This document shows, in pieces, positions 1 to 64,000 of a stretch of DNA of 64,000 bases. The DNA is from Candidatus Nitrosocosmicus oleophilus (GTDB taxonomy: Archaea; Thermoproteota; Nitrososphaeria; Nitrososphaerales; Nitrososphaeraceae): the NCBI RefSeq assembly GCF_000802205.1, contig NZ_CP012850.1:2816587-2880586 (forward strand). Direction: 5' to 3'. The translations under genes and the position numbers were made by a program. Numbering within the stretch: the stretch's first letter is position 1; each line of letters opens with the position of its first letter. The notes beneath the pieces are model-generated. The model saw only the letters and a program-made list of their open reading frames with translations. It had not been told where the DNA came from and ran no database searches.

Positions 1-1090
1 ACGACGTTTCAAACTGGATGTTAAAGTCAGGTTATCATTATCATGGTCTTGGGTATACTATCGTCTATGTACCTCACCTATGTCTTGACAGGTTTTATGT
101 TTGACCTTGGCTTTCTAGGAGTGGAAAAAAACTTTCCTAAACAAAAATCATCAATACCTATCAAGAAGGAAAAAGGTTCCCAGCTAACTGCATAATAGAA
201 AAAGATTACAACAAGAACCATTCTGCAAAAAGAATAGTGGTAGAACACGTCATGCATTCTGCAGAATAAGAAAGGTACAGGGTAATGGATGATGTGCTTA
301 GGATTAGGTTAAGAAAGTATGATAAGATATCAGTCATGGTATCTTGATTGATAAACTAGAGAATAACGAAAATCGGTTAGCTACAGAGACAGATGATGGT
401 CAGAAGAGATTGCTATCTTTAATAATTACGCAAGAGGTCTGCTATTTAATCTTGTTCCTCACGAGATATATCGACATAATACAAAATCTCTAATGTCTTA
501 TTGATCGAAAATTAAGTTAGAATGAAAGCATATTTAACAGGTTAAGTATAACTAAATAAAAAATTGAATAGAGTTTAAATAGTACATTTTATCCCACATT
601 GAATTAAAAATCACCTATCATAACTAGGTTTGGTGTATAAATTGATACGTTCTATGCATGTGACACACACATCATCCATAATACCTGATAAATTAGATAA
701 AGATTGTTCAAATGAATATCTGAAATTATTGTATCTTGTAATTATTAAATGGCGAAATCAATTATTTAATTGATATTAAATTGCTATATGCGTGAAAGAA
801 TATCTGAATTCAGTAAACTAATAACTATCCGTAGCATTAATCGAAATAACACTCATTTTCCGTTGAGTTAAATTATCCGAATGACTGAAATCTAAGTTAA
901 ATAGTAGGCAACAAAAGTTCTGCAGGTCAACAACGAAAATAGGATGAGCCTGTTCCTGACCAATATTTCTAATTATAAACATCTATGTAAGTTACAGCGT
1001 AATTTTAGAACTTGTCATCAGCGGATATGTCATGAACACCATGTATCTAAATACAAATTAATTGATGATTTAAAACTAAAGGTAGAACAA
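1..1090. other. AT-rich region without a convincing gene
   Basis: About 1.1 kb downstream of amoC. The only coding hint is a 50-codon frame at 43-195 (+): a hydrophobic stretch with MVLGILSSMYLTYVL followed by a basic tail ending KGSQLTA. It could be a small membrane protein or the remnant of a gene end. A stop lies at 22-24 in its frame, so it is not simply cut by the window edge. I see no tRNA, strong hairpin or long open frame elsewhere here. Confidence 0.3.
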
Positions 1091-1112
1091 AACAAAAAAA
1101 CTAAAAAAAAGA
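1091..1112 (-). terminator. Poly-T terminator of amoC
   Basis: On the minus strand two T runs (seven and eight T, forward positions 1094-1100 and 1103-1110) begin directly after the amoC stop codon. Archaeal RNA polymerase terminates at such oligo-T tracts without needing a hairpin. Confidence 0.5.
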
Positions 1113-1676
1113 TTATGGAACTGATCTGCTGTAGAGTTTTCCTTCTAATGCTAGTTTGTACATTTCTGCTACATAGGGGTTCCTTGCAGGAGTTTCGGCG
1201 CCAAGTTCCACCAAACGTGCGTATACTCTAACTACATAGGCCAAAGCACCCATGAAAGCTACTACTACACCCATGTTAAACATCCAGTGGTTAGGTACTG
1301 AAAATATTTCTTCAACAAACCAAAAGTGCCACATTTCATTGATACCAATGGTGAACATGGTAGCTAAATAACCGATAATGGTTATCTTTAGACCCGTATT
1401 CATTGAATTGTTTGGCCCTCTTAAAGCTGGTACTCTCCTGTCATACATTGCAACAAATCCCCAACCTAGTGGGAGTGCAATAAAGTGACTGTATAACCAC
1501 CAATGAGCTGGTGTAAATGCACTGTCTCTGATGGCTGTTTGATGCAATGATCCGTCAACAAAGTTGTCTACTTCTACTGATGCAGCAATAGACCCTAGCA
1601 TAATGACCATTAAATAGATCTTTTTTAGCCTTTGGATTTCTACTTCCTTTGGAATTAATGCAGGCATTTGTGCCAT
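1113..1676 (-). CDS. amoC: Ammonia monooxygenase subunit C
   Basis: Membrane subunit of the copper-dependent ammonia monooxygenase, which oxidises ammonia to hydroxylamine. The 187 residues match the usual archaeal AmoC length. About four membrane helices are visible (near 20-40, 58-79, 95-120 and 131-155), with motifs GINEMWHFWF (111-120) and PNHWMF (128-133). His117 and His130 have the 13-residue spacing of the PmoC copper-site histidines; the position four before the first His is Asn113 where bacterial PmoC has Asp, with Glu114 beside it. The gene stands alone: no amoA, amoB or amoX is in the flanking sequence. Dispersed extra amoC copies are known in soil I.1b archaea, so this may be one of several. 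A TATA-like box precedes the start and a poly-T run follows the stop. Confidence 0.96.
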   Translation of the reverse strand: MAQMPALIPKEVEIQRLKKIYLMVIMLGSIAASVEVDNFVDGSLHQTAIRDSAFTPAHWWLYSHFIALPLGWGFVAMYDRRVPALRGPNNSMNTGLKITIIGYLATMFTIGINEMWHFWFVEEIFSVPNHWMFNMGVVVAFMGALAYVVRVYARLVELGAETPARNPYVAEMYKLALEGKLYSRSVP

Positions 1677-1700
1677 TTTACTATCATTATGTCTTCGTCG

Positions 1701-1714
1701 ATTAAATATATAAG
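1701..1714 (-). promoter_or_regulatory. Putative TATA box of amoC
   Basis: The minus strand reads CTTATATATTTAAT, centred about 32 bp before the amoC ATG, which predicts a very short 5' leader. A second AT-rich box (ATTTATAAATATTTT) lies about 20 bp further upstream and could be an alternative promoter. Confidence 0.4.
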
Positions 1715-1882
1715 ATGTGAACTAAAATATTTATAAATAATACTAGATATTGATGTAATATTATATGATTATTAGACTATTAATTAATTAATTAACTAAA
1801 ATTCTGATGTTTTATCATAATTGCCAAGCTTATCTTCAATGATTATCATTAGTGATAATTTTGTTCAAAAAAAATTTGGAGA

Positions 1883-2515
1883 TTATTTTATAGTTATGTT
1901 CTTGTTCAATTCGAAAGTTTTTCCAGAATTTTCATCCGTAATCTTGTAAATAATGACATAATCACCAGCGGGGAAAGGTACAGATTGTGTCACAGTAAAT
2001 GGTATGAAAACCTCCTTATTCTGATTGTGTGATATTATGTTTCCGATTGGTACATTTTCCTGGCCTCCGAGAATGGTACCATTAGAACTTGTTATTAGAA
2101 AACTGGCACCAAAGTCGATGGAGAAAAGTGGGGTTCCATCTTCATCGGTAACATTATTATATTCAAAACCAACCGGTTCAATATACAATATTATTGATTC
2201 TCCAGGAGAATAAGAAGTAGAATTCTTTTCTTCATATATTCCGAAACCACTAGGTTCTGATGTCACAAATAAATCCTTATTTGAGTAAAAGCCACTTGAA
2301 CTATTGGTGTCACCTGTACTATTGGTGTCACCTGTACTATTGGTGTCACCTGTACTATTGGTGTCACCTGTACTATTGGTGTCACCTGTACTATTGGTGT
2401 CGCTTAACCCCTGTGCGTTGGCCTGTTCATGGTTAGATCCATTTAAAGAGCTACCCATGACCGCAAGGAACAAAAGTGCAAATAAAAATACAATCTTTGA
2501 TGATTTATTTTTCAT
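1883..2515 (-). CDS. Secreted protein with DTNSTG tandem repeat
   Basis: 210 residues of unknown function. Residues 1-35 form a signal peptide (KIVFLFALLFLAVMG, ending ANAQ). They are followed by five perfect DTNSTG hexapeptides plus a degenerate DTNSSS, probably a flexible linker. Residues 75-210 are predicted beta-rich, with phrases such as SYSPGESIILYIEP and FPAGDYVIIYKITDE that resemble an Ig-like or macroglobulin-like extracellular fold. It is likely cell-surface or extracellular. The repeat is an exact 18-bp DNA array, so copy number probably varies between strains. Coding is supported by the signal peptide and a clean start; the function is not recognisable. Confidence 0.75.
   Translation of the reverse strand: MKNKSSKIVFLFALLFLAVMGSSLNGSNHEQANAQGLSDTNSTGDTNSTGDTNSTGDTNSTGDTNSTGDTNSSSGFYSNKDLFVTSEPSGFGIYEEKNSTSYSPGESIILYIEPVGFEYNNVTDEDGTPLFSIDFGASFLITSSNGTILGGQENVPIGNIISHNQNKEVFIPFTVTQSVPFPAGDYVIIYKITDENSGKTFELNKNITIK
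2301..2401. repeat. 18-bp tandem repeat inside a secreted-protein gene
   Basis: Five identical 18-bp units (CTATTGGTGTCACCTGTA) plus a partial sixth. Being a multiple of three, copy-number change keeps the frame of the host gene. The identical sequence suggests recent slippage expansion. Confidence 0.9.
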
Positions 2516-2614
2516 ACTACATTTCTTTAATTTTTGATAATTTATTAAGATAGCTGTGAAATGGTATGCAATTTTAGAATTAATTTAATAAATATTCTTG
2601 GTAAACGTACATGG

Positions 2615-3046
2615 ATGATAAGTCTATTAGAATACCTCCCGATAATAACTTCGGGACTTTTGTTCCTGGCCATCCTAACCTTGGTTGCAAATAGAAAAAA
2701 TTTGAGATTGCAGAGCGAATACCAAATATATGCAAGGATGATAGAGGCAAGACTGAAACTAGAGACCTCAGAGCCTTTTATAAAGATGGCAAGAGAAAGC
2801 CCATTCTATGCAGACAGATTTGCCCTAGTGGATAGCCCTGACCAATTCTACATGCTGAGGGCCTTCATAGACTTATACGAATTCATTTATAGACTTCACA
2901 AGACTCATGTAATTGATGATCAACTTTGGCTAAGGTGGATGTCATCTGCGAAAGCCATGAAATCAATTCCTAAATTCTTGAATGTATGGGAAAAAACTAA
3001 GTCAGTCCATTCACCTGAGTTCGTCAAGTTTATTGATTCCTTATAG
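2615..3046 (+). CDS. Membrane-anchored protein of unknown function
   Basis: About 143 residues: one N-terminal membrane helix (LLEYLPIITSGLLFLAILTLVA), then a soluble, probably alpha-helical domain with motifs PFIKMARESPFYADRF and MLRAFIDLYEFIYRLH. An in-frame ATG exists at 2561, but a TATA-like element at 2579-2596 lies between the two and 25 bp before 2615, so I prefer 2615. No family recognised; the layout resembles DUF4760-type single-pass proteins. Confidence 0.7.
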   Translation: MISLLEYLPIITSGLLFLAILTLVANRKNLRLQSEYQIYARMIEARLKLETSEPFIKMARESPFYADRFALVDSPDQFYMLRAFIDLYEFIYRLHKTHVIDDQLWLRWMSSAKAMKSIPKFLNVWEKTKSVHSPEFVKFIDSL

Positions 3047-3210
3047 CCGAGAAGACTCTAGATAATCTTCAAGAAATGAGCTTGGAGGCTTATCCCTTCA
3101 TTCGTTTATTACGAAATAAACATAACAATCATCAATTACAAATCCAATGTCCTTTCTTATTAGAAAATTACTGAAAATCGATATATTTTTTTAAAATATA
3201 CATAATGTAA

Positions 3211-4245
3211 ATGGCAATACAACACAAGAAAATCTTATCGATTGCAATACTAGCATCTTTACTAGTTTTTAGCTTCACCGTTTCATCTTCAACGGCTATT
3301 TCCTTTGCTCAACGGGATGGAAGTAGCGGAGGAAACCAAGCTGCAGCTCAAAACAGTCAAGACGGAAATAATGACTCAGAAAGTGGAATAAGTCAATCTA
3401 GCTCCAGTTCTCAAAGCTCTGAATGTCTATCTGGAGGAAGTACCACAGGTAGCTGCAACAACATAAGTGTGCAAGCAAACCAGAATGGAAATGACGAAGA
3501 GGAACCAGTAAAGAAAGCACCAGTAACACCAGAAAGTGAAACACCAGCAACTGCCGAAGCAACAGGCCCAGTCAGTGCATCTGTCTCTTGCGGAGAGGTA
3601 ATCAAACAAAGTGTCAAATTGACTTCCAATCTTGATTGTAAGACTGATGGTATAATCATTGGAGCAGACGGAATTACAGTAGACTTAAACGGTCACACGG
3701 TTTCTGGACCTGGTGTAACAACATCTAAAGTCGGATTCATGTTGAGCGACAAAGACAATGTTAACATTGTAGGCCCAGGTATAGTCCAAAACTTCCAAGC
3801 AGGAGCACTAAATACAGGCGGACAGGACGACAAGATATCTGCTGTAACATTTACCCAAAACCAAATAGGATCATTTAACACAGGCGCAGCAAGAACTACA
3901 ATAGAAGACAATTTGTTCTTTAGTAACAACATTGGTGTAGCATCTCATTCCTCAACAGGGACCCATTTGATTACAAACCTATTCAAATCAAATGACCTTG
4001 CTGGAGCAACATTTGTAAACTCTGCAGCAAACGAGGTATCATTTAACACCATCCAAGGTTCAGTAAGTGGACTGTTCTTTGATGGGCAAAGTAGCGACAA
4101 CACAGTCAACGCAAACAACATCTTAGACAACAAAGGCGTAGATATCAATAATGCAAACGGCCTCCCATTGAACGTGAACAACAACCTATTTAACGACAAC
4201 AACTGTAATTCATCAATTCCAGTTGGCCTCTGTCTAGGTAAATAA
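3211..4245 (+). CDS. Secreted right-handed beta-helix (NosD-like) protein
   Basis: 344 residues. A signal peptide (1-34, ending ISFAQ) is followed by a Ser/Gln/Asn-rich stretch (35-90), an acidic Pro-rich linker (95-120) and a parallel beta-helix domain from about 123 to the end. The helix begins with CGEVIKQSVKLTSNLDC and GIIIGADGITVDLNGHTVSGPG, typical of pectate-lyase-like or NosD-like repeats, then Asn-rich coils such as VEDNLF-type turns. Such proteins bind or cleave polysaccharides or form surface scaffolds; no catalytic residues can be named, so the substrate is unknown. Its C-terminal 28 residues (NGLP...DNNC...GLC.G) closely match the visible end of the repeat protein at 62045-64000, indicating a paralogous family in this genome. 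Confidence 0.82.
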   Translation: MAIQHKKILSIAILASLLVFSFTVSSSTAISFAQRDGSSGGNQAAAQNSQDGNNDSESGISQSSSSSQSSECLSGGSTTGSCNNISVQANQNGNDEEEPVKKAPVTPESETPATAEATGPVSASVSCGEVIKQSVKLTSNLDCKTDGIIIGADGITVDLNGHTVSGPGVTTSKVGFMLSDKDNVNIVGPGIVQNFQAGALNTGGQDDKISAVTFTQNQIGSFNTGAARTTIEDNLFFSNNIGVASHSSTGTHLITNLFKSNDLAGATFVNSAANEVSFNTIQGSVSGLFFDGQSSDNTVNANNILDNKGVDINNANGLPLNVNNNLFNDNNCNSSIPVGLCLGK

Positions 4246-4252
4246 TACCACC

Positions 4253-4260
4253 TTTTTTTT
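4253..4260 (+). terminator. Oligo-T tract after the beta-helix gene
   Basis: Eight consecutive T begin 7 bp after the stop codon of the 3211-4245 gene, fitting an archaeal U-tract terminator. No stem-loop precedes it. Confidence 0.45.
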
Positions 4261-4394
4261 CTTTAAATCTCAATTAAATACATAATTTTCTTACTAATAA
4301 TCAATCTGCCTTTTGGATAAATATACTCCTTAGTTATAGAATATTTGAAAAAAGATCATTATTCTGTTTGTTTTCTACTTTTGCACATCTTGAA

Positions 4395-5672
4395 CTATAA
4401 GTTGTCTTTTATAGCAAGTTCATATAGCTGATCTGAGAGTATTGTGAACCCCAGATCGAAATTAGAAGTTGAATTATTTAGAGCCCAAGTGTTTAATACT
4501 AAGGTAACCTTGTCCCTATCAATATGAATAATTGGGTGATGGTTTAACATTTGGGCCAATTCGCTAACCATGTACGAAAATTTGACAGATTTAGGGAAGC
4601 TGTCAAAGATAAAAACTTTTGATAAATTCTGGGTTTCATTAATACTATCTCCTAACGCTTTCCAACCATCAGACTTTGTTAAATAGTCTAGGATAGTATC
4701 ATATTTAATAGATTGATAATTATTTGTCAAATTCTTTTGTAATTGTATTAAGTTTTGTTTCAAAATTTCCCCAATACTAATATTTGTACTTATTAATCCT
4801 CCGCTTGAGTAAGTGAAATTCTTATTATTGATGTATGAATGAGAAGGAATCACCAACAGGTCATAGCGGGTTTCATAATCCCATCCTATTGGAAGTCCGA
4901 ATGACATACTCTCATTAGTAACGCCATTACGTTCTTTAGAAGTATTAGAAAAACCGCCTTCAAAGGTGATTGTGTGTTTTCCTACAGTTAATGGTTTCAG
5001 AAAAACCCAGTTGCCGTCAGAAATGGCAGCACTTATTTCACCTTTAGTCAGATTCAAAAAATTATTCGCAGGCAGTGAAAAATTAAACAAAGGAGATTGA
5101 ATTCGGTATTCATCTAGATTCAACAAAGGTCGATCATCTAATGTTGCATTCAAGTGATTAACATGATTCTGAATAGATTGCGCACACTCCATTAATCCAT
5201 CCTCATTTTTTATCAATGGATATTCAATGTAAGAACATTCGGAATTAAGTATAGGAAACAGAATTCCTATATTATCAGGTATAAGACAGGATCGATTTGC
5301 TGAATGATTAAAAGTTCCATCAAGAAACCAGACCGGACCATATTGGTTAATGTTGCAATTGATTCCATAGACATCATATGCAGGATTTTTGTTAAGAGGG
5401 ATTGAATATGCCCACTTCCACCATTCAGCAGTCCAATCTTTATATGATTTTCCAAATATTTGAGATTTGTTATCATACATAACATCGGAAGTTGGAAGAT
5501 TAGCGCGGTAGTCATAAGAATGTTCCTTACCATAGGCATTTTCCATCATGTAGACTAAGGGGAGCAACTGACTCAAACCAAGAAATATCATTATCAAAAA
5601 AGGGAATAGAATATTTGTTGTAGTGCTAAAGTGTCCAAATAAATTAAATCCAGAGATGAAGTTATTTGTCAT
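4395..5672 (-). CDS. Secreted protein with C-terminal pterin-4a-carbinolamine dehydratase-like domain
   Basis: 425 residues in two parts. After an N-terminal hydrophobic signal or anchor (about 21-46), residues 75-300 form an exported domain rich in Trp, Cys and N-glycosylation-type NXS/T sites (DWTAEWWKWAYSIP, GPVWFLDGTF, PILNSECSYIEYP). Residues 335-422 read as a PCD/DCoH domain: GWKALGDS, FIFDSFPKSVKFSYMVSELAQ, the hallmark NHHP (377-380), and VTLVLNTWALNNSTSNFDLGFTI. Two of the three active-site histidines (HH at 378-379) are kept, but the third (the TH of the usual L.TH motif) is Trp396. PCD normally recycles pterin cofactors in the cytoplasm; here it is predicted outside the cell, so a canonical role is doubtful. 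A TATA box 26 bp upstream supports the start. Confidence 0.82.
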   Translation of the reverse strand: MTNNFISGFNLFGHFSTTTNILFPFLIMIFLGLSQLLPLVYMMENAYGKEHSYDYRANLPTSDVMYDNKSQIFGKSYKDWTAEWWKWAYSIPLNKNPAYDVYGINCNINQYGPVWFLDGTFNHSANRSCLIPDNIGILFPILNSECSYIEYPLIKNEDGLMECAQSIQNHVNHLNATLDDRPLLNLDEYRIQSPLFNFSLPANNFLNLTKGEISAAISDGNWVFLKPLTVGKHTITFEGGFSNTSKERNGVTNESMSFGLPIGWDYETRYDLLVIPSHSYINNKNFTYSSGGLISTNISIGEILKQNLIQLQKNLTNNYQSIKYDTILDYLTKSDGWKALGDSINETQNLSKVFIFDSFPKSVKFSYMVSELAQMLNHHPIIHIDRDKVTLVLNTWALNNSTSNFDLGFTILSDQLYELAIKDNL

Positions 5673-5692
5673 GGTGATATCGCCAATCTAGG

Positions 5693-5703
5693 ATTATATA
5701 AAT
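5693..5703 (-). promoter_or_regulatory. Putative TATA box of the PCD-fusion gene
   Basis: The minus strand reads ATTTATATAAT about 26 bp before the ATG at 5672, the spacing of a leaderless archaeal transcript. Confidence 0.4.
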
Positions 5704-5950
5704 ATGATTTTACTGATTAGAGACATTTAAGTAAATGAGCAGTAAGGATACAATAACAGAAGTTTTGTAGCATTACTCTATTGAATCAATAACATCTTGA
5801 ATGTATTACTATTGAAAGCTGCACGATTTCGGATAATTATATTTATGATGAAAGGTATAGATAGCTAAATACCATATATTATTCCTTTTCTCACAGATTG
5901 ATAGCTAAGATTCGATAAATTATTATACAAATTATGTATTTAAAAAATGG

Positions 5951-6340
5951 ATGAGCGGCATTGACACTATTGTAAAGAAATTTGATGAATTTGAAAATTC
6001 AATGAAAGAGGGACTTCCAAAAGTGGATCAGAGGTTGGTTATTGATATGCTTCATCGAATGAAAAGGGATGACTCACCAATGTATACGATTGAAATATTT
6101 CTCAAGGAAAAACCAAACACTGAAGAAATAAGGTCCATTATTGAACAAGGTTTGGGGGTAATGCCTGCGTTTTACGATCATGGAACTCACATAGTGGTAG
6201 CACATCGATTTAATCTGCAGATGCTTGATTATGTATCAAATAATTTGAATGTTGAGAAGATCAGAGGGACATTTACAGGAGCAGGCAGAGGGGCTTCTAT
6301 AGGTCCTGTATTTGAAAGAGACGATAGACCAGATTACTAG
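5951..6340 (+). CDS. Conserved small protein of unknown function
   Basis: 129 residues, soluble, no signal. It starts MSGIDTIVKKFDEFENSMKEG and continues with a compact alpha/beta pattern (SPMYTIEIFLKEKPNTEE, THIVVAHRFNLQMLDYV, IRGTFTGAGRGASIGP). The Gly-rich tail could be a binding loop. I recognise no named family. An overlapping ATG at 5947 is in another frame. A TATA-like AT stretch lies at about 5916-5930. Confidence 0.7.
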   Translation: MSGIDTIVKKFDEFENSMKEGLPKVDQRLVIDMLHRMKRDDSPMYTIEIFLKEKPNTEEIRSIIEQGLGVMPAFYDHGTHIVVAHRFNLQMLDYVSNNLNVEKIRGTFTGAGRGASIGPVFERDDRPDY

Positions 6341-6969
6341 TGCAAAGTATAGGCAAGGAAAAGCGAAATCTGATATTCACTGGATAGGAACATGTTTCTT
6401 ATTTTTGGTTATACACAAATTAAACTTTCCTAGTTCCTAAAAGCTCACTTTCTTTGCTTTTTAACAAGCCGGTATTTAAGTGGTAGTAAGGATAGGATAG
6501 GTTAAAGAAAGTAAAGCTACTATGTAGATATCTAAAAAAAGGAGCACGCAAGTGGAAGATGGCTGATCAAACCCGATATGCGTTACTTTCACAATGTACT
6601 AGCTTAGAAATACTATCAAGTCAGCTCAAGTTCTTTATTATTTTACTGTGTTTAAAATAACCATTTGAGGTATCATGTCTATCGAGTTGCAAATTTAGAA
6701 AAGTGGAAATTAATCTAGTATGAATCAATTTCAAAATCAAACCAAAATAGGAATTTACGTGAACAAAAACCCCCATTTAGCCCTATAGAAATCAAGATTT
6801 TCGTTTCCTACTATGTACATTTACAAATTTGCCGTATTACTCTAATCCTCAAAAAATACTAATATTCCCAATAATCAAAGAGGAAAATTGATAAATTTGT
6901 TCGTAATTTATTAACTACTTGGAGTAAATTGATTTTAATATCCGACCAATTAATTTAATGTGAGCATTT
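6341..6969. other. 629-bp intergenic region, nothing clear
   Basis: No tRNA, repeat array or long frame found. A 33-codon frame starts at an ATG near 6559 (MADQTRYALLSQ...) after a purine-rich GGAGCACGCAAGTGGAAG, but it has no recognisable feature. The space is long enough for a small RNA, for which I have no direct evidence. Confidence 0.3.
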
Positions 6970-7893
6970 ATGGACAAACATATTTCTTATTTGTTGGGAT
7001 CAAAATTTCCTGGATTGGATTCCATTTTAATAGGGTGTCATGCCGATAATGGAATAGTTCCCCATGAATGTTGCGAATACGATATTATAACTTTACATGA
7101 TAAAAACATGCCATTACATCAAGATCTGATCCATAAAAAAGGACCTATTTTGGTACGTAACAATGAAAGTATTTATGAGATCTCGATATTATCCGTACAA
7201 GAGTTTATCGAAAATTCAAATATTAATTATGCCAAATTTGTTCAATTTCCAAGCCAGATTCTGAGATCCAACATTGTTAACCATTTTGTTGATAAATGTA
7301 ACAAATATCACAAATCATTTAACTTCAACTTGAAAACTAATACTATTAGAAATATTTGCGAAATCACAAATTTGCACAATTTACTTTCAAGTGAAATTGT
7401 AGATGAAAAATTCATTTCATTCCAATTAAAGATGATTTCGCTTAAAACCTTAAAGATAATTATTCAGTATCACCTTAATTCAGAAGATAGACCTTCTCAT
7501 CTTAAATATCAAATAAACCTTGTCAAGCAAAATGAGAATTTGAAAACTAGGGAACATATCGATCTTCTTTTAGAATATATTGGAACTGATAGAGCAAACA
7601 TTTCTACATTAACTAGGAGCGAAAAATCATTAAGGTTTTTAATTAGAGGTGAAGACATGTCAAGTAATAGTATACTGTTAGACAAGCTAGATTTTTTTAA
7701 GAAAAGATCAATGTATGTGGATGGCGTTCTACTAATTAGTAATTTTATTCTAGACAGAACATTTGATAATGATCAATTAATTAAAAAATACAATAAATTA
7801 TTGAACCTAATAACCGACATTCAAATTAAAGAAAAAATAACGATGTTAAAGGAAGTAAACTTACTATTAGAAATTAATAAAAACCTAATCTAA
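6970..7893 (+). CDS. Protein of unknown function, 307 aa
   Basis: A soluble protein without signal peptide or membrane segments. The N-terminal 70 residues (LLGSKFPGLDSILIGCHADNG and ECCEYDIITLHDK) faintly resemble the start of a nucleotidyltransferase fold, where a Gly-Ser and an Asp-x-Asp lie in this arrangement, but the second acidic pair is not convincing. The remainder is helical and Lys/Asn/Leu-rich (for example IDLLLEYIGTDRANISTLTRSEKSLRFLIRGED). It is transcribed alone and ends 5 bp from the convergent zinc-finger gene. Coding is supported by the long clean frame. Function unknown. Confidence 0.7.
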   Translation: MDKHISYLLGSKFPGLDSILIGCHADNGIVPHECCEYDIITLHDKNMPLHQDLIHKKGPILVRNNESIYEISILSVQEFIENSNINYAKFVQFPSQILRSNIVNHFVDKCNKYHKSFNFNLKTNTIRNICEITNLHNLLSSEIVDEKFISFQLKMISLKTLKIIIQYHLNSEDRPSHLKYQINLVKQNENLKTREHIDLLLEYIGTDRANISTLTRSEKSLRFLIRGEDMSSNSILLDKLDFFKKRSMYVDGVLLISNFILDRTFDNDQLIKKYNKLLNLITDIQIKEKITMLKEVNLLLEINKNLI

Positions 7894-7898
7894 AGTAA

Positions 7899-8135
7899 TT
7901 ATTGAATCACTATTGCTTGTTCTAGTGGTTCAACTGTTTTGTTTCTTGCCCTCAATTTTGCTTTATATTTTAAGTTTCTTGGTTTAGTTCTTAGCCTATA
8001 TCCACAGCATGGACACCATAAACCATCCCATTTTATGAAAATTTCACAAATTTGACATCGCTTTTGACCGCTTGCGTAACGGCCCGATCCCACCGGCTTT
8101 TGAGCTTTATGTCTGATACAAATACCTTTACAAGT
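7899..8135 (-). CDS. Small zinc-ribbon protein
   Basis: About 78 residues from the internal ATG at 8135: MTCKGICIRHKAQKP..., then GQKRCQICEIFIKWDG and LWCPCCGYRLRTKPR. The pairs CxxC (RCQIC) and CPCC form a zinc ribbon, followed by a basic tail rich in Lys and Arg, so nucleic-acid binding is plausible. An upstream in-frame start at 8171 would lie within the TATA-like element (8171-8187), so the shorter start is preferred. Similar short CKGIC.RHKA proteins are, to my memory, conserved in thaumarchaea without an assigned role. Confidence 0.75.
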   Translation of the reverse strand, partial: TCKGICIRHKAQKPVGSGRYASGQKRCQICEIFIKWDGLWCPCCGYRLRTKPRNLKYKAKLRARNKTVEPLEQAIVIQ

Positions 8136-8234
8136 CATACTTGAAAACCATATCAATGTCGGCGATCTCACTTATAAACTTATATAAGCTTCAATAGATA
8201 TTTATAACTAAATAAAAAATGGAGTTGATGTAGT

Positions 8235-8492
8235 CTAACTTGTCACTGATACATTCTTTGGTTGGAATAGCTCATGCATAGTCAGGTATTCATCTAATTT
8301 CATCCTTATATCATCCTCTGTCGTGTCATCCATGCCAGAAAACCCTGCTTTAAAACTGATTTTATTTCCTGAAACGTTTACATCTGAAACCTCCATATCT
8401 GCATAAACATTCCCCATTTCATTAACCCATTCTTGTGCTTCGTTTGTATCAAATCCCTCTGCTTCTATGTTCACATTAAACATCTTGGTCAC
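8235..8492 (-). CDS. Small conserved protein of unknown function
   Basis: 85 residues, acidic, alternating strands and helices: MFNVNIEAEGFDTNEAQEW, VYADMEVSDVNVSGNKISFKAGF, TTEDDIRMKLDEYLTMHELFQP. It has no Cys, signal or membrane segment. The layout looks like a small ferredoxin-like alpha/beta fold. No function assigned. Confidence 0.65.
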   Translation of the reverse strand: MTKMFNVNIEAEGFDTNEAQEWVNEMGNVYADMEVSDVNVSGNKISFKAGFSGMDDTTEDDIRMKLDEYLTMHELFQPKNVSVTS

Positions 8493-8571
8493 ATTATACC
8501 ACTGCTTTTTTTTTATTTAGGATATTAATAAAGATGACGTAATGCGATGCAATCAGCAGAACGATTCATCT

Positions 8572-8736
8572 TCATTTCTCCTCCTCAAATCCCCAATATT
8601 TCATCAAGTCTTTTGTAAACTTTGAGGCTTGGTCCTCACTAAGAGGGTCGCCGCAATTTTTGCAAGAAGGGACTACCTTCATACCGTATAATTTAAAATC
8701 CACATCATAAAAGTGAATTTTTGCGCAATTACACAT
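8572..8736 (-). CDS. Tiny zinc-ribbon protein, 54 aa
   Basis: A short frame: MCNCAKIHFYDVDFKLYG, then VVPSCKNCGDPLSED, then a helix ending GFEEEK. The CNC and CKNCGDPL elements make a four-Cys zinc ribbon with a knuckle typical of small archaeal metal-binding proteins. It lies on the same strand as, and just upstream of, the gene at 8235-8492 and may be co-transcribed with it. The Cys spacing and knuckle argue that it is real. Function unknown. Confidence 0.6.
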   Translation of the reverse strand: MCNCAKIHFYDVDFKLYGMKVVPSCKNCGDPLSEDQASKFTKDLMKYWGFEEEK

Positions 8737-8840
8737 CTTATGAGTGTATACATTCGATTTGCTAATTTATCTCTTCTTACTTCTATCCATAAGAACCCGA
8801 GTATGTAGTAAACATTTAAAGAGTAAATAACCCTAATTAT

Positions 8841-9911
8841 ATGATACAAATGAATAGGAAAAAAACGGTAACTAAAATAACAGTATTTTTTCTAATAGGA
8901 ATGCTAGTGGCATCAGCCGCACAGGTTAATCAATTAATTGGTATGGCTTTTGCTCAATCAGAAAACTGGTATGTAGGCAAAGGTGTAAAGCCAGATACTT
9001 ATTATACTTATGAAATCAAAAATTCAGATACTAATCAAGGACAGCCCTTTACGATGACTATTTACTTTAAAGAATATAATGAAACGGGAAAATATTGGGT
9101 AGCTCCAACGTTTGTAGTTGATCAGGGTAAAGTAATCAATGGTACACTGTACCTCAGTGATTTGGATCTTACTGCCTTAGGATCTTCACCTATTCCTTCT
9201 GAGATGATCCCATATCGTAGTGCTTATGCTACAACATTGACATGGCTTTCAGCGTTTGTACCAAAGCCTGGGCAGTCATTAAGTTCTCCAACTTGGGGTA
9301 AAATAGCTGCAATAGGTGGATCGGAGATAAAGCCATCAGGTGGTGCTAAAGTCACAACCCCAGCAGGGTCATTTGATACTACGGATATATCCTACCACAA
9401 GAGTGTTGATAACCATATTTATCCAAACAAAGACATGCCTTACCCGATAAAAGCAGAAACGTTTGCAGATGTTACATTTGGGAAACCACCAATCCAATAT
9501 GCCTATGAATTGAAAGCAACTGGATCAGGTCAACCACCAGTCCCAGAAAGCCAAATCGAAATTCCAGTACCCCCATTAAATCTTCAGACACCCAGAGGAA
9601 CCTATAATGTTCAGCTGTTATGGGAACCAGTTGAAATAAAAGCAGGCAATAACACTAATTTTGGTGTAGTATTTACTGACGATAAGAGCAACATCGTCCA
9701 AAGAGTAACATACGGATATACGGTAATGGACGGGAACAAAACAGTAATAGACGAATTCAAGAATCAAAGAGCAAATGATGGAACCGGTCAATTTACGTAT
9801 AAATTTGACACTCCAGGAGAAAAATATCTCCAGATCACCTTAGAGACTGCATCAGGGGAGGATCTGGGAATGTTTGTTGAGTCTGCTACTTTTGGCCTGG
9901 TAGCTCAATAA
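8841..9911 (+). CDS. Secreted protein of unknown function, 356 aa
   Basis: An N-terminal signal peptide (about 1-39, ITVFFLIGMLVASAAQ ... GMAFAQ) is followed by an exported beta-rich protein. Residues 40-235 carry repeated aromatic motifs (GKGVKPDTYYTYEIK, TGKYWVAPTFVV, TPAGSFDTTDISYH). Residues 245-350 look like an Ig-like or PEGA-like beta sandwich (TYNVQLLWEPVEIKAGNNTNFGVVF ... YTVMDGNKTVIDEF ... PGEKYLQITLETASGE). There are no Cys and no catalytic motif I can name. Probably a cell-envelope protein typical of this lineage. Confidence 0.8.
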   Translation: MIQMNRKKTVTKITVFFLIGMLVASAAQVNQLIGMAFAQSENWYVGKGVKPDTYYTYEIKNSDTNQGQPFTMTIYFKEYNETGKYWVAPTFVVDQGKVINGTLYLSDLDLTALGSSPIPSEMIPYRSAYATTLTWLSAFVPKPGQSLSSPTWGKIAAIGGSEIKPSGGAKVTTPAGSFDTTDISYHKSVDNHIYPNKDMPYPIKAETFADVTFGKPPIQYAYELKATGSGQPPVPESQIEIPVPPLNLQTPRGTYNVQLLWEPVEIKAGNNTNFGVVFTDDKSNIVQRVTYGYTVMDGNKTVIDEFKNQRANDGTGQFTYKFDTPGEKYLQITLETASGEDLGMFVESATFGLVAQ

Positions 9912-9921
9912 GTAAAATTTT

Positions 9922-10443
9922 CTACGAAGGAAATTGGCTCCCTTTAATTTTTATCCGCTCATAGTAAACATTAGCTAATAACCAATTGCCAAAGCTTTGA
10001 ATTTCATCATTTATTTTGGTCCAAAGATGAAAAGAGCCAGGCAATAGATCTATGCGGGAATTATTTGATTCTGAGTCTCTAAAATTTATTTTCAGTCCTT
10101 CTTTTCCCTCATACATATAGGCATCAATGATTTGGAAGTTGCCAGTTAATCCGTTGATTGCCTGAAGTTTTATTTGATCTCGCCCAATTGGAAAAGTTTT
10201 TCTAAATTTATCAAATATGAAACTCATGTTTTCAGTCCCATATTGCTTAATATCACTAATTTTTTTACGATCTGGAAAATGAATTTCCATGACTAGACCA
10301 TGCCTTAACCCGACGAATTTGGACAGCTCATTTAGCTTATAGTATGCAAGTGTAGGGTTTTGAACAACTGTTTTCTGAAAAAAATCCATGTTTGCATCGA
10401 TATTATTCTTTAATTCAAGTAAAAGGTTAGTAAATTCATCCAC
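9922..10443 (-). CDS. Protein of unknown function, 173 aa
   Basis: A soluble protein with an N-terminal helix (FTNLLLELKNNIDANMDFFQK) and a central alpha/beta part (LRHGLVMEIHFPDRKKISDIKQYG, LKINFRDSESNNSRIDLLPGS). It is divergent from the gene at 10501 and convergent with the secreted-protein gene, ending 10 bp from it. No family recognised. Confidence 0.65.
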   Translation of the reverse strand: MDEFTNLLLELKNNIDANMDFFQKTVVQNPTLAYYKLNELSKFVGLRHGLVMEIHFPDRKKISDIKQYGTENMSFIFDKFRKTFPIGRDQIKLQAINGLTGNFQIIDAYMYEGKEGLKINFRDSESNNSRIDLLPGSFHLWTKINDEIQSFGNWLLANVYYERIKIKGSQFPS

Positions 10444-10500
10444 AAGTATGTTGAAATTAAAGTTTAATAAATAAGTTAATTGACTAAACTATACCCTAGA

Positions 10501-11121
10501 ATGTTTGCGTCCGACAGAGATTCTGAACGAGCTACTAGTATAGAAGATTACCAGAATACATGCACTGAATTTATACATGATTTAAGTAGAGACTATCTAG
10601 ATTGGGTAGAAAGATATCAGCTTCCAAAAAATGAACAGGATCAAAGAAATAAGGAGATCGATGATATCGTAAGAAAAACAAATGATTGGATATTTGGGTT
10701 TGGAAACACCATAAGAAAGATTGACATTATTATGAATGACGGGATCAACAAGATGGCTGAAACTACCGCAGGATATCCATTTCAGATAGATGTATCTAGT
10801 AGCAATCAAAAAAGATACATAATTCATGAGAAAAAGTCCATAAAACTTAACTTAAGGTCTTTTCCGCGCCAACAAAGACAGGTTAGAATTTGCAATTATG
10901 ACAAGGACAATGTTTTCTTAATTTCATCTAGTAACAAAATAGATGTAAAATACAGCAAGACTAGTTTTGATCCATCGGATCTGCTCGATGAATTTATAGT
11001 AATTAACTTAAATCAATCCGATGATGAAGAAGTAATTTCAATAACCATCAAAGTTGAGGAATTAGAAAATGAGGTTGTTAAAGAAAGTCGTGGTTATACC
11101 ACACTATTAATAACAAGATAA
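10501..11121 (+). CDS. Protein of unknown function, 206 aa
   Basis: Starts at the ATG (MFASDRDSERAT); a TTG seven codons earlier is also possible. The N-terminal half is helical (IEDYQNTCTEFIHDLSRDY, WVERYQLPKNEQDQR) and the C-terminal 100 residues look like a beta sandwich (KKSIKLNLRSFPRQQRQVRI, VISITIKVEELENEVVKESR). No signal peptide. Divergent from the 9922-10443 gene with about 57 bp between starts, so they may share a control region. Function unknown. Confidence 0.65.
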   Translation: MFASDRDSERATSIEDYQNTCTEFIHDLSRDYLDWVERYQLPKNEQDQRNKEIDDIVRKTNDWIFGFGNTIRKIDIIMNDGINKMAETTAGYPFQIDVSSSNQKRYIIHEKKSIKLNLRSFPRQQRQVRICNYDKDNVFLISSSNKIDVKYSKTSFDPSDLLDEFIVINLNQSDDEEVISITIKVEELENEVVKESRGYTTLLITR

Positions 11122-11134
11122 CAAAATTGGTAAA

Positions 11135-11974
11135 CTAAGAACCTATCTTTAAATTCTTTGAACAAATACCCCTTAGACACTCGATTGCCGACAAGATGGC
11201 CAAATAACTAGTTTTAGGATTGTCTGGACTGGGCATGTTTTCAACCGTGATTTGGAAACTACCGAATTTCCAATTGACCTGAATCTCGTGTTTATTGGTT
11301 AATATATTCGGATCTACGATTATCTTAACTCTAGTTTTTTTGAACCCGATTCCTGCCAGACTAACTAACGCTGAGATGTTAACATTTGAAGGAAACTCCT
11401 TGATCGCATCAACGGCATTCCCAATAAAAATAACCTTCTTTTCTTTGATGTTATCTATGTCAATATCTTTATTGTAAAAATACGGAGCACCTTTTAGTGA
11501 TTTGTTGCTTTTTGTGGTTACGATAGTAACTTCATCGATGTAGTTTTTTACACTACGAATAATATCAGCCCCGCCAATCGCCCCTGATGGGAGAAAGACA
11601 TTGTTATCACTATCTGTAATCAACTGGATAATGGTTTCATAAAATGCAGGATCGGAGAAGGCTCCAATACTCATTATCATAATGTTTTTCCCTTGTTTCA
11701 ATATGGTGGGTCCATAGGTATGAGCTGCTTTAACAGACGCGGCCTCTATGACCAAACTGACATTGTGATAATCATTTGATGCAACAAGTTTATCAAAATC
11801 ATCGAATATACCGGACGGTTTTGTGTTTAAATCCTTATGCAATGATCTTAATTTTGTAGAATCTGTATCAAATAAGATAGATAACTCACAGTTTGGTATT
11901 TTCCTAGCGTCAATACTAAGTGCTATTTCACGTCCTATTGCTCCACAACCTATTATGGCAACTTTTATATCCAA
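11135..11974 (-). CDS. nadX: L-aspartate dehydrogenase
   Basis: NAD(P)-dependent enzyme that converts aspartate to iminoaspartate, the first step of de novo NAD synthesis where the oxidase NadB is absent. Its 279 residues fit the family. A Rossmann fold starts at residue 4 (VAIIGCGAIGREIAL). Typical downstream motifs are LVIEAASVKAAHTYGP, IMIMSIGAFSDPAFY, the catalytic-domain FLPSGAIGGADIIRS and the C-terminal PSPDNPKTSYLA. It is the last gene of the minus-strand run purK-purE-nadX (37 bp after purE), so purine and NAD synthesis genes appear co-transcribed. Confidence 0.92.
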   Translation of the reverse strand: MDIKVAIIGCGAIGREIALSIDARKIPNCELSILFDTDSTKLRSLHKDLNTKPSGIFDDFDKLVASNDYHNVSLVIEAASVKAAHTYGPTILKQGKNIMIMSIGAFSDPAFYETIIQLITDSDNNVFLPSGAIGGADIIRSVKNYIDEVTIVTTKSNKSLKGAPYFYNKDIDIDNIKEKKVIFIGNAVDAIKEFPSNVNISALVSLAGIGFKKTRVKIIVDPNILTNKHEIQVNWKFGSFQITVENMPSPDNPKTSYLAILSAIECLRGICSKNLKIGS

Positions 11975-12011
11975 CTTTCACTTATGATAAAAAAAAATCA
12001 TTTATAATCAT

Positions 12012-12644
12012 TTATCTTCTGGTTTGGGCCTTTTGAAGTCCCTTTAGGTATTTTTCTAAACCGACTTGGTCCAATTTCGTATTCTTTAGTTTGACTTCTT
12101 CTCTCATTTTCTCCTTGAATTGATTCAACTTTTTTAGTAAATACGGTCGAGAAATGGAGAGTATAGAACATGCTAATAAACCGGCATTCTTTGCTCCATT
12201 AATTGCAACTGTTGCAACAGGTACACCTGGGGGCATTTGGATTATAGAATAAAGCGAGTCGATTCCATTAAGAGGATTTGTAGAAGTATAGATAGGCACT
12301 CCGATCACGGGTATGGATGTCATCGAGGCGACCATACCTGGTAGGTGTGCAGATCCTCCCGCACCACTTATTATGACCTTGATACCACGTGATTGAGCGG
12401 TTTGAGAATATTCAACCAATTCAATTGGGGTTCTATGGGCAGAGACTATCTTTACTTCATATGAGATTTCAAACTCATTCAGTACTCTAGCAGCCTCTTT
12501 CATTATCGGCAAATCTGAATCACTACCCATAATTATTCCAACTACAGGTGATACAGTTTTTTTCAAACTCACAAGCTCACCAAGATCCTGTTTGCCTTTG
12601 AATTTATTCTTGCTGTTATTATTAATTGGATTGGATTTCGACAA
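12012..12644 (-). CDS. purE: N5-carboxyaminoimidazole ribonucleotide mutase
   Basis: Class I PurE, which moves the carboxyl group of N5-CAIR to give CAIR in purine synthesis. Residues 32-190 carry the signature [26 protein letters not shown] (catalytic His in SAHRTP), [17 protein letters not shown] and [33 protein letters not shown] 30-residue Lys/Asn-rich N-terminal extension and a C-terminal helix of about 40 residues are additions to the core. It sits 45 bp after purK in the same orientation, as expected for partners of one step. Confidence 0.95.
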
Positions 12645-12689
12645 ATAATATACATAGTCTTTGACATAGTAGAATTTGAATTTTTAGAT

Positions 12690-13865
12690 CTAAAATGATG
12701 GTTGTCGCACTTTGAGAAGATCTTCCACGTTGCGCTTAATTAAGAGAGGGTCCATGTTATTTGAAACTATCGTCACATGACCGAGCTTTCTACTTGGTTT
12801 CGTTTCTAGTTTACCATATATATGAATTTTAACTCCCGGAATAGCAAACAATTCATCAATCCCACTAATTTCGTATGGACCAGTATAATTGTAAGGCCCA
12901 AGAATATTAATCATTACGGCATTTGATAATAGTTTTGGTTGAACAAGTGGATAATCAAGGACGGCTCTAATATGTTGCTCAAATTGAGAAATTGAGCAAG
13001 CTTCAATGGAGTAATGGCCAGAATTATGAGGTCTTGGGGCAATTTCATTTATCAACACATTGTCATCCTCATCGACGAACATTTCTATCCCAAAAATACC
13101 AGACCCCTTTAGAGATTTCATAGTCATTATTGCCAAATCTATTGCTTTTGTTTCGGTTTCTTTACTGATTCTGGCAGGAATTATGGAGGTTTTCAATATA
13201 TGATCCTCATGAATATTCTCTGCTACGGGAAAGTACGAAATAGTGCCGGAAGAATTTCTGGCGACCATAATTGAAATTTCTTTTTTAAATTTCACAAACT
13301 TTTCTACCATGCATTGACGGCCTGAAAAGTATGTCATGGCTTTACTTATTTCATTTTCTGATCTAATCAAATAATTTCCACGACCGTCGTATGAATCTTC
13401 ACATGCCTTTAATAGTACAGGAAAGCCTGAGGTAGAACAATAGTACTTCAATTGTTCTTCGCTAGAAACTAGTTCAAAATCGGGGACCTCTATCATGTTT
13501 TCTCTCAAAAATTTTTTTTGACGGTATTTATTTTGAATGACGAATAGTGTTTTTGGTGACGGATGTACCAAGAATCCAGATTCTTCAAGATTACTGAGGG
13601 CAGTGGCATTTGCTAATTCTATTTCAAAAGTAATGATATCAGCCTCTTTTGATAAATCATATATTTTATGTTCGTCAGAAAAGTCACCAATGATTAGCTT
13701 ATCTGCTAAACTTGCAGCAGGACAATCCTTGCTCGGATCTAGTATAATTACTTTCATAAACATTCGCTTTGCCTCAAAAGCCATCATCTTTCCAAGCTGT
13801 CCACCCCCAACTATACCCAGTCTGACTGGTTTACTAATTGAAAACGTGTCTTTGATGAATGTCAA
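12690..13865 (-). CDS. purK: N5-carboxyaminoimidazole ribonucleotide synthetase
   Basis: ATP-grasp enzyme that uses ATP and bicarbonate to make N5-CAIR from AIR. 391 residues, normal for the family. The N-terminal pre-ATP-grasp fold shows LGIVGGGQLGKMMAFEA; the ATP-grasp core shows FPVLLKACEDSYDGRGNYLI, CMVEKFVKFKKEISIMVARN and IFGIEMFVDEDDNVLINEIAPRPHNSGHYSIEA, which holds the Mg/ATP and substrate residues; the C-terminal part has NILGPYNYTGP and KLGHVTIVS. First gene of a purK-purE-nadX run. Confidence 0.95.
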   Translation of the reverse strand: MTFIKDTFSISKPVRLGIVGGGQLGKMMAFEAKRMFMKVIILDPSKDCPAASLADKLIIGDFSDEHKIYDLSKEADIITFEIELANATALSNLEESGFLVHPSPKTLFVIQNKYRQKKFLRENMIEVPDFELVSSEEQLKYYCSTSGFPVLLKACEDSYDGRGNYLIRSENEISKAMTYFSGRQCMVEKFVKFKKEISIMVARNSSGTISYFPVAENIHEDHILKTSIIPARISKETETKAIDLAIMTMKSLKGSGIFGIEMFVDEDDNVLINEIAPRPHNSGHYSIEACSISQFEQHIRAVLDYPLVQPKLLSNAVMINILGPYNYTGPYEISGIDELFAIPGVKIHIYGKLETKPSRKLGHVTIVSNNMDPLLIKRNVEDLLKVRQPSF

Positions 13866-13926
13866 CTAACCGACCTAATAAAATAACAAACCCAGTTTTA
13901 TAGACATGAATATCTCAAATCTTGAT

Positions 13927-14964
13927 TTATTTCACAAATATTTTAATCGCTTGAGGAGGACAGACATTTTCGCACGCCAAGCAAAAAATACAATCCTTTT
14001 CTCTAATCATAAATGGTTTCCTCTCTGAAGCCGGATGTCCTGGTGTATCGAGCCATTCATATACATTTACAGGGCATGCATCAATACAGGCACCATCTGA
14101 AATACAAATATCAAAATCAACGCATACATCAGTACCCCAAATCCCGAGCTGTCCGGGTGCATCGTATGGACCCCATACTTGGATTCCTTGAAACTTCCCT
14201 GCAGATTGTCTCTTTGACTTAAAGCCAGTATCTATTGGACCTTCTACTGCCTGGTAGTCTGTTCCAGTGCCTGTAAGTTGAATTGTTGTATTCTCAGAAA
14301 GTTTTGCTGCATTAGATGCTGGTATAGGTGATGGTACAACAACTGCTTGTTTCTCACTTAGATTCTCGCTTGAGGGTTTTCCTGCTGCAGTCGATACAGA
14401 TGGGTTTACTAATGATTTCTTTTCTTCCTTAAGACTCTTTTGAGTGTTTGCTAAAGGAGTAATAGATTCTAATTTTTTTATTGAATCTGTCTGGCTTAAT
14501 TTCTGAATTTTCTGGTAATAAGTAAGTAGCTTTTGTCCTATCTTGGTATTTCGAATTATATTATCTATAATTATTTTAGCATTATGATCAGCCTTTTGCC
14601 TATAATTTCTTATCCAATAAAAGTCACCAAATGTCTCTAACGGTTTTATCTGATAAATTATGTCCAACACCTCCCCAATGACAATTTCAACTGTCACGTT
14701 TAGTTCTGCAGATTGTTCTGTATTTGTGTATATATCAAAACCTTTTTCAACCCACTTAAAAGTGACAAAGATTCTGTCAGCATAAGTATCTAGCGCATAT
14801 CCTTGAGTTTTGAGTTCACTCATAATCCCGTTGACCTCCGACTGTCCAACGATGTCTACAGGTAACCTATATATTCCTAATTTAGCACTATGAGTTGGAT
14901 AGATACCTCGTTTTGCAACTTCAGAAAGCATTACCCAAACTCTATCCGATAGCAAGAGGGACAT
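13927..14964 (-). CDS. 3Fe-4S/4Fe-4S ferredoxin fused to an unknown N-terminal domain
   Basis: 345 residues. The C-terminal 100 (about 245-345) align with the Sulfolobus-type ferredoxin: GTDVCVDFDICISDGACIDACPVNVYEW and PGHPASE, then CIFCLACENVCP. Cys287, Asp290 and Cys293 give the CxxDxxC pattern of a 3Fe-4S site; Cys325/328/331 complete the 4Fe-4S site. The zinc-binding histidines of Sulfolobus zinc-ferredoxin appear replaced (KFQGIQV and GIWG), so zinc is probably not bound. Residues 1-160 are an unknown domain (winged-helix-like start VWVMLSEVAKRGIYPT) joined by a Ser/Pro/Lys linker (165-245). Possibly a redox partner tethered to a sensing or docking domain. Upstream gene of a minus-strand run with 37 bp to the purK end region. 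Confidence 0.82.
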   Translation of the reverse strand: MSLLLSDRVWVMLSEVAKRGIYPTHSAKLGIYRLPVDIVGQSEVNGIMSELKTQGYALDTYADRIFVTFKWVEKGFDIYTNTEQSAELNVTVEIVIGEVLDIIYQIKPLETFGDFYWIRNYRQKADHNAKIIIDNIIRNTKIGQKLLTYYQKIQKLSQTDSIKKLESITPLANTQKSLKEEKKSLVNPSVSTAAGKPSSENLSEKQAVVVPSPIPASNAAKLSENTTIQLTGTGTDYQAVEGPIDTGFKSKRQSAGKFQGIQVWGPYDAPGQLGIWGTDVCVDFDICISDGACIDACPVNVYEWLDTPGHPASERKPFMIREKDCIFCLACENVCPPQAIKIFVK

Positions 14965-15023
14965 TGAATATAAATACTTTTGATTAAGGTTATTAAAACT
15001 TATGTATACTTAAATTAATTAAT

Positions 15024-15353
15024 CTATAGTTCGTCCGGACAAGTCATCTCTCTTATTTCGTTATATTTTTTTTCCATTCTTTCAGCAATGACGGTAATGA
15101 ACTTTAGATCATATTGAGATTTAGGATAAAACCAGCGCTTTACAACCTTGTGGCCAGTCCCTTCCATATCATAAATCATGCCTCTTTCAGAGATCACTTT
15201 AGAATTTTCATCATTTATTGTGTCTTTAACTTCTAAACCACGTTTGGTCTTGTCCACCAATATTAGAAATTGAGAATCTTCAAATATGAAATAGAATTTC
15301 CCTTTCTTGACTAAGTTAGGTTCAGGTTTTGAAATAGTAGTTTCTCCAGACAT
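15024..15353 (-). CDS. Small protein of unknown function
   Basis: 109 residues, charged and soluble. Strand-rich start (KKGKFYFIFEDSQFLILVDK, GLEVKDTINDENSKVIS), a GTGHKVVKRWFYP motif, and a C-terminal helix (ITVIAERMEKKYNEIREM) ending in CPDEL. It lies on the minus strand between the rhodanese (20 bp upstream) and the ferredoxin fusion (59 bp downstream), so an operon with a sulfur/redox theme is possible. No family recognised. Confidence 0.65.
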   Translation of the reverse strand: MSGETTISKPEPNLVKKGKFYFIFEDSQFLILVDKTKRGLEVKDTINDENSKVISERGMIYDMEGTGHKVVKRWFYPKSQYDLKFITVIAERMEKKYNEIREMTCPDEL

Positions 15354-15372
15354 CAGATATTTAACTCCTTAT

Positions 15373-16221
15373 TCACTTTTCAATTGGATTTCCGATCATA
15401 TTCCCCCATTCCGTCCATGACCCGTCATAGTTTCTGACTGAAGGAAACCCTAACAAATATTTCAGCACAAACCAGGTATGCGAGGAACGTTCACCAATCC
15501 TGCAGTAACAAATTATGTGTTTATCAGGTGTAATGCCTTGTTTGCCATACAAAGTCTCCAACTCTTCTACGGACTTAAATGTCCCATCATCATTAATTGC
15601 CTGAAGCCACGGAATATTTTTGGCGCCTGGAATATGTCCGCCTCTCTGAGCATGTTCCATTGGATATTCTGGGGGTGCAGTTATCTCCCCATTGAACTCT
15701 TTGACAGACCTAACGTCAACTAATCCAACCTCTTGTTTTCTAAAAGAACGCTTGACATCGTCTAGATAAGCCCGTACTCCTTCATCAGGAGCAGCTGCTA
15801 CATAGTTGGAAGGATTTGGAGTGGGCTCATCCTTTGTATAAGGTCGATTTTCATTTTCCCATTTTTTTCTTCCACCGTTCATTATCCTAATTTTTTTGTG
15901 ACCAAAATACTTGAAGACCCAAAATGCAAATGCAGCAAACCAGTTGTTGAAATCACCGTATAGGATCAACTCATCATCCGGTTTTACCCCTAGACGAGAC
16001 ATTAAATCCTCGAATTGGTGTTTATTAATAATATCTCGAGTCGATGAATCATTAATATCCCTTTTCCACCAGACCATATGAGAATTTGGTAAATGGCCTT
16101 CTTTGTAGGCATTTTCGACGTCGTAATCCACTTCTAAAATTTTTATCTGGTCATTTGTGAGATTATTATTAACCCAGTCGGTCTCGCAAAGGACATCTTG
16201 ATTGGCATATTGTTTGGTCAT
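15373..16221 (-). CDS. Two-domain rhodanese-type sulfurtransferase
   Basis: Thiosulfate or 3-mercaptopyruvate sulfurtransferase, moving sulfane sulfur to cyanide or a thiol acceptor. About 282 residues from the ATG at 16221 (the upstream frame to 16254 adds only 11 residues). N-terminal inactive rhodanese domain: HLPNSHMVWWKRDIND, DDELILYGDFNNWFAAFAFW. C-terminal active domain: VGLVDVRSVKEFNGEI, GGHIPGAKNIPW, and the catalytic loop CYCRIGERSSHTW with the Cys of CRIGERSS. The CRxGxR-type loop is nearer thiosulfate than mercaptopyruvate sulfurtransferases. Could feed sulfur to Fe-S or tRNA thiolation. Confidence 0.9.
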   Translation of the reverse strand: MTKQYANQDVLCETDWVNNNLTNDQIKILEVDYDVENAYKEGHLPNSHMVWWKRDINDSSTRDIINKHQFEDLMSRLGVKPDDELILYGDFNNWFAAFAFWVFKYFGHKKIRIMNGGRKKWENENRPYTKDEPTPNPSNYVAAAPDEGVRAYLDDVKRSFRKQEVGLVDVRSVKEFNGEITAPPEYPMEHAQRGGHIPGAKNIPWLQAINDDGTFKSVEELETLYGKQGITPDKHIICYCRIGERSSHTWFVLKYLLGFPSVRNYDGSWTEWGNMIGNPIEK

Positions 16222-16340
16222 GAATAAATTAAGAAGATTAACTATATAATACATTTGTCTTCCAAAAAGAAGGTCATAGAGACGGCATTAAAAACAATAA
16301 AATAGTACGAGAAAATATGTTTGAGTAAAACAGGCTAAAT

Positions 16341-16432
16341 GGGCCGGTAGTTTAGTCTGGTAGAATACCTGCCTTGCATGCAACTAGCAGAGGAAACGTA
16401 GGTGGTCGTGGGTTCAAATCCCACCCGGTCCA
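16341..16432 (+). tRNA. tRNA-Ala (anticodon TGC) with a short intron
   Basis: A full cloverleaf can be drawn. Acceptor GGGCCGG pairs with CCGGTCC and includes the G3-U70 wobble that marks tRNA-Ala. The D arm is GTTT/GAAT, the anticodon stem CCTGC/GTAGG, the T arm GTGGG-TTCAAAT-CCCAC, with A as discriminator. The anticodon loop region is 25 nt instead of 7, so an 18-nt intron sits directly after the anticodon, most simply at the canonical 37/38 site. Total 92 nt; 74 nt after removal. CCA is not encoded. Confidence 0.95.
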
Positions 16433-16644
16433 CATTCACGATTACTACATGATATGGTACTACCGAAAGGAGCGATATACATTTACAATATAGAATCATT
16501 TGGAGATTAAATCAGTAAAGACATAAATTCATTGAGGATTAGTGCGGACAATAAAGAAGTCGGATTCTTTTTATTTGTAGCAAAATAAAAGATATCATTC
16601 GTTGATTATTAGTGTAGATTTTGAGGGGTACTGGGAAGTGCTAT

Positions 16645-17691
16645 TTATGGCTTGCTAGCGGTATAATAATAATTCTGAAAATCATGTGAAAGTGTATTTA
16701 CTTCAACTCCCATAAAACCTGCATATCTTAACATCTCCAGGGCTTTCTCCTTTCCCCACATGGCTCCCAAGCCAGCACCATTCTCAGAAAGAGAAACTGA
16801 CATACAATGCATACAAGATATAGTGTACAAAAAGGGACCTAATGGATGATCGATATTTTTGGCAAGATCTGTTGAGGACAAGATATCTTGCATTAAAAAC
16901 ACTCCACTGCTGTTTAGGGAATCGAAGATAAACTTCAGTGTCCTTGAAGGGTCTATTTGATCATGTATTACATCAAATGCTGTGATAAAATCAAATTTCT
17001 TGGTTGGTTCGACGGTTAAGAGATTTTGGACCTGAAACAAGGTATTGCAAGTATTCAAAGTTTTTGAATCGGCTGTGGCTCCTTTAATCGCTTCCTCAGC
17101 CACGTCATATCCAACAAACATACTGTTCGGAAATTTCTTTGCGAGTATATTTACGGCTTTGCCTCTGCCACATCCAATGTCAAGAACATTGATTCCATCT
17201 TTTAATCGGTCAATCAACCCAGGCACTAATGGCAATATATGATCCACTAAACCGGTAACCACGGTTTGAAAACTTTCTTCTGCCATGACTTCGTGAAATC
17301 TATTATATGATGAATACGGCACCCCTCCACCACTATGGAAACAATCAATGATTTTGTCTTCTACTTGTGCTAATACTGGTATCCACTGCATTGATGCAGA
17401 AAAGTTATACAAGTTATCCTCTCGAGTCAAAAATTGTGCCTTTTCTTTTGGAAGATTAAATTTGCTATTAGATGAATCATAATCTATGATTTTACCGGTT
17501 ACCATAGTCCCAAGCCATTCTTTTACATATCTTTGATTAAGTTTGGCTTTCTTGGAGATTTCGTCTACTGTTGATGGAGGCATTGTAGACAGAATATCAA
17601 AAAGTCTTGTTCTGTGCCCAATAGACAGCATCAAGGCTAAAGACCCTTTATTTATTGTATCAATCAGATAATCTGAAAAAGCATCACCCAT
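16645..17691 (-). CDS. SAM-dependent methyltransferase with N-terminal winged helix (Rv2258c-like)
   Basis: 348 residues. Residues 1-85 form a winged-helix dimerisation domain (MLSIGHRTRLFDILSTM, VDEISKKAKLNQRYVKEWLGTMV). The class I methyltransferase fold carries motif I INVLDIGCGRGKAV (near 164-177), FVGYDVAEEAI with the acidic SAM-ribose residue, FDFITAFDVIHDQIDP and LNSSGVFLMQD. A C-terminal part with SCMHCMSVSL, GLGAMWGKEKALEMLRYAGF completes the family pattern. The substrate is unknown. Transcribed alone after the tRNA gene, on the opposite strand. Confidence 0.85.
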   Translation of the reverse strand: MGDAFSDYLIDTINKGSLALMLSIGHRTRLFDILSTMPPSTVDEISKKAKLNQRYVKEWLGTMVTGKIIDYDSSNSKFNLPKEKAQFLTREDNLYNFSASMQWIPVLAQVEDKIIDCFHSGGGVPYSSYNRFHEVMAEESFQTVVTGLVDHILPLVPGLIDRLKDGINVLDIGCGRGKAVNILAKKFPNSMFVGYDVAEEAIKGATADSKTLNTCNTLFQVQNLLTVEPTKKFDFITAFDVIHDQIDPSRTLKFIFDSLNSSGVFLMQDILSSTDLAKNIDHPLGPFLYTISCMHCMSVSLSENGAGLGAMWGKEKALEMLRYAGFMGVEVNTLSHDFQNYYYTASKP

Positions 17692-18015
17692 AAATTGAAT
17701 ACTTTTTCAAAATATATTAAAGCTATTGTTATATAAATTGAATTTTTGATAACCAATATCGAAATTTCAAGATCCCGAATTTGATAAATTGAAATAAAGT
17801 CGTAAATCCCTCTTTTAACATTCCCCAAAGTGAAAATCCATCTAAGAAAGTAATTACAATTTGCAAACTGTTGAATAATTCAAAAATACATCAGTATCTT
17901 CTTTTCAGGTCATATAATAAATGGGTCATTAGATCATAATCTGTGTGTTGAATACATACTTGATTAACAATACTTGATGAAAAGATTTTAGTTTGGAACA
18001 ATTCAATTAGAAATA
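17692..18015. other. Divergent intergenic region
   Basis: 324 bp between the methyltransferase and the PQQ-type protein, which are divergently transcribed. AT-rich, presumably holding both promoters (AT boxes near 17710-17735). No RNA gene or repeat seen. Confidence 0.3.
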
Positions 18016-19722
18016 ATGTCGATTTCAGATTTTTTTAAGACAATTACACTATATAGTATCGTCATAGTTTCACTTCTATGTATATTTCAAACTTCGAGCA
18101 CGATTATGAATGTTTTAGGAAGTGGCATAGATGTTCCTAATAGAACTTCAATAGACGCGTCAGACATGTCTTATATGGCGGATCTAAAGTCAAGAGATCC
18201 AATAAACTATTTTGAAACAGGGATGGAAGAGAGAAATAAAGATAATTGGGTATTTGTCAACCACGATATTTACGGGTCTAGGAATAGTAATCAAACTCAG
18301 ATTGACAAATCTAACGTGGGAGAACTAAAGGTTAAGTGGAGATTGAATAACACCTATGAAATTCAAGACCCACCCATAATAGTAAACGGTAGTGGATATT
18401 TTCAGGACTATGTGGGAAATATCATTTCCTTTGATACTTTAACTGGCAACATTAAATGGAGACTTGATTTAGATGGAGGCCCGACTATGGGTCTTTATTT
18501 TTCAGATGGAATAATTTATGCCACCTTGGGAACTAAAGCCAAGATTATTTCAGTGGATTCTAAGAACGGAGAGATATTGTGGGAGTCGCCGAAATTAGGA
18601 GATACCAGTTTAGGGTATGCCATAAATTCACCACCTTTGATTTGGAAAAACTATGTAATTGCAGGATCTGGTGGTAGTGGGCTACCCCCGGGAAAAGGAT
18701 TTGTAAAGGGTAACATAACGGCGCTAAACAAAACAGATGGAAGTATCCTATGGAATATTGACACAACAACTGGGTCGTGGGTTGAGAACGGTAAAAATCC
18801 ACCTAACGGCGGAGCAACGGCTTGGTCGGGCGGCTCAATTGACGTCGATACGGGAATCGCATACATTCCCTTGGGTAGTGCATCTCCTAACTTCAACGCA
18901 TCAACAAGGCAATCGCCCAATCTTTATTCTAATCATATGGTGGCAGTAGATATTAGAGAGGGTAAAATTATTTGGGCAACTCCATTTATCGCTCATGGGA
19001 CAGTCTTAAATGTAAAGGTTCCAGACACTCATGATTGGGATACTTCATGGGGAAGTAGCGTAAGTAATATAAAATTTGAAAATGGGTCATCCAAAAAAAT
19101 AGTGATAGGGCATGATAAAATGGGAAATGTAATTGCAATGGATGCATTAACTGGGGAAGAGATCTGGTGGACAACACTGGGTAGACAAGTTAATACTGAC
19201 AGCATACCATCCCCAAGTGGGAGCGGAATGATTTGGTCATACGGAATATATAACTATCATGCAACAGACGAGGATACATTATACTTAACTGCAACTAATA
19301 GAGGGCTAAATTTTTTTACTGAAGGACTGAGCGGTCATAAAGAGGATCCTGAGAATTCGATCGAGCAGGGATTGGTAAATGGTACTATATACGCACTAGA
19401 TAAAAAATCAGGTGTCGTTAAATGGAAGGTTGACACAGATTACCCTCCTAGAGTTTCTCCTTTGGTCTCAAATGGGGTTGTTTACACCGGGTACATTAAA
19501 TTTGGAGAAAACTATAGGACCGGAATCATCATGGCTTTAGACAATAATACGGGGGGAAAACTTTGGGAGTATGATGTACGAGGTTCAATATCTCCTGTTG
19601 GAGCATCTATTGGGAATGGAATGCTATTTGTACCTACTGACAAAGTCAATTTGTATCCAAATGAAGATGATGATAATGAGGTAGGAGGCTCGATAGTCGC
19701 ATTCAAGCCAATTGAAAACTAA
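18016..19722 (+). CDS. Exported PQQ-type beta-propeller dehydrogenase-like protein
   Basis: 568 residues. An N-terminal signal or anchor (TLYSIVIVSLLCIF) is followed by a beta-propeller with Trp-docking repeats: DNWVFVNHDIYGSRNS, NVGELKVKWRL, DTLTGNIKWRLDL, DSKNGEILWESP, NKTDGSILWNIDT, DIREGKIIWATPF, DALTGEEIWWTTL, DKKSGVVKWKVDT, DNNTGGKLWEYDV. The segment GGATAWSGGSIDVDTGIAYIP with NLYSNHMVAVD and HDWDTSW matches quinoprotein alcohol/glucose dehydrogenases, and the Asp of DWD is where a catalytic Asp is expected. The vicinal Cys pair of methanol dehydrogenases is absent. Likely extracytoplasmic, oxidising an alcohol or sugar if PQQ is available; no PQQ synthesis genes are in the window, so a purely structural propeller cannot be excluded. 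Confidence 0.82.
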   Translation: MSISDFFKTITLYSIVIVSLLCIFQTSSTIMNVLGSGIDVPNRTSIDASDMSYMADLKSRDPINYFETGMEERNKDNWVFVNHDIYGSRNSNQTQIDKSNVGELKVKWRLNNTYEIQDPPIIVNGSGYFQDYVGNIISFDTLTGNIKWRLDLDGGPTMGLYFSDGIIYATLGTKAKIISVDSKNGEILWESPKLGDTSLGYAINSPPLIWKNYVIAGSGGSGLPPGKGFVKGNITALNKTDGSILWNIDTTTGSWVENGKNPPNGGATAWSGGSIDVDTGIAYIPLGSASPNFNASTRQSPNLYSNHMVAVDIREGKIIWATPFIAHGTVLNVKVPDTHDWDTSWGSSVSNIKFENGSSKKIVIGHDKMGNVIAMDALTGEEIWWTTLGRQVNTDSIPSPSGSGMIWSYGIYNYHATDEDTLYLTATNRGLNFFTEGLSGHKEDPENSIEQGLVNGTIYALDKKSGVVKWKVDTDYPPRVSPLVSNGVVYTGYIKFGENYRTGIIMALDNNTGGKLWEYDVRGSISPVGASIGNGMLFVPTDKVNLYPNEDDDNEVGGSIVAFKPIEN

Positions 19723-19727
19723 TTGAT

Positions 19728-20012
19728 TCAACCTTTGTTTTTTTCATCTGTTGAGCACTCTAAACAACATAATGAGACAGAATTTGACTTGTTGTTTTTA
19801 TATTTAATGGTACAGTTCTTACATTGATCATATGGACAATAATCACATTTTCGAAGTTCATTATCGCAAATCATTTTTGTACACAATCTGCAAAAACTAA
19901 AGTGTTTATTACAAATAGCGTTATTACAGTAATAACATCTTTTTATTTCCTGACCTCTAGTTACATCGATGTTCTTTTCACATACTATACAGACCTTCTT
20001 AGCTGGAGGCAT
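19728..20012 (-). CDS. Multi-zinc Cys-rich protein
   Basis: 94 residues with 17 Cys in successive pairs: VCIVCEKN, RCYYCNNAICNKH, FCRLCTKMIC, KCDYCPYDQCKNC, LCCLEC. The arrangement looks like two or three treble-clef or B-box/AN1-like zinc modules. It has no other domain, so a nucleic-acid or protein-binding adaptor is plausible. It ends 6 bp from the convergent PQQ-type gene. Confidence 0.72.
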   Translation of the reverse strand: MPPAKKVCIVCEKNIDVTRGQEIKRCYYCNNAICNKHFSFCRLCTKMICDNELRKCDYCPYDQCKNCTIKYKNNKSNSVSLCCLECSTDEKNKG

Positions 20013-20506
20013 TTTTGATCGGATTCCTTCCTTGCATCGTATTTATTATAGTAATTGACAGTTAATTTAATTTATTTATGTAAGGTGTTGATGAACCCAA
20101 AATAAAACGGAAAATCCTTTGTAGTAGTAGAATTGTTTAGGTGGTCAGATACGAGGATCTTCGGATTTTGATAATGAAACGAACAAAAATCAAAAAAGAA
20201 TCAGAGTTTTAGTAATCTAATTTTGTCTTTTCACTACGTTTTCAGACCAATTGGGTAATAAGGATTTGTAGCTCATATAGCAGTAGTCCACTAGACTTTA
20301 CACAATTATCCACGCATATTAAAAATAATCAAAACAAATCTAAAAATATGATCAGAATCGCATAGATTAAACATGAATTAGAATCTAATTGACATTTGTA
20401 TTTAGTCTTTATGGTAGAAATATATTTCTAACAAGAATTTTGGTTTAATTGTACAGCCTGATCTTAAGAATTTTAAATAAATTCAAAAACCCATTGAACA
20501 TTGATT
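20013..20506. other. Intergenic region, 494 bp
   Basis: AT-rich with a TATA-like TTTTAAATAAATTC at 20471-20484, about 30 bp before the ATG at 20507. No tRNA, C/D-box RNA or repeat could be supported. Confidence 0.3.
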
Positions 20507-20851
20507 ATGAAGAATATTATGATGATTTCTATGATTTCTATGATTACGTTATTTTCGATTATAAATACCAATTATGTATTTGCAGATAATAAAGACACAC
20601 AAGTTAAAGTGAAGGAAAGCACAGATGAACAAAACAGAGATCTCGTTCAAGACAATTACCAAAATAACGAATGTAGGGATGATGCAAAGTGCGACAATCA
20701 ATCACTCGAACAGCTGAATAATCAAGTTAATCAATGTAGAGATGGAGCAAACTGCGTAAATGAATCAGTTTCTAACATTTTCGTTTGCGAGGAGAAATCA
20801 TTGTGTTTAATCCAATATGAGGGACCATTTGAATTGCTAAATCCCTATTAG
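20507..20851 (+). CDS. Small secreted protein with duplicated Cys motif
   Basis: 114 residues from the ATG at 20507 (a TTG lies two codons earlier). A signal peptide rich in Met and Ile (MISMISMITLFSII) ends near VFADN. The mature part holds an internal duplication: ECRDDAKCDNQS and, 21 residues later, QCRDGANCVNES, each able to form a small disulfide loop, followed by VCEEKSLC. Function unknown; probably an envelope or extracellular protein stabilised by disulfides. Confidence 0.7.
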   Translation: MKNIMMISMISMITLFSIINTNYVFADNKDTQVKVKESTDEQNRDLVQDNYQNNECRDDAKCDNQSLEQLNNQVNQCRDGANCVNESVSNIFVCEEKSLCLIQYEGPFELLNPY

Positions 20852-21338
20852 ACAAAGTTCGAATTAGAAATTCCCTTTTGGACAGAGTTTGAGGTTATAG
20901 GGAAAGATATGTGTTGATGTTTTTAGTGCTCCAATTGAAGATCTACTCCTTTTTTTTAGGCTTTTCCTTTCATTGCTAATGGATATTCAAGTACAACAAC
21001 CTTAACCCTGATTAGGGGCTAGTCCTCTTCTAATAATCTTGTGTAAAATATCTATAGGTCCTTTTATGAATCCAAACTTTATGACAATTAATTAAAACGT
21101 CTTATCTATTTATGACATACATGTCCTACAATACGCTAAAACAGGGCACATACATATTGATGATGGGAACAAATCAACCACCTTTTCAAATATGGTTCAA
21201 AGGTTTAGAGTCCAATATTCTCGGCACTTGTAACAATTATCAATGAGTTTTTTTTTTACAATATTACAATGAAAAAAATTAATAGATTATTCTCTATTCA
21301 ACCAAAGGTTTAAAAAATTATGGGAATTCAATAATGTT
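20852..21338. other. Intergenic region, 487 bp
   Basis: No gene supported. A short stem CCCT-GATT-AGGG occurs near 21006-21017 without a following T tract. The rest is AT-rich. Confidence 0.25.
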
Positions 21339-21509
21339 ATGATGGTACAACAATTAATCTGTGACCAATGTAAGATTGTGTTACTAGAGAAGGATTCAAA
21401 ACATTTGAATGATGAGAGATTTCCCATAACCGAAGAGGAAGCTAAAATGATTGACAAGGATCATAGAGGTCATGAATGCCACATTGAACTTGTGGAAAAG
21501 TTTGCATAG
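21339..21509 (+). CDS. Tiny Cys/His protein, 56 aa
   Basis: A short frame starting with two ATG codons: MMVQQLICDQCKIVLLEKDS, an acidic helix (ITEEEAKMIDKDH), then GHECHIELVEKFA. CDQC plus HECH could bind one zinc ion. A poly-purine and AT-rich leader precedes it. The metal-ligand pattern and the neighbouring similar small proteins support it. Function unknown. Confidence 0.5.
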   Translation: MMVQQLICDQCKIVLLEKDSKHLNDERFPITEEEAKMIDKDHRGHECHIELVEKFA

Positions 21510-21691
21510 AGTCATGTAAAAGTAAACAAATAACTTTAATTAGAAATTAGTCTAAATGAGATTGGCAATGAAGAAAAATTTTAATGATATTGATGATTAA
21601 AAAATGTTATCCCTCGGAGCCAAATAAAAATCCAGCAATAAAATGTATGATCATATACCACAAAATAAGTAAAATAAGAGTCGAACTGAAA

Positions 21692-21883
21692 CTACAAACC
21701 AAAGAACTCTGCCTTATGCTCCTCACTACAAAAATAATCGATTTTTTTTACTCCCAGATTAGAGTCACCATCCACATGTGGCCAAGCTTGATTGTGCTTT
21801 ATTTCTCGACCGCATAGCGCGCAATGTATTGTCCTCTCATCAACATCCTCATCACCTCTAAGATTATTCACTGACGAATCCAT
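21692..21883 (-). CDS. Small zinc-binding protein, TRASH-like
   Basis: 63 residues: an acidic N-terminus, then HCALCGREIKHNQAWPH and IDYFCSEEHKAEFFGL. The CxxC...C..EH arrangement with a following Phe-rich helix resembles TRASH/MYM-type treble-clef zinc modules found in metal-sensing and metal-handling proteins. The reverse-strand frame at 21584-21817 overlaps it and has no such features. Divergent from the HNH-like gene at 21957. Confidence 0.65.
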   Translation of the reverse strand: MDSSVNNLRGDEDVDERTIHCALCGREIKHNQAWPHVDGDSNLGVKKIDYFCSEEHKAEFFGL

Positions 21884-21956
21884 TTGAACTAGACGTTATA
21901 TAATCTTGAATACTAAAGAAAGAATTTATGTAAGATAATCAGAGAAGATAGATATA

Positions 21957-22247
21957 TTGTCTTTCTTTGGAAATGCATCAGGTAGTAATAGTAAGAAAAA
22001 GGACAAGTACAAAGAATTAACCCTTGCAATAAAGCAAATAGTACTTGAAAGGTCAAAATATAGGTGTCAGGAATGTTCAAAGAAATTATCCGGAACAAAT
22101 CAACCACATTTTATCTATATAAATGGGTCAAAAAAGGATAACAGACCAGAGAACTTACGGGCAGTTTGTCCTGAATGTTATGAGGGCAATGGTCCAAGTA
22201 ATAACGGAAATATGTTCTCTTCAATCAAAAAAATATTTTCTAAATAG
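21957..22247 (+). CDS. HNH-like zinc-finger protein
   Basis: 96 residues starting at TTG. After a Lys/Ser-rich N-terminus comes IVLERSKYRCQECSKKLSG, then PHFIYINGSKKDNRPENLRAVCPECYEGNG. The pattern CxxC - H - N-rPENL - CxxC matches the HNH fold; the usual first catalytic His would be in PHFIYI and the Asn in NRPENL. It could be a small nuclease or a nuclease-derived binding protein. No phage or restriction genes are adjacent. Confidence 0.68.
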   Translation: MSFFGNASGSNSKKKDKYKELTLAIKQIVLERSKYRCQECSKKLSGTNQPHFIYINGSKKDNRPENLRAVCPECYEGNGPSNNGNMFSSIKKIFSK

Positions 22248-22303
22248 TTCCTCTCCTACAAAATTTTTTAAGAACTTTTATCTTCTCTTAGCATTGAATA
22301 TGG

Positions 22304-22405
22304 CTAACTTAATGCAATTGAGCCTATCATGAAAGGATGTAAAATGGAATACGATTAACTTAATGCAATTGAGCCTTTCATGAAAGGATGCAAGGTACAA
22401 AAGTA
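22304..22405. repeat. 51-bp tandem duplication at the 3' end of the cupredoxin gene
   Basis: Two 51-bp copies are adjacent: 22355-22405 (the last 17 codons of the cupredoxin gene) and 22304-22354, directly after its stop and in the same frame. The distal 36 bp differ at two positions only (Lys to Ile codon, TAA to TAG); the proximal 15 bp have diverged, changing the Cys copper ligand codon to Ser. Confidence 0.85.
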
Positions 22406-23164
22406 ATCATATTTTGATTCGGTAAGACTGGATGTATCGAGAACGTATTTCTTTTCCGTCATTATCAGCGATGAATCAAAGGATTTACCGTCATCAGCGA
22501 AACTAGTTACGGTATGTGGAACATTGTCTAAATTAGTCCATTCTATAGCCTCACCTTTTTTAGCTTCGATTATTGCGGGTTCGTATGAGGGATTTCCCTG
22601 ACCTGAGGCACCAGCGGGGATGGTTGCAGGAACAATAGTAGTGTTAACAACTTTGGGGATTGTAGAGTTTTGAGAGTCAGCTCCCGTTTTTTCATCTTCT
22701 GATGTCGCAGTTGCAGGTGAGGCCATCCATGCAGTAGATACAATAAATCCAGATCCTATAATCATAACTACAACACACGCGATGGATATTTTCATCAAGT
22801 GAGCATTCTTCTTGTATGAAGCGATTATTATTATTAATGATGGAATACTTATAGTAGCAATAATGGCTATATACGAAAATATTGATGGAACTTTGGTGCT
22901 AATTTGCACGGCCCCAATGATTCCAGCAGTTATGAACAGAATCAATATTATAGCCACGGCAGCTTTTGATTTTTTTGACGTAGGAAAACCATCCTTAAAA
23001 AGCCCAGCAGACAAGAAAATCAATCCAAAAAACATACATAAGATTGAAACTGCGTGCATCCCATCCATAAAGGTCTTAGCGATTCCAGAAAGAGCTATGG
23101 CTACTCCAGTAGCACCAACAGCTGTTAAACCAGCGCCCGGCAAGAGCAAGTCCCAGTCTGTCAT
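22355..23164 (-). CDS. Membrane protein with C-terminal blue-copper (plastocyanin-like) domain
   Basis: 269 residues. Four or five membrane helices occupy residues 1-150 (LTAVGATGVAIALSGI, SILCMFFGLIFLSAGLF, AAVAIILILFITAGIIGA, IAIIATISIPSLIIIIA, ISIACVVVMIIGSGFIV). A Ser/Thr linker leads to a cupredoxin domain (175-269) with type 1 copper ligands His217 (VPHTVTS), Cys256, His259 and Met262 (FCTLHPFMKG). Domains of this type carry electrons in the copper-based respiratory chain of ammonia-oxidising archaea, facing outside. The stop codon is followed by a degenerate in-frame copy of the last 17 codons. Confidence 0.92.
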   Translation of the reverse strand: MTDWDLLLPGAGLTAVGATGVAIALSGIAKTFMDGMHAVSILCMFFGLIFLSAGLFKDGFPTSKKSKAAVAIILILFITAGIIGAVQISTKVPSIFSYIAIIATISIPSLIIIIASYKKNAHLMKISIACVVVMIIGSGFIVSTAWMASPATATSEDEKTGADSQNSTIPKVVNTTIVPATIPAGASGQGNPSYEPAIIEAKKGEAIEWTNLDNVPHTVTSFADDGKSFDSSLIMTEKKYVLDTSSLTESKYDYFCTLHPFMKGSIALS

Positions 23165-23259
23165 AAATATATTTAAAGGTGAATACGGTATAATTAATAG
23201 TTTCTTTATTTTAATTCTTAAAAACTCCTTTCTATTTAAATAACACTAATTGATTGTAA

Positions 23260-23694
23260 ATGAGCCACCTAAAAATAGCGATCAGAGTTAGTCAACTGAT
23301 AATATTAAATCAAACTGCAAATTTGAGTAATCCATATGAGTCCTGTGCGCTACTTTTAGGCAGTAAGAAGGAAAACCTCTTTGAGATCAAAGAGGTAATT
23401 CCAATGAATAATAGAGATTCATCTGAGGTCAGTTTCACCATGGATGAAATTGAACTATTGAAAATTTACAAATATGCTGAATCATTAAATACTTCAGTCG
23501 TTGGCATCTTTCATTCGCATCCTTCCAAACCCTTTCCATCAGAAACTGACAAGACTTTCATGGAGATTAATCCAATACCATGGCTAATTAAATCCACAAT
23601 AACTGAAGAGATGAGATGTTTTATTTTCAGCGATTCGTCAAGAGGAAAAATTGATGGCATCGAAGAAATCGAGATAGTAATAGTCAAGGACTAA
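23260..23694 (+). CDS. JAMM/MPN+ metalloprotease
   Basis: 144 residues covering a single JAB1/MPN domain. The zinc site is intact: Glu27 (YESCALLLG), His85 and His87 in GIFHSHPSKP, Ser94 and Asp97 in PFPSETDK, giving the HxH-x7-S-x2-D signature. Archaeal relatives cut isopeptide or C-terminal bonds of ubiquitin-like or sulfur-carrier (SAMP, MoaD) proteins, or cysteine conjugates. No ubiquitin-like gene is adjacent, so the target is open. Its 3' end overlaps the convergent AspRS gene by 11 bp. Confidence 0.9.
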   Translation: MSHLKIAIRVSQLIILNQTANLSNPYESCALLLGSKKENLFEIKEVIPMNNRDSSEVSFTMDEIELLKIYKYAESLNTSVVGIFHSHPSKPFPSETDKTFMEINPIPWLIKSTITEEMRCFIFSDSSRGKIDGIEEIEIVIVKD

Positions 23695-25009
23695 TTCTAG
23701 AAGTATCTCTGGGGTATAAAACTGCCTCTCTAATATTACTAAGACCTAGCAACACCATCATTAATCTATCAAATCCAAGGCCACATCCTGAATGAGGCGG
23801 CATTCCCCACTCAAAGACTCTCAGATGATCTCTAAAGCTTTCAGGGGACAATCCCTGTTCTACCAGACGACTTTTCAGTTTCGACACGTCGTGTTGTCTG
23901 GTCCCTCCAGACACTAGCTCAAGATAGCCAAACTGCAAATCAAATGATTTTGACAGGGTTGGATGTGATTCTTTCTCGTGAATGTAAAAAGGCTTTAAAC
24001 TAAGTGGCCAATCAACTATGAAATAAAACTTGTCATATTTTTCCCCTAACTTTTTTAAAGAGGAATCGGATAGATCATCCCCAAAGGTAACTTTTTCTCC
24101 AAGACGATTTAATTCGTCCAAACATTTTTCATAACTTATCTTTGGAAATGGATTTGAAATCAAATCATTTAGTGCGTTTCCTCTTATGAGCGAATTTTCA
24201 CTTTCAATATTATTAGAATCCCTCAAATGCATGAGTATTTTCTTGATTAATTCCTCAACTATGCTCATTATTTCATAATAATCAAGATAAGCTGCTTCTA
24301 AATCAACACTCAAGAATTCATTAAGATGTCGAAGAGTATGAGAATTTTCAGCTCTAAAAAATGGTGCAATTTCATACACACGATCCAAAGCCAAGACCAG
24401 TTGTTCTTTATATAATTGCGGGCTTTGAGCTAAGAAGCCTTTTCGTTTGAAGTAATCAAATGAAAAAAGGTTTGATCCTCCTTCGCTTGCACTTCCTATG
24501 ATTTTTGGGGTATTGACCTCTATAAACTTGTTTTCTAGGAAAAAATCTCGAATTAATTTCAAAACATTGGAACGGATGATAAAGATATTAGAAATTTTGG
24601 GATTTCGCAAATCCAATGCCCTACTGTCCAACCTGGTATCCAAATTAGATTCAACCCTGCCTGTAGGATCAACTGGCAGAGAAAGAGAAGCTGGCGAGAA
24701 AACAAAAACTTCCTCGACTTTAATTTCAAATGGAAAATTCTTGGACTTGGTACCTTGTAAAACCCCTTTTAACAAAATATTACTTTGTCTAGGAATAGAT
24801 TTAGCTTTTTGCAAATTCTCTCCGACCAAAACAGCTTGAACCAAACCGGTCACATCTCTGAGAATTATGAAACCAAGTTTACCTATGTCCCGGAAATCCT
24901 CAATCCACCCTGCGACCCGAACTTCTGTACCTGTTTGTAATTTTTGTAATTCAGAAGTAAAGTGAGTTCTTTCATAGCTGTTGGATTCATTCTGAGCTGC
25001 GTGAGCCAT
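23684..25009 (-). CDS. aspS: Aspartyl-tRNA synthetase, archaeal type (Asp or Asp/Asn)
   Basis: Class IIb synthetase charging tRNA-Asp, perhaps also tRNA-Asn. About 441 residues from the ATG at 25009, which has a TATA-like box 28 bp upstream; the frame extends to a TTG at 25024. An OB-fold anticodon domain (VRVAGWIEDFRDIGKLGFIILRD, 25-125) precedes the catalytic core: motif 1 EVNTPKIIGSASEGGSNLF, FLAQSPQLYKEQLV, motif 2 IAPFFRAENSHTLRHLNEF, motif 3 GCGLGFDRLMMVLLGLSNIREAVLYPRDTSR. The short archaeal form lacks the bacterial insertion. Discrimination against Asn cannot be decided from what I can see. Confidence 0.95.
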   Translation of the reverse strand: MAHAAQNESNSYERTHFTSELQKLQTGTEVRVAGWIEDFRDIGKLGFIILRDVTGLVQAVLVGENLQKAKSIPRQSNILLKGVLQGTKSKNFPFEIKVEEVFVFSPASLSLPVDPTGRVESNLDTRLDSRALDLRNPKISNIFIIRSNVLKLIRDFFLENKFIEVNTPKIIGSASEGGSNLFSFDYFKRKGFLAQSPQLYKEQLVLALDRVYEIAPFFRAENSHTLRHLNEFLSVDLEAAYLDYYEIMSIVEELIKKILMHLRDSNNIESENSLIRGNALNDLISNPFPKISYEKCLDELNRLGEKVTFGDDLSDSSLKKLGEKYDKFYFIVDWPLSLKPFYIHEKESHPTLSKSFDLQFGYLELVSGGTRQHDVSKLKSRLVEQGLSPESFRDHLRVFEWGMPPHSGCGLGFDRLMMVLLGLSNIREAVLYPRDTSRISP

Positions 25010-25076
25010 ATCTAATGAAATCAATCAACTCCTTTTAATAAACTACATGTTCAGTGTCGTTATTCGATTAATGTTT

Positions 25077-25580
25077 TCAAATAAATTCAATTATGAGATC
25101 GATTTTCCTAACTGCCATAGATATCATTTTTATAGTTTCTAACCTTTTTTCATCAATTCCTTTGGAATTCTTTGTCAGTACAACCCTCGTTAACTTACTC
25201 CCATCAGGTAACCAGACAAAATTCACACTCTCTATCTTGACTGGATGAAATAAATTATCTAAAAATCTTCGATCATTAGAATCAGATTCAATTATCCAAA
25301 TGTCTTTCTGGAATGCTTTATTTATGATTTCACTAAGTTCGTTGTTTGAACGGATTAACCTTATGTCTGAACTCTTTAGTATTAGTATGTGTTCATTCTC
25401 AATTTCTTTTGCTGAAACCAACGTCATTTTATTTATACTAGAATTTTTTTGAGCCAGCCTTGTAAGAACTATGGAGCTCTCAACGTCCGATTGAGTGATC
25501 TGGCCTGATTCGAGTTTGCTTTCACATAAGTTACACAGAATACCTGTTTTAGCATCAAAAGTACAAATGGGGGTTTTCAT
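25077..25580 (-). CDS. Putative KH-type RNA-binding protein (NusA-like)
   Basis: About 167 residues from the ATG at 25580. A Cys module at the start (PICTFDAKTGILCNLCESKL, 3-22) is followed by SDVESSIVLTRLAQ, strand/helix pairs (IRLIRSNNELSEIINKAFQKDIWII) and FHPVKIESVNFVWLPDGSKLTRVVLTK, ending in a helix (KRLETIKMISMAV). The order resembles archaeal proteins annotated as NusA-like KH factors with a zinc-type start, conserved near translation genes. It lies 67 bp upstream of aspS on the same strand. The assignment is from memory of the family, moderate certainty. Confidence 0.6.
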   Translation of the reverse strand: MKTPICTFDAKTGILCNLCESKLESGQITQSDVESSIVLTRLAQKNSSINKMTLVSAKEIENEHILILKSSDIRLIRSNNELSEIINKAFQKDIWIIESDSNDRRFLDNLFHPVKIESVNFVWLPDGSKLTRVVLTKNSKGIDEKRLETIKMISMAVRKIDLIIEFI

Positions 25581-25777
25581 TACCACTTTAAACCTATTAA
25601 AAGAATACACTTAAATATCTTTGATTTTTTATTAAGGATTTATCCAGATCATAAGATCCTAGAACTATTGGAGCTCTATTGATCACAGGTAGAAAATTTT
25701 AGCAAATAATAATTTTAAACTCACCCCAAGCTCTACGATAGACCGTGATGCCATATAACAGGGGCCTAGAGAAAGGG

Positions 25778-26038
25778 TCATTGACATTTTGGTAAGTATT
25801 TGAGATTGTTGGGCAATTTCAAGTTGGTTGTGGTAGTAAGATATGGTTCGTTGGTAGATGGATGTCTCAGTGCAAATACCCTTACCCTAATACCATTTGC
25901 GATTGTAAAATACATATTCTCTCTGGACCATATTTTCTCGGCAATAGTTTTAACATCAAAGATATCTCCATTAATTCCTACTTGTAGAATGTTCCCTTGT
26001 GCGTTTTTTTTTACACAGGTTATAAGCAATTCGGTCAT
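25778..26038 (-). CDS. DUF3892-like small protein
   Basis: About 86 residues from the ATG at 26038. The sequence ELLITCVKKNAQGNILQVGINGD, FDVKTIAEKIWSRE, and a Tyr-Leu-Thr-Thr segment before LKYLPKC match the DUF3892 pattern (itcv...g.i..vGi...V...Yl.T....N.L..LP.C). Unknown role. It is followed by 167 bp without a gene. Confidence 0.65.
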   Translation of the reverse strand: MTELLITCVKKNAQGNILQVGINGDIFDVKTIAEKIWSRENMYFTIANGIRVRVFALRHPSTNEPYLTTTTNLKLPNNLKYLPKCQ

Positions 26039-26212
26039 AATCCCGAAATCAAAATAACAGACCCCGATCACCAATAAAATCGTTTAACATAATTAGGCTT
26101 TTGATACCAATTTAATTCAAAAAAAATATTATAAAGCAAAGGGGAAAGTGAACTTATGATTAATAAACAAAAAAGTCGTAATTCTACCTATGCAGAAAAG
26201 TTGTAGTTTGAA

Positions 26213-27226
26213 ATGAGCGAGAGTAGCAGATCTTATAGAAACAAGCCTGATAGAAGGGAAAACAGTACGATTGAAGTTAATGATATTTCTATTGCTTACG
26301 AAACAAAATCAGGAATCTTAAAGGCCGTTGATAAGGTTTCGTTTAAGATGAATGACACCCAAGGTATAGGAATAATAGGGGAATCCGGGTCTGGAAAGAG
26401 TTCGCTTGGCTATGGACTCTTGAGATCATTGGCAGAAAACGGGTCCGTTGTATCTGGAAGTTTCATCTTTGAGGATCAAGATATTTTGAATATCTCAGAA
26501 AAGGAATTCAATGAGAATTATAGGTGGAAGAAAATATCAATGGTGTTTCAGGGTTCGATGAATAGTCTTGATCCAGTGTTTACCGTAGAAGATCAGATGA
26601 AGGAAATTCTGACATCACATAAGAAAAAAATATCAAATAAAGATTGTATTTCAATTATTAGGTCTGCTCTTACGGATGTAGGATTGAATCCCGACCTCGT
26701 TTGTAAAAAATACCCGCATGAATTGAGCGGCGGAATGAAGCAACGAATAGTAATAGCTAATGCATTGTTGCTTGGACCGAGAATTTTGATTGCAGACGAA
26801 CCAACGACAGCATTAGATGTAGTAATTCAGGCTCAAGTTTTGCAATTACTAAGAAAATTAATTGATGAAAAAAATATGAAGATAATTGTCATAACTCATG
26901 ACATGTCACTCATTCCAAATCTAGTGGATAGAGTAATCATTATGTACGCAGGACAAGCCGTCGAAATATCCGATATCAAAACAGTGTTTGAAAAACCTTT
27001 GCACCCATATACCCAAGCCCTTATCCAATCAATACCCCACATAAGATCCTCAGAGAAATCCATCAAATTCATTAGAGGAGATCCTCCTAATTTGAAAGAA
27101 ATAGGAGAAGGTTGTCGGTTTATGGATAGATGTCCACATGCATTTGGAGATTGTAAAAACGATCCGCCCGATATTTTAGTTGGTAATAATTTGGTAAAGT
27201 GTTGGCTATATAAGAATAATAATTGA
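26213..27226 (+). CDS. OppD/DppD-type ABC transporter ATPase, orphan
   Basis: 337 residues. Walker A GIIGESGSGKSSLGYGL (about 61-77), Q-loop SMVFQGSMNSLDPVFTV, signature ELSGGMKQR, Walker B RILIADEPTTALD, switch His in VITHDMSLI. The C-terminal oligopeptide-family extension is present: PLHPYTQALIQSIPH and the Cys-containing GCRFMDRCPHAFGDCKN ... VKCW that in OppD/DppF relatives binds an Fe-S cluster. It would power peptide or nickel uptake, but no permease, binding protein or second ATPase is adjacent. Its N-terminus has 20 extra polar residues. Confidence 0.9.
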   Translation: MSESSRSYRNKPDRRENSTIEVNDISIAYETKSGILKAVDKVSFKMNDTQGIGIIGESGSGKSSLGYGLLRSLAENGSVVSGSFIFEDQDILNISEKEFNENYRWKKISMVFQGSMNSLDPVFTVEDQMKEILTSHKKKISNKDCISIIRSALTDVGLNPDLVCKKYPHELSGGMKQRIVIANALLLGPRILIADEPTTALDVVIQAQVLQLLRKLIDEKNMKIIVITHDMSLIPNLVDRVIIMYAGQAVEISDIKTVFEKPLHPYTQALIQSIPHIRSSEKSIKFIRGDPPNLKEIGEGCRFMDRCPHAFGDCKNDPPDILVGNNLVKCWLYKNNN

Positions 27227-27287
27227 ATTCATTTCAACTAGACAATTTGAATTCAGTTGTTCAATGACTATTTTTTATAGATATTAA

Positions 27288-27298
27288 GTTTATATCTT
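27288..27298 (+). promoter_or_regulatory. Putative TATA box of sufS-sufU
   Basis: GTTTATATCTT is centred about 29 bp before the sufS ATG at 27322, the expected distance for a leaderless archaeal mRNA. Confidence 0.4.
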
Positions 27299-27321
27299 AA
27301 AATAAAGAATAATAAACATTA

Positions 27322-28572
27322 ATGCAAGCTCTTCTAGACGTTCGTAAGATTAGACAGGACTTTCCCATCTTGAATAGACGACTAAACGATGGAAAAAAAT
27401 TAGTTTATCTTGATAATGCTGCGACCACTCAAAAACCCAATGAAGTAATAGATGCAATTTGTAAATATTATTCAGAGTATAATTCCAATATTCATAGGGC
27501 AGTTTATCAAATTGCTGAAGAGGCTACTGAAGAATATGAAAGGACAAGGGAGAACGTTAGAAAATTTGTAAACGCAAAATACGAAGAAGAAATTATTTTC
27601 ACGCGAAATACTACCGAGTCGATCAATTTAGTGGCTTATTCATGGGGAGATGCCAACATCAAGAAGGGAAATACAATATTATTGACTGAATATGAGCACC
27701 ATAGTAATATAGTTCCTTGGCAGATTCTTTGTAAAAATAGAGGGGCAAGAATCAAATACTTAGAGGTAGATGAGGATGGATACCTAGACTTGGAGGTCCT
27801 GGAGGAACTGTTGTCTAGGAAAAGTGATGGAAAAATTAAGTTGGTCTCACTTAGTGAAATGTCAAACGTGTTAGGTACTATATTTCCGGCTAAGGAAATT
27901 ATCAAAATAGCACATGAAAAAAACATTCCGGTCCTCTTGGATGGTGCCCAATCAGTCCCACATATGAAAACGGATGTTCAACAAACAGACTGTGATTTTC
28001 TAGCATTTTCAGCCCATAAAATGCTGGGACCTACGGGTGTAGGAGTGTTATACGTTAAAAAAGCAATATTAGAACAGATGAAGCCATTTATTTCTGGTGG
28101 CGATATGATCAAAGAAGTACATAAAGAGAACACGATATTTAATGATCTACCTTACAGGTTTGAAGGTGGAACGCCAAATATTGCTGATGTAATTGGCTTT
28201 TCCTCTGCGATAAAGTATCTCAATAGGATAGGAATGGATAATGTTCGTGATCATGAATTAGAAATGACCACTTATCTTTTAAGCAGAATTCAAGAAATAA
28301 AAAACATAAGAGTGTATGGTCCCAAAGTTGCTAAAGATAGAGGTGGCCTGGTCTCTTTTAACATAGAAGGAATTCATCCTCATGATTGCGCCACAATATT
28401 AAATGACTTTGGAGTAGCAATTAGGTCAGGACATCATTGTGCCCAGGTATTGATGGAAAAGCTTGATATTGTGGCTTCTTCCAGAGCAAGCCTATATATT
28501 TATAATACTAAAGAGGAAATTGATATATTAATAGATGCTTTAAATCATGCTAGGAGGATATTCAATCTATGA
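27322..28572 (+). CDS. sufS: Cysteine desulfurase, SufS type
   Basis: PLP enzyme that takes sulfur from cysteine for Fe-S cluster assembly. 416 residues, group II (SufS/CsdA). Visible are YLDNAATTQKP, NIHRAVYQIAEEATE, ITFTRNTTES-type loop (IFTRNTTESINLVAYSWG), EHHSNIVPWQ, VLLDGAQSVPH, the PLP Lys in FSAHKMLGPTGVG and the catalytic Cys segment RSGHHCAQVLM. Its stop overlaps the sufU start by 4 bp (ATGA), implying translational coupling. Confidence 0.96.
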   Translation: MQALLDVRKIRQDFPILNRRLNDGKKLVYLDNAATTQKPNEVIDAICKYYSEYNSNIHRAVYQIAEEATEEYERTRENVRKFVNAKYEEEIIFTRNTTESINLVAYSWGDANIKKGNTILLTEYEHHSNIVPWQILCKNRGARIKYLEVDEDGYLDLEVLEELLSRKSDGKIKLVSLSEMSNVLGTIFPAKEIIKIAHEKNIPVLLDGAQSVPHMKTDVQQTDCDFLAFSAHKMLGPTGVGVLYVKKAILEQMKPFISGGDMIKEVHKENTIFNDLPYRFEGGTPNIADVIGFSSAIKYLNRIGMDNVRDHELEMTTYLLSRIQEIKNIRVYGPKVAKDRGGLVSFNIEGIHPHDCATILNDFGVAIRSGHHCAQVLMEKLDIVASSRASLYIYNTKEEIDILIDALNHARRIFNL

Positions 28573-28997
28573 GTGAAGATATTTACAGGGAAATGATACT
28601 TGACCACTACAGAAATCCGCGAAATAAAGGAAAGATCGAGGAACCAGATATAAGAATAAATGATAGCAACCCACTCTGTGGTGATGAAATTTCAATTGAT
28701 CTGAAAGTCGAGGGTGACATAATTAAAGACATCAAGTTTGATGGGAGAGGATGCGCTATTAGCCAGGCTAGTGCCTCGATGTTAACAGAAATGGTTTCAA
28801 ATAAACCACTAACAACAATCAAAGATATCACAAAAGACGATGTGCTCGAAAATATTGGTTTGACAAATTTGGGTCCAGCTAGAATAAAATGTGCTTTACT
28901 TTCCTTAAAAGTGTTAAAACTGGGGATGGTAAAATACTACGTTGACAGGGATCCGACATCTGCAGCTCAAATGAAGGATGAATCCAAAGTATTTTAA
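28569..28997 (+). CDS. sufU: SufU/IscU-type Fe-S scaffold or sulfur acceptor
   Basis: 142 residues. The three metal/sulfur Cys are present: Cys in NPLCGDEISIDLKV, in GRGCAISQASASMLTEM and in RIKCALLSLKVLK; the region between the second and third Cys has the insertion typical of SufU rather than IscU. It partners with the overlapping SufS, receiving persulfide or building clusters. A third assembly factor, an A-type carrier, is at 32451-32801. Confidence 0.93.
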   Translation: MSEDIYREMILDHYRNPRNKGKIEEPDIRINDSNPLCGDEISIDLKVEGDIIKDIKFDGRGCAISQASASMLTEMVSNKPLTTIKDITKDDVLENIGLTNLGPARIKCALLSLKVLKLGMVKYYVDRDPTSAAQMKDESKVF

Positions 28998-29061
28998 CAA
29001 ACTGTAAATGATCTTGGATTCTATTCTCAGAACACAGTAACGAACAATTTTCTATTAATCT

Positions 29062-29775
29062 GTGGTGAATAAAAAGATCCAAATAATACCGACAAATCCT
29101 TATTGGAATATCAAATTATCTTTTATTTTAATATTTTTTTTTATTTTTGTTATTGCAAGCGTTCTGGCAGTTACGGGAGTATTGGGAAATTTGGACGAAA
29201 TCATAACAAAATTTATAAATCAAATAAGAAGCCAAACATTGGACACAGTATTTATTATTATTACTACCATGTCAGATACTATTAATTTAATAATTGTTGG
29301 TTTTATTCTAACAATAATTAAGAGAACTAGAAGAATAGGTATGATTTTATTGATTACCCTTGTTTCTGTTACCATTTTGGTAACTTATTGTAAACCCTTG
29401 TTTGCAATTGAGCACCCAAGTATAGATTTTAAACCACTAGTTAAATTACCAGACAAATTTACACTCGAACGGGATAGTTTTATGCCCTTTGCCCAAGACT
29501 ATTCATACCCTTCCAACCACATAGCCTCAGCTGCCGCTTTCAGTTTTATTGTGGCTGGGTTGTCCTATAGATATTCGTCTAGATTCGCAATAGCATTTCT
29601 GATATCTTTCCCGGTGCTAATCGGCTTCACCAAACTATATCTTTTTCAACACCACTTGATAGATTTGGTAGGCGGGTATTTTTTTGGTTTAGTAATAGCA
29701 GCAGTAATGGTAAAGGCCCTAAAGGCAAATGACCAGCAAAGAATTAATGTGGTAGATTCAAACCATGGTGATTAA
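29062..29775 (+). CDS. PAP2-type membrane phosphatase
   Basis: 237 residues from a GTG start, with about five or six membrane helices. The phosphatase motifs C2 (YPSNHIASAAAF) and C3 (GFTKLYLFQHHLIDLVGGYFFG) carry the catalytic His residues; a C1-like Lys/Arg segment lies near KLPDKFTLERD. Such enzymes remove phosphate from isoprenoid or phospholipid phosphates at the membrane; in archaea a role in polyprenyl-phosphate recycling for glycosylation is likely. It begins 64 bp after sufU and probably has its own transcript. Confidence 0.85.
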   Translation: MVNKKIQIIPTNPYWNIKLSFILIFFFIFVIASVLAVTGVLGNLDEIITKFINQIRSQTLDTVFIIITTMSDTINLIIVGFILTIIKRTRRIGMILLITLVSVTILVTYCKPLFAIEHPSIDFKPLVKLPDKFTLERDSFMPFAQDYSYPSNHIASAAAFSFIVAGLSYRYSSRFAIAFLISFPVLIGFTKLYLFQHHLIDLVGGYFFGLVIAAVMVKALKANDQQRINVVDSNHGD

Positions 29776-29852
29776 TACTAGCTTTTACAAGCAGAAGTTG
29801 CTGTAATTTGAATTCTATTCCTTGCAAAGAAACAGGTAAAGATAGTTTGATT

Positions 29853-30194
29853 TCAGTCGAACCGAATTGTTAAAGATGGATCTAGTAATAACCAGCCAAA
29901 GTGGGAATCATCGTGAACATAACGGTAGTCCTTGATATTTGGTTTTAATTTTAGAGATCGGATTCCAGATAACAAATCATTTTGAAGTTGTAATCCCAAT
30001 TTCCTGGAAATATCATTATCTTTTGAAGAGTCAATTGACCTAGGTAATAAGATCCTATAACTAAAAGTATTGGCAAGATAACAGCGGGCGTAATGGTTTA
30101 GCATTCTTTTAGATACAATCGGGACATACTCAAAACTAGCTAAATTCTCTGTATAGTCTGTAGGAAAGCGTCTTAGGAATTCAGTCTTTACCAA
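29853..30194 (-). CDS. Protein of unknown function, 113 aa
   Basis: Starts at TTG (30194). A soluble, basic protein with the phrases YVPIVSKRMLNHYARCYLANTFSYRILLP, SRKLGLQLQNDLLSGIRSL and FGWLLLDPSL. No signal or membrane segment and no recognised family. The frame is clean and isolated between long intergenic stretches. Confidence 0.55.
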   Translation of the reverse strand: MVKTEFLRRFPTDYTENLASFEYVPIVSKRMLNHYARCYLANTFSYRILLPRSIDSSKDNDISRKLGLQLQNDLLSGIRSLKLKPNIKDYRYVHDDSHFGWLLLDPSLTIRFD

Positions 30195-30931
30195 ACAAAT
30201 AGTAGGATATTAAGAATGCTATTTATATACATTCGGACCGAACTCAAAAAAATAAAATTGATGTTACTGAATAAAAGTAAATTTAAGAATTAGAATATTT
30301 TCATTCTAATGTACTATTCCCTTCCTGAACCTTGCTATGAGTCAACTCAAAATAGTAAATAGTGATTTGATTTGAGTGAGGTTTTGCCATCTTTCTGGTT
30401 TGTTATGAATATGGACAAATTGCACCTTTTTAGTTAAGGTCCTCTGATTAGTTTGAACGCTGGTGTCTAGGAATCATAGGTTCTAGCCGTGAATCAAAGA
30501 ATTAGATGTAGGAAAAGGAAGGCAAATTTTAGAATTCAAATCATTTTGATATCTGGGCGGCCATTACTCTGTTTTGTGATTTTAAATTTGTAGTATTGAA
30601 ATGAATTAGAATAAGCACAATTATGAACTATTTTTTTATCCCATTTGTTAGGAGTTTGAATTATTCAAAGGATATACCCTTTGTTTTTCTGTTGGTCTCA
30701 TAAGAGTTAAGTTGATAGGTTCGACGGAGACTATATCCATGAAGGAATTGATATATCATATTTGCTCTTAGGAATAAACCCAAGTATGATAATTATTCTC
30801 TAATTTGTTCAATCATGGACACAATAGAGCATTAAACATATGGATAAAAGCTATAAAAAATTCAATCAATTTCTGATATTGTCCGATTAAATCCATCCAT
30901 CTCAAAAATATCAATTTATCGCGCCGGCTTT
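30195..30931. other. Long intergenic region, about 740 bp
   Basis: The largest gene-free gap in the middle of the window. I found no open frame with coding character, no tRNA and no repeat. It may hold regulatory sequence for glutamate dehydrogenase or a small RNA, without direct evidence. Confidence 0.3.
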
Positions 30932-30940
30932 TTGATTAAA

Positions 30941-30951
30941 TTTAAATATAT
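30941..30951 (+). promoter_or_regulatory. Putative TATA box of gdhA
   Basis: TTTAAATATAT is centred 28 bp before the ATG at 30974. This places transcription start at or next to that ATG and argues against the earlier in-frame start at 30932. Confidence 0.5.
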
Positions 30952-30973
30952 CAAAATTTTTCCCTCTATTGTA

Positions 30974-32248
30974 ATGACAAATAATACTAACGAGTTTGGA
31001 TCGACTAATAATCCTTATCAAATGGCTTTGAAACAACTTGAAGAAACCGCAAAAATCATAAATTTAGATGAAGGTATCCACAAAATACTTGCAAAACCAA
31101 AGAGGGTTCTAACCGTATCCCTACCGGTTAAGATGGATGACGGGAGGATAGAAGTCTTTACAGGGTTCCGTTCTCAACACAATGATGCAAGGGGTCCATT
31201 CAAAGGTGGAATTAGATATCACCCTCAAGTAACCATTGAAGAAGTAATGGCCCTCTCAATGTGGATGACTTGGAAATGCGCCGTAACAGGGATACCGCTA
31301 GGAGGTGGTAAGGGAGGCATTATTTGCAATCCCAAGAAGATGTCAAACTCAGAGCTAGAAAGGATGACAAGGAGGTATGCGTATGCCATCTCCGATATTA
31401 TTGGACCTTATACTGACATCCCAGCACCAGATGTGTACACTGGCGGTCAAGAGATGGCATGGATAATGGATACTTATTCTACCCTCAAGGGCAACCGTGG
31501 AGAACCTGCCCTAATTACTGGGAAACCTCTGCCAATAGGTGGATCTTTAGGTAGAACTGAAGCTACTGGAAGAGGACTATCTTTTACTGTAAGAGAAGCT
31601 GCAAAAAAACAAAATATCAATATGAATGAGGCAGTAGTAGTCGTGCAAGGATTTGGTAATGCAGGACAGTATGCAGCCCAATTAGTTGAGGAGCAGGGTG
31701 CTAAGATTATTGCTGTATCGGATACACAAGGAGCGATCATCAACAAGAATGGATTTAAAGCAAATGAATTAATAAAATTTAAACTAGAAAACAAATCTAT
31801 TCGTGGCTTCCCTGGTGCAACTGAAATAAATAATGATGAACTATTAACCACGGAAAGTACTATTTTGATACCAGCTGCTTTAGAAAATCAGATTACGAAA
31901 GACAACGCCTCTAAAATTAAGACTAAAATTGTTGCTGAGGCGGCAAATGGTCCGACTACTCCCGAAGCTGATCAAGTTCTTTATGAAAACAATATTTTAG
32001 TTATCCCAGATGTGTTGGCTAATAGCGGTGGAGTAACAGTATCATATTTCGAATGGCTTCAAAATCTAAGGAGAGAATATTGGTCTGAAGCTGAAGTAAA
32101 CGAGAGATTAGATGTAATAATGACAAGGGCATTTGCCGAGGTTTATGATGCACATCTAAAATATAATACAAACATGCGTACGGCAAGTATCGCATTGGCA
32201 GTCAATAGAGTCGCTGAAGCCATTAAGCTAAGAGGAATTTGGCCTTAA
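30974..32248 (+). CDS. gdhA: Glutamate dehydrogenase
   Basis: NAD(P)-dependent enzyme that fixes ammonium onto 2-oxoglutarate, the main ammonia-assimilation route expected in this organism, or runs in reverse. 424 residues from the TATA-supported ATG. Catalytic features: GFRSQHNDARGPFKGGIRYHP, the active-site Lys in GIPLGGGKGGI, IPAPDVYTGGQEMAW, the TGRG turn and Rossmann motif VVVQGFGNAGQYAAQ, and NGPTTPEAD. The hexameric class of about 420 residues fits. Confidence 0.96.
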   Translation: MTNNTNEFGSTNNPYQMALKQLEETAKIINLDEGIHKILAKPKRVLTVSLPVKMDDGRIEVFTGFRSQHNDARGPFKGGIRYHPQVTIEEVMALSMWMTWKCAVTGIPLGGGKGGIICNPKKMSNSELERMTRRYAYAISDIIGPYTDIPAPDVYTGGQEMAWIMDTYSTLKGNRGEPALITGKPLPIGGSLGRTEATGRGLSFTVREAAKKQNINMNEAVVVVQGFGNAGQYAAQLVEEQGAKIIAVSDTQGAIINKNGFKANELIKFKLENKSIRGFPGATEINNDELLTTESTILIPAALENQITKDNASKIKTKIVAEAANGPTTPEADQVLYENNILVIPDVLANSGGVTVSYFEWLQNLRREYWSEAEVNERLDVIMTRAFAEVYDAHLKYNTNMRTASIALAVNRVAEAIKLRGIWP

Positions 32249-32450
32249 ATACCAATTGACTTGAGGGTACGCGCTAAAAACAAAATAATAAATCAGAAAA
32301 GCAGGCTAACAGATATCAATTTGATTTATTTTCGCCGCATCACATGAGACATATCATAAATCATATATCAGAAATCTAGAAAGAACCGTTATTTACATGA
32401 ATGAGGGAAATAAAGTTAATTGAAATTGGATTCTAAAAGAAATAAAAAAA

Positions 32451-32801
32451 TTACTCAGTAGAAAATGAGTGACCACATGAGCAGCTCTTTGTGACGTTTG
32501 GATTAGTTATCTTAAATCCTGATCCCATCAAGCTTTCAATGTAATCGACTACGGCCCCTTTCAAATATTTTTGACTATAATTATCTACCAAAATTTTAAC
32601 TTTGTTTTGTTCCAATATTACATCGTCTTCGTCTGGATTCTCTTCAAAGCCCATTCCATATGATAACCCAGAACATCCACCGCCAGTGACATATACTCTT
32701 AAATAGAGATTATCCTTTCCTTCTTGTTTCATAAATTCTGTAACCTTTTCTGCAGCCTTTGCTGTAACATCAATAATTTTAGGTTGTTGTACACTTGCCA
32801 T
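32451..32801 (-). CDS. A-type Fe-S carrier (IscA/ErpA family)
   Basis: 116 residues. The three conserved Cys are in GGGCSGLSYGMGF and the C-terminal KSCSCGHSF (CxC). The fold carries Fe-S clusters from the scaffold to apoproteins. Together with sufS-sufU 4 kb upstream it completes a minimal assembly route, with SufBCD outside the window. Confidence 0.94.
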   Translation of the reverse strand: MASVQQPKIIDVTAKAAEKVTEFMKQEGKDNLYLRVYVTGGGCSGLSYGMGFEENPDEDDVILEQNKVKILVDNYSQKYLKGAVVDYIESLMGSGFKITNPNVTKSCSCGHSFSTE

Positions 32802-32885
32802 GATATATTATAATAGGCAATACAAATTTAAGAATGTTTTCCTATAAATAATCCAAAAAAAAGAGATGATTTTTTGAAAAAAAGA

Positions 32886-35009
32886 TTACTTATGTGACTT
32901 GGATAGAGCAGACCATTTGGCTAATGAACTAGCTGCTATGCTCCAGGTATTTACTGATTGATATACCGGTACATTATTCTCCTCCAACTTGTTTGCCATT
33001 TTCTGAGTAAATGGACCACCCAATGCACCAACAAGAATGGGCTTTTTCCCTTGTCTGTTAAATTCGGCAAGAATATCAACTATCTTCTCCTCAAGTGGAT
33101 CATCTTGAAAGACGAACCAAGGCATTACAATATCGACATTTGGATCATCCATAAATGTCTGGATCGCAAATTTATAATCGTCAGCATTTGCTGATCCGGT
33201 GACATCACAAGGATTACCGAGTACATAAGTAGCAGGATAATGTGACTTGAAAGATTTCATACTCTCCTCGCTGAGGTTTGCTACCTGCAATCCCAGTCTT
33301 TCAAATTGGTCAATGGCTGCAATTATGGGACCGGCACCATTCGTAACCATTGCAACTCTGTTTCCTTCTGGCACTGGTTGCCATGATAGGGCTTTGAGAG
33401 AAGCAGTTAGTTCATCGTAGCTGTCCACCGAAATTATCCCATTCTGAGAAAATGCACCTTTCACCACGCTATAAGTTCCTCCTAAAGAGCCGGTGTGAGA
33501 AGCAGCTTGTTTAGCACCTCTTGTAGTTCGTCCATTCTTGAATACTACAATTGGTTTTTTTCGTTCAGTAATTACTTTCTTTGCAGTGTTAACAAACTTG
33601 CGCCCATCTCCCAAGCCTTCAACATACAAGCCTATAACCTTGGTTTGTGGGTCCTCGGCCAAATACCAAATCATGTCAGCTTCGTCTACATCGGATCGGT
33701 TCCCATATGAAACCATTTTACTCATTCCAAATGGAAACGAATGTTCCATAAATGCGATGCCAATAGTTCCACTTTGAGACAAGAAGGACACATTACCATT
33801 TTTAGGTCTCAGCATACGGTCATGCCCTTGGAATGCACAATCCAGCCTATTCTCCCCGTTAAACATTCCAATGCAGTTTGGTCCAATAATTCTAATTTTT
33901 AGCTTAGAGGACAATTCCTTAACTTGTTGCTCAATATCGGCTCTTTCTCCTCCTAACTCTTTCCCACCTCCAGAGATGACTACAACATTATGAATTGATT
34001 TTTCGCCACAAATTTTTAGCAAATCAGGTACAAATTTCAAATCTACAGTAACAACTACCACGTCAACAGGATCTTTAATGTCGCCTAGACTCTTATACGC
34101 GGGTATTCCCATTATTTCTGGATAACCTTTTGCATTTACAGGATACACCTTTCCTTTATAGTCATGCTTTACCAGGGTTTCTAGCACAGAGTTGCCGATC
34201 TTTCCTATTTCAGGGGAGGCGCCTATCAATGCAATAGATTTGGCATTAAAAAACAAATCCATATTAGTAGAATTGGGTTCAACGCTTGAAACAACATCAT
34301 ACTTGGGTTGTTCTGACAAAATAATTTTTGCATCAGCAACGTAATAACTATCAGGATATACAATTACAGGGTTAAAATCTATGCTTTCGTAGTAAGGAGA
34401 AATATCATACCCCAACTTTCCTATATTGAGCAAAGCACTTGTCAATATTTCCATGCTTATTGGTTCTGAACCACGATATCCTTTTAACAACATTTTCCCC
34501 TGTAGCTCTTCTATCATCTCTATTGCGTCTTCCTTGGTAAGAGGAAGTACTCTAAACGAAACATCCTTGAATAATTCTGTAAATATTCCTCCCAGTCCCA
34601 CCATCATAACAGGGCCAAATTGAGGATCATTTTGTAAACCAACAATCATCTCAACCCCTTTGGGAACCATCTTCTCAAGCAGAACACCCTTTACATCATA
34701 ATCCTTTGATAATCTCCCATACATATCATTAAATGCAGATTTGACAGATTCCTCATCTTTAAGATCAATTTTGACTCCTCCCACGTCAGTTTTGTGTAAA
34801 ATCTCGGGGGAAACTATTTTCGCCACCAATGGAAAACCCAATTTTCTTGCTTCTGTAACTGCAGAGTCAACATCCTTAACCAGAGCAAACCCGGGAACGC
34901 TAATATCATATTCAGAAAGAATGCCTTTAGCGATTTCTTCGGTAATGACTTTGGTTTTATTTTTGAAAGAATCCTCAAATATCGATTTGATTTTGTTTTG
35001 ATCTGTCAA
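32886..35009 (-). CDS. ADP-forming acyl-CoA synthetase (3-hydroxypropionyl- or 4-hydroxybutyryl-CoA type)
   Basis: 707 residues, alpha and beta parts on one chain with the ATP-grasp half first (about 1-225: [59 protein letters not shown]). The CoA-binding half follows (250-385: [32 protein letters not shown]), then the ligase part with GPNCIGMFN and the phospho-His segment [10 protein letters not shown]. In thaumarchaea close relatives activate 3-hydroxypropionate or 4-hydroxybutyrate, saving ATP in the carbon-fixation cycle; acetate activation is the alternative. Which acid this copy uses cannot be told from motifs. Confidence 0.88.
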
Positions 35010-35144
35010 TGAAAGTTTATTATTCTATTCGGTTTATAATTTTTCTTACTTAAAGTTTTGAATATTTAGCAAGAAATTCATCCTCTATTAAAGTAACGAT
35101 CAACTGACATGAAAATATGAAGATAAAACCAGGTTATGAAATGA

Positions 35145-35855
35145 TTATTTATAAGCAATTACAATTATGGCCCCTCCCATAAGCTTCTTGTTAAACTCGA
35201 CCTTGGAAAATGTCTTTGACAATAAGTCATTCAGATCTTTGTTCCTTGGCCACCTAAGGAAAGTACCGTACAAAGTTCGAAAAGGCAATCCTTCCCTCCC
35301 AGCGGCCAAGAATGCCATTATAACGAGTAAATATTTTAGATAAAAGGATACAAAGAAACGAGCTATAAAATTATCAGGTTTTCCGAGATCGACAATTAAT
35401 AACCTACCATCCTTTTTCAAAACCCTGTGAATTTCTACAAACGCCTCGTTTAAAGTGATTGAATCTCTTATTGAATACCCACATAGGACTGCATCAAAAG
35501 AATTAGATTTGTATGGAATCTTTTCAAAAATACCACTACATAAAAAATAACTATTATCATAATTCTTGAATCTATTCTTGATTTCAGCCAACATTTCGGG
35601 AATAGGATCATAAAAATTTATTGTTATGTCTTGAGAAACGAAATCCAAGGCCAGTTTAGACATGTTGCCGTAACCGGAGCCTGCATCGAGGATATGATTG
35701 CCAGGGAAGACACTTTTTTTTATCCCTTCTTTACGAAACTGATTATCTTTTCCCAACGAAATAGCACTATTTACTTTATCATAAACAGGAATGATATTCC
35801 GAAGTACTTTTATTACTTCATTCCAATACAAATTCCCCAAACCAATATTCTTCAA
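35145..35855 (-). CDS. UbiE/MenG-like methyltransferase
   Basis: 236 residues. N-terminal IIPVYDKVNSAISLGKDNQFRK matches the UbiE opening; SAM motif I is HILDAGSGYGNMSKLAL, followed by NFYDPIPEMLAEI, NSFDAVLCGYSIRDSI and EIHRVLKKDGRLLIVDLGKPD. The family methylates quinone rings; thaumarchaea contain menaquinone-type quinones, so a quinone role is reasonable. A C-terminal membrane-associating segment (FFVSFYLKYLLVIMAFLAA) is also visible. Divergent from the Cgi121-like gene with about 35 bp between starts. Confidence 0.82.
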   Translation of the reverse strand: MKNIGLGNLYWNEVIKVLRNIIPVYDKVNSAISLGKDNQFRKEGIKKSVFPGNHILDAGSGYGNMSKLALDFVSQDITINFYDPIPEMLAEIKNRFKNYDNSYFLCSGIFEKIPYKSNSFDAVLCGYSIRDSITLNEAFVEIHRVLKKDGRLLIVDLGKPDNFIARFFVSFYLKYLLVIMAFLAAGREGLPFRTLYGTFLRWPRNKDLNDLLSKTFSKVEFNKKLMGGAIIVIAYK

Positions 35856-35889
35856 TGGAAAAAGTATAAGAAAACCAGATATTGAATTT

Positions 35890-36507
35890 TTGTATCAGCT
35901 ACGGCCAAAAGATATTAGTCAAGATGTCATCAATAGTCGTGGGGAAGAGATTCTGGACACCGAAGTGCTCATTAAAATGGACACATTAGAAGCAATTGTC
36001 GCTGGATTTTCCTTCTTTGACACTGACGTAAGAAATATCTATGACAACTTAAAGTCCAAGGACAAAACTATCAATATAATATTTGTTAACTCAAAACTGG
36101 TTTATGGGTTAGACCACATACTGGGAATCTTAAAGATAATTAATGAGGAGGATCAAAGAAATATCAAATCAAACGTAAAAAACGTTGAAATTGAATTTCT
36201 ACTTAGAATTTGCTACACCAATCAAATAAAATATGCTCTAAAATCAAACTTCGGAGACAGTAAGAATAAAACCTTTGTTGTAGTATTGATTTCTAAACCG
36301 GAATCCAAATTAAGAAATACTCTCGGTTTTCTCTCTTCTTTTGGCATCGAAGATAGTAACTTGATACGTCCCGATATCACCAAGAAGAATTACATCCTCG
36401 ATTATTTCTTTAAGGACAAATTCAAAGGGAATTCCCATATGCTGTTAAATAATGAAGAAAAATATTTGAAATTTCTTATTGAGAAAGCAGCGATATCTCT
36501 AAATTGA
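35890..36507 (+). CDS. KEOPS subunit Cgi121-like
   Basis: About 205 residues from a TTG at 35890; the open frame reaches back to 35791, but that would overlap the start of the divergent methyltransferase gene. Core motifs fit Cgi121: AIVAGFSFFD, INIIFVNSKLVYGLDHILGILKIINEE, NVEIEFLLRICYTNQIKYALKSNFG, FVVVLIS, and a C-terminal EKYLKFLIEKAAI. Cgi121 binds the tRNA 3' end in the complex that makes t6A37. Sua5, the enzyme that makes the t6A precursor, is 0.6 kb downstream on the other strand. The other KEOPS subunits are not in the window. Confidence 0.72.
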   Translation: MYQLRPKDISQDVINSRGEEILDTEVLIKMDTLEAIVAGFSFFDTDVRNIYDNLKSKDKTINIIFVNSKLVYGLDHILGILKIINEEDQRNIKSNVKNVEIEFLLRICYTNQIKYALKSNFGDSKNKTFVVVLISKPESKLRNTLGFLSSFGIEDSNLIRPDITKKNYILDYFFKDKFKGNSHMLLNNEEKYLKFLIEKAAISLN

Positions 36508-36552
36508 GTGGGATCAGAAAATAGGATGCATTCTTGGTATCATAGTCTAATA

Positions 36553-37080
36553 TTATTCTGAAACCCTCTTTTCTGTCATTGAACTAAACATCATATCTGA
36601 ACTGATAACTGATATTCCTGAATATTTTCCAATAATCTCTACAAGCAGAATCCATGTAGGGTTAGTCAAATTGACTGGGTAATTCAAATGAGGTCCAACT
36701 GAATCAATAATGTCTTTTTTACTTAATTTGGTATGTCTTTTTTCAACTTGAATTTTAACAGGTCCCTTGTCGATAATTTTCTGCTTAGCCAAATTAAGTA
36801 AGCAATCCCTAATTTCCTCGACCTCGCTTAAAACTACCCTCTGTATTGGGACAAATCTAAGCAGGTTCCGAATCTCCCAAGGTGAATCCTTTAGCTTTTC
36901 CCTTAAATAAGATATAAAAAGCTCAGGATCCTTTGAAGATTTTCCTACTATGAGTCCTGAAATATTAGTTTCACTTACTTCCACCGTAGTCTCCCCAAAG
37001 TCGTAAAACAGTCCTCCAAGTTCATCCATTAGATCTTCTTCTTTGTATCTATATGTTGTAGCAAGAAAATTGAATATCAT
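36553..37080 (-). CDS. THUMP-domain protein (Tan1-like)
   Basis: 175 residues. The THUMP domain spans about 60-165: SPWEIRNLLRFVPIQRVVL, then GPVKIQVEKRHTKLSKKDII, and LNYPVNLTNPTWILLVEIIGKYSGISVI. The short N-terminal part (MIFNFLATTYRYKEEDLMDEL) matches Tan1, which helps acetylate cytidine 12 in tRNA-Ser and tRNA-Leu. It lies 12 bp after the Sua5 gene on the same strand, so both are probably co-transcribed. Confidence 0.85.
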   Translation of the reverse strand: MIFNFLATTYRYKEEDLMDELGGLFYDFGETTVEVSETNISGLIVGKSSKDPELFISYLREKLKDSPWEIRNLLRFVPIQRVVLSEVEEIRDCLLNLAKQKIIDKGPVKIQVEKRHTKLSKKDIIDSVGPHLNYPVNLTNPTWILLVEIIGKYSGISVISSDMMFSSMTEKRVSE

Positions 37081-37092
37081 AGTTTGGCTCCA

Positions 37093-37734
37093 TTATGGAC
37101 AACTAAGTGCTGCTAGGATTTTTTCCTTTGGAATGGCACCTTCCCTAATAATACGAGGAAATCCCGACCCTGAAACATCTACTATGGTTGATCCGCTATC
37201 GTTGCCTGATAATATTTCGTTGCCTACTACAGCATCACATTTGCTTAAAATAGCCTCATCAATGTCTTTTAATCTTGTTGAAGGTATCTTTCTTGACAGA
37301 TTGGCACTTGTTCCCACTAATAGCTTAGATCTAGTCATTTTTATCAAATTTAAAATGCATGGACTACTAGGAACACGTAATCCAACAGTATTATCATGAT
37401 TATTATACACATACCTAGATAATCCATGGTTTGCTTTCAATTTTAGAACTAGAGTGAGTTTTCCAGGCCAAAATAAATCTTGTAGTATTTTGGCTTGTGG
37501 GTTCATATGTGAAATTCTTGAGGCTATCCTCCAATCATTTGTCAGTACTGGTAAGGATTTCTCCAACGGTCTTTCTTTGATTGCAAATAATCTTAAAACC
37601 GATTTTTCTACTGTGGGATCGCAACCTATCCCAAAGACAGTGTCTGTAGGATAAACGATCACACCTCCGTTGTCAATTATTTTAGCACAATTTTTCAAGT
37701 CGTCTAGATTTCTACAATCCATATGATAGACCAA
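37093..37734 (-). CDS. Threonylcarbamoyl-AMP synthase (Sua5/YrdC)
   Basis: 213 residues, a YrdC domain without the C-terminal Sua5 extension. It makes threonylcarbamoyl-AMP from threonine, bicarbonate and ATP, used by KEOPS to form t6A37. Visible: GGVIVYPTDTVFGIGCDP, the substrate-binding KERPLEKSLPVL (usually KxRp..kP), LFWPGKLTLVL, TVGLRVPS and LVGTSANLSRKIP. It is the first gene of a two-gene minus-strand run with the THUMP protein. Confidence 0.94.
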   Translation of the reverse strand: MVYHMDCRNLDDLKNCAKIIDNGGVIVYPTDTVFGIGCDPTVEKSVLRLFAIKERPLEKSLPVLTNDWRIASRISHMNPQAKILQDLFWPGKLTLVLKLKANHGLSRYVYNNHDNTVGLRVPSSPCILNLIKMTRSKLLVGTSANLSRKIPSTRLKDIDEAILSKCDAVVGNEILSGNDSGSTIVDVSGSGFPRIIREGAIPKEKILAALSCP

Positions 37735-37876
37735 CAGTTTGGGGAACTCTCAAATTCAATTTAACCTAAACTATTATTCCTGGACTGTAGAAAATTTAAG
37801 TTCAAAATTTATTCTATATAGCAAACAAGATTAAAATAACAAATCGGTATTTAAATGATACAATTATTTTAGAAAA

Positions 37877-37890
37877 GCATATATAGTATT
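37877..37890 (+). promoter_or_regulatory. Putative TATA box of the cyclase gene
   Basis: GCATATATAGTATT is centred 25 bp before the ATG at 37908. This makes that ATG, not the TTG at 37902, the likely leaderless start. Confidence 0.4.
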
Positions 37891-37907
37891 CTTGTTATAT
37901 ATTGTCA

Positions 37908-38645
37908 ATGCAATCCAATATCGATCTAGTAGAATATGAAAGTGTAACAAGAATTTATAATCATCATAGTCTCCAAAATCTAAAGTCATTGGGTAGTAAT
38001 AGAGTTCAAGATAACAATATCGGTATTCTTCAATCGGACACTTGCAAAAAGGCAATCACCATTGTTTTTTGGGACATCAGCGGGTTTTCAAAGCTAACAA
38101 AGTTGTTTTATTTGATGGATAGGGAAAATATCATATTAGAAATCTTAGATGAATATTATAGAATTGCAAGATCTATAATTGCACGTAACAATGGAGTTTG
38201 GGACAAAACTATAGGTGATGGCATCATGTCATGGTTCGGGTTCTTTGAGAAAAATATACCAGAAAGGAATAGTGGGCATGATGATGGAGCATTAGACGCA
38301 ATAAATGCAGCAATCGAACTGAGAAATATCTTTCAGAACTTTAAGGACAAGGTGAAATCAGCTTGGAACATTAATGGAGTCAACTTAGACTTTAACATAA
38401 AATGTGGAATAAATACTGGCCAGGCCCATATTGGCCTTGTCTATGACCAATTTACGGCCATGGGAACAAATGTTAATATCGCTAGCAGGCTCCAGGAATT
38501 TGCCAAGGGTGATCAGATAATCATTTCAAACGCTACAATGGAAAAGATTTGTTTGAAAGGTTATAATCTAAGGAGAATTTCCGTTAATTCGGATAACCTT
38601 ATAAAATCTTTTGAAGACATTGATTGCTGCTATGAGATCTTATAA
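37908..38645 (+). CDS. Class III nucleotide cyclase
   Basis: 245 residues: a short N-terminus and one cyclase catalytic domain. Both metal Asp are present, Asp56 in IVFWDISGFSKL and Asp104 in KTIGDGIMSWFG; Lys100 sits at a base-recognition position; the transition-state pair is Asn190/Arg194 in MGTNVNIASRLQ. It should form a homodimer with two active sites and make cAMP or cGMP; specificity is not certain because the second base-recognition residue is Thr183. No transmembrane or GAF/HAMP input domain. No cAMP-binding regulator is in the window. Confidence 0.85.
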   Translation: MQSNIDLVEYESVTRIYNHHSLQNLKSLGSNRVQDNNIGILQSDTCKKAITIVFWDISGFSKLTKLFYLMDRENIILEILDEYYRIARSIIARNNGVWDKTIGDGIMSWFGFFEKNIPERNSGHDDGALDAINAAIELRNIFQNFKDKVKSAWNINGVNLDFNIKCGINTGQAHIGLVYDQFTAMGTNVNIASRLQEFAKGDQIIISNATMEKICLKGYNLRRISVNSDNLIKSFEDIDCCYEIL

Positions 38646-38785
38646 TAACACAGTAAATAGTAGAAAGGAGTTCAAATGTCTTGTTGGGTTTTTTATGCTA
38701 CAGAACCCACTTTCATAGCAGTAGAATAACAAAAGTATTTTTATTTGCAAGTGAACTATATCATCAACTAATAATACAGATCAAA

Positions 38786-39403
38786 ATGATAGAAAAAGAA
38801 AGTTTGGGTTTGAAAGGAAAGGGTATAAACGAGGTTTTTCTCAGCGAAAACAGAGATGAATTTGATAGTACTGTTAATGGTTATTATAGGCTGATTGGTG
38901 GTGAGAATGGCAATTATAATAAGGAAACCAGTAGGAGGCTACGGTCATTTGGTGAAGAATTGTTCAAAAAGAGATCATATGAGAAATTTACTGCTTTTAA
39001 GGCAGATCATGATGATATGATAATAGGAAATCATTTGAGATTATTCTCATTCTGTGAACATCATTTGCTTCCTTTTTTTGGAGAGGTTGCGATTGGATAT
39101 ATTCCAAATAACAAGATATTCGGCCTCTCAAAATTCCAACGGCTAGTAGACAAAGTATCTTCTAGACCTCAACTTCAGGAGAGACTCACGTACCAAATTC
39201 TCGAGGAAATCAAGAATAGATTGGAACCTAAAGGCGTAGGCGTTGTCATAAAGGCTATTCATACTTGTGTTTTCGCAAGAGGCACTCAATCGAGTTCAGC
39301 AGAATTTACAACATCAGCAGTTGACGGAATTTTTAAGGAAAACAACAACACCAAGCAAGAGTTCTTTTCCATAATAAATTCAGATGGGAGATTAAGACTG
39401 TAG
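38786..39403 (+). CDS. folE: GTP cyclohydrolase I
   Basis: Converts GTP to dihydroneopterin triphosphate, the first step of pterin synthesis. About 205 residues from the ATG at 38786; the open frame extends to 38681 without coding character. Zinc and catalytic residues: LRLFSFCEHHLLPFFGEVAIGYIPN, then FGLSKFQRLVDKVSSRPQLQERLT, and GVGVVIKAIHTCVFARG with the second zinc Cys. The C-terminal region is slightly longer than usual. Having this bacterial/eukaryal-type FolE rather than only the archaeal MptA form fits thaumarchaea, which make tetrahydropterins. Confidence 0.93.
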   Translation: MIEKESLGLKGKGINEVFLSENRDEFDSTVNGYYRLIGGENGNYNKETSRRLRSFGEELFKKRSYEKFTAFKADHDDMIIGNHLRLFSFCEHHLLPFFGEVAIGYIPNNKIFGLSKFQRLVDKVSSRPQLQERLTYQILEEIKNRLEPKGVGVVIKAIHTCVFARGTQSSSAEFTTSAVDGIFKENNNTKQEFFSIINSDGRLRL

Positions 39404-39606
39404 TGCTCAAATTCATTGGGAAGGTAAATTTGATCTAAATTCTTCTTTTGAACCAACAAGTCTTTAACCTAGTAACCTGTGGAAAATAATCATGATAGAG
39501 CATCACTATCAATTCCTGTAATTTCGTGATGCATTCATCATTTGGACACTATATGTAAGTTTACGATATATTTTAATTAGATAGATGAGCGAGAAAACTT
39601 AAATTG

Positions 39607-40422
39607 ATGTCTGCGGCCAATGATGCGAATATTGAGTATATAGACTGGAATAATGCTTTTGAAATATTAGATAAGGCTTTTAAACTTGGTATTTTTGTAC
39701 TAATAATTGGTCCAAAAGGGACAGGGAAAACCACACTCGTTAGAAAATTCGCTAAGCAGGTAAGTAAAGAACTATCATCTGTAAATTTTAGCCTCAGGAC
39801 TAGAGAATCTCACTTAATTGGAACTAATACTATCGATAATGGTCAGATAAATTTTGTAAATGGAGTTTTGGTTCACTCGATGACACAGGGAGACTTATTA
39901 TACCTAGATGAGCTTAATGCGGCCGAACCGGATGTGCTACTTAGGCTAGACGAGGCTTTAGATGATAGAAGACAAATAGTTTTGAAAGAATTCCATGGAC
40001 AAACAATAAAGGCAAAGGATAACTGGTTTGTAATTGGGACCATCAATCCGCTATCACATGTTGGAACAAAAGAACTCCCCCCACAAATTCTAAGCAGATT
40101 CCCAATTAGGATTATGTTAGACTACCCTCCTGAGGATACCGAACTGGAAATTATCAAGAAACATGTTAAGGTAAATACTCAAAACGAGGAAGATAATATT
40201 AAAAGTGCAATAAAATTGGCCCATAATCTACGTAAGGCAGCTTCTCTTGAAGAAATTTTTTATAGCCCTAGTTTGAGAGAAACCATAGCATATTCAAAAT
40301 TGGTAACGAACAATACAAATGCAAAGGAAGCTGCTGAATTTGTTTTTGCAAATGTTTACCATCAATGGGGCGAAATTGAATACCGAAAGGTAATGGACAT
40401 AATCGCATCCATTTTCCTTTAA
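39607..40422 (+). CDS. MoxR/NorQ-type AAA+ ATPase (first pair)
   Basis: 271 residues from the ATG at 39607. Walker A GPKGTGKTTLVRKFAKQ, Walker B DLLYLDELNAAEPDVLLRLDEALDD, sensor 1 FVIGTINPLSHVGTKELPPQILSRFPIRI including the arginine finger region. Closest in style to CbbQ/NirQ/NorQ and GvpN chaperone ATPases. It lies 16 bp before a VWA-domain gene, the classic partner. Such pairs insert metals into, or reshape, target enzymes; no target enzyme is adjacent. Confidence 0.88.
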   Translation: MSAANDANIEYIDWNNAFEILDKAFKLGIFVLIIGPKGTGKTTLVRKFAKQVSKELSSVNFSLRTRESHLIGTNTIDNGQINFVNGVLVHSMTQGDLLYLDELNAAEPDVLLRLDEALDDRRQIVLKEFHGQTIKAKDNWFVIGTINPLSHVGTKELPPQILSRFPIRIMLDYPPEDTELEIIKKHVKVNTQNEEDNIKSAIKLAHNLRKAASLEEIFYSPSLRETIAYSKLVTNNTNAKEAAEFVFANVYHQWGEIEYRKVMDIIASIFL

Positions 40423-40438
40423 TTCACGTTGGCAAAGT

Positions 40439-42199
40439 ATGTCTATTTTTTGGGATATAAAAGACAAGGGGAAGGAAAATGATATTGATTCAAAGCATGA
40501 TAAAAATTTTGATAATGAAATAAAGAGCAAGCAAAACAAGAAAAGGTCCGAATCGTTCTTAAGATTTGACGACCTAGATCTTGACAATATTCATATTAGA
40601 AATGATGTATTGCTCGAGATTGCCACGTTCTTATCCAGACGATGGTCAGACAGTACTGAATCAACCATTCATATTTCAAGAGAAGGAAAAATCTCTACTA
40701 ATTTAGACAAGAAAAGAATTACTCTTCCTGGATTAGATTATTTCTATGGTAACATTTTTCAAAAGTACAGACAATGGCGAACATTACTATGGTATGAATC
40801 AGTCAGATTAAAGTATTCATTTAAGATTTTTGATACTGACGTCGTCTTTGGATTTGTATTCAACATTTTGGAGACAAAACGGATAGAAATATTGGGATTA
40901 GAAGAATGGAAAGGCATGATAAAAGAAATTATATATTACGAAGGATTATCCTGGCACAATAAACCCCTGCTGAATTCACTACATGGGAAAAACAAAGTTT
41001 TAGAAGCATTTTCTCAATTCTTTTTAACAGGTTATATAAAGGGTGAACTCTATGGCGGTGAAAATGAAAGGGTAATTAAAGCATCAGATTATGCACAGAA
41101 CATCTTAAGAGAATATATTAGAAATTTCAAACTCAATAACAAAACTTTTGACCAAATAAAGGATCAAAAATGGTTAGAATATGAAACAAGGCAGATTATT
41201 AAAATACTTCAAGTTGATTCATTAATGTCAGTTCCACCCATCCCAATAATTATGCCAAAAAGCAAAATAGGACTTTCTATGAAGCAAGAGGAAGTCTTAT
41301 CACAGATTGAAAAGCTTGTAAGAATAAAAAATAAGGAAATAGAAATAGAGAAATTAAAAAAAGAAATTGTTCAAGGCGATGATATCAATGAAGAGTTTAG
41401 AATCATAGTTAATGAGAGTAAAAAAAATGATAACAAAGGTTATGAATCAACTGAAAATCTTTCCATCGCAATTCCAGACAACACGGGGGTTGACGAAAAT
41501 GCCATTTACGATTTTGATTTGATTAATAAGGTGAAAACCGCCCTCAAGGAATGGAAAAGTGGTTGGAAAGAAAAATATGATTTTAGTGGAGACGAAATAG
41601 AAATTGAAAATTACATTGAAAAGCAGCCAAAAATTTTTATTAGTGATAAGAAAATTGCAATAAATGTAAAGATATCGGTACTTTTGGATCTTTCAAGCAG
41701 TATAGAAGATAATGAAATAGAGTACAAGAAAGCCACAGTAGCATTGTGTGAAGGATTAGAATATCTAGGAATAAAATTTTCCATATATGCTTTCAATACT
41801 GAATCTAGAATGGTTAAATGTTGGGTAATTAAACCCCCAACCGCAAGGTGGGGATCCATTTATGCGAGGAGACTGATGCAAGTAAAACCAATAGGAGGAA
41901 CACCTTTGGCAGAAATATACAAGATACTCCAGCCAAGTATTAGTGCGTTCAAACCAGATATTTTTGTAACACTTACAGACGGCGAACCCTCAGATATGGA
42001 TGCTGTACGTTCTGTAGTCTTATCATACAAAAGAAGTGGGGTAGAAATGATTGCAATCGGTTTGGGTTCGGATTTAGGAGATGCGATAGGGATTGGACAT
42101 AATTTAAAATACCTCAACTATCAAAGAATTCTCACTTTATCAAAAAAAAGGTTGCAGGATTTACCAAAAAAAGTATTGGGGCTTTTAACCACAGATTGA
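40439..42199 (+). CDS. VWA-domain protein, CbbO/NorD-like (first pair)
   Basis: 586 residues. The N-terminal 390 are helical and variable, including a charged coil (about 290-320). The C-terminal VWA domain (from about 405) has a full metal-ion-dependent adhesion site: VLLDLSSSIED, PIGGTPLAE (Thr) and VTLTDGEPSDMD. The last 70 residues (VEMIAIGLGSDLGD, LSKKRLQDLPKKVLGLL) finish the fold. It is the expected partner of the ATPase just upstream; together they would act as a substrate-remodelling chaperone. Confidence 0.87.
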   Translation: MSIFWDIKDKGKENDIDSKHDKNFDNEIKSKQNKKRSESFLRFDDLDLDNIHIRNDVLLEIATFLSRRWSDSTESTIHISREGKISTNLDKKRITLPGLDYFYGNIFQKYRQWRTLLWYESVRLKYSFKIFDTDVVFGFVFNILETKRIEILGLEEWKGMIKEIIYYEGLSWHNKPLLNSLHGKNKVLEAFSQFFLTGYIKGELYGGENERVIKASDYAQNILREYIRNFKLNNKTFDQIKDQKWLEYETRQIIKILQVDSLMSVPPIPIIMPKSKIGLSMKQEEVLSQIEKLVRIKNKEIEIEKLKKEIVQGDDINEEFRIIVNESKKNDNKGYESTENLSIAIPDNTGVDENAIYDFDLINKVKTALKEWKSGWKEKYDFSGDEIEIENYIEKQPKIFISDKKIAINVKISVLLDLSSSIEDNEIEYKKATVALCEGLEYLGIKFSIYAFNTESRMVKCWVIKPPTARWGSIYARRLMQVKPIGGTPLAEIYKILQPSISAFKPDIFVTLTDGEPSDMDAVRSVVLSYKRSGVEMIAIGLGSDLGDAIGIGHNLKYLNYQRILTLSKKRLQDLPKKVLGLLTTD

Positions 42200-42239
42200 G
42201 GCAATTCAATAATACCGCACCAAATTAGCAGTAGAAAAA

Positions 42240-42905
42240 TTAGAATGCTAGATCAGGGTTATCCTTTTCGAGTTTCTTCCAATCAGATAAGAAGGAGTCT
42301 AGGCCCTTATCTGTCAAGGGATGGCGGATCATCTTATCCAGAATGTCTGGCGGAAGTGTAACGACGTCTGCCCCCATTTTTGCCGCTTCGATCACATGTA
42401 ATGGATGACGAACGCTAGCCACCAATAGCTGAGTTGAGATATCATAGCTAGCAAATATTTGAACAATTTCGCTTACCAAATTCAGACCCTCAGCTCCAAT
42501 GTCATCTAACCGACCAATAAACGGACTTACATAAGTAGCTCCAGCTTTTGCAGCTAATAGCGCTTGATTAGCAGAAAAAATTAGTGTTACATTAGTTTTT
42601 ATCCCCTTTTTAGTTAGTGAATGCACAACTTTTAGACCAGCCATGGTCATAGGAATCTTGACTACTACGTTTTCTCCATATTTTGCTAATTTCAACGACT
42701 CTTCTAACATTTTATCATAGTCAATAGCAACTACCTCTAGACTAACTGGTCCTTTCATAATTTCTACGATTTTCTTCATGGTCTTAATTGGGTTGCCTTT
42801 TTCTTTTGAAAGCAATGTTGGGTTAGTAGTGATACCATCTACTACTCCTAATTCATTGTATTTTTCTATAGATGCAACATTAGCAGTATCTAGGAAGATT
42901 TTCAT
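42240..42905 (-). CDS. tal: Transaldolase, small (TalC/MipB) type
   Basis: 221 residues, the short transaldolase/fructose-6-phosphate aldolase subfamily. Features: [28 protein letters not shown], the Schiff-base Lys in [47 protein letters not shown], and [30 protein letters not shown]. It moves dihydroxyacetone units between sugar phosphates. Its start overlaps the transketolase-C gene by 4 bp, as last gene of the pentose-phosphate operon. Confidence 0.94.
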
Positions 42906-43897
42906 TTTTTTTCACTCTTTTTTAGGGCGACCACATTTTTTACTATTTCCCCTGGAGATAAGCCATATTTATCCAAGAGTGAATCGATCTCTTCGTCTCT
43001 TGCAGATTCACCATATTTATCCCTAATTCCAATTTTTCTTACAAAAGTAGGGCATATTTCAGAGGTCACTTCTGAAATTGCAGACCCCAGTCCACCTACT
43101 ATATTATGTTCTTCTACGGAAGCCAATGAGCCGGTTTCCTTCGTACATTTGTAAATCAATTCCGAGTCTATCGGTTTGATAGAGTACATGTCTATGACCC
43201 TACAAGAAATATTATGATCTTTTTTCAAGATATCACTTGCCTTCAGTGATGCTGAGACCATAGTTCCACAGGAAAATAAACTGATATCGTTACCATCTTT
43301 TATTATTGTTCCTTTTCCAATTTCAAAATTTGATTCTTCAGAATATAATTCCTCAGTTGAAGGTCTAGCTAACCTTACATAGAATGGACCCGGAATATTC
43401 ACTATTTTTCCCAATAATTTTTTGACTGATATCGCATCGGCAGGTACCAAGACCCTCATATTTGGTAAAGATCTCATGATAGAGATATCCTCGATCTGTT
43501 GATGAGATGCTCCATCAGGTCCAACAGATAAACCTGCGTGGGATACTACAATTTTTACGTCCAGGTTTGGATAGCAAATTGCATTTCTTATCTGGTCCAA
43601 ACACCTGCCTGGAATAAAAGCAGCATAAGTACTAGCAAAAGATACTTTACCAGCGATAGCAAGACCAGCAGCGATTGAAACTAGATTTGCTTCGGCTATG
43701 CCAACGTTGAAGAGCCTATCAGGAAATTTTTCACCGAACTTTTTAGTTTTAAGTGAATCAGTAGTATCGCCCCCTACACATACAATGTTAGGATACTTTT
43801 TACCTAAATTTACAAGGCTATCTCCGTATGCGGAACGCATATCAGAAAATTTAGTATCACTAGTAGTCAAATGGGTCAATTCATAGCTCACCATCAT
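42902..43897 (-). CDS. Transketolase, C-terminal subunit
   Basis: 331 residues covering the pyrimidine-binding and C-terminal domains of transketolase. Motifs: [12 protein letters not shown], the catalytic Glu in [69 protein letters not shown], and [15 protein letters not shown] in the C-terminal domain. Split transketolase is normal in archaea; here the N-terminal subunit is the upstream fused gene (58 bp apart). The pair transfers two-carbon units in ribose synthesis. Confidence 0.93.
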
Positions 43898-43955
43898 ACA
43901 TTATATCTTTTTTTTTAACGTCAAACATTTTTGCACCCTCGTCATTAGTTTTCAA

Positions 43956-45575
43956 TTATCTCGATAAATTAAATTGTTCTATTATATTCCTACGGCCTTT
44001 AATCCAATCTTCTTCAAGATTTAAAGACCGTGATTCCTCGAGCAGGCTCTTCTCAAGATAAGAATCGAGCAAGAACTTAGTTTCACTAATCCTCTTGTCA
44101 ACATTGCTATGACCAAATATTGCATTTCCCATTACAAAAATCCTACAACCAGCATCAAAGCACTGAGTTATCGTCGATAGATCTATTCCACCATCAGCCT
44201 CAAAATAACCCTTAAATCCCCTCTCCCTCAGCAGAGGGATAATTTTTTTCATTTTAGGTAAAACCTCCGGAATGAATTTTTGCCCGGCAAAACCAGGATT
44301 TACAGACATTATTATGATAACATCAAGATTATCAAGATATGAGAAAATCCATTCTGGTAGATCGGTGCCGGGATTTACAGCTAGCCCAGGGCTAACACCA
44401 TTTGATACTAATTTAGAATTGATCCTCTCAAATTCCTGTTCGTTACTACAAGCCTCTGCATGAACAGTTATGACATCACACCCGGCATCAATATAGCGAT
44501 CCAAGACTAAGGTAGGCTTTTGGATCATCAGATGAGCGTCAAAAGGCAACCTAGTTCCATTACGCAATTTCTTGATAGTATCAAAGAAGAATGTCGAGTT
44601 TGGAACAAACTTTCCGTCCATCACGTCTAGGTGTATCATATCTGCACCGTACTGCTCTGCTTTTGCTATTTTTTGCTTCAAGCTTTCCTCACTGATTCCA
44701 TCCGCTCCTGCTATAATAGAAGGAGAAATCATATATTCACCTTCGAGCTCCCTTACTAACAATGGCAAGTGTTTTTTTGAAGGGGCTTTCCCATGCCACT
44801 GAGGATTGTTAGCCATATGTTTTATTCCGTTCCCCTTCACCGTATTTGCTATTATTATTTTGGGTTTGTCAGTAGGTCTTTTTAAAAGCTCTGGAATCAA
44901 CTGTTCAATCTTATGACCATTAATTTCAACCACTTCCCAGTTAAAAGAAAGCCATTTTTCTTTGACAGGGTCGATTGGCATAATCTCCTCTGTAAATCCA
45001 TCTTGTTGAATCTTATTTCTATCCAATATGGCAATAAGGTTATTAAGTTTAAATTTTGCAGCAGCCATTGATGCCTCCCATATCTGACCTTCATTTGTCT
45101 CGCCATCACCCAGAAGGCAATAAACCATATTGTCCCGCTTGTCGAGCTTATTAGCCAGGCATATTCCAATTGATACGGAAAGACCTATACCTTCAGACCC
45201 CCCAGAATATTCAATTCCTGGGACGCTGTGATGCTTTTGCATTTCGCTATATCTTACAGGATGGCCTTGTAGACGTGAATTCAATTTTCGTAGAGTCTTG
45301 ATTTCTTCCTTTGGGAAAGATCCAGCAAGAGATAAAGTAGCATAGTAACCCGGTGCTGAATGAGCCTTTGAATTGATGAAATAGTCTCGATTTGGATTAG
45401 AAGGATGTTTAATATCATTATTCATTATTTGAAAATAAAGACAGCCCATAATCTCTGCAGCTGAAAAAGACGCACCAGGATGTCCAGACCCTGCTTCTGC
45501 AATACCAGTTAAGGCTATAGTACGTAATTCTTTCAGTTTTTCTTTTAATCTTAAATATCTATTTATGTTGTACAT
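43956..45575 (-). CDS. Transketolase N-terminal subunit fused to ribulose-phosphate 3-epimerase
   Basis: 539 residues. 1-275: thiamine-diphosphate-binding half of transketolase, with SGHPGASFSAAEI, KAHSAPGYYATL, GGSEGIGLSVSIG, the TPP motif LLGDGETNEGQIWEAS ... DRNKIQ (155-190) and NTVKGNGI ... PQWHGKAP. 282-500: a complete ribulose-phosphate 3-epimerase, starting ISPSIIAG, with metal ligands His315, Asp317, His348 and Asp461 (MIHLDVMDGKFVPN, DAHLMIQKP, IMSVNPGFAGQKFIPEV, EADGGID) and the catalytic Asp317/Asp461 intact. A C-terminal tail of about 35 residues follows. The fusion joins two enzymes that meet at xylulose 5-phosphate. No stop or frameshift lies at the junction, so it is a true single gene. 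Confidence 0.93.
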   Translation of the reverse strand: MYNINRYLRLKEKLKELRTIALTGIAEAGSGHPGASFSAAEIMGCLYFQIMNNDIKHPSNPNRDYFINSKAHSAPGYYATLSLAGSFPKEEIKTLRKLNSRLQGHPVRYSEMQKHHSVPGIEYSGGSEGIGLSVSIGICLANKLDKRDNMVYCLLGDGETNEGQIWEASMAAAKFKLNNLIAILDRNKIQQDGFTEEIMPIDPVKEKWLSFNWEVVEINGHKIEQLIPELLKRPTDKPKIIIANTVKGNGIKHMANNPQWHGKAPSKKHLPLLVRELEGEYMISPSIIAGADGISEESLKQKIAKAEQYGADMIHLDVMDGKFVPNSTFFFDTIKKLRNGTRLPFDAHLMIQKPTLVLDRYIDAGCDVITVHAEACSNEQEFERINSKLVSNGVSPGLAVNPGTDLPEWIFSYLDNLDVIIIMSVNPGFAGQKFIPEVLPKMKKIIPLLRERGFKGYFEADGGIDLSTITQCFDAGCRIFVMGNAIFGHSNVDKRISETKFLLDSYLEKSLLEESRSLNLEEDWIKGRRNIIEQFNLSR

Positions 45576-45689
45576 ATCATCATCAAACTCTTCATTTTAG
45601 TCATGCGCACCACTCCATTTCAAACATCTCTGTATAATAGATTTCAAATGTCAAATAGATAAAAAGGTAGCTTCGTTTAGAAAACGATT

Positions 45690-46049
45690 TTACGACTTTG
45701 CTCCAATATTAGACAAAATCGCTTCTATATCTCTCCTTGTTAGTCCTACTCCTTTCTTTGCATCTCTACGATGCTGTATTTTGTTTTTAGAGAAGGCAAT
45801 TAAAGTCGGTACTGCGTTGATACCATATTTATCCCACAATGGGTTTTCATCCTCGTTCAGTTTTACACTACCAATAAGGACTGTATTATCGTTCAGGTTT
45901 TTGATTGAATTTTCAAATATAGGGATGAAACTTTTACAATAATAACACCAATCAGCATAAAACAAAATTAAGGAATTTTTACCACTTGTCGCAGAGGCAA
46001 GTTCTCCCTGGTTCAAATCTTTCATGCTATAATTTTGTAGATGTACCAT
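45690..46049 (-). CDS. Thioredoxin-like protein
   Basis: 119 residues with the active site WCYYCKSF (WCxxC) near 34-39 and the cis-Pro segment AVPTLIAF. No signal peptide, so it probably works in the cytoplasm reducing disulfides. The C-terminus is basic (KNKIQHRRDAKKG). It lies 115 bp upstream of the pentose-phosphate operon on the same strand. Confidence 0.9.
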   Translation of the reverse strand: MVHLQNYSMKDLNQGELASATSGKNSLILFYADWCYYCKSFIPIFENSIKNLNDNTVLIGSVKLNEDENPLWDKYGINAVPTLIAFSKNKIQHRRDAKKGVGLTRRDIEAILSNIGAKS

Positions 46050-46399
46050 AAAAAATATTTGTAAAAATAACCTGGGCTAGTTGGAATCCTGATCGCGATT
46101 TGTTGGCGGGATGGTCGTCCTGTCGATCGGATAGTTGGTCGTTTGTTTGGTTGTTTGTTTGGTTGTTTGTTTGGTTGGCTGAATAATAGTCACAGATTAG
46201 TTTTTTTATACAAGAAATTCTGTATCAGAAAATCATTTTTTGTACTAATAAAAGGAGCCTGCCTACCTGAGTCATTATTGTTAATATTTGATTTTCATTT
46301 GGTAGTAATTAACTAAAGAAAGAGGTGGGAAATTGTCGGGGGAGACCTTAGAAATGTAGTTTGTTACCTAGTATCTTTTATTTTGTTTCCTTTTTGTTC
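46050..46399. other. Intergenic region with a short 12-bp repeat
   Basis: 350 bp without a gene. Contains the GTTTGTTTGGTT array at 46137-46177, otherwise AT-rich. Confidence 0.4.
46137..46177. repeat. 12-bp tandem repeat (GTTTGTTTGGTT)
   Basis: About three and a half perfect copies of a 12-bp G/T-only unit in noncoding DNA. Strongly strand-asymmetric; probably slippage. Confidence 0.8.
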
Positions 46400-46639
46400 T
46401 TATCTTATTGTTTTACCGAAATCATCGTTGTCTAGTGCACCTTTGAATACCTTATCATAGCACGCTTCTGCATTTTCGACTGAGAATGATCCATTGTGAT
46501 TTGCAGCTCTTGTAACACAATTAAAATACCTTGTTAAAGCGTTGGCTGGTTCAACGACCATTAATTGTGCCAAAATCAATACCGAGAAAACTATGCATGA
46601 TACTGTTAAAGCAGTTTTTAGATTTTGATTCATGATCAT
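46400..46639 (-). CDS. Small secreted protein with two Cys
   Basis: 79 residues. A signal peptide (TALTVSCIVFSVLILAQLMVV ... PANA) is followed by a 45-residue mature part with YFNCVTRAA and, after about 20 residues, EACYDKVF. The same [YF]xC[VI] ... CY[DN][KE] layout appears in the gene just upstream (46646-46987), 6 bp away, so they look like diverged tandem paralogues in one transcript. Function unknown. Confidence 0.7.
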   Translation of the reverse strand: MIMNQNLKTALTVSCIVFSVLILAQLMVVEPANALTRYFNCVTRAANHNGSFSVENAEACYDKVFKGALDNDDFGKTIR

Positions 46640-46645
46640 TCCAGA

Positions 46646-46987
46646 TTATTCGCCTCCGAATTTGACATCTGCATCATTATCATCGCCATCATCATGTGGT
46701 GCGCTTCCCAAAAGAATTTCATTATAGCAACTTTTTACCTCATGTTTGGTTGGTTCCTTTTCAAAGTACGAATCTTCCTCAACACCCTTGCTTGAATCTA
46801 TTTTATCATCAATGCAGTCATAAAATTGTGGTAATCCGCTATCTAAGGTTTGGTTTCCACTATTAATTTCTATCAAATCCACGGCCTGAGCGTACACCTT
46901 ATTTGTATGCAGTGGGGTACCTGCGATACTTGAAACGGTAATCATTAGCGCTGAAAATACTAACGAATTTATCCAGAGATATTTCAT
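46646..46987 (-). CDS. Small secreted protein with two Cys, paralogue of its neighbour
   Basis: 113 residues. A signal peptide (INSLVFSALMITVSSIA ... VYAQ) precedes a mature part with QFYDCIDDKID, an acidic spacer, and VKSCYNEILLG. The tail is Asp/Gly-rich (DDGDDNDADVKFGGE). The two Cys probably form a disulfide outside the cell. It is the upstream gene of the two-gene run with 46400-46639. Function unknown. Confidence 0.7.
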   Translation of the reverse strand: MKYLWINSLVFSALMITVSSIAGTPLHTNKVYAQAVDLIEINSGNQTLDSGLPQFYDCIDDKIDSSKGVEEDSYFEKEPTKHEVKSCYNEILLGSAPHDDGDDNDADVKFGGE

Positions 46988-47588
46988 CCTACAAAAAGTT
47001 CGAAATAAATTATTTAACCCATTCTACAAAATACTCCAAATGATTTCTCAAGAACAAAGTTTGTTCAGTAATTCAAATGTTAATCAAACCTTATTTCGAA
47101 GCCTCCAAAATACTATTAGATAGCTCGATTTTTCGGCATGTTTTTCCCAATATCAAAACAAAACGAGTATTTACAGATTTCCAGCTACGATCTTTGTAAA
47201 CCGGATAAAACGGTCACTGATTCAAAATTAGTAATATAAGACTATAACATTACAAAGCAATTGTTATCATTGTAAAGAATTCTCGATCAGGGCATAGAAC
47301 TTAAAGAAGATAACTATTTTCCAATTAAAAAGTCTTTTTATACTAATTTTTGAATGGTCAATAGAGGTCATGTATTTGATTAATAGTCATAAATTGGCTC
47401 ATGGGGAATCATAATGTCATCCCCCAAGGTTTCTTCTGATGTAATATCTTTAGAGCATATAGGTTTTGTAGTCATTTTGCAACGAACTATATCAATTTTC
47501 AAATGAATCTTTTATCGATGTAAAACGTAAAAGTATAGAATATAAATATAATCGTGGCTATAGTCTCATATTGATTTTTTTGTCCAAA
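46988..47588. other. Intergenic region, about 600 bp
   Basis: Divergent spacer between the small secreted genes and htrA. A TATA-like AATATAAATATAATC lies at 47539-47553, 43 bp before the htrA ATG. No other supported feature. Confidence 0.3.
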
Positions 47589-48878
47589 ATGAAGTATGCC
47601 TTGTTGATTTTGATATTTTTTACAAGTTTAGCGATTATTCATTCCCCACAAGCGTTTGGTCAAAATCAAAGCTTAGAACAACATTTAGGTTTGTTTGGCA
47701 ATGGGAATAATTCATTGTTAAACGATATATTCAATAAAGTAAAAGATTCTGTGGTTCAAATAAGTACAGAATATCAACCTACAGACGCTCCAAATGGGTC
47801 TTACGATTCGACAGGTAATAGTCCATACGCAATGAAGTTTGGTTCTGGATTTGTTTATGACAAATCAGGTACTATCATAACGAATTATCACGTTGTTAGT
47901 TCTGCAACTAACATAATAGTTACTTTCAATGATGGTAACAGTTATACTGCTAAAGTGGTTGGCGTAGATCCATATGGAGACATTTCTATACTGAAACTGG
48001 ATAATCCAGTGGACGAAAAATTGATTCCAGTAACATTATCAAACTCCTCTTCATTGAAAGTTGGTGATCCGGTTTTGGCAATTGGTAACCCATATGGGCT
48101 AGATAATACTTTAACATTTGGTATTGTTAGCCAAATAGGCAGACTGTTGCCAAACTCAGACTTAGGTTACTCGATTCCTAATGTAATTCAGACAGATGCC
48201 GCTATTAATCCAGGAAATTCAGGAGGCCCACTAATAGACCTTGATGGTAATGTCGTAGGCATGAACACTGCGATATTTTCAAATACAGGAGCTTATACAG
48301 GAGTTGGATTTGCAATTCCTTCCAACGATATCATTAGAATAATACCTCCGTTGATAAAAACAGGTACATACCAACATCCTTGGTTAGGAATATCAGGATC
48401 AAAGTTATCGCCCACTTTAGCTGAAATGTTTGGATTACCTCTTAATTACAAAGGTGTACTAATTGAGAATGTTGTGCAAAATGGACCGGCGGACAAAGCA
48501 GGTTTGAAAGGAATGCTAATTCAGGGAAACAGATTTGGGGAACAACAAATACTAGATAAGGATATTATAATTGCAATAGACAACAACCCTGTATCAAGAA
48601 TTGATGATATAATTTCCTATTTAGACATTAACAAAAAGGTGGGAGACAAAGTAGATTTGACCGTTAACCGTAACGGGCAAACAATAAACCTTGTTGCAAC
48701 TTTGGAAGCAAGGCCGAATTTGCCTTTACAAGAAATTCAATCACAATCAGAACCCAATTATGACAATCCCCAACCATATACCCCATTCCCAAATTTCAAA
48801 CTGCCACCGCTCCCAGAATTTAAGCTTCCAGAATTGCCTAATTTTAATATCCCTGGCCTATACATTGGAAATAAATAA
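47589..48878 (+). CDS. HtrA/DegP-type secreted serine protease
   Basis: About 429 residues from the ATG at 47589 (a TTG at 47571 is an alternative and lies 26 bp from the TATA-like box). A signal peptide ends near AFGQ. The trypsin-like domain has the triad His in ITNYHVVSS, Asp in DPYGDISILKL and Ser in NPGNSGGPL; AIGNPYGLDNTLTFGIVS and VGFAIPSNDI are typical. One PDZ domain follows (WLGISGSKLSP ... NGPADKAGLKG ... DIIIAIDNNPVSRIDD). The C-terminal 45 residues are a Pro-rich PxFKLPxLPEF tail. It should degrade or refold damaged exported proteins. Confidence 0.93.
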   Translation: MKYALLILIFFTSLAIIHSPQAFGQNQSLEQHLGLFGNGNNSLLNDIFNKVKDSVVQISTEYQPTDAPNGSYDSTGNSPYAMKFGSGFVYDKSGTIITNYHVVSSATNIIVTFNDGNSYTAKVVGVDPYGDISILKLDNPVDEKLIPVTLSNSSSLKVGDPVLAIGNPYGLDNTLTFGIVSQIGRLLPNSDLGYSIPNVIQTDAAINPGNSGGPLIDLDGNVVGMNTAIFSNTGAYTGVGFAIPSNDIIRIIPPLIKTGTYQHPWLGISGSKLSPTLAEMFGLPLNYKGVLIENVVQNGPADKAGLKGMLIQGNRFGEQQILDKDIIIAIDNNPVSRIDDIISYLDINKKVGDKVDLTVNRNGQTINLVATLEARPNLPLQEIQSQSEPNYDNPQPYTPFPNFKLPPLPEFKLPELPNFNIPGLYIGNK

Positions 48879-49047
48879 CTACTTCACCAAGAGGTTATAG
48901 ACCAATCACTTATTTGGAAACGACTAAATCAAATATTACTTTCCAAGAAAAGATGTTCATTGAATGATGTCTAGAAATCCGACGGAAGTTTGTTTAATTT
49001 TGGATTTAGATTTATAAACCTTCATTTTATTAATTTACAATGTATAT

Positions 49048-49806
49048 ATGTCTGTGCAGAAAATAGCTTCAACTCCTCTTGTCAAAATAAACAATGTAAG
49101 CTTCAGAAATGGCTCAGAAGTTATTTTAGATAATGTATCCTTTGAAATAGACAGAGGAGATTTCTTAGGTATTATTGGACCAAACGGCGCTGGTAAAACC
49201 ACTCTTTTTAAATGTCTGCTAGGGCTGAACAAAGAGTATACTGGTAATATAAGATTATTTGATAAAGACATACGAAATCACGCAAAAGAAATTTATAAAA
49301 AGATAGGGTATATTCCTCAGTCAAATAGTTTTGATCCAAGGTTTCCTGCAACAGTAAAGGAAATAATACAATTGGGTTCTGTTGGTGGGAAAGCTTTTGA
49401 TGAAAAAAAAGTTAAAGAATTGATAGAATTGACAGGTATTACAGCATATCTTGACAAAAGAATCGGCGATTTGTCAGGAGGACAGCAACAAAGGGTCATG
49501 ATAACTAAAGCACTTATTCATGATCCAGAATTGCTGATTTTGGACGAACCGGATACAGCTATAGATGCGGCCGTATTGAAATTATTCTACAAACTTTTGA
49601 CAAAACTAAACAAGGAAAGAAAAATAACCATAATTTGGTCTTCACATGATCTAGATGCTGTGAGTTTGCTTTCAAATAAGGTGGCTTGCCTTTATCGAAA
49701 GCTTTTTTTTCATGGAATTTCTGAAGATTTTTTTAGCAATGAGAGCAATCTTAAGACATTCGCAGAATCATCCATGCACATCCACATTAAGAGCCATTCG
49801 CATTAA
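49048..49806 (+). CDS. ZnuC/MntB-type ABC transporter ATPase, orphan
   Basis: 252 residues. Walker A GIIGPNGAGKTTLFKCLLGL, Q-loop YIPQSNSFDPRFP, signature DLSGGQQQR, Walker B ELLILDEPDTAID, switch His in WSSHDLDAVSLL. IGYIPQ plus FPATVKEII fit the zinc/manganese uptake branch, and the C-terminal His-rich tail (HIHIKSHSH) would suit metal handling. A TATA-like TTTATAAACC is 35 bp upstream. No permease or binding-protein gene adjoins it. Confidence 0.88.
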   Translation: MSVQKIASTPLVKINNVSFRNGSEVILDNVSFEIDRGDFLGIIGPNGAGKTTLFKCLLGLNKEYTGNIRLFDKDIRNHAKEIYKKIGYIPQSNSFDPRFPATVKEIIQLGSVGGKAFDEKKVKELIELTGITAYLDKRIGDLSGGQQQRVMITKALIHDPELLILDEPDTAIDAAVLKLFYKLLTKLNKERKITIIWSSHDLDAVSLLSNKVACLYRKLFFHGISEDFFSNESNLKTFAESSMHIHIKSHSH

Positions 49807-50285
49807 TCATTTTGTTTAAAGCTTTTTTTTCTTCTGGTAAGACATTTCGTAGACAAAAAACAAACCGACAAGAAATAACTTTATCTGTATAATTGCTTAT
49901 TCTGGTAATCATTCTTAAATTATTATTTGCCTTGCTTATTAGAAATATGGAATTTTTTCAAATGAAAACACGCTATAGCGAATTAAATATGCGTGTAGTT
50001 AGTTTTTGCGAACAGGAATTATGAATATAGCATCTTATGAATAAACAAGATTATGTGAATTGATATCTTTGGATTAGTTGAAGTAATCAAACAGTCAATA
50101 ATCAGAATTTTTGGAAAGCAATAGAAGAAAAATCTATGCGTCTTTTTGAATGATGCTTATGAAACGGAATTTGGTAGTCAAATTAAAGATGATAGCCTCC
50201 TCCTCTGCTAGATAACTATGGCTAGACACAAGATAAAAGACATAATAACAAATTTACATTTATGATATAAGGATTTACAATAGAA
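49807..50285. other. Intergenic region, 479 bp
   Basis: AT-rich, with a T8 run near 49823-49830 shortly after the ABC gene that could stop transcription, and a TATA-like TTTATGATATAAGG at 50256-50269 before the RHH gene. No gene seen. Confidence 0.35.
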
Positions 50286-50885
50286 TTGAAAGAGAATGAA
50301 GCCTATGAGAACAAACCAAGTAAGACTAGAAGCATCACATTTAGACTCGAAAGTTCGGTCATAGAAGAACTACAATTTGAAGCTGATTACAGGGAAACAT
50401 CGTTGAATGTCCTTATTAATCAGATTCTACGGAGATACTCCAACTGGGAAAGATACGAGAATAAAATTGGAATGATCCCAATCCCAAAGATAATATTGTC
50501 AAGTGTGATGGATCAAGTAATCAGAACAGGTTCTGAAAATGGAATCGACGATATTTCAAAATTTAAGGAATCTTTGGTAAAAGAACTTTCACAAATAGCT
50601 TTTAGCTTTTTAAAGGACTCTGTGCTCCTTATAAAGAAAAATTATAGCCTCTTTTCAGTCTTAGAGGTCCTCGAACAGTATATGAAGGTAATAGGAATAA
50701 ATTCAGATCACAGAATCGAAGAAGATGGAAAACACGTTTACGTTATACAACATAAATTAGGAGAAATGTGGTCTCTATTTATCAAGGAATTCCTTGTTCT
50801 CATATTTGAAAATTTGGGGAAAGTAAAGGTGGATATATCAAGTACGCCTAATACTACGGTTGCAAAGGTCTTTCTCAACTCCTGA
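50286..50885 (+). CDS. Ribbon-helix-helix regulator with C-terminal domain
   Basis: 199 residues from TTG. The N-terminal 55 residues form a ribbon-helix-helix DNA-binding unit: RSITFRLESSVIEELQFEADYRETSLNVLINQILRRY. The remaining 140 residues are an unknown alpha/beta domain (IPKIILSSVMDQVI, ISKFKESLVKELSQIAFSFL, GKHVYVIQHKLGEMWSLFIKEFLVLIFE), perhaps for ligand binding or oligomerisation. It is an isolated gene upstream of the second MoxR-VWA group, which it might regulate. Confidence 0.75.
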   Translation: MKENEAYENKPSKTRSITFRLESSVIEELQFEADYRETSLNVLINQILRRYSNWERYENKIGMIPIPKIILSSVMDQVIRTGSENGIDDISKFKESLVKELSQIAFSFLKDSVLLIKKNYSLFSVLEVLEQYMKVIGINSDHRIEEDGKHVYVIQHKLGEMWSLFIKEFLVLIFENLGKVKVDISSTPNTTVAKVFLNS

Positions 50886-51197
50886 TACCTTATAAATAGA
50901 AAAAACCTTATTTTGGAGCTTCATTATAAAAACAGAGATATCAGATCGATAAAAATTTCTCTATTGTGCGATCAGTGGACTCGTGCTACTGCCAAATCTA
51001 CATTCCACCTCTCACGTATATTACAAATTTTAGAAAGTAATTCAAAACAATATAGCAGAAGGTCGACTGGTATTATCCTTTCGTGATCAGTACAAATCTT
51101 TTATCAAAGTTATAAGGAGTAGAAATTTTTTAGGAGATTAGATATTTGAAATAATTACATTTTGGTTTTTATAGGATAAGATTTTAGAAAAATCATA
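50886..51197. other. Intergenic region, 312 bp
   Basis: Spacer before the membrane-protein gene. Nothing beyond AT-rich promoter-like sequence (near 51160-51180). Confidence 0.3.
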
Positions 51198-51629
51198 TTG
51201 GGTTGGAGGGCGTACTACCTTATCAAAAAAGACAACTATCTGAAAATTTCTACCTTACTAATTTGTATATTTTCAGTTTTCGCTATAATATTGAACCTTG
51301 AAGGAAGCAATTGTATTACTCAAATCAATTCTTTACCCGTAATTAACAGTAGTTCTAACGAAGGGGGAGTGGTAGGCAACAATAGTAATTTCGCAAACCA
51401 GGGAGTAGAGGTGCAACCGCAGGAGCAGGAGCAGCAACAGGATTCAAATACACAATTTCAAGAGGAGTTGATGCAGCAGTCCTATGATCTTAGAAAATAT
51501 TGCTTTTTGGTGACAAATCTCTATGTATACTCCCTATTTGGCATCATAATAGGTTTCATAATACTCGTACTCTGGTATATGAGGTACAAGAAAATTTGGT
51601 CCGGAAAGAAAAACAAGCCCATCAATTAA
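51198..51629 (+). CDS. Two-helix membrane protein with Gln/Glu-rich loop
   Basis: 143 residues from TTG. Helix 1 is ISTLLICIFSVFAIILNL; helix 2 is VYSLFGIIIGFIILVLWYM. Between them an exported loop of about 65 residues holds Asn/Ser and a Gln/Glu tract (VQPQEQEQQQDSN) plus a Cys in EGSNCITQ. A basic C-terminal tail (KKIWSGKKNKPIN) faces the cytoplasm. It precedes the second MoxR-type gene by 50 bp and may be its membrane partner. No family recognised. Confidence 0.65.
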   Translation: MGWRAYYLIKKDNYLKISTLLICIFSVFAIILNLEGSNCITQINSLPVINSSSNEGGVVGNNSNFANQGVEVQPQEQEQQQDSNTQFQEELMQQSYDLRKYCFLVTNLYVYSLFGIIIGFIILVLWYMRYKKIWSGKKNKPIN

Positions 51630-51679
51630 TCGATTTGTAATTTAGAAATGACTGACCATTTGCATAGATTTTTAAATAA

Positions 51680-53440
51680 ATGGGAACTAATTTCACACAA
51701 AGATTGTCTCGCGCAGATTCTATTCTAAAATTGGTCAAAACCTCATATTCTACTTCCCCAACGTTCAAACAGGCCACTTTTTTTGGAGTGCCACATAACT
51801 ACAAAGATATAAAGACACTAGGAGACCTTTTAGAAATCAATTACAAATATCAACCAGTAAAGAATCAACTAAGACAAAATCTGATTAGTAAAATCAAGAA
51901 TAATGAAAATCCGTTCGTAGGGATTATTGGGTTTGATGATACAGTTATCCCAGCCATAAAGAGAGCACTCCTTGCTGGACATGACATCTTGTTTGTAGGT
52001 CACATTGGTCAAGGAAAAACCAAACTTGCTGAATTAATTTCAGAGAATCTCTTGTCACCTATCCCCATAGTGGAAGGAACTTTGACAAATGATATTCCAA
52101 CCGAAATGCCTTATACTCATCTTGTCGATTTGTTAAACGGAAATTCAATTGACAAGATGCTTCCAGAATTTTATGTTTCAAAGGACTGTGAAGAATTAAT
52201 CAAAAATAATGGTTTAGACACCAAGATAAAATGGTTAGACGGTAAACAGAGGTACAGATACATACTGGCAACCCCCGACATTTCTGTTAAAGACCTGGTA
52301 GGCCAGATCGATGTTGTCAAAATCATTAAAAAAGGTATTGAAGTTTTTGATATTGATTCATATTCTCCGGGATATTTACTTCAAGCCAGATATGGGATAT
52401 TATGTCTTGACGAGTTACCTGTCCTAGATCCCCGAAAACAAGTAACGTTACTTAGCGTATTACAGGAAGGAAGATTTACCACTGGTGCTTACCCTGTATT
52501 TTTCAAGCCGGATGTGAAAATCATTGCAACGGCAAATCCCATAGATTACACACATTCTGGAAAGATAATAGAACCATTAGCCGATCGGCTAAAGAGCCAT
52601 ATTGAAACACACTATCCCAATACGATTGATGATGAAACCCTAATTTTGGTACAGGAAATGGATATGCTAAATAGAGATCAAACTTTTTTGCCAATTTTCA
52701 TGCTAAAAACAATAACTAGAATTTTCCAAAAAATTAGAAACCATCCCGATATCAATAGCGATAGAGGAGTTAGTGTCCGGTCAACCATTCATTCCCTTGA
52801 AGCTATAGTCGGTGAAGTAGAGAGGGCTCGTTCTCTGGTAAATAACGTTAAAACTATACCTAGATTCTCAGATTTACAATGTATATTTCAGTCGTCAAAG
52901 TTTGAACTAGATGAAATAGAAGATACGACTGAAAATAAGACGATATTTCTAAATAATATAATCAATGAAGTAATTCAAGAGACATGCTTACATTTTTTTA
53001 ACGAATTTTTCAAGCCCCAGGACCTAATATCCATTAAAAACGAGTTTAGGAACAAATCATTTATCGTGGTTCAAAATCAATATAAGCGCACATCAGCTCA
53101 ATCGGTAAGTACTGCAGAGGGAACAAATTTTGCAAAAGAATCAAAGACTGGTTCATACTTGTATACAGATCAATTAAGGCACCTTCCAGTGATATCAAAG
53201 ACGTTAAGAGGTGTAATTGCTAAGATAAGACAAGAACAAGATTACTTTGTTCAAAAGGCCCGTCAAAATGAAATTGACAAGAACCTTCAATATATACAGT
53301 TCGAAGGGGTATGGAAAGATAAGGAAGACAGTAACGAAGAACTTTTAGCAACATCATCTGAGCTGCTCTTTGAATATTTAAGGTTCAGTTCCCCACCAAT
53401 ACTGGACAAAAGGGAAGACACATTCGAAATTAGAGAATAA
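51680..53440 (+). CDS. ChlI/MoxR-type AAA+ ATPase (second pair)
   Basis: 586 residues, resembling proteins annotated as magnesium chelatase in archaea. An N-terminal stretch (about 1-85) precedes GFDDTVIPAIKRALLAGHDILFVGHIGQGKTKL (split here into GFDDTVIPAIKRALLAG and the Walker A GHIGQGKTKL). Walker B is YGILCLDELPVLDP, followed by LLSVLQEGRFTTGAYPVFF and IATANPIDYTHSGKIIEPLADRL with the arginine finger. The C-terminal part is helical. It is followed after 5 bp by a VWA gene. Thaumarchaea lack bacteriochlorophyll synthesis, so a chaperone or cobalt/other metal-insertion role is more likely than magnesium chelation. Confidence 0.85.
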   Translation: MGTNFTQRLSRADSILKLVKTSYSTSPTFKQATFFGVPHNYKDIKTLGDLLEINYKYQPVKNQLRQNLISKIKNNENPFVGIIGFDDTVIPAIKRALLAGHDILFVGHIGQGKTKLAELISENLLSPIPIVEGTLTNDIPTEMPYTHLVDLLNGNSIDKMLPEFYVSKDCEELIKNNGLDTKIKWLDGKQRYRYILATPDISVKDLVGQIDVVKIIKKGIEVFDIDSYSPGYLLQARYGILCLDELPVLDPRKQVTLLSVLQEGRFTTGAYPVFFKPDVKIIATANPIDYTHSGKIIEPLADRLKSHIETHYPNTIDDETLILVQEMDMLNRDQTFLPIFMLKTITRIFQKIRNHPDINSDRGVSVRSTIHSLEAIVGEVERARSLVNNVKTIPRFSDLQCIFQSSKFELDEIEDTTENKTIFLNNIINEVIQETCLHFFNEFFKPQDLISIKNEFRNKSFIVVQNQYKRTSAQSVSTAEGTNFAKESKTGSYLYTDQLRHLPVISKTLRGVIAKIRQEQDYFVQKARQNEIDKNLQYIQFEGVWKDKEDSNEELLATSSELLFEYLRFSSPPILDKREDTFEIRE

Positions 53441-53445
53441 ACGAA

Positions 53446-55188
53446 TTGAAAGGGTTAGATGGCAAGATAAATAGTAACAGATATCGTTCTGATAATAGTA
53501 ACAACAATACTAAGGCTCCTCTTCGGAGGAATGGAACCAAAGATCAATCGGGTCAAAAAAATGCAGCCGTGCATGAGAAAAGAACTACCTATTTTTCAAA
53601 GCCACTTGCAAATTCTGGTGACGAGTACGAGGAAGACAGGAGCAGAACTCAAGAAAATTTAGGAAATTCGAGGCAAAAGTCCCAACAACAACAGCAGAAT
53701 CCATTTATGGACCAGGAAAAAATTCGAGCAAGAAACAACCTGTTAAGACAGTTTTTTCCAGATATATTAAAGGCAATAGGCAACAAAGCCATTAAAGATA
53801 GTCCCCCCACTCTTAAAGAACTGGAATCATATCTTCAGGAATATTTTAATGAACTACAAAAGAGAAAGATTGCTGATGAAAAAACAAAGGCTCAAGACCA
53901 TTTGTCCAGATCTAACAAACATGCTTTATCGAATCAAGAACAAGATAACAATGGACCCGATAGAGCACGTTATCTAAAGGGGCAGGATGAATCGTCAGGT
54001 TCGGTCACCACGACTAGTCAGAAAAAATATAGTCTAAATTTTAATTTTACTGAGCATACATTTTCAGATAATAATATGCCGATTGTTACTGAACTAATTA
54101 AGAAAGGTTATCTGGTTGATTCTGACAAATGGTTAAACAAAAAAGGGTTTCTAAAAATAGGTCAGCAGATACTTGCAGAGATAATTAAAACCTTGAAATC
54201 AGACAAAATAGGGATGCATGAAACAAAGTTTGCTGGGTACGGAAGCATGGTTCAGGAAACTTCTAAAAAGTATGAGTATGGAAATGAGATCTCCAACATA
54301 AACGTAAACTCGACAATAAGAAACTTCGTAGAAAGATACTATGAAGATCATCACCAAAGCAATGATGACATTCATAACAGGATTGAATTTCCTCTGGACA
54401 TCTCTTATGAAGATATAGAGATTTATGACACTCTGGAAGAAATTCAAGTTGCTACTGTTTATTGCATTGATTTGAGTTCAACAATGAAGTATTCATCAAT
54501 GTATAATGATCTAAGTAGGATAGAAGCTTCAAAGCGTGCATTATGGAGCTTGTTTATATTAAACAAGAAATTTTTCCCTCTGGATTCTATCCATACGATT
54601 GGTTTCGGATCCATAGCGTCACGGATTAATCCGATGGATATTCCTTTTTTAAAAACATTTGAACCAAATGCAGATTTCCTACACTACACCAACTATCAAG
54701 CAGCATATAGGTTTGCAAAAAGGATTCTGAAGAAGGATGGTGCCAAAAACAAAAGGATTGTAATGATAACAGACGGCCATCCAAGTGCATGTTTTATAGA
54801 TACCAAAAACGAGAAAGACAAAATCATGAAACAAAGACCTTATTCACATTTTTATATTCCTGATAAGGATCGAATAGGCTCTCAGAATTCAGAGAATAAT
54901 AGGATAAAATTTGATATTCATGACAAGCAAACCGTCTACCTGTGTTATAGGTATAGGCAGATTGACCAGTACATAGGAGAACAGACGATTAAAGAAGCAA
55001 AGAAACTAAAAAAAGAAGGCATAGACCTTGATACGATAATGGTTAGTGAGGAAGATACTCTGCTAGACTTTGTCAACGAACTGGCCAGATCAGTTGACGG
55101 AAAATCAATATATATCAATCCTAAAGAAATTGACAGAGTTCTTATTAATGACTATTTATCAAATAAAAAGAAGTTGATAAGAAAATAG
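53446..55188 (+). CDS. VWA-domain protein, ChlD-like (second pair)
   Basis: 580 residues from TTG. Residues 1-175 are low-complexity and polar (Asn, Gln, Arg, Lys; RQKSQQQQQNPFMDQEK). A middle domain (185-320) leads to a VWA domain with CIDLSSTMKYSSMYND (DxSxT) and VMITDGHPSACFID. The C-terminal part (TIKEAKKLKKEGIDLDTIMVSEEDTLLDF) completes it. It would partner the ATPase 5 bp upstream. It differs strongly from the first VWA protein, so the pairs are not recent duplicates. Confidence 0.84.
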   Translation: MKGLDGKINSNRYRSDNSNNNTKAPLRRNGTKDQSGQKNAAVHEKRTTYFSKPLANSGDEYEEDRSRTQENLGNSRQKSQQQQQNPFMDQEKIRARNNLLRQFFPDILKAIGNKAIKDSPPTLKELESYLQEYFNELQKRKIADEKTKAQDHLSRSNKHALSNQEQDNNGPDRARYLKGQDESSGSVTTTSQKKYSLNFNFTEHTFSDNNMPIVTELIKKGYLVDSDKWLNKKGFLKIGQQILAEIIKTLKSDKIGMHETKFAGYGSMVQETSKKYEYGNEISNINVNSTIRNFVERYYEDHHQSNDDIHNRIEFPLDISYEDIEIYDTLEEIQVATVYCIDLSSTMKYSSMYNDLSRIEASKRALWSLFILNKKFFPLDSIHTIGFGSIASRINPMDIPFLKTFEPNADFLHYTNYQAAYRFAKRILKKDGAKNKRIVMITDGHPSACFIDTKNEKDKIMKQRPYSHFYIPDKDRIGSQNSENNRIKFDIHDKQTVYLCYRYRQIDQYIGEQTIKEAKKLKKEGIDLDTIMVSEEDTLLDFVNELARSVDGKSIYINPKEIDRVLINDYLSNKKKLIRK

Positions 55189-55252
55189 TAAAGATTGAAA
55201 GTTTGTTCTTTATTACTATAATAACGGGGCAAAAAATAGGATCTAATCTATT

Positions 55253-55281
55253 AGGTGCTACTTCCTGTTAAGCACCTTTTG
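55253..55281. terminator. Hairpin between convergent genes
   Basis: AGGTGCT (55253-55259) and AGCACCT (55271-55277) form a perfect 7-bp stem with an 11-nt loop, followed by TTTT. It lies between the VWA gene (ends 55188) and the start of the minus-strand gene's 3' end at 55282, as expected for a terminator of the plus-strand group. Confidence 0.5.
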
Positions 55282-56835
55282 TTAAGTACCGCCGCCACCA
55301 CCCCGCAAGAGTTCTAACAATTTCAATATATCGACTGTTTCGTTACTTTGTAAATTAGGTGTCATAAAAGAATTCAAAGAGTCATTTCTGAAGTAACCAT
55401 TGTTAAAGAAACCAAGACCGGTGTCATTTCCTTCGGCGCCAATATTACCACTACTATTACTACCACTGCCACCAAAACTACCTCCAAATAAGGCTTCAAA
55501 AGGGTTAAAGATTGTGGTATCGTTGGATGCAGTGCCATTGTTACTCTTATTTAAAAACATTTGGTTTAAAAAGGAGGTATCAGACTCATTGGGTGGAAAA
55601 AAAGAAGAAAAAGGCGAATCGCTAAATGAGGAAGATGGGGAGGTAGAGGAAGGTGACTCTAGGGAAGAGAATGGTGAATTTGAAGTAGAAGGAGAAGCAA
55701 GCAGCGCAAATGGACCCAATAACTCCTTAAATCCTGAGAGGTTAAAGTCACCATTTGGATTTTTGGAGAAATTAAGCATATTGACTAGGCCGGAAATTGA
55801 ACTCTCGTTATTTAATAGAGAATTACCCATGTCAAAGGATGGATGAGAAAAAGTTCCTCCACTACAAAGATCTGACAAAAGTTGGATACCACAGATTGTT
55901 TGTAAATTAATCGCTGGGAGTGATTTCATTATAGAAGAGATGTTTAGAATATTTCCAGAAGAGGAATTTAAGAGATTTTCTAGTATGGTTTTGGTAGAGT
56001 TATTTATCTCTGACTTGTTAAACAGCCCTGAAGAATTATCTGTAATATTGCTTATACTCAAGGAAGATAATATCCCTTGCAGCATAGGCAGTTTATCTTT
56101 AAGCCCGGTCAGTCCTGTTGAATTGGTTAGCTGTTTTAGAGAATCTGACAAACTATTTGAATCAATCTCAAAAGAATAAATCATTTTGTTTGTTATTGGT
56201 AGAGAATTCTGAAAGTCAGAAGTATTTACCTGGTAGCTTATCGAATACAGCTTATTGTCACGTATAATCCCGTACTCGACAGTATCAATTGTTTCATTAC
56301 CAGAATAGCTTCTTGTTACTAATTTATAAGCTGGATGACCTGCTAATAATGAATCAGTTGAAGCTTCTACTATAGTAACATCTTGATCTTGTTCTTGAAT
56401 AGCATTTGTACGATCTTCCAAATAAGCACTTACATTATCAGGGGAATAGAAAATAGGTGGATAAAAGGTTTGAACGTAAATATCAAACCATGAAATAAAT
56501 GTCTCTGGAGATACTCCCGAATCATCAACATATGCAGGGAAAAAGATTATCTGTTGTACTGTGTCATTTGAATTGCTGTCGTCAATCAAAAAGCTAGAAG
56601 GATATTTTAGAGAAACACCAACATCACTATTTTCATAGTTATTAAAAATTATGCTATTATTACTGGCAGAAACCGAATTTGCCATTGTTGCTACGGATTC
56701 TTGTGCAAAAACCAAATTCGAGCTATTATTACCATTGAGCATATTTGTATTGAACATAGCGCTAAATAATGAAATCACAAATGTCAAAACAAAAAGAGAA
56801 GATGAAAAAATAATCACATTTTTACTCTTGTTCAT
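55282..56835 (-). CDS. Secreted PsbP-like protein with Ser/Pro/Asn-rich tail
   Basis: About 517 residues from the ATG at 56835, which has a TATA-like ATTTTATATGT 28 bp upstream; the open frame extends to 56898. A signal peptide (VIIFSSSLFVLTFVISLFS) ends near VFAQE. Residues 45-205 are a PsbP/DUF1795-like domain (YENSDVGVSLKYPSSFLID, FFPAYVDDSGVSPETFISW, GHPAYKLVTRSYSG, YSISYQVNTSDF). The remainder is low-complexity, rich in Ser, Asn, Leu and Pro (FSSLESPSSTSPSSSF), ending in a Gly run. Likely cell-surface; function unknown. Confidence 0.78.
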   Translation of the reverse strand: MNKSKNVIIFSSSLFVLTFVISLFSAMFNTNMLNGNNSSNLVFAQESVATMANSVSASNNSIIFNNYENSDVGVSLKYPSSFLIDDSNSNDTVQQIIFFPAYVDDSGVSPETFISWFDIYVQTFYPPIFYSPDNVSAYLEDRTNAIQEQDQDVTIVEASTDSLLAGHPAYKLVTRSYSGNETIDTVEYGIIRDNKLYSISYQVNTSDFQNSLPITNKMIYSFEIDSNSLSDSLKQLTNSTGLTGLKDKLPMLQGILSSLSISNITDNSSGLFNKSEINNSTKTILENLLNSSSGNILNISSIMKSLPAINLQTICGIQLLSDLCSGGTFSHPSFDMGNSLLNNESSISGLVNMLNFSKNPNGDFNLSGFKELLGPFALLASPSTSNSPFSSLESPSSTSPSSSFSDSPFSSFFPPNESDTSFLNQMFLNKSNNGTASNDTTIFNPFEALFGGSFGGSGSNSSGNIGAEGNDTGLGFFNNGYFRNDSLNSFMTPNLQSNETVDILKLLELLRGGGGGT

Positions 56836-56930
56836 CAAAGGGTATTGAATTAACACATATAAAATATTTTTCTGTACAAACCCAGAGTTAGAAATCATAA
56901 CTATTTAAAATATGCAGACAAATAAGAAGG

Positions 56931-56960
56931 AGATGAAGAAGATGAAGAAGATGAAGAATG
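56931..56960. repeat. Short GAAGAT purine repeat
   Basis: A 9-bp purine unit (GATGAAGAA) repeated about three times in the leader before the PH-SHOCT gene. Probably slippage; the purine run may also act as an AT-rich leader. Confidence 0.6.
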
Positions 56961-56992
56961 AAAATTGGAATAGAGGAGGCTAAAAGTTAAGT

Positions 56993-57625
56993 ATGTCAGA
57001 TAAGAAAAATAATTTTAATACAGATATCACTGATGAAGATGAGCTAGATGAGATAAAAAAAATTGCAGAGATGTTGAATCCGGATGAAAGAGTGTTGGTG
57101 GTTGCGAGACAATCAAGATTCAAACCTGGCGGGTCTCAACTTTCACCCAATGTAGTTTATGCAACTGATAGAAGAATTATTTTAAGAGATCCAAGTATGC
57201 TTGGATTAAAACAAGATATAATTGATATTCCCTACAATGTTATTACAAACGCTAAAATTGAAAAAGGCCTGCTTTCGGCTTCAGTTATTTTTAATGCTCC
57301 AGGATTGTTTAACCCCAATATTCCAGGTAGGATGCCGTGGATAAAGAGATTAGAAACAGATGAGCATGGAGAAAATGGCGTTATCGATGCTATTGACAAG
57401 AAAAAGGCTGAAGATTTGATTGAAGTGATCCGCAACGGCATCACCCAAATAAGATCCCCATCATACCCCTCAACTGGCGCTAATAATGTGGTCCAAATTC
57501 CCCAACACCAAGGTCATATATCACACGCTGATGAACTAAAGAAGCTTGCTGATTTGAAAGATAAGGGTGTAATCTCAGAAGAAGAATTCAAAAGAATGAA
57601 GGAAAAGATTATCGGAAAGGAGTAG
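56993..57625 (+). CDS. PH-like domain protein with C-terminal SHOCT
   Basis: 210 residues. Residues 25-150 look like a bacterial-type PH domain (MLNPDERVLVVARQSRFKPGG, NVVYATDRRIILRDPSMLGL, IPYNVITNAKIEKGLLSASVIF). The last 30 are a SHOCT motif (ELKKLADLKDKGVISEEEFKRMKEKIIG), often found with membrane-associated or oligomerising domains. The acidic N-terminus (DEDELDEIKKIAEML) is helical. Just upstream is a GAAGAT-type purine repeat at 56931-56960. Function unknown. Confidence 0.82.
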   Translation: MSDKKNNFNTDITDEDELDEIKKIAEMLNPDERVLVVARQSRFKPGGSQLSPNVVYATDRRIILRDPSMLGLKQDIIDIPYNVITNAKIEKGLLSASVIFNAPGLFNPNIPGRMPWIKRLETDEHGENGVIDAIDKKKAEDLIEVIRNGITQIRSPSYPSTGANNVVQIPQHQGHISHADELKKLADLKDKGVISEEEFKRMKEKIIGKE

Positions 57626-57889
57626 GTCCATGCAACGAAAATAAGAAATAATTAGACTAGATGAAAAAGTTTTACATAAAGAACATTGTCCTTTTTCTAA
57701 CCTGAAATCGCTCAGAAAGAGAAAGTATGTTGACAGACAAAAAAAACATAGATGAGACAAAAAACATAATCAGAATGTTTTTATTTTAATAAGAAATGTA
57801 AAACAATTAATTGGTAATACGATAGGTTGGTTGTTTTACCTTTGTACCAATGACCTTTTAAGGCACTTTCGGGTATAATATCTTATAAA

Positions 57890-58312
57890 TTGCTTAAGAA
57901 AGACAAAGATTTTAAGGAAATTTTTGCTAATTTTTTAAGCAACAAGACCAGTTTGTTTTTGTTTTTATCTATAGTGGTTGCTAGCGTAGCCATATATCCA
58001 TTTGTTATACCTCACCTATACCACCCTTCCATGATTTATCATATTCTCATTCATATTATTAGTTTTGACGTGGCCCTTTTTCTAACTACGATTTCGTTTG
58101 TCTCCTACAAGAGGACGAAAAGTAAAAAAATACTCTTGACAGGCTTAAGTTTTGGATTCTTGTTGGTTGTAGAGTTTTTGTATTTATTACAGTCAAGTAG
58201 GGTTTTGGGAACATTCTACATACCTTTAATAGAGGTTGAATTTCAACATGTGTTGTTATTATTGATGTTAGTACTGTTTGCTGCAGGTGTATTGAGGTTG
58301 GAAAGAAAATGA
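57890..58312 (+). CDS. Four-helix membrane protein next to a wHTH regulator
   Basis: Up to 140 residues with four predicted helices (SLFLFLSIVVASVAIYPFV, IYHILIHIISFDVALFLTTISF, ILLTGLSFGFLLVVEFLYLL, VLLLLMLVLFAAGVLRL). The TTG at 57890 overlaps a TATA-like box (57882-57889), so the true start is probably a few codons later, for example a TTG near 57953. Its stop overlaps the start of the transcription-factor gene (ATGA), so they are translated together. It may sense a signal at the membrane for the regulator. Confidence 0.7.
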   Translation: MLKKDKDFKEIFANFLSNKTSLFLFLSIVVASVAIYPFVIPHLYHPSMIYHILIHIISFDVALFLTTISFVSYKRTKSKKILLTGLSFGFLLVVEFLYLLQSSRVLGTFYIPLIEVEFQHVLLLLMLVLFAAGVLRLERK

Positions 58313-58860
58313 ATCCGAGCACTATTTTTAATGAGAACGATGTAGAGTCGAATGGAGATAACAGAAGTACAATACTCAGAATTATCAACTCCTTTCCGGG
58401 GATTAGATATAGAGATATTCTAAGAATTACAAATCTTAATAATGGCACCTTATCTCATCATCTATCAATTCTTGAAAAAAGGTCAATAATAAAAATTGGT
58501 CGAACAGAAAATAGCAACATTACTAGATACTTCCCAGCGTCAACGCCATCGGAAGAAACCCTTATACTAAATTACCTGAAAATAAAGACCACTAAAAGTA
58601 TAATCATGATGTTAATCGATACTGAAGACGACGTATCCTTTAATGAAATTGTAAAACATATCAATAAAGCACCCTCTACTACTTCATGGAATCTTAAGAG
58701 ATTAGTTGATTCAAATGTTGTTGGGAGAAAAAGAGGCAAAGAGGTTTCATTATTTTGTCTTAATAATAAAGGATTGGTAAAGAATCTTGTTGGTCAAAAT
58801 AACAAAACATTACTTGATAGAAGCATTGATAACTATATATCAATAATAGACGAGCTGTAA
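58309..58860 (+). CDS. Tandem winged-helix transcription regulator
   Basis: 183 residues with two winged-helix units. First (about 18-78): RSTILRIINSFPGIRYRDIL and NLNNGTLSHHLSILEKRSII, then a wing RTENSNITRYFP. Second (about 85-150): TKSIIMMLIDTEDDVSFNEI and STTSWNLKRLVDSNVVGRKRGKEVSLFCL. Similar archaeal proteins pair with small membrane proteins and act as local repressors or activators. Overlaps the membrane-protein gene by 4 bp. The signal is unknown. Confidence 0.85.
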   Translation: MNPSTIFNENDVESNGDNRSTILRIINSFPGIRYRDILRITNLNNGTLSHHLSILEKRSIIKIGRTENSNITRYFPASTPSEETLILNYLKIKTTKSIIMMLIDTEDDVSFNEIVKHINKAPSTTSWNLKRLVDSNVVGRKRGKEVSLFCLNNKGLVKNLVGQNNKTLLDRSIDNYISIIDEL

Positions 58861-59027
58861 AAAGCGTTAGTATGATTTAGCGCAGAATCCGGATTAAAAC
58901 AACATCATCATCATCAGACAAGATACAATAAAGTACTAACCACAAATCATTAACCGCTACCTGTGGACCATATAAGTCAAAGGAAAACAGTAATATCTTT
59001 GCTATACCTTGCTCTATACTTATCAAT

Positions 59028-59471
59028 ATGAACCACTCTGCCGATAACCCAGATAAGGGCTCTGATATCAAAGATAAATTAGAGTATCTTTTTGAGATGC
59101 AAAAGTCTTTGATAACTCAAGACTATACCAGTACAAGAATTAATAGTTCTGAAAAGATTCCTCTAGATACTACCCCGGAAAACAAAATGAAGAAATTATA
59201 CGAGATGAAAGAACCATTTTCAGGTTACAGAATATTTATGATTTCGTCTGCTTTAGTGCACGAAGCTATAGAGCTTCAAAGAGAAACAAACTGGAAATGG
59301 TGGAAGAAAGATAAAACCGTAGATAATGAAAAACTCCAAGAAGAAATTATAGACTTGTGGCATTTTTTAATTCAATTGTCAATTGAGGCCGGCTTTGAAC
59401 CACAAACATTGATATCAAAATATATGGAAAAAAACAAAGAGAATACCGGAAGACAGCTAAGAGGTTACTAA
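59028..59471 (+). CDS. Dimeric-type dUTPase (all-alpha NTP pyrophosphatase)
   Basis: 147 residues of the MazG-related dimeric dUTPase family. Motifs: HEAIELQRETNWKWWKK, supplying metal-binding Glu residues, and EEIIDLWHFLIQLSIEAGF with the Glu/Asp pair. The segment ISKYMEKNKENTGRQLRGY matches the K..N..RQ..GY ending. It hydrolyses dUTP (perhaps dUDP) to keep uracil out of DNA. The N-terminal 45 residues are polar. No adjacent partner. Confidence 0.85.
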   Translation: MNHSADNPDKGSDIKDKLEYLFEMQKSLITQDYTSTRINSSEKIPLDTTPENKMKKLYEMKEPFSGYRIFMISSALVHEAIELQRETNWKWWKKDKTVDNEKLQEEIIDLWHFLIQLSIEAGFEPQTLISKYMEKNKENTGRQLRGY

Positions 59472-59564
59472 GAACAATAACCAACAACTTCATCCCATAC
59501 CATCTCATCTCATCCCCTTCCATTCTAGTCAAGACTGTTAATCTTTTTTAGGGATCATCATATT

Positions 59565-59963
59565 TTATCCCAAAATTTCTATTTCATCGTATTGATCTTT
59601 AACTGCCAAAATACACAGATCTTCTTCAAATATTAGGAGCCAATCACTTGTTCCTATAACAGGTAATTTTCTCACCAAAGCTTTGCCATCTCTTAAGGTG
59701 GTCCGGACATAAACATGAGTAGGCAGCTCTACCTCCTTGTTTTTTAATCTTATAAGATCACTTTGTAGTTTGATACCTCTAGTTCCAGGTTGGATGTTTA
59801 GTTTTCTAATATTACCCTCCCTGTCTTCTATTTTTGATGTTACATAACTTTGGCCAATATCAAAATCCAAACTAAATGATAGCTTTATAACACACGAGTT
59901 ACTTTGTGGGATCTCACTTTGCAAGAGTTCAGATTCTTCATCAAAATAGAGGGCATCTTTCAA
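59565..59963 (-). CDS. Protein of unknown function, 132 aa
   Basis: Soluble, mostly beta: SNSCVIKLSFSLDFDIGQSYVTSKIEDREG, IKLQSDLIRLKNKEVELPTHVYVRTTLRDGK, WLLIFEEDLCILAVKDQYDEIEI. No signal or membrane segment. Its pattern suggests a small beta barrel. No family recognised. Confidence 0.55.
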   Translation of the reverse strand: MKDALYFDEESELLQSEIPQSNSCVIKLSFSLDFDIGQSYVTSKIEDREGNIRKLNIQPGTRGIKLQSDLIRLKNKEVELPTHVYVRTTLRDGKALVRKLPVIGTSDWLLIFEEDLCILAVKDQYDEIEILG

Positions 59964-60160
59964 TAATTTATAATCACAATCTATTATTTAATAAAACTTT
60001 TTACGAATTTGTTAAGATTTAAAGATTTCTTTATTTTACAGTAGTCAGCGCCTAGAAAATATTCTTGATGTTTTATCTTCAATTCTGGGAGGCCGCTCAT
60101 GTAATTATATTTACCAATCTTAATATGACATGAGATGCAAATATAGATTGTATAGAGGGC

Positions 60161-60811
60161 ATGCAATATTCCAATATACCTGGCCAAAATATCGTTATAA
60201 AGAATGTGACTTTTCAAGATATTCCCAAAATAATTGAATTACAAAAGGAATCATTTCCATCCATGTTAGAAGAAGGCAGTGTTTGGGGAAAGAGGCATCT
60301 TCAAAGTCATGTGGAAATATTTCCAGAAGGTCAATTTTGCGTTGAATTTGAGAACAAAATCATAGGTTCGTCAAGCAGTTTAATAGTAAAGTTACCATCT
60401 GAATATGAAGTACACACATTTAGCCAGGTGACTGGCAACAGTCTATTTACCACCCATGATCCTAAGGGTGATTCTTTGTATGGTGCTGACATTTCTGTTC
60501 ATCCTGATTACCGTCGATTAGGGATTGCAACTCTGTTATACAAAGCAAGAAAGGATCTGGTAATAAAATATAATTTAAGGCGAATCATAGCTGGCGGTAG
60601 GTTAATCAACTACTGTAATTATGCAGAAAAATTTTCCCCGGATGAATATGTTCAAAACGTGATAAGTGGACAAATTTCAGATCAGGTCCTGACCTTTCAA
60701 TTGAAAAATGATTTTAAATTCATAAAAATACTTCCAAATTATATCAAGGATTCAAGGTCTTTAAACTATGCAACATTTATTGAATGGATAAATCCATATT
60801 ATAAAAAGTGA
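60161..60811 (+). CDS. GNAT acetyltransferase (YhcX N-domain-like)
   Basis: 216 residues. GNAT fold with acetyl-CoA motif DISVHPDYRRLGIATLLYKARKDL (near 110-133), then LRRIIAGGRLINYCNYAEKFSPDEYV and LTFQLKNDFKFIKILPNYIKDSRSLNYATFIEW. This order matches the N-terminal half of GNAT/carbon-nitrogen-hydrolase fusion proteins (YhcX type), but no nitrilase half follows. Instead the stop overlaps the start of an amidohydrolase gene (GTGA), so a partner switch is likely. The substrate is unknown. Confidence 0.85.
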   Translation: MQYSNIPGQNIVIKNVTFQDIPKIIELQKESFPSMLEEGSVWGKRHLQSHVEIFPEGQFCVEFENKIIGSSSSLIVKLPSEYEVHTFSQVTGNSLFTTHDPKGDSLYGADISVHPDYRRLGIATLLYKARKDLVIKYNLRRIIAGGRLINYCNYAEKFSPDEYVQNVISGQISDQVLTFQLKNDFKFIKILPNYIKDSRSLNYATFIEWINPYYKK

Positions 60812-61611
60812 CCCAAACCATCATTGATTGCCATGTGCACATAAATGGCTACGAGAGTTTAAAAAATTTACCACTAAAAGAAAGAATAGAATCACTTTCT
60901 AACACAATGCAGTCAAACAACGTAGACCAGGCTATAATTCTTTCATCGTATACTATCAATGAAGAAAGACCATCCACTGGACAAATATTGTCTGCCACTG
61001 AAAATAATGAAAAAATTAAAGTAGTGGCAGGATATTCAATTAGCAATCATGATGAAAGCAGTATTAAAGAATATGAAGAATATCTTAAAAATGGTAAAAT
61101 AAAAGGTTTAAAAATTTATCCAGGATACGAGCATTACTATCCATATGATCCAAAATATCAGAAAGTTATTGATTTATGTATAGAGTATGATGTCCCTCTA
61201 ATGATACATACTGGAGATACATATACACCAAAGGGGAAGGTCAGATTTGCTCATCCGATAAATGTTGACGATGTTGCTGTTGATAACCCAGAACTAAAGA
61301 TCATAATTTGTCACTTGGGAAATCCATGGTTTTTAGATTGCCAGGAGATAATTTATAAAAACAAAAATGTTTACGCAGATATATCGGGATTGGTTTTAGG
61401 GGATTTTACGGAATTCTATGAGAAGTATCTAGTGGGCAAGATTACAGATTTTCTCAACTATGCTGGAGAACCAAAGTATCTGCTATACGGGACTGATTGG
61501 CCCATTTCAAGTATGAAATCTTATTTGAATTTTGTATCAAAGTTAGACCTTAATCAGCAAGAACGGGATTTGATCATGTTTAAAAATTCACAAAGGTTGT
61601 TTAAACTGTGA
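60808..61611 (+). CDS. Amidohydrolase-2 family metal-dependent hydrolase
   Basis: 267 residues from GTG. TIM-barrel hydrolase: metal motif IIDCHVHINGYE (HxH), VPLMIHTGDTY, VDNPELKIIICHLGNPWF, YLLYGTDWPISSM (Asp). The family includes decarboxylases and lactonases acting on carboxylic-acid or lactone substrates. Translationally coupled to the GNAT gene. A GGTAAC-GT-GTTACC palindrome followed by T4 lies 20 bp downstream as a terminator. Confidence 0.88.
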   Translation: MTQTIIDCHVHINGYESLKNLPLKERIESLSNTMQSNNVDQAIILSSYTINEERPSTGQILSATENNEKIKVVAGYSISNHDESSIKEYEEYLKNGKIKGLKIYPGYEHYYPYDPKYQKVIDLCIEYDVPLMIHTGDTYTPKGKVRFAHPINVDDVAVDNPELKIIICHLGNPWFLDCQEIIYKNKNVYADISGLVLGDFTEFYEKYLVGKITDFLNYAGEPKYLLYGTDWPISSMKSYLNFVSKLDLNQQERDLIMFKNSQRLFKL

Positions 61612-61630
61612 TCTAAGAACCTAACCATTG

Positions 61631-61648
61631 GGTAACGTGTTACCTTTT
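61631..61648 (+). terminator. Short palindrome and T run after the GNAT-amidohydrolase operon
   Basis: GGTAAC, a GT spacer, GTTACC, then TTTT. It would form a 5-bp stem with a 4-nt loop in RNA. It could also serve as a protein-binding palindrome. Confidence 0.45.
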
Positions 61649-61988
61649 AAAAAGATTACAATCATTGATTACTTATTTTTAATGACCAAAATACATAGAT
61701 AGTTAAAAGATAACCCGGTTTCTTATTCTTGTTATCGAGTTTTTCCATCCATTGAAGCTATGTGCAGTCATAGTCGAAATTCCATGATAGAGATATCAAT
61801 CAAAATCCTGTTGATTTTATCTTTTTTTTAATAATTATTTCGTTGTCATCTTGTTGGATTTTTTTAGAAATATTTTAAGAAAACCTCCCAGATTCTAGAA
61901 AAAATGTAGAACCGTTGTTACTTTACGAATAAACAATGACTATTTGAGGTGTGGTAACAGTCACATTATTCAAGGTACTCAATATGTG
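61649..61988. other. Intergenic region, about 340 bp
   Basis: AT-rich spacer between convergent genes. In the frame of the repeat gene that would be used without its frame slip, the stop would fall at 61989-61991. T runs near 61820-61830 may end transcription from the left. Confidence 0.35.
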
Positions 61989-62044
61989 TTAAATGCTACT
62001 GCTGCTGCTATTGTTTGTTTGAGTCTCTATAGTAGTGCCATTTA

Positions 62045-64000
62045 TTATATTCTCGATGGTTTGACTACCGCTTTCGCTTGAGCCTGTTGAACCTGTGCTA
62101 CCTGTTGTTCCTGAACCTGTGCTACCTGTTTGACTACCGCTTTCGCTTGAGCCTGTTGAACCTGTGCTACCTGTTGTTCCTGAACCTGTGCTACCTGTTG
62201 TTCCTGAACCTGTGCTACCTGTTGTTCCTGAACCTGTGCTACCTGTTGTTCCTGAACCTGTGCTACCTGTTGTTCCTGAACCTGTGCTACCTGTTGTTCC
62301 TGAACCTGTGCTACCTGTTGTTCCTGAACCTGTGCTACCTGTTGTTCCTGAACCTGTGCTACCTGTTGTTCCTGAACCAGCGGTGCCTGTTTGACTACCG
62401 CTTTCGCTTGAGCCTGTTGAACCTGTGCTACCTGTTGTTCCTGAACCTGTGCTACCTGTTGTTCCTGAACCTGTGCTACCTGTTGTTCCTGAACCTGTGC
62501 TACCTGTTGTTCCTGAACCTGTGCTACCTGTTTGACTACCGCTTTCGCTTGAGCCTGTTGAACCTGTGCTACCTGTTGTTCCTGAACCTGTGCTACCTGT
62601 TGTTCCTGAACCTGTGCTACCTGTTGTTCCTGAACCTGTGCTACCTGTTGTTCCTGAACCTGTGCTACCTGTTGTTCCTGAACCTGTGCTACTGTTGTTC
62701 CTGAACAGCTGTTTTGACTACCGCTTTCGCTTGAGCCTGTTGAACCTGTGCTACCTGTTGTTCCTGAACCTGTGCTACCTGTTGTTCCTGAACCTGTGCT
62801 ACCTGTTGTTCCTGAACCTGTGCTACCTGTTGTTCCTGAACCTGTGCTACCTGTTGTTCCTGAACCTGTGCTACCTGTTGTTCCTGAACCAGCGGTGCCT
62901 GTTTGACTACCGCTTTCGCTTGAGCCTGTTGAACCTGTGCTACCTGTTGTTCCTGAACCTGTGCTACCTGTTGTTCCTGAACCTGTGCTACCTGTTGTTC
63001 CTGAACCTGTGCTACCTGTTGTTCCTGAACCTGTGCTACCTGTTGTTCCTGAACCTGTGCTACCTGTTTGACTACCGCTTTCGCTTGAGCCTGTTGAACC
63101 TGTGCTACCTGTTGTTCCTGAACCTGTGCTACCTGTTGTTCCTGAACCTGTGCTACCTGTTGTTCCTGAACCTGTGCTACCTGTTGTTCCTGAACCTGTG
63201 CTGTCAGAGGAATCACTACCTGAACCTGTGCTGTCAGAGGAATCACTACCTGAGCCTGTGCTGTCAGAGGAATCACTACCTGAGCCTGTGCTGTCAGAGG
63301 AATCACTACCTGAGCCTGTGCTGTCAGAGGAATCACTACCTGAGCCTGTGCTGTCAGAGGAATCACTACCTGAGCCTGTGCTGTCAGAGGAATCACTACC
63401 TGAGCCTGTGCTGTCAGAGGAATCACTACCTGAGCCTGTGCTGTCAGAGGAATCACTACCTGAGCCTGTGCTGTCAGAGGAATCACTACCTGAGCCTGTG
63501 CTGTCAGAGGAATCACTACCTGAGCCTGTGCTGTCAGAGGAATCACTACCTGAGCCTGTGCTGTCAGAGGAATCACTACCTGAGCCTGTGCTGTCAGAGG
63601 AATCACTACCTGAGCCTGTGCTGTCAGAGGAATCACTACCTGAGCCTGTGCTGTCAGAGGAATCACTACCTGATTCGGTCCCTTGGCCTGCACTAATACT
63701 ACCGCTATTATCTTGGTTTTGTACTGCGAAATTGTTACCTGAACTAAGGTCATCAATTCCACCTCCAAAGCTCTTCTGCTCATCTGAAGAATCATTGTCG
63801 GAACTTACTTGTTCGGGACCGCTAGACTCTTCACTATTTTGAATCGGAGATCCGGATACGGCTTGATCCATTGATTCGACTTCTGACCTATTAGAATTTA
63901 CATTTGGCTGATCACTACCATGGCATAGACCATTTGGTAGTGAAACACTACAATTATTGTCCTTATATTCATTATTGTTTATGTTTGTCGGTAATCCGTT
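62045..64000 (-). CDS. Partial surface protein: beta-helix end plus long SD and TG repeats, with an internal frame slip
   Basis: The frame stays open to the window edge, so the start lies beyond 64000. The first visible residues (NGLP ... DNNC ... LPNGLCHG) match the C-terminal end of the beta-helix protein at 3211-4245 at about 18 of 28 positions. Then come a Ser/Asn/Asp linker, 16 copies of a 10-residue GSDSSDSTGS unit and many 8-residue TGSGTTGS units broken by TGSSESGSQ blocks. Near 62692 one C of the repeat consensus is missing; downstream the frame reads VAQVQEQQ units and stops at 62045. In the unslipped frame the protein would keep TGSGTTGS units and end ...TQTNNSSSSSI at 61989. A sequencing error, a pseudogene or phase variation are possible. 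Likely a surface stalk or adhesin-like protein. Confidence 0.72.
   Translation of the reverse strand, partial: NGLPTNINNNEYKDNNCSVSLPNGLCHGSDQPNVNSNRSEVESMDQAVSGSPIQNSEESSGPEQVSSDNDSSDEQKSFGGGIDDLSSGNNFAVQNQDNSGSISAGQGTESGSDSSDSTGSGSDSSDSTGSGSDSSDSTGSGSDSSDSTGSGSDSSDSTGSGSDSSDSTGSGSDSSDSTGSGSDSSDSTGSGSDSSDSTGSGSDSSDSTGSGSDSSDSTGSGSDSSDSTGSGSDSSDSTGSGSDSSDSTGSGSDSSDSTGSGSDSSDSTGSGTTGSTGSGTTGSTGSGTTGSTGSGTTGSTGSTGSSESGSQTGSTGSGTTGSTGSGTTGSTGSGTTGSTGSGTTGSTGSGTTGSTGSTGSSESGSQTGTAGSGTTGSTGSGTTGSTGSGTTGSTGSGTTGSTGSGTTGSTGSGTTGSTGSTGSSESGSQNSCSGTTVAQVQEQQVAQVQEQQVAQVQEQQVAQVQEQQVAQVQEQQVAQVQQAQAKAVVKQVAQVQEQQVAQVQEQQVAQVQEQQVAQVQEQQVAQVQQAQAKAVVKQAPLVQEQQVAQVQEQQVAQVQEQQVAQVQEQQVAQVQEQQVAQVQEQQVAQVQEQQVAQVQEQQVAQVQEQQVAQVQQAQAKAVVKQVAQVQEQQVAQVQQAQAKAVVKPSRI
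62061..63200. repeat. 24-bp tandem repeat array with longer spacer blocks
   Basis: Units read CTACCTGTTGTTCCTGAACC plus TGTG on the plus strand (24 bp, coding TGSGTTGS on the minus strand). Five runs are separated by blocks coding GSSESGSQ. One unit at about 62692 lacks a C. Units are near-identical, indicating recent expansion. Confidence 0.92.
63201..63680. repeat. 30-bp tandem repeat array, 16 units
   Basis: Sixteen units of 30 bp, each CTGTCAGAGGAATCACTACC plus TGAGCCTGTG (the first has one base changed), coding GSDSSDSTGS on the minus strand. Exactly in frame; no spacers, so not CRISPR. Confidence 0.95.

Follow-up and report, generated by a model that had tools for sequence, protein, structure and literature searches.

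PCD/DCoH is a textbook small fold that has been put to unrelated jobs, as an enzyme, as a transcription cofactor and as a Rubisco assembly factor, and the locus described here raises the question of what such a fold might do at the C-terminus of a protein that is likely to be exported. The gene lies on the minus strand at positions 4395–5672 of the window, the 64,000-nucleotide stretch of the Candidatus Nitrosocosmicus oleophilus genome (one contig, 99.75% complete) that was analysed. It starts with an ATG at 5672, ends with a stop codon at 4395–4397 and encodes a two-domain, exported-type protein of 425 aa; this reading is supported by the open reading frame with its translation and by a syntenic ortholog in G016 that is 86% identical. 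Approximately 2.7 kb away, positions 1113–1676 hold an open reading frame which looks AmoC-like from its sequence features, and its neighbourhood is kept in G006, G007, G008 and G009 (protein ~99% identical). Positions 1883–2515 encode an exported-type protein in which DTNSTG is repeated in tandem, the repeat being rich in N-glycosylation sequons.

The C-terminal domain (aa 325–425; 4398–4700, minus strand) is, judged from sequence and predicted structure, a true PCD/DCoH fold, as the original prediction had proposed. PF01329 matches aa 325–400 with 41 bits (E=2.1e-10) in a Pfam profile search, exceeding the gathering cut-off of 26 bits, and the closest solved relative found by phmmer in the PDB is 2EBB, a PCD from Geobacillus (E=2.2e-6). 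The AlphaFold model of aa 305–425 (pLDDT 85) matches 2EBB in Foldseek with a TMt of 0.90 and an rmsd of 1.5 Å, followed by mammalian DCoH, the Brucella and Thermus PCDs, and acRAF. Both the profile search and the structure prediction proposed as checks thus came out in favour of the domain, with PF01329 significant and the PCD fold kept in the model, and the agreement of profile, PDB sequence and fold evidence rules out a chance or low-complexity match.

The domain that precedes it (N-domain, aa 60–290; 4803–5495, minus strand) is an exported-type, mostly-beta domain to which no Pfam or NCBIfam name applies, with no convincing NCBIfam match and no relative below E=0.09 among PDB sequences. The protein contains exactly four cysteines, at positions 106, 129, 146 and 163, of which C163 is almost always and the other three are always kept among 26 N-domain homologues (alignment A2); a WWxW motif is a further feature of the family. 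An alignment mixing both domains, in which standalone PCDs were misplaced on the N-domain, was discarded. The N-domain model (pLDDT 88) gave weak, Ig-like Foldseek matches. Among these, a chagasin-like peptidase inhibitor was considered and rejected, since EhICP2 reaches a Foldseek E of 3.9e-5, yet with TM scores of 0.25/0.48 and an rmsd of 8 Å, such that only the description 'Ig-like sandwich' was kept. The full-length query finds matches in 60 of the 70 genomes of the taxonomic family, with up to ~25 per genome, the weakest of which may be to the PCD part. The N-domain also occurs in bacteria, including Paraburkholderia, Streptomyces, Deinococcus and Pseudoalteromonas, and three other proteins of the window genome consist of the N-domain only. 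In three other Nitrososphaeraceae genomes it is fused to dCache_1, an extracellular-type sensor (L013, 969–2207; L014, 607–2415; L027, 622–2349), while elsewhere it continues into long repetitive tails that are acidic and rich in Tyr and Asn, or is followed by a multi-transmembrane region at the C-terminus (L148, 898–2025; L149, 1218–2261; L147, 1134–2609). The N-domain is therefore a module to which different C-terminal partners can be attached. Two public records, L096 and L098, titled Nitrosopumilus sp. and Klebsiella pneumoniae MAG, look mislabelled, and the Klebsiella-titled one carries an N-domain protein.

Candidatus Nitrosocosmicus is the only genus in which the fusion of the PCD domain to the N-domain was found, in seven species and always at a single syntenic locus; the proposed search for the same two-domain order in other AOA genomes thus succeeded among relatives within this genus and not outside it. 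The locus has the same flanks in 7/7 genomes, between the genes at positions 3211–4245 and 5951–6340 of the window. The gene is intact in two species (the window genome, G000, and G016) and broken in five of the seven, where the copies were compared by separate open pieces only. In-frame stops interrupt codon 85 in G009, codons 52 and 181 in G011, and codons 174, 228, 263, 272 and 337 in G017, with frame changes in all three and no stop in common between them; the G006 copy has a deletion and many stops, and that of G008, a single-contig genome, is badly degraded. Errors of assembly are unlikely to explain the breakage in general, given the single contig of G008 and the multiple lesions found in several copies. 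In G005 and G007, the flanking genes are only ~0.8 and ~0.5 kb apart with no detectable remnant between them, so that the gene is absent in at least these two. The repeated inactivation in relatives indicates that the function is dispensable. Recent phage or plasmid transfer of the fusion gene was rejected, as no phage match was found and the matches on plasmids extended over no more than the N-domain part; a plasmid search with the PCD domain returned weak matches only, mostly annotated as 4a-hydroxytetrahydrobiopterin dehydratases. Our literature searches found no paper on the architecture.

Such a pattern could mean that the gene had a role in the ancestor of the genus and is now on its way out, with the window copy merely not yet broken and its active-site changes being decay. 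The lack of a shared stop among the three alignable broken copies, the absence of the gene at the locus in G005 and G007, and a Trp to Arg change at position 386 that is specific to the window genome would all fit this explanation, which we nevertheless regard as unlikely, because the full-length frame is intact in two species and dN/dS between them (Nei-Gojobori) is 0.35 overall (95% bootstrap 0.23–0.54), with the N-domain at 0.22 and the PCD domain at 0.43. When five genomes were compared in all ten pairs, the PCD domain gave dN/dS values of 0.22–0.56, with the 95% bootstrap interval below 1 in 9/10, although a pair that includes a broken copy combines evolution while functional with evolution after inactivation, so that the constraint in the past was probably stronger than the values suggest. 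Purifying selection has acted on both domains. In addition, Gln374 and a non-His aromatic residue at position 396 are common to the fusion copies, and, being shared, predate the decay.

The active site itself bears on whether the domain could still be a working enzyme. The NHHP motif at aa 377–380 (4533–4544, minus strand) and the position of Asp406 are kept in alignment A3, and Trp396 (4485–4487, minus strand) occupies the position of the third active-site His; motif and Trp are located exactly where the original prediction had placed them. An argument built on this His replacement is weak, since in 2EBB, which was deposited as a PCD, this ungapped position is a Trp as well. Loss of the third His was thus rejected as proof of inactivity, and W396 alone does not show loss of activity. 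A better argument, on sequence comparison, is the combination of Gln374 (4551–4553, minus strand), where standalone PCDs have Glu or Asp, with Arg386 (AGG; 4515–4517, minus strand), where they have Tyr or Trp. An acidic residue at the position of Gln374 is found in 51 of the 56 distinct PCD-like sequences collected, none of these 51 being fused to an N-domain; 50/56 combine Glu or Asp four residues before the first His with a Tyr/Trp aromatic and His at the third position, and in one more standalone protein the third position is Phe. Wherever a fusion copy can be read through the site, it has Gln at the first position, with Trp or Tyr at the third; Arg386 is found only in the window genome, relatives' copies readable at this position having Trp. 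The catalytic residue set of PCDs is reportedly captured by a motif of Naponelli et al. from 2008, [EDKH]-x3-H-[HN]-[PCS]-x(5,6)-[YWF]-x9-[HW]-x(8,15)-D. H378, H379, P380, W396 and D406 fit this motif and Q374 and R386 violate it, while 2EBB fits throughout. A standalone canonical PCD of 87 aa (105 bits) is encoded elsewhere in the window genome, and PF01329 occurs in 244 of 300 sampled genomes of the class, where the matches listed lie nearly all in open frames of ~90–150 aa. We note that a second standalone PCD in G014 (L081, 1447–1740), with Phe in place of the third His, is a further non-canonical variant, and that in G152 (L072, 1501–2274) a PCD domain stands behind another N-terminal domain, ~160 aa long, which shows no evident signal sequence.

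A PCD enzyme that is still active, exported or anchored, and acts on pterins outside the membrane could account for the kept HHP and Asp406, for a Trp that 2EBB shares and for the aromatic Trp386 of the relatives. We consider it quite improbable, given that every fusion copy readable across the site has Gln374, that the window genome has Arg386, and that the best score against the NCBIfam PCD equivalogs is 32.6 bits with a cut-off of 80, far under every PCD equivalog cut-off; moreover, no extracellular 4a-hydroxytetrahydropterin is known.

Several features suggest that the protein is likely to be exported. The N-terminal region (aa 1–48; 5529–5672, minus strand) contains the single hydrophobic segment, at approximately aa 20–42, with a KD19 maximum of 2.24 at residue 21 and no window above 1.6 elsewhere, followed by a possible signal peptidase site, A-Y-G (46–48), read by eye with the −3/−1 rule. 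The whole protein has 15 N-x-S/T sequons versus 6.4 expected by shuffling (p 0.0005) and the PCD domain has 4 versus 1.3 (p 0.03), with none in five cytosolic PCDs. Together with the conserved cysteines, these features speak for export; against it stands the absence of Lys or Arg before the hydrophobic segment, which is unusual for a signal peptide and leaves a doubt over topology. It is very improbable that the segment is instead a membrane anchor with both domains cytoplasmic, for although the uncharged stretch before it and Lys49/Arg56 after it would favour a cytoplasmic C-terminus by the positive-inside rule, the conserved cysteines are the only ones in the protein, sequons are in excess, and N-domain homologues begin with ordinary signal-peptide-like sequences (for example, MEKSVIIVLFIVLLIAVLPTNALFA) or in some cases carry the extracellular-type dCache domain.

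We therefore favour, with our confidence evenly poised, a dispensable envelope-facing protein in which a non-canonical PCD-fold module would act in ligand binding, in oligomerisation or in both. The N-domain, which belongs to a large exported-type family with four conserved cysteines and WWxW, has acquired at its C-terminus a true PCD/DCoH-fold domain. This join, found only in Ca. Nitrosocosmicus, is inherited at one locus and was broken several times. The protein would be exported and face the envelope, and its PCD domain would probably not carry out normal 4a-carbinolamine dehydration, because the conserved acidic residue is Gln, the aromatic is Arg in the window genome and the separate canonical PCD covers the cytosolic function. 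Rather, the fold and its HHP pocket may have been retained for binding of a small aromatic ligand, for multimerisation of the N-domain at the cell surface, or for both, with the dCache sensor of other family members as a possible parallel; an oligomerisation role is plausible from what is known of the PCD family. Reuse of the PCD fold in an exported protein, as first suggested, remains the best-supported reading on the predicted fold, the separate canonical PCD, the sequon excess in the PCD domain and purifying selection, with its third-His argument set aside. Counting against repurposing, the HHP pocket may still be catalytic, and, with repeated inactivation in relatives, the window copy could be under relaxed constraint too (R386). 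Only tentatively would we go further and suggest that in this archaeal lineage the PCD fold now works outside the cell, as a ligand receptor or as a multimerisation module on a promiscuous exported domain that carries dCache sensors in other proteins; soil ammonia oxidisers would then have surface binding proteins of a new class. An extracellular role, which is probable, would widen the range of jobs of the PCD/DCoH fold, and the findings draw attention to a large and unnamed family of exported domains, present in terrestrial ammonia oxidisers, that acquires varied C-terminal modules; the importance to the organism is limited by repeated loss in close relatives.

No other copy of the N-domain family examined, which comprises hypothetical proteins of Nitrososphaeraceae, Paraburkholderia, Streptomyces and others with the same four-Cys WWxW domain, carries a PCD domain, whereas some carry dCache_1, repetitive or transmembrane tails. 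With the PCD/DCoH family (PF01329, EC 4.2.1.96), including the genome's own 87-aa PCD, the C-terminal domain shares the predicted fold, HHP and Asp406, but it belongs to an exported-type protein in which the acidic residue and, in the window genome, also the aromatic one are missing. The Geobacillus kaustophilus PCD (2EBB), the closest solved structure by both sequence and fold, likewise has HHP and a Trp at the third-His position, but is a small standalone protein with Glu and Tyr where the fusion has Gln374 and Arg386. Finally, acRAF (PDB 4LOW), a pterin-dehydratase-like Rubisco assembly factor, is a case of the PCD fold being taken into an assembly role (PMC12918739). The PCD domain of the fusion resembles it in Foldseek with a TMt of 0.81, whereas acRAF is cytoplasmic, comprises a single domain and has different partners.

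What the first reader, a model, noticed from the sequence alone, without database searches (positions are those of the whole stretch)
60161..61611. Stand-alone YhcX-type GNAT coupled to an amidohydrolase instead of its usual nitrilase
The GNAT protein has the motif order of the N-terminal half of GNAT/nitrilase fusions. Here it ends there and overlaps (GTGA) an amidohydrolase-2 gene. Replacing one hydrolase by another behind the same acetyltransferase hints that the GNAT domain defines a substrate or product class, with the hydrolase interchangeable.
Basis: partly seen in the sequence, partly recalled or inferred. Interest (0 to 1): 0.5.

Follow-up and report, generated by a model that had tools for sequence, protein, structure and literature searches.

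The report
Acetyltransferase-amidohydrolase gene pair in archaea
Ammonia-oxidising archaea carry a tightly linked pair of genes, an acetyltransferase related to one usually fused to a nitrilase plus a different hydrolase, which suggests an uncharacterised two-enzyme step acting on a small amine.

Summary
The window GNAT (60161-60811) overlaps an Amidohydro_2 gene (60808-61611) by GTGA. The pair is a fixed unit of ammonia-oxidising archaea: of 43 sampled genomes with both genes, 42 keep them adjacent, 40 on one strand with the second start within -11..+15 nt of the first stop. The GNAT belongs to the family of nitrilase-fused GNATs, though its exact place there is unresolved. A third hydrolase class (Amidohydro_3) accompanies relatives in Deinococcota and Acidobacteria, beside 4-aminobutyrate transaminase, succinate-semialdehyde dehydrogenase or PotB/C/D-like genes. 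Conversely, non-AOA relatives of this amidohydrolase are followed by a short GNAT of another family (8 of 9; the ninth is cut by a contig end). So both partners are exchanged while the pairing stays. The catalytic dyad of the closest solved folds, decarboxylases such as CurA, is lost. Best reading: N-acylation of a small amine or omega-amino acid, then hydrolysis. The substrate is unproven; the polyamine/GABA link rests on bacterial neighbours and was not found beside the AOA pair.

The parts
60161..60811 (+). Stand-alone GNAT (216 aa) of the nitrilase-fused ('YhcX-type') family
   Evidence: ORF; PF00583; trees; model pLDDT 93.9
60467..60550 (+). Conserved GDSLYGADISVHPDYRRLGIATLLYKAR block, GNAT residues 103-130, with the CoA-binding R-x-x-G-x-A motif
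   Evidence: G103, L106, Y107 invariant in 43 of 43 aligned relatives; P115, R118, Y127, R130 in 40-42 of 43; motif name recalled
60596..60598 (+). Gly146, aligned with CurA Thr355 (decarboxylase dyad)
   Evidence: G in 36 of 43, A in 5, S in 2; role of Thr355 in PMC3701320 (passages)
60698..60700 (+). Gln180, aligned with CurA His389
   Evidence: Q in 34 of 43, E 3, D 2, H 1 (L052), other 3
60808..60811 (+). GTGA stop/start overlap joining the two genes
   Evidence: a 4-bp overlap is possible in 27 of 40 same-strand AOA pairs
60808..61611 (+). Amidohydro_2 metallohydrolase (267 aa)
   Evidence: PF04909 E 2.7e-28; H9, H11, H134, H169, D230 invariant in the 25 AOA copies aligned; model pLDDT 89.7
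60832..60840 (+). HxH metal-ligand motif (His9, His11) of the amidohydrolase
   Evidence: alignment; ligand role from knowledge of the superfamily (recalled)

Best explanation
The two genes form one translationally coupled unit for a two-enzyme metabolic step. The GNAT transfers an acyl group (probably acetyl) from acyl-CoA to the free amine of a small di-/polyamine or omega-amino compound; the metal-dependent amidohydrolase then hydrolyses the N-acylated product or a compound made from it. The chemistry 'GNAT plus amide hydrolase' is kept while either protein can be exchanged: nitrilase, Amidohydro_3 or Amidohydro_2 with this GNAT family, and a short GNAT of another family with this amidohydrolase group in other archaea. 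Shown by sequence: pairing, overlapping or abutting genes, family membership, exchange on both sides, intact metal ligands, loss of the decarboxylase dyad. Inferred: N-acylation, hydrolysis, order of steps, and the substrate class, for which the bacterial neighbours (GABA transaminase, SSADH, PotB/C/D-like transporters) point to putrescine/GABA-type amines.
For: Adjacency in 42 of 43 genomes with both genes, 40 same strand; co-occurrence in 200 class genomes: both 43, GNAT only 5 (two fragments, one broken by a stop), close amidohydrolase only 1 (cut by its contig end). GNAT tree: AOA one clade, 100/98, in the nitrilase-fused family. Three hydrolase classes with one GNAT family. Bacterial loci: GABA-T hit within 4 kb in 38 of 50, SSADH 15, Pot 16, Amidohydro_3 21; NCBIfam models PotD, PotB/C, 4-aminobutyrate transaminase, SSADH for examples; GNAT fused to aminotransferase III in L125. 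Amidohydrolase relatives outside AOA with a short GNAT, 8 of 9. Metal ligands invariant in 25 of 25 aligned. Among folds after the CurA group, serotonin N-acetyltransferase is one of the best (Z 19.0).
Against: No hit to the GABA-T, SSADH, PotD or PotB/C reference proteins within 4 kb in the 30 AOA loci of the scan, many cut by contig ends; the best class III aminotransferase of this genome is only 31% identical to the bacterial GABA-T. Nitrilase-fused relatives, the possible sisters of the AOA clade, show no such context in 32 of 33 loci nor in the 4 fused loci of the scan; the sister relation itself is weak (87/29). The canonical GNAT general-acid position is Gln here, not Tyr. Closest Amidohydro_2 folds include decarboxylases, hydratases and lactonases as well as hydrolases. 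The same reference proteins for amine genes were not found in six short-GNAT loci, L182-L187. 25 of the 50 bacterial loci show none of the three hydrolases within 4 kb.
Confidence: 0.45

Rival explanations
1. Decarboxylase-type chemistry: the GNAT is a relative of the PKS loading-module and malonyl-CoA decarboxylase GNATs and decarboxylates an acyl-CoA, while the Amidohydro_2 protein is an ACMSD-like decarboxylase/hydratase/lactonase of a carboxylic acid.
For: GNAT profile hits SxtA/CurA/GphF decarboxylase domains at E 1e-16 to 1e-10, far above other GNATs (next 1.8e-4); model Z about 24 to GphF, SxtA, CurA against 19 for the next. Amidohydrolase model matches BB4693, COG3618, LigJ, ACMSD-type structures.
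Against: The His-Ser/Thr dyad needed for decarboxylation (PMC3701320, passages) is Gly/Ala/Ser and mostly Gln here; His at the His position in 1 of 43. Occurrence with nitrilases and GABA-T fits amine chemistry better.
Confidence: 0.15
2. Detoxification: the GNAT acetylates a toxic environmental amine or antibiotic and the amidohydrolase degrades it further; the pair is an accessory resistance module, hence its patchy distribution.
For: Patchy presence (48 of 200 class genomes) in mostly changing gene neighbourhoods.
Against: No PADLOC hit (that library covers phage defence only); wide conservation within AOA with intact active sites; bacterial relatives lie beside amine-catabolic genes.
Confidence: 0.15
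3. Protein or peptide modification: the GNAT is a protein N-acetyltransferase and the amidohydrolase a deacylase.
For: Many of the next fold matches are Ard1/Nat-type N-terminal acetyltransferases (Z 16-19).
Against: The family is clearly closer to the CurA group; fusions with nitrilase and aminotransferase point to small molecules.
Confidence: 0.08
4. The genes share a transcript for expression reasons only and act on unrelated substrates.
For: I saw no fusion of this GNAT with Amidohydro_2 in the AOA loci read.
Against: Linkage kept in 42 of 43 genomes across different neighbourhoods, convergent but still adjacent in 2 (L041, L048); independent GNAT-amidohydrolase coupling in non-AOA archaea.
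Confidence: 0.12

Closest known systems
GNAT/carbon-nitrogen hydrolase (nitrilase) fusion proteins, the group to which Bacillus YhcX is said to belong
   Same: GNAT domain is homologous over nearly its whole length (46-49% identity to the closest fusions) and belongs to the same family in the tree. yhcX mutants of B. amyloliquefaciens make less IAA (24% less in SQR9; PMC4558970, passages).
   Different: Here the GNAT is a separate protein and its partner is an Amidohydro_2 metalloenzyme, not a nitrilase. That YhcX has this domain order is recalled.
PKS loading-module GNAT decarboxylases (CurA GNATL, GphF, SxtA) and malonyl-CoA decarboxylase
   Same: Closest solved relatives by sequence and fold; malonyl-CoA decarboxylase itself at Z 16.3.
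   Different: Catalytic Thr355/His389 replaced by Gly146/Gln180; stand-alone protein.
ACMSD/COG3618 branch of Amidohydro_2 (3irs BB4693, 4dlf, 2-pyrone-4,6-dicarboxylate hydrolases, ACMSD)
   Same: Fold (Z 20-25), Pfam PF04909, metal ligands.
   Different: 11-19% identity to the listed structures; the nearest one (BB4693) is titled uncharacterised; NCBIfam has no model that scores this protein over its cut-off.
N-acetylated or gamma-glutamylated putrescine catabolism (protect, transaminate, oxidise, deprotect)
   Same: Bacterial relatives lie beside GABA-T, SSADH, Pot transport genes and an amidohydrolase, the enzyme set such a route would need (pathway recalled).
   Different: These genes were not found beside the AOA pair; no activity shown.

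Membership tests
Nitrilase-fused ('YhcX-type') GNAT family | GNAT domain inside that family by phylogeny | tested here: met
   All 56 ingroup rows stand together against the PKS GNATs (100/100); split-nitrilase rows branch first (95/89), then an unresolved fork of three nitrilase-fused lineages, AOA + 4 fused rows (87/29) and the GABA-T/Amidohydro_3 clade
Nitrilase-fused ('YhcX-type') GNAT family | Nitrilase domain in the same protein or next gene | tested here: not met
   ORF ends after the GNAT; next gene is PF04909; the only nitrilase found is over 1 Mb away
Decarboxylase GNATs (CurA/GphF/MCD) | GNAT fold of this subtype | tested here: met
   Z 23.6-24.2, rmsd 2.1-2.8 over 192-203 residues
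Decarboxylase GNATs (CurA/GphF/MCD) | His-Ser/Thr catalytic dyad | tested here: not met
   Window Gly146/Gln180; in 43 rows G 36/A 5/S 2 and Q 34, H 1; dyad from PMC3701320 passages
Canonical amine N-acetyltransferases | CoA-binding motif R/Q-x-x-G-x-G/A | tested here: met
   R118-R-L-G121-I-A123 (alignment); motif recalled
Canonical amine N-acetyltransferases | Tyr general acid at the position of CurA His389 | tested here: not met
   Gln180; equivalence stated in PMC3701320 (passages)
Amidohydro_2 (PF04909) | Profile score over cut-off and metal ligands HxH, H, H, D | tested here: met
   100 bits against 26.4; invariant in the 25 copies aligned
Amidohydro_2 (PF04909) | Amide hydrolysis | not testable with these tools
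   needs enzyme assay
Polyamine/GABA catabolic operon | GABA-T, SSADH or Pot genes beside the pair | tested here: not met
   0 of 30 AOA loci; met in bacterial relatives (GABA-T in 38 of 50)

The most novel reading that the evidence does not exclude
A two-part principle, 'any GNAT plus any amide hydrolase', recurs for one chemical job: the GNAT family has kept its job while nitrilase, Amidohydro_3 and Amidohydro_2 were exchanged, and this Amidohydro_2 group has kept its job while two different GNAT families were exchanged. In ammonia-oxidising archaea the unit would be the unrecognised acylation/deacylation step of polyamines, which Nitrosocosmicus releases under high ammonia and for which catabolic genes were reported missing in AOA.
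Probability: 0.2. Interest if true: 0.72.

Novelty: new variant of a known kind. Interest (0 to 1): 0.5.

Why it matters
AOA are widespread nitrifiers, and how they handle organic amines is open: 'Ca. Nitrosocosmicus agrestis' produces putrescine and spermidine at high ammonia, found in the culture supernatant (PMC8573960, passages; its pathway legend also names a putrescine aminotransferase), and a survey of nitrifier genomes reports that its AOA lack polyamine catabolic genes, while citing nitrite formation from labelled putrescine in AOA cultures (PMC10753782, passages). A conserved GNAT-amidohydrolase unit is a concrete, testable candidate. More generally, exchange of both partners around a fixed pairing offers a way to infer the function of two poorly characterised families (nitrilase-fused GNATs and this Amidohydro_2 group) at once.

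Tried and rejected
Considered and rejected or lowered: (1) chance overlap or misassembly: excluded by recurrence in 42 AOA loci. (2) The GNAT as a CurA/MCD-type decarboxylase: fold fits, dyad does not. (3) A nitrilase elsewhere in the genome as the lost partner: the only one found is of another type. One AOA locus, L166, has a nitrilase-like hit (44% over a short stretch) 3 kb from the GNAT, beside an intact amidohydrolase; not followed. (4) Phage defence: no PADLOC hit. (5) Presence of class III aminotransferases along with the pair: useless, all 200 genomes have them. (6) Context of nitrilase-fused relatives as substrate evidence: 33 loci, one informative (L230). (7) The AU test of one clade for the amidohydrolases gave p 0.00076 against it, but I had put L196 on the wrong side; the tree places it inside the short-GNAT clade, and its downstream side is off the contig, so I do not use that test. 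(8) Sigma-70 promoter and terminator scans found nothing above shuffles and do not suit archaea. (9) Literature: ten searches of the open-licence library showed me no paper on this pair or on this GNAT with Amidohydro_2; only the listed rows and, in four papers, passages were seen; no whole paper was read. (10) A phylum-wide search from an Acidobacteria genome for the GNAT-aminotransferase fusion at E <= 1e-150 hit 2 of 149 genomes, so that fusion is not common there.

Full report
What is there. On the + strand the window holds a 216-aa GNAT (60161-60811) and a 267-aa Amidohydro_2 protein (60808-61611, GTG start) that share GTGA.

How general it is in ammonia-oxidising archaea (AOA). Of 200 genomes of the class, 48 have the GNAT and 44 a close copy of the amidohydrolase (E < 1e-60); 43 have both, counted by hand from those two lists. 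GNAT without the close amidohydrolase: G152, G058, G078 (GNAT broken by a stop), G133 and G197 (fragments). Amidohydrolase without GNAT: G187, cut at its contig end. I read 54 loci, one for each GNAT match in these 48 genomes: 42 have the two genes adjacent, 40 on one strand and 2 convergent (L041, L048). In G184 they lie on different contigs (L046, L180). In all 40 same-strand pairs a start codon for the amidohydrolase lies within -11 to +15 nt of the GNAT stop; 27 allow an exact 4-bp overlap. Genes further out mostly differ between groups of loci, so the pair, not the neighbourhood, is what is kept. In 398 genomes of the phylum the 28 with the GNAT (E <= 1e-20) all belong to the two families f1 and f2.

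A second, solitary GNAT. The own genome and 5 others of the genus have a second copy (window genome G000:C1:2676610, 52% identical) with no amidohydrolase, near a polyprenyl-synthase-like and a nitroreductase-like gene (names from reading the sequences, not from a family search). The two solitary copies of this genus in alignment A4 (L047, L049) have Asp where the window has Gln180; three copies of another AOA subgroup (L041, L048, L175) have Glu there.

Where the GNAT belongs. Plasmid-collection tblastn gave 20 records, among them annotated GNAT/carbon-nitrogen-hydrolase fusions, nitrilase and GNAT as neighbouring separate genes (Priestia; Paenibacillus by similarity), and two Deinococcus operons. 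A genome-contig scan with a Deinococcus/AOA alignment kept 80 of 120 relatives; its patterns (GD[WS]LYGAD among them) and its ranking by a Deinococcus query favour one branch, so the counts below are not family-wide. The careful tree uses 58 of the 109 rows of the quick tree, two of them PKS GNAT domains as outgroup; long-branched rows such as L051 and L052 were left out. Split-nitrilase rows branch first (95/89). Then follows an unresolved fork: three nitrilase-fused lineages, AOA (one clade, 100/98) with four more nitrilase-fused rows (weak, 87/29), and a bacterial clade with GABA-T/Amidohydro_3 contexts (99/96). The quick tree of 109 rows agrees in outline (AOA clade 94). The root hangs on a long outgroup branch (1.5).

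Exchange of the hydrolase. In the 50 bacterial loci, within 4 kb of the GNAT: Amidohydro_3 in 21, nitrilase (fused) in 4, Amidohydro_2 in 0, none of the three in 25 (some cut by contig ends); class III aminotransferase in 38, SSADH-like in 15, PotD or PotB/C-like in 16; no GABA-T or Pot hit in 12 (similarity to single reference proteins, the weakest near 30%, table). Pfam and NCBIfam on examples: Amidohydro_3 (L095), 4-aminobutyrate transaminase (L088, L110, L125), SSADH (L112), PotD (L104), PotB/C (L142); of these only the L088 transaminase passes an NCBIfam cut-off. In L125 the GNAT is fused to the aminotransferase, and the ORFs of L120 and L127 read the same; at E <= 1e-150 a search for this fusion hit 2 of 149 genomes of that phylum. 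In the 30 AOA loci the amidohydrolase was found in 27 and none of the amine references in any; one (L166) has a nitrilase-like hit 3 kb away.

Exchange of the GNAT. The closest relatives of the window amidohydrolase outside AOA (30-36% identity, families f4, f13, f15 of the class) are directly followed by a different, 160-186-aa GNAT (PF00583 E 1e-12 to 2e-15 in the four scanned). Its profile does not match the window GNAT, and blastp aligns only 27-45 residues around the CoA motif at E below 0.001: another family of the superfamily. I read 18 such non-AOA loci (L182-L199). Eight (L182-L189) have the short GNAT; a ninth member of their clade (L196) ends at its contig edge; nine more distant ones lack it (only this short GNAT was sought there). 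The amidohydrolase tree of 44 rows separates AOA plus the short-GNAT group from the rest (97/93), with AOA 100/99 and the short-GNAT group with L196 97/97. Bacterial Amidohydro_2 proteins were not in that tree; the listed plasmid relatives were 21-29% identical (30 of 138 records listed).

Nitrilase-fused relatives. I fetched 33 further fusion loci from two phyla. 32 have no GABA-T, SSADH or Pot hit. The exception, L230, reads GNAT-nitrilase fusion, second GNAT, GABA-T, SSADH, without Amidohydro_3: the gene set of the Acidobacteria loci with a nitrilase in place of Amidohydro_3, though in another order. It links the nitrilase form to the same pathway, but it is a single case.

Structure and active sites. 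GNAT model pLDDT 93.9: best solved folds are GphF, SxtA and CurA decarboxylase-type domains (Z 23.6-24.2, rmsd 2.1-2.8 over 192-203 residues), then ordinary N-acetyltransferases including serotonin N-acetyltransferase (Z 19 and below). The CurA dyad Thr355/His389 (PMC3701320, passages) corresponds to Gly146/Gln180; over 43 relatives G 36, A 5, S 2 and Q 34, E 3, D 2, H 1, others 3. Neither the decarboxylase His nor the Tyr of ordinary GNATs is there, so the acid/base is unknown; Tyr163 (43 of 43) is a candidate. Amidohydrolase model pLDDT 89.7: best matches are BB4693, COG3618, LigJ and ACMSD-type structures; His9, His11, His134, His169 and Asp230 are invariant in the 25 AOA copies aligned.

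Mechanism. I favour N-acylation of a small amine followed by hydrolysis. The pairing, coupling and exchange are shown by sequence; acyl transfer, hydrolysis and substrate are inferred. The polyamine/GABA reading comes from bacterial relatives and from what is published on AOA polyamines (PMC8573960 and PMC10753782, passages). In the window genome there are four class III aminotransferases, none close to bacterial GABA-T (best by E-value 31% identical), and three aldehyde dehydrogenases, so a full GABA route is not evident.

Verdict. A real and conserved gene pair that I found described in none of ten searches (named under Tried and rejected), a new variant of the known GNAT-hydrolase theme. 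Interest 0.5, because the substrate is open.

Noticed in passing
L182-L189 (non-AOA archaea; e.g. L183:5188-6515, L186:5287-6632): Amidohydro_2 relatives coupled to a short GNAT of another family in reversed gene order; L183 and L186 are near lipoate/dihydrolipoamide-dehydrogenase-like genes (read by eye).
   Followed up: partly
L119, L120, L122, L123, L125-L128, L132, L133, L135, L136 (Acidobacteria): GNAT directly followed by or fused to a 4-aminobutyrate-transaminase-like domain; fusion confirmed by Pfam in L125 only.
   Followed up: partly
L142, L144, L146, L147, L154 (Anaerolineae): Two tandem GNATs of this family between divergent PotB/C/D-like genes and a saccharopine-dehydrogenase-like gene plus class III aminotransferase.
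   Followed up: partly
L230 (G747): GNAT-nitrilase fusion, second GNAT, GABA-T and SSADH in one run, without Amidohydro_3.
   Followed up: partly
G000:C1:2676610-2677239 (L047): Second, solitary GNAT copy in the own genome and five others of the genus, with Asp in place of Gln180 in the two aligned.
   Followed up: partly
L166:7747-8025: Nitrilase-like hit (44% over about 93 residues) 3 kb from an AOA GNAT-amidohydrolase pair.
   Followed up: no
window 62045-64000: Very repetitive Ser/Gly/Thr-rich ORF (GSDSSDST and TGSGT repeats) on the - strand, open in other frames too, running off the window end.
   Followed up: no
window 59028-59471: dUTPase_2-like gene (PF08761 E 1.9e-14) beside an HTH regulator (58309-58860); both kept upstream of the pair in 6 loci of the genus.
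   Followed up: no
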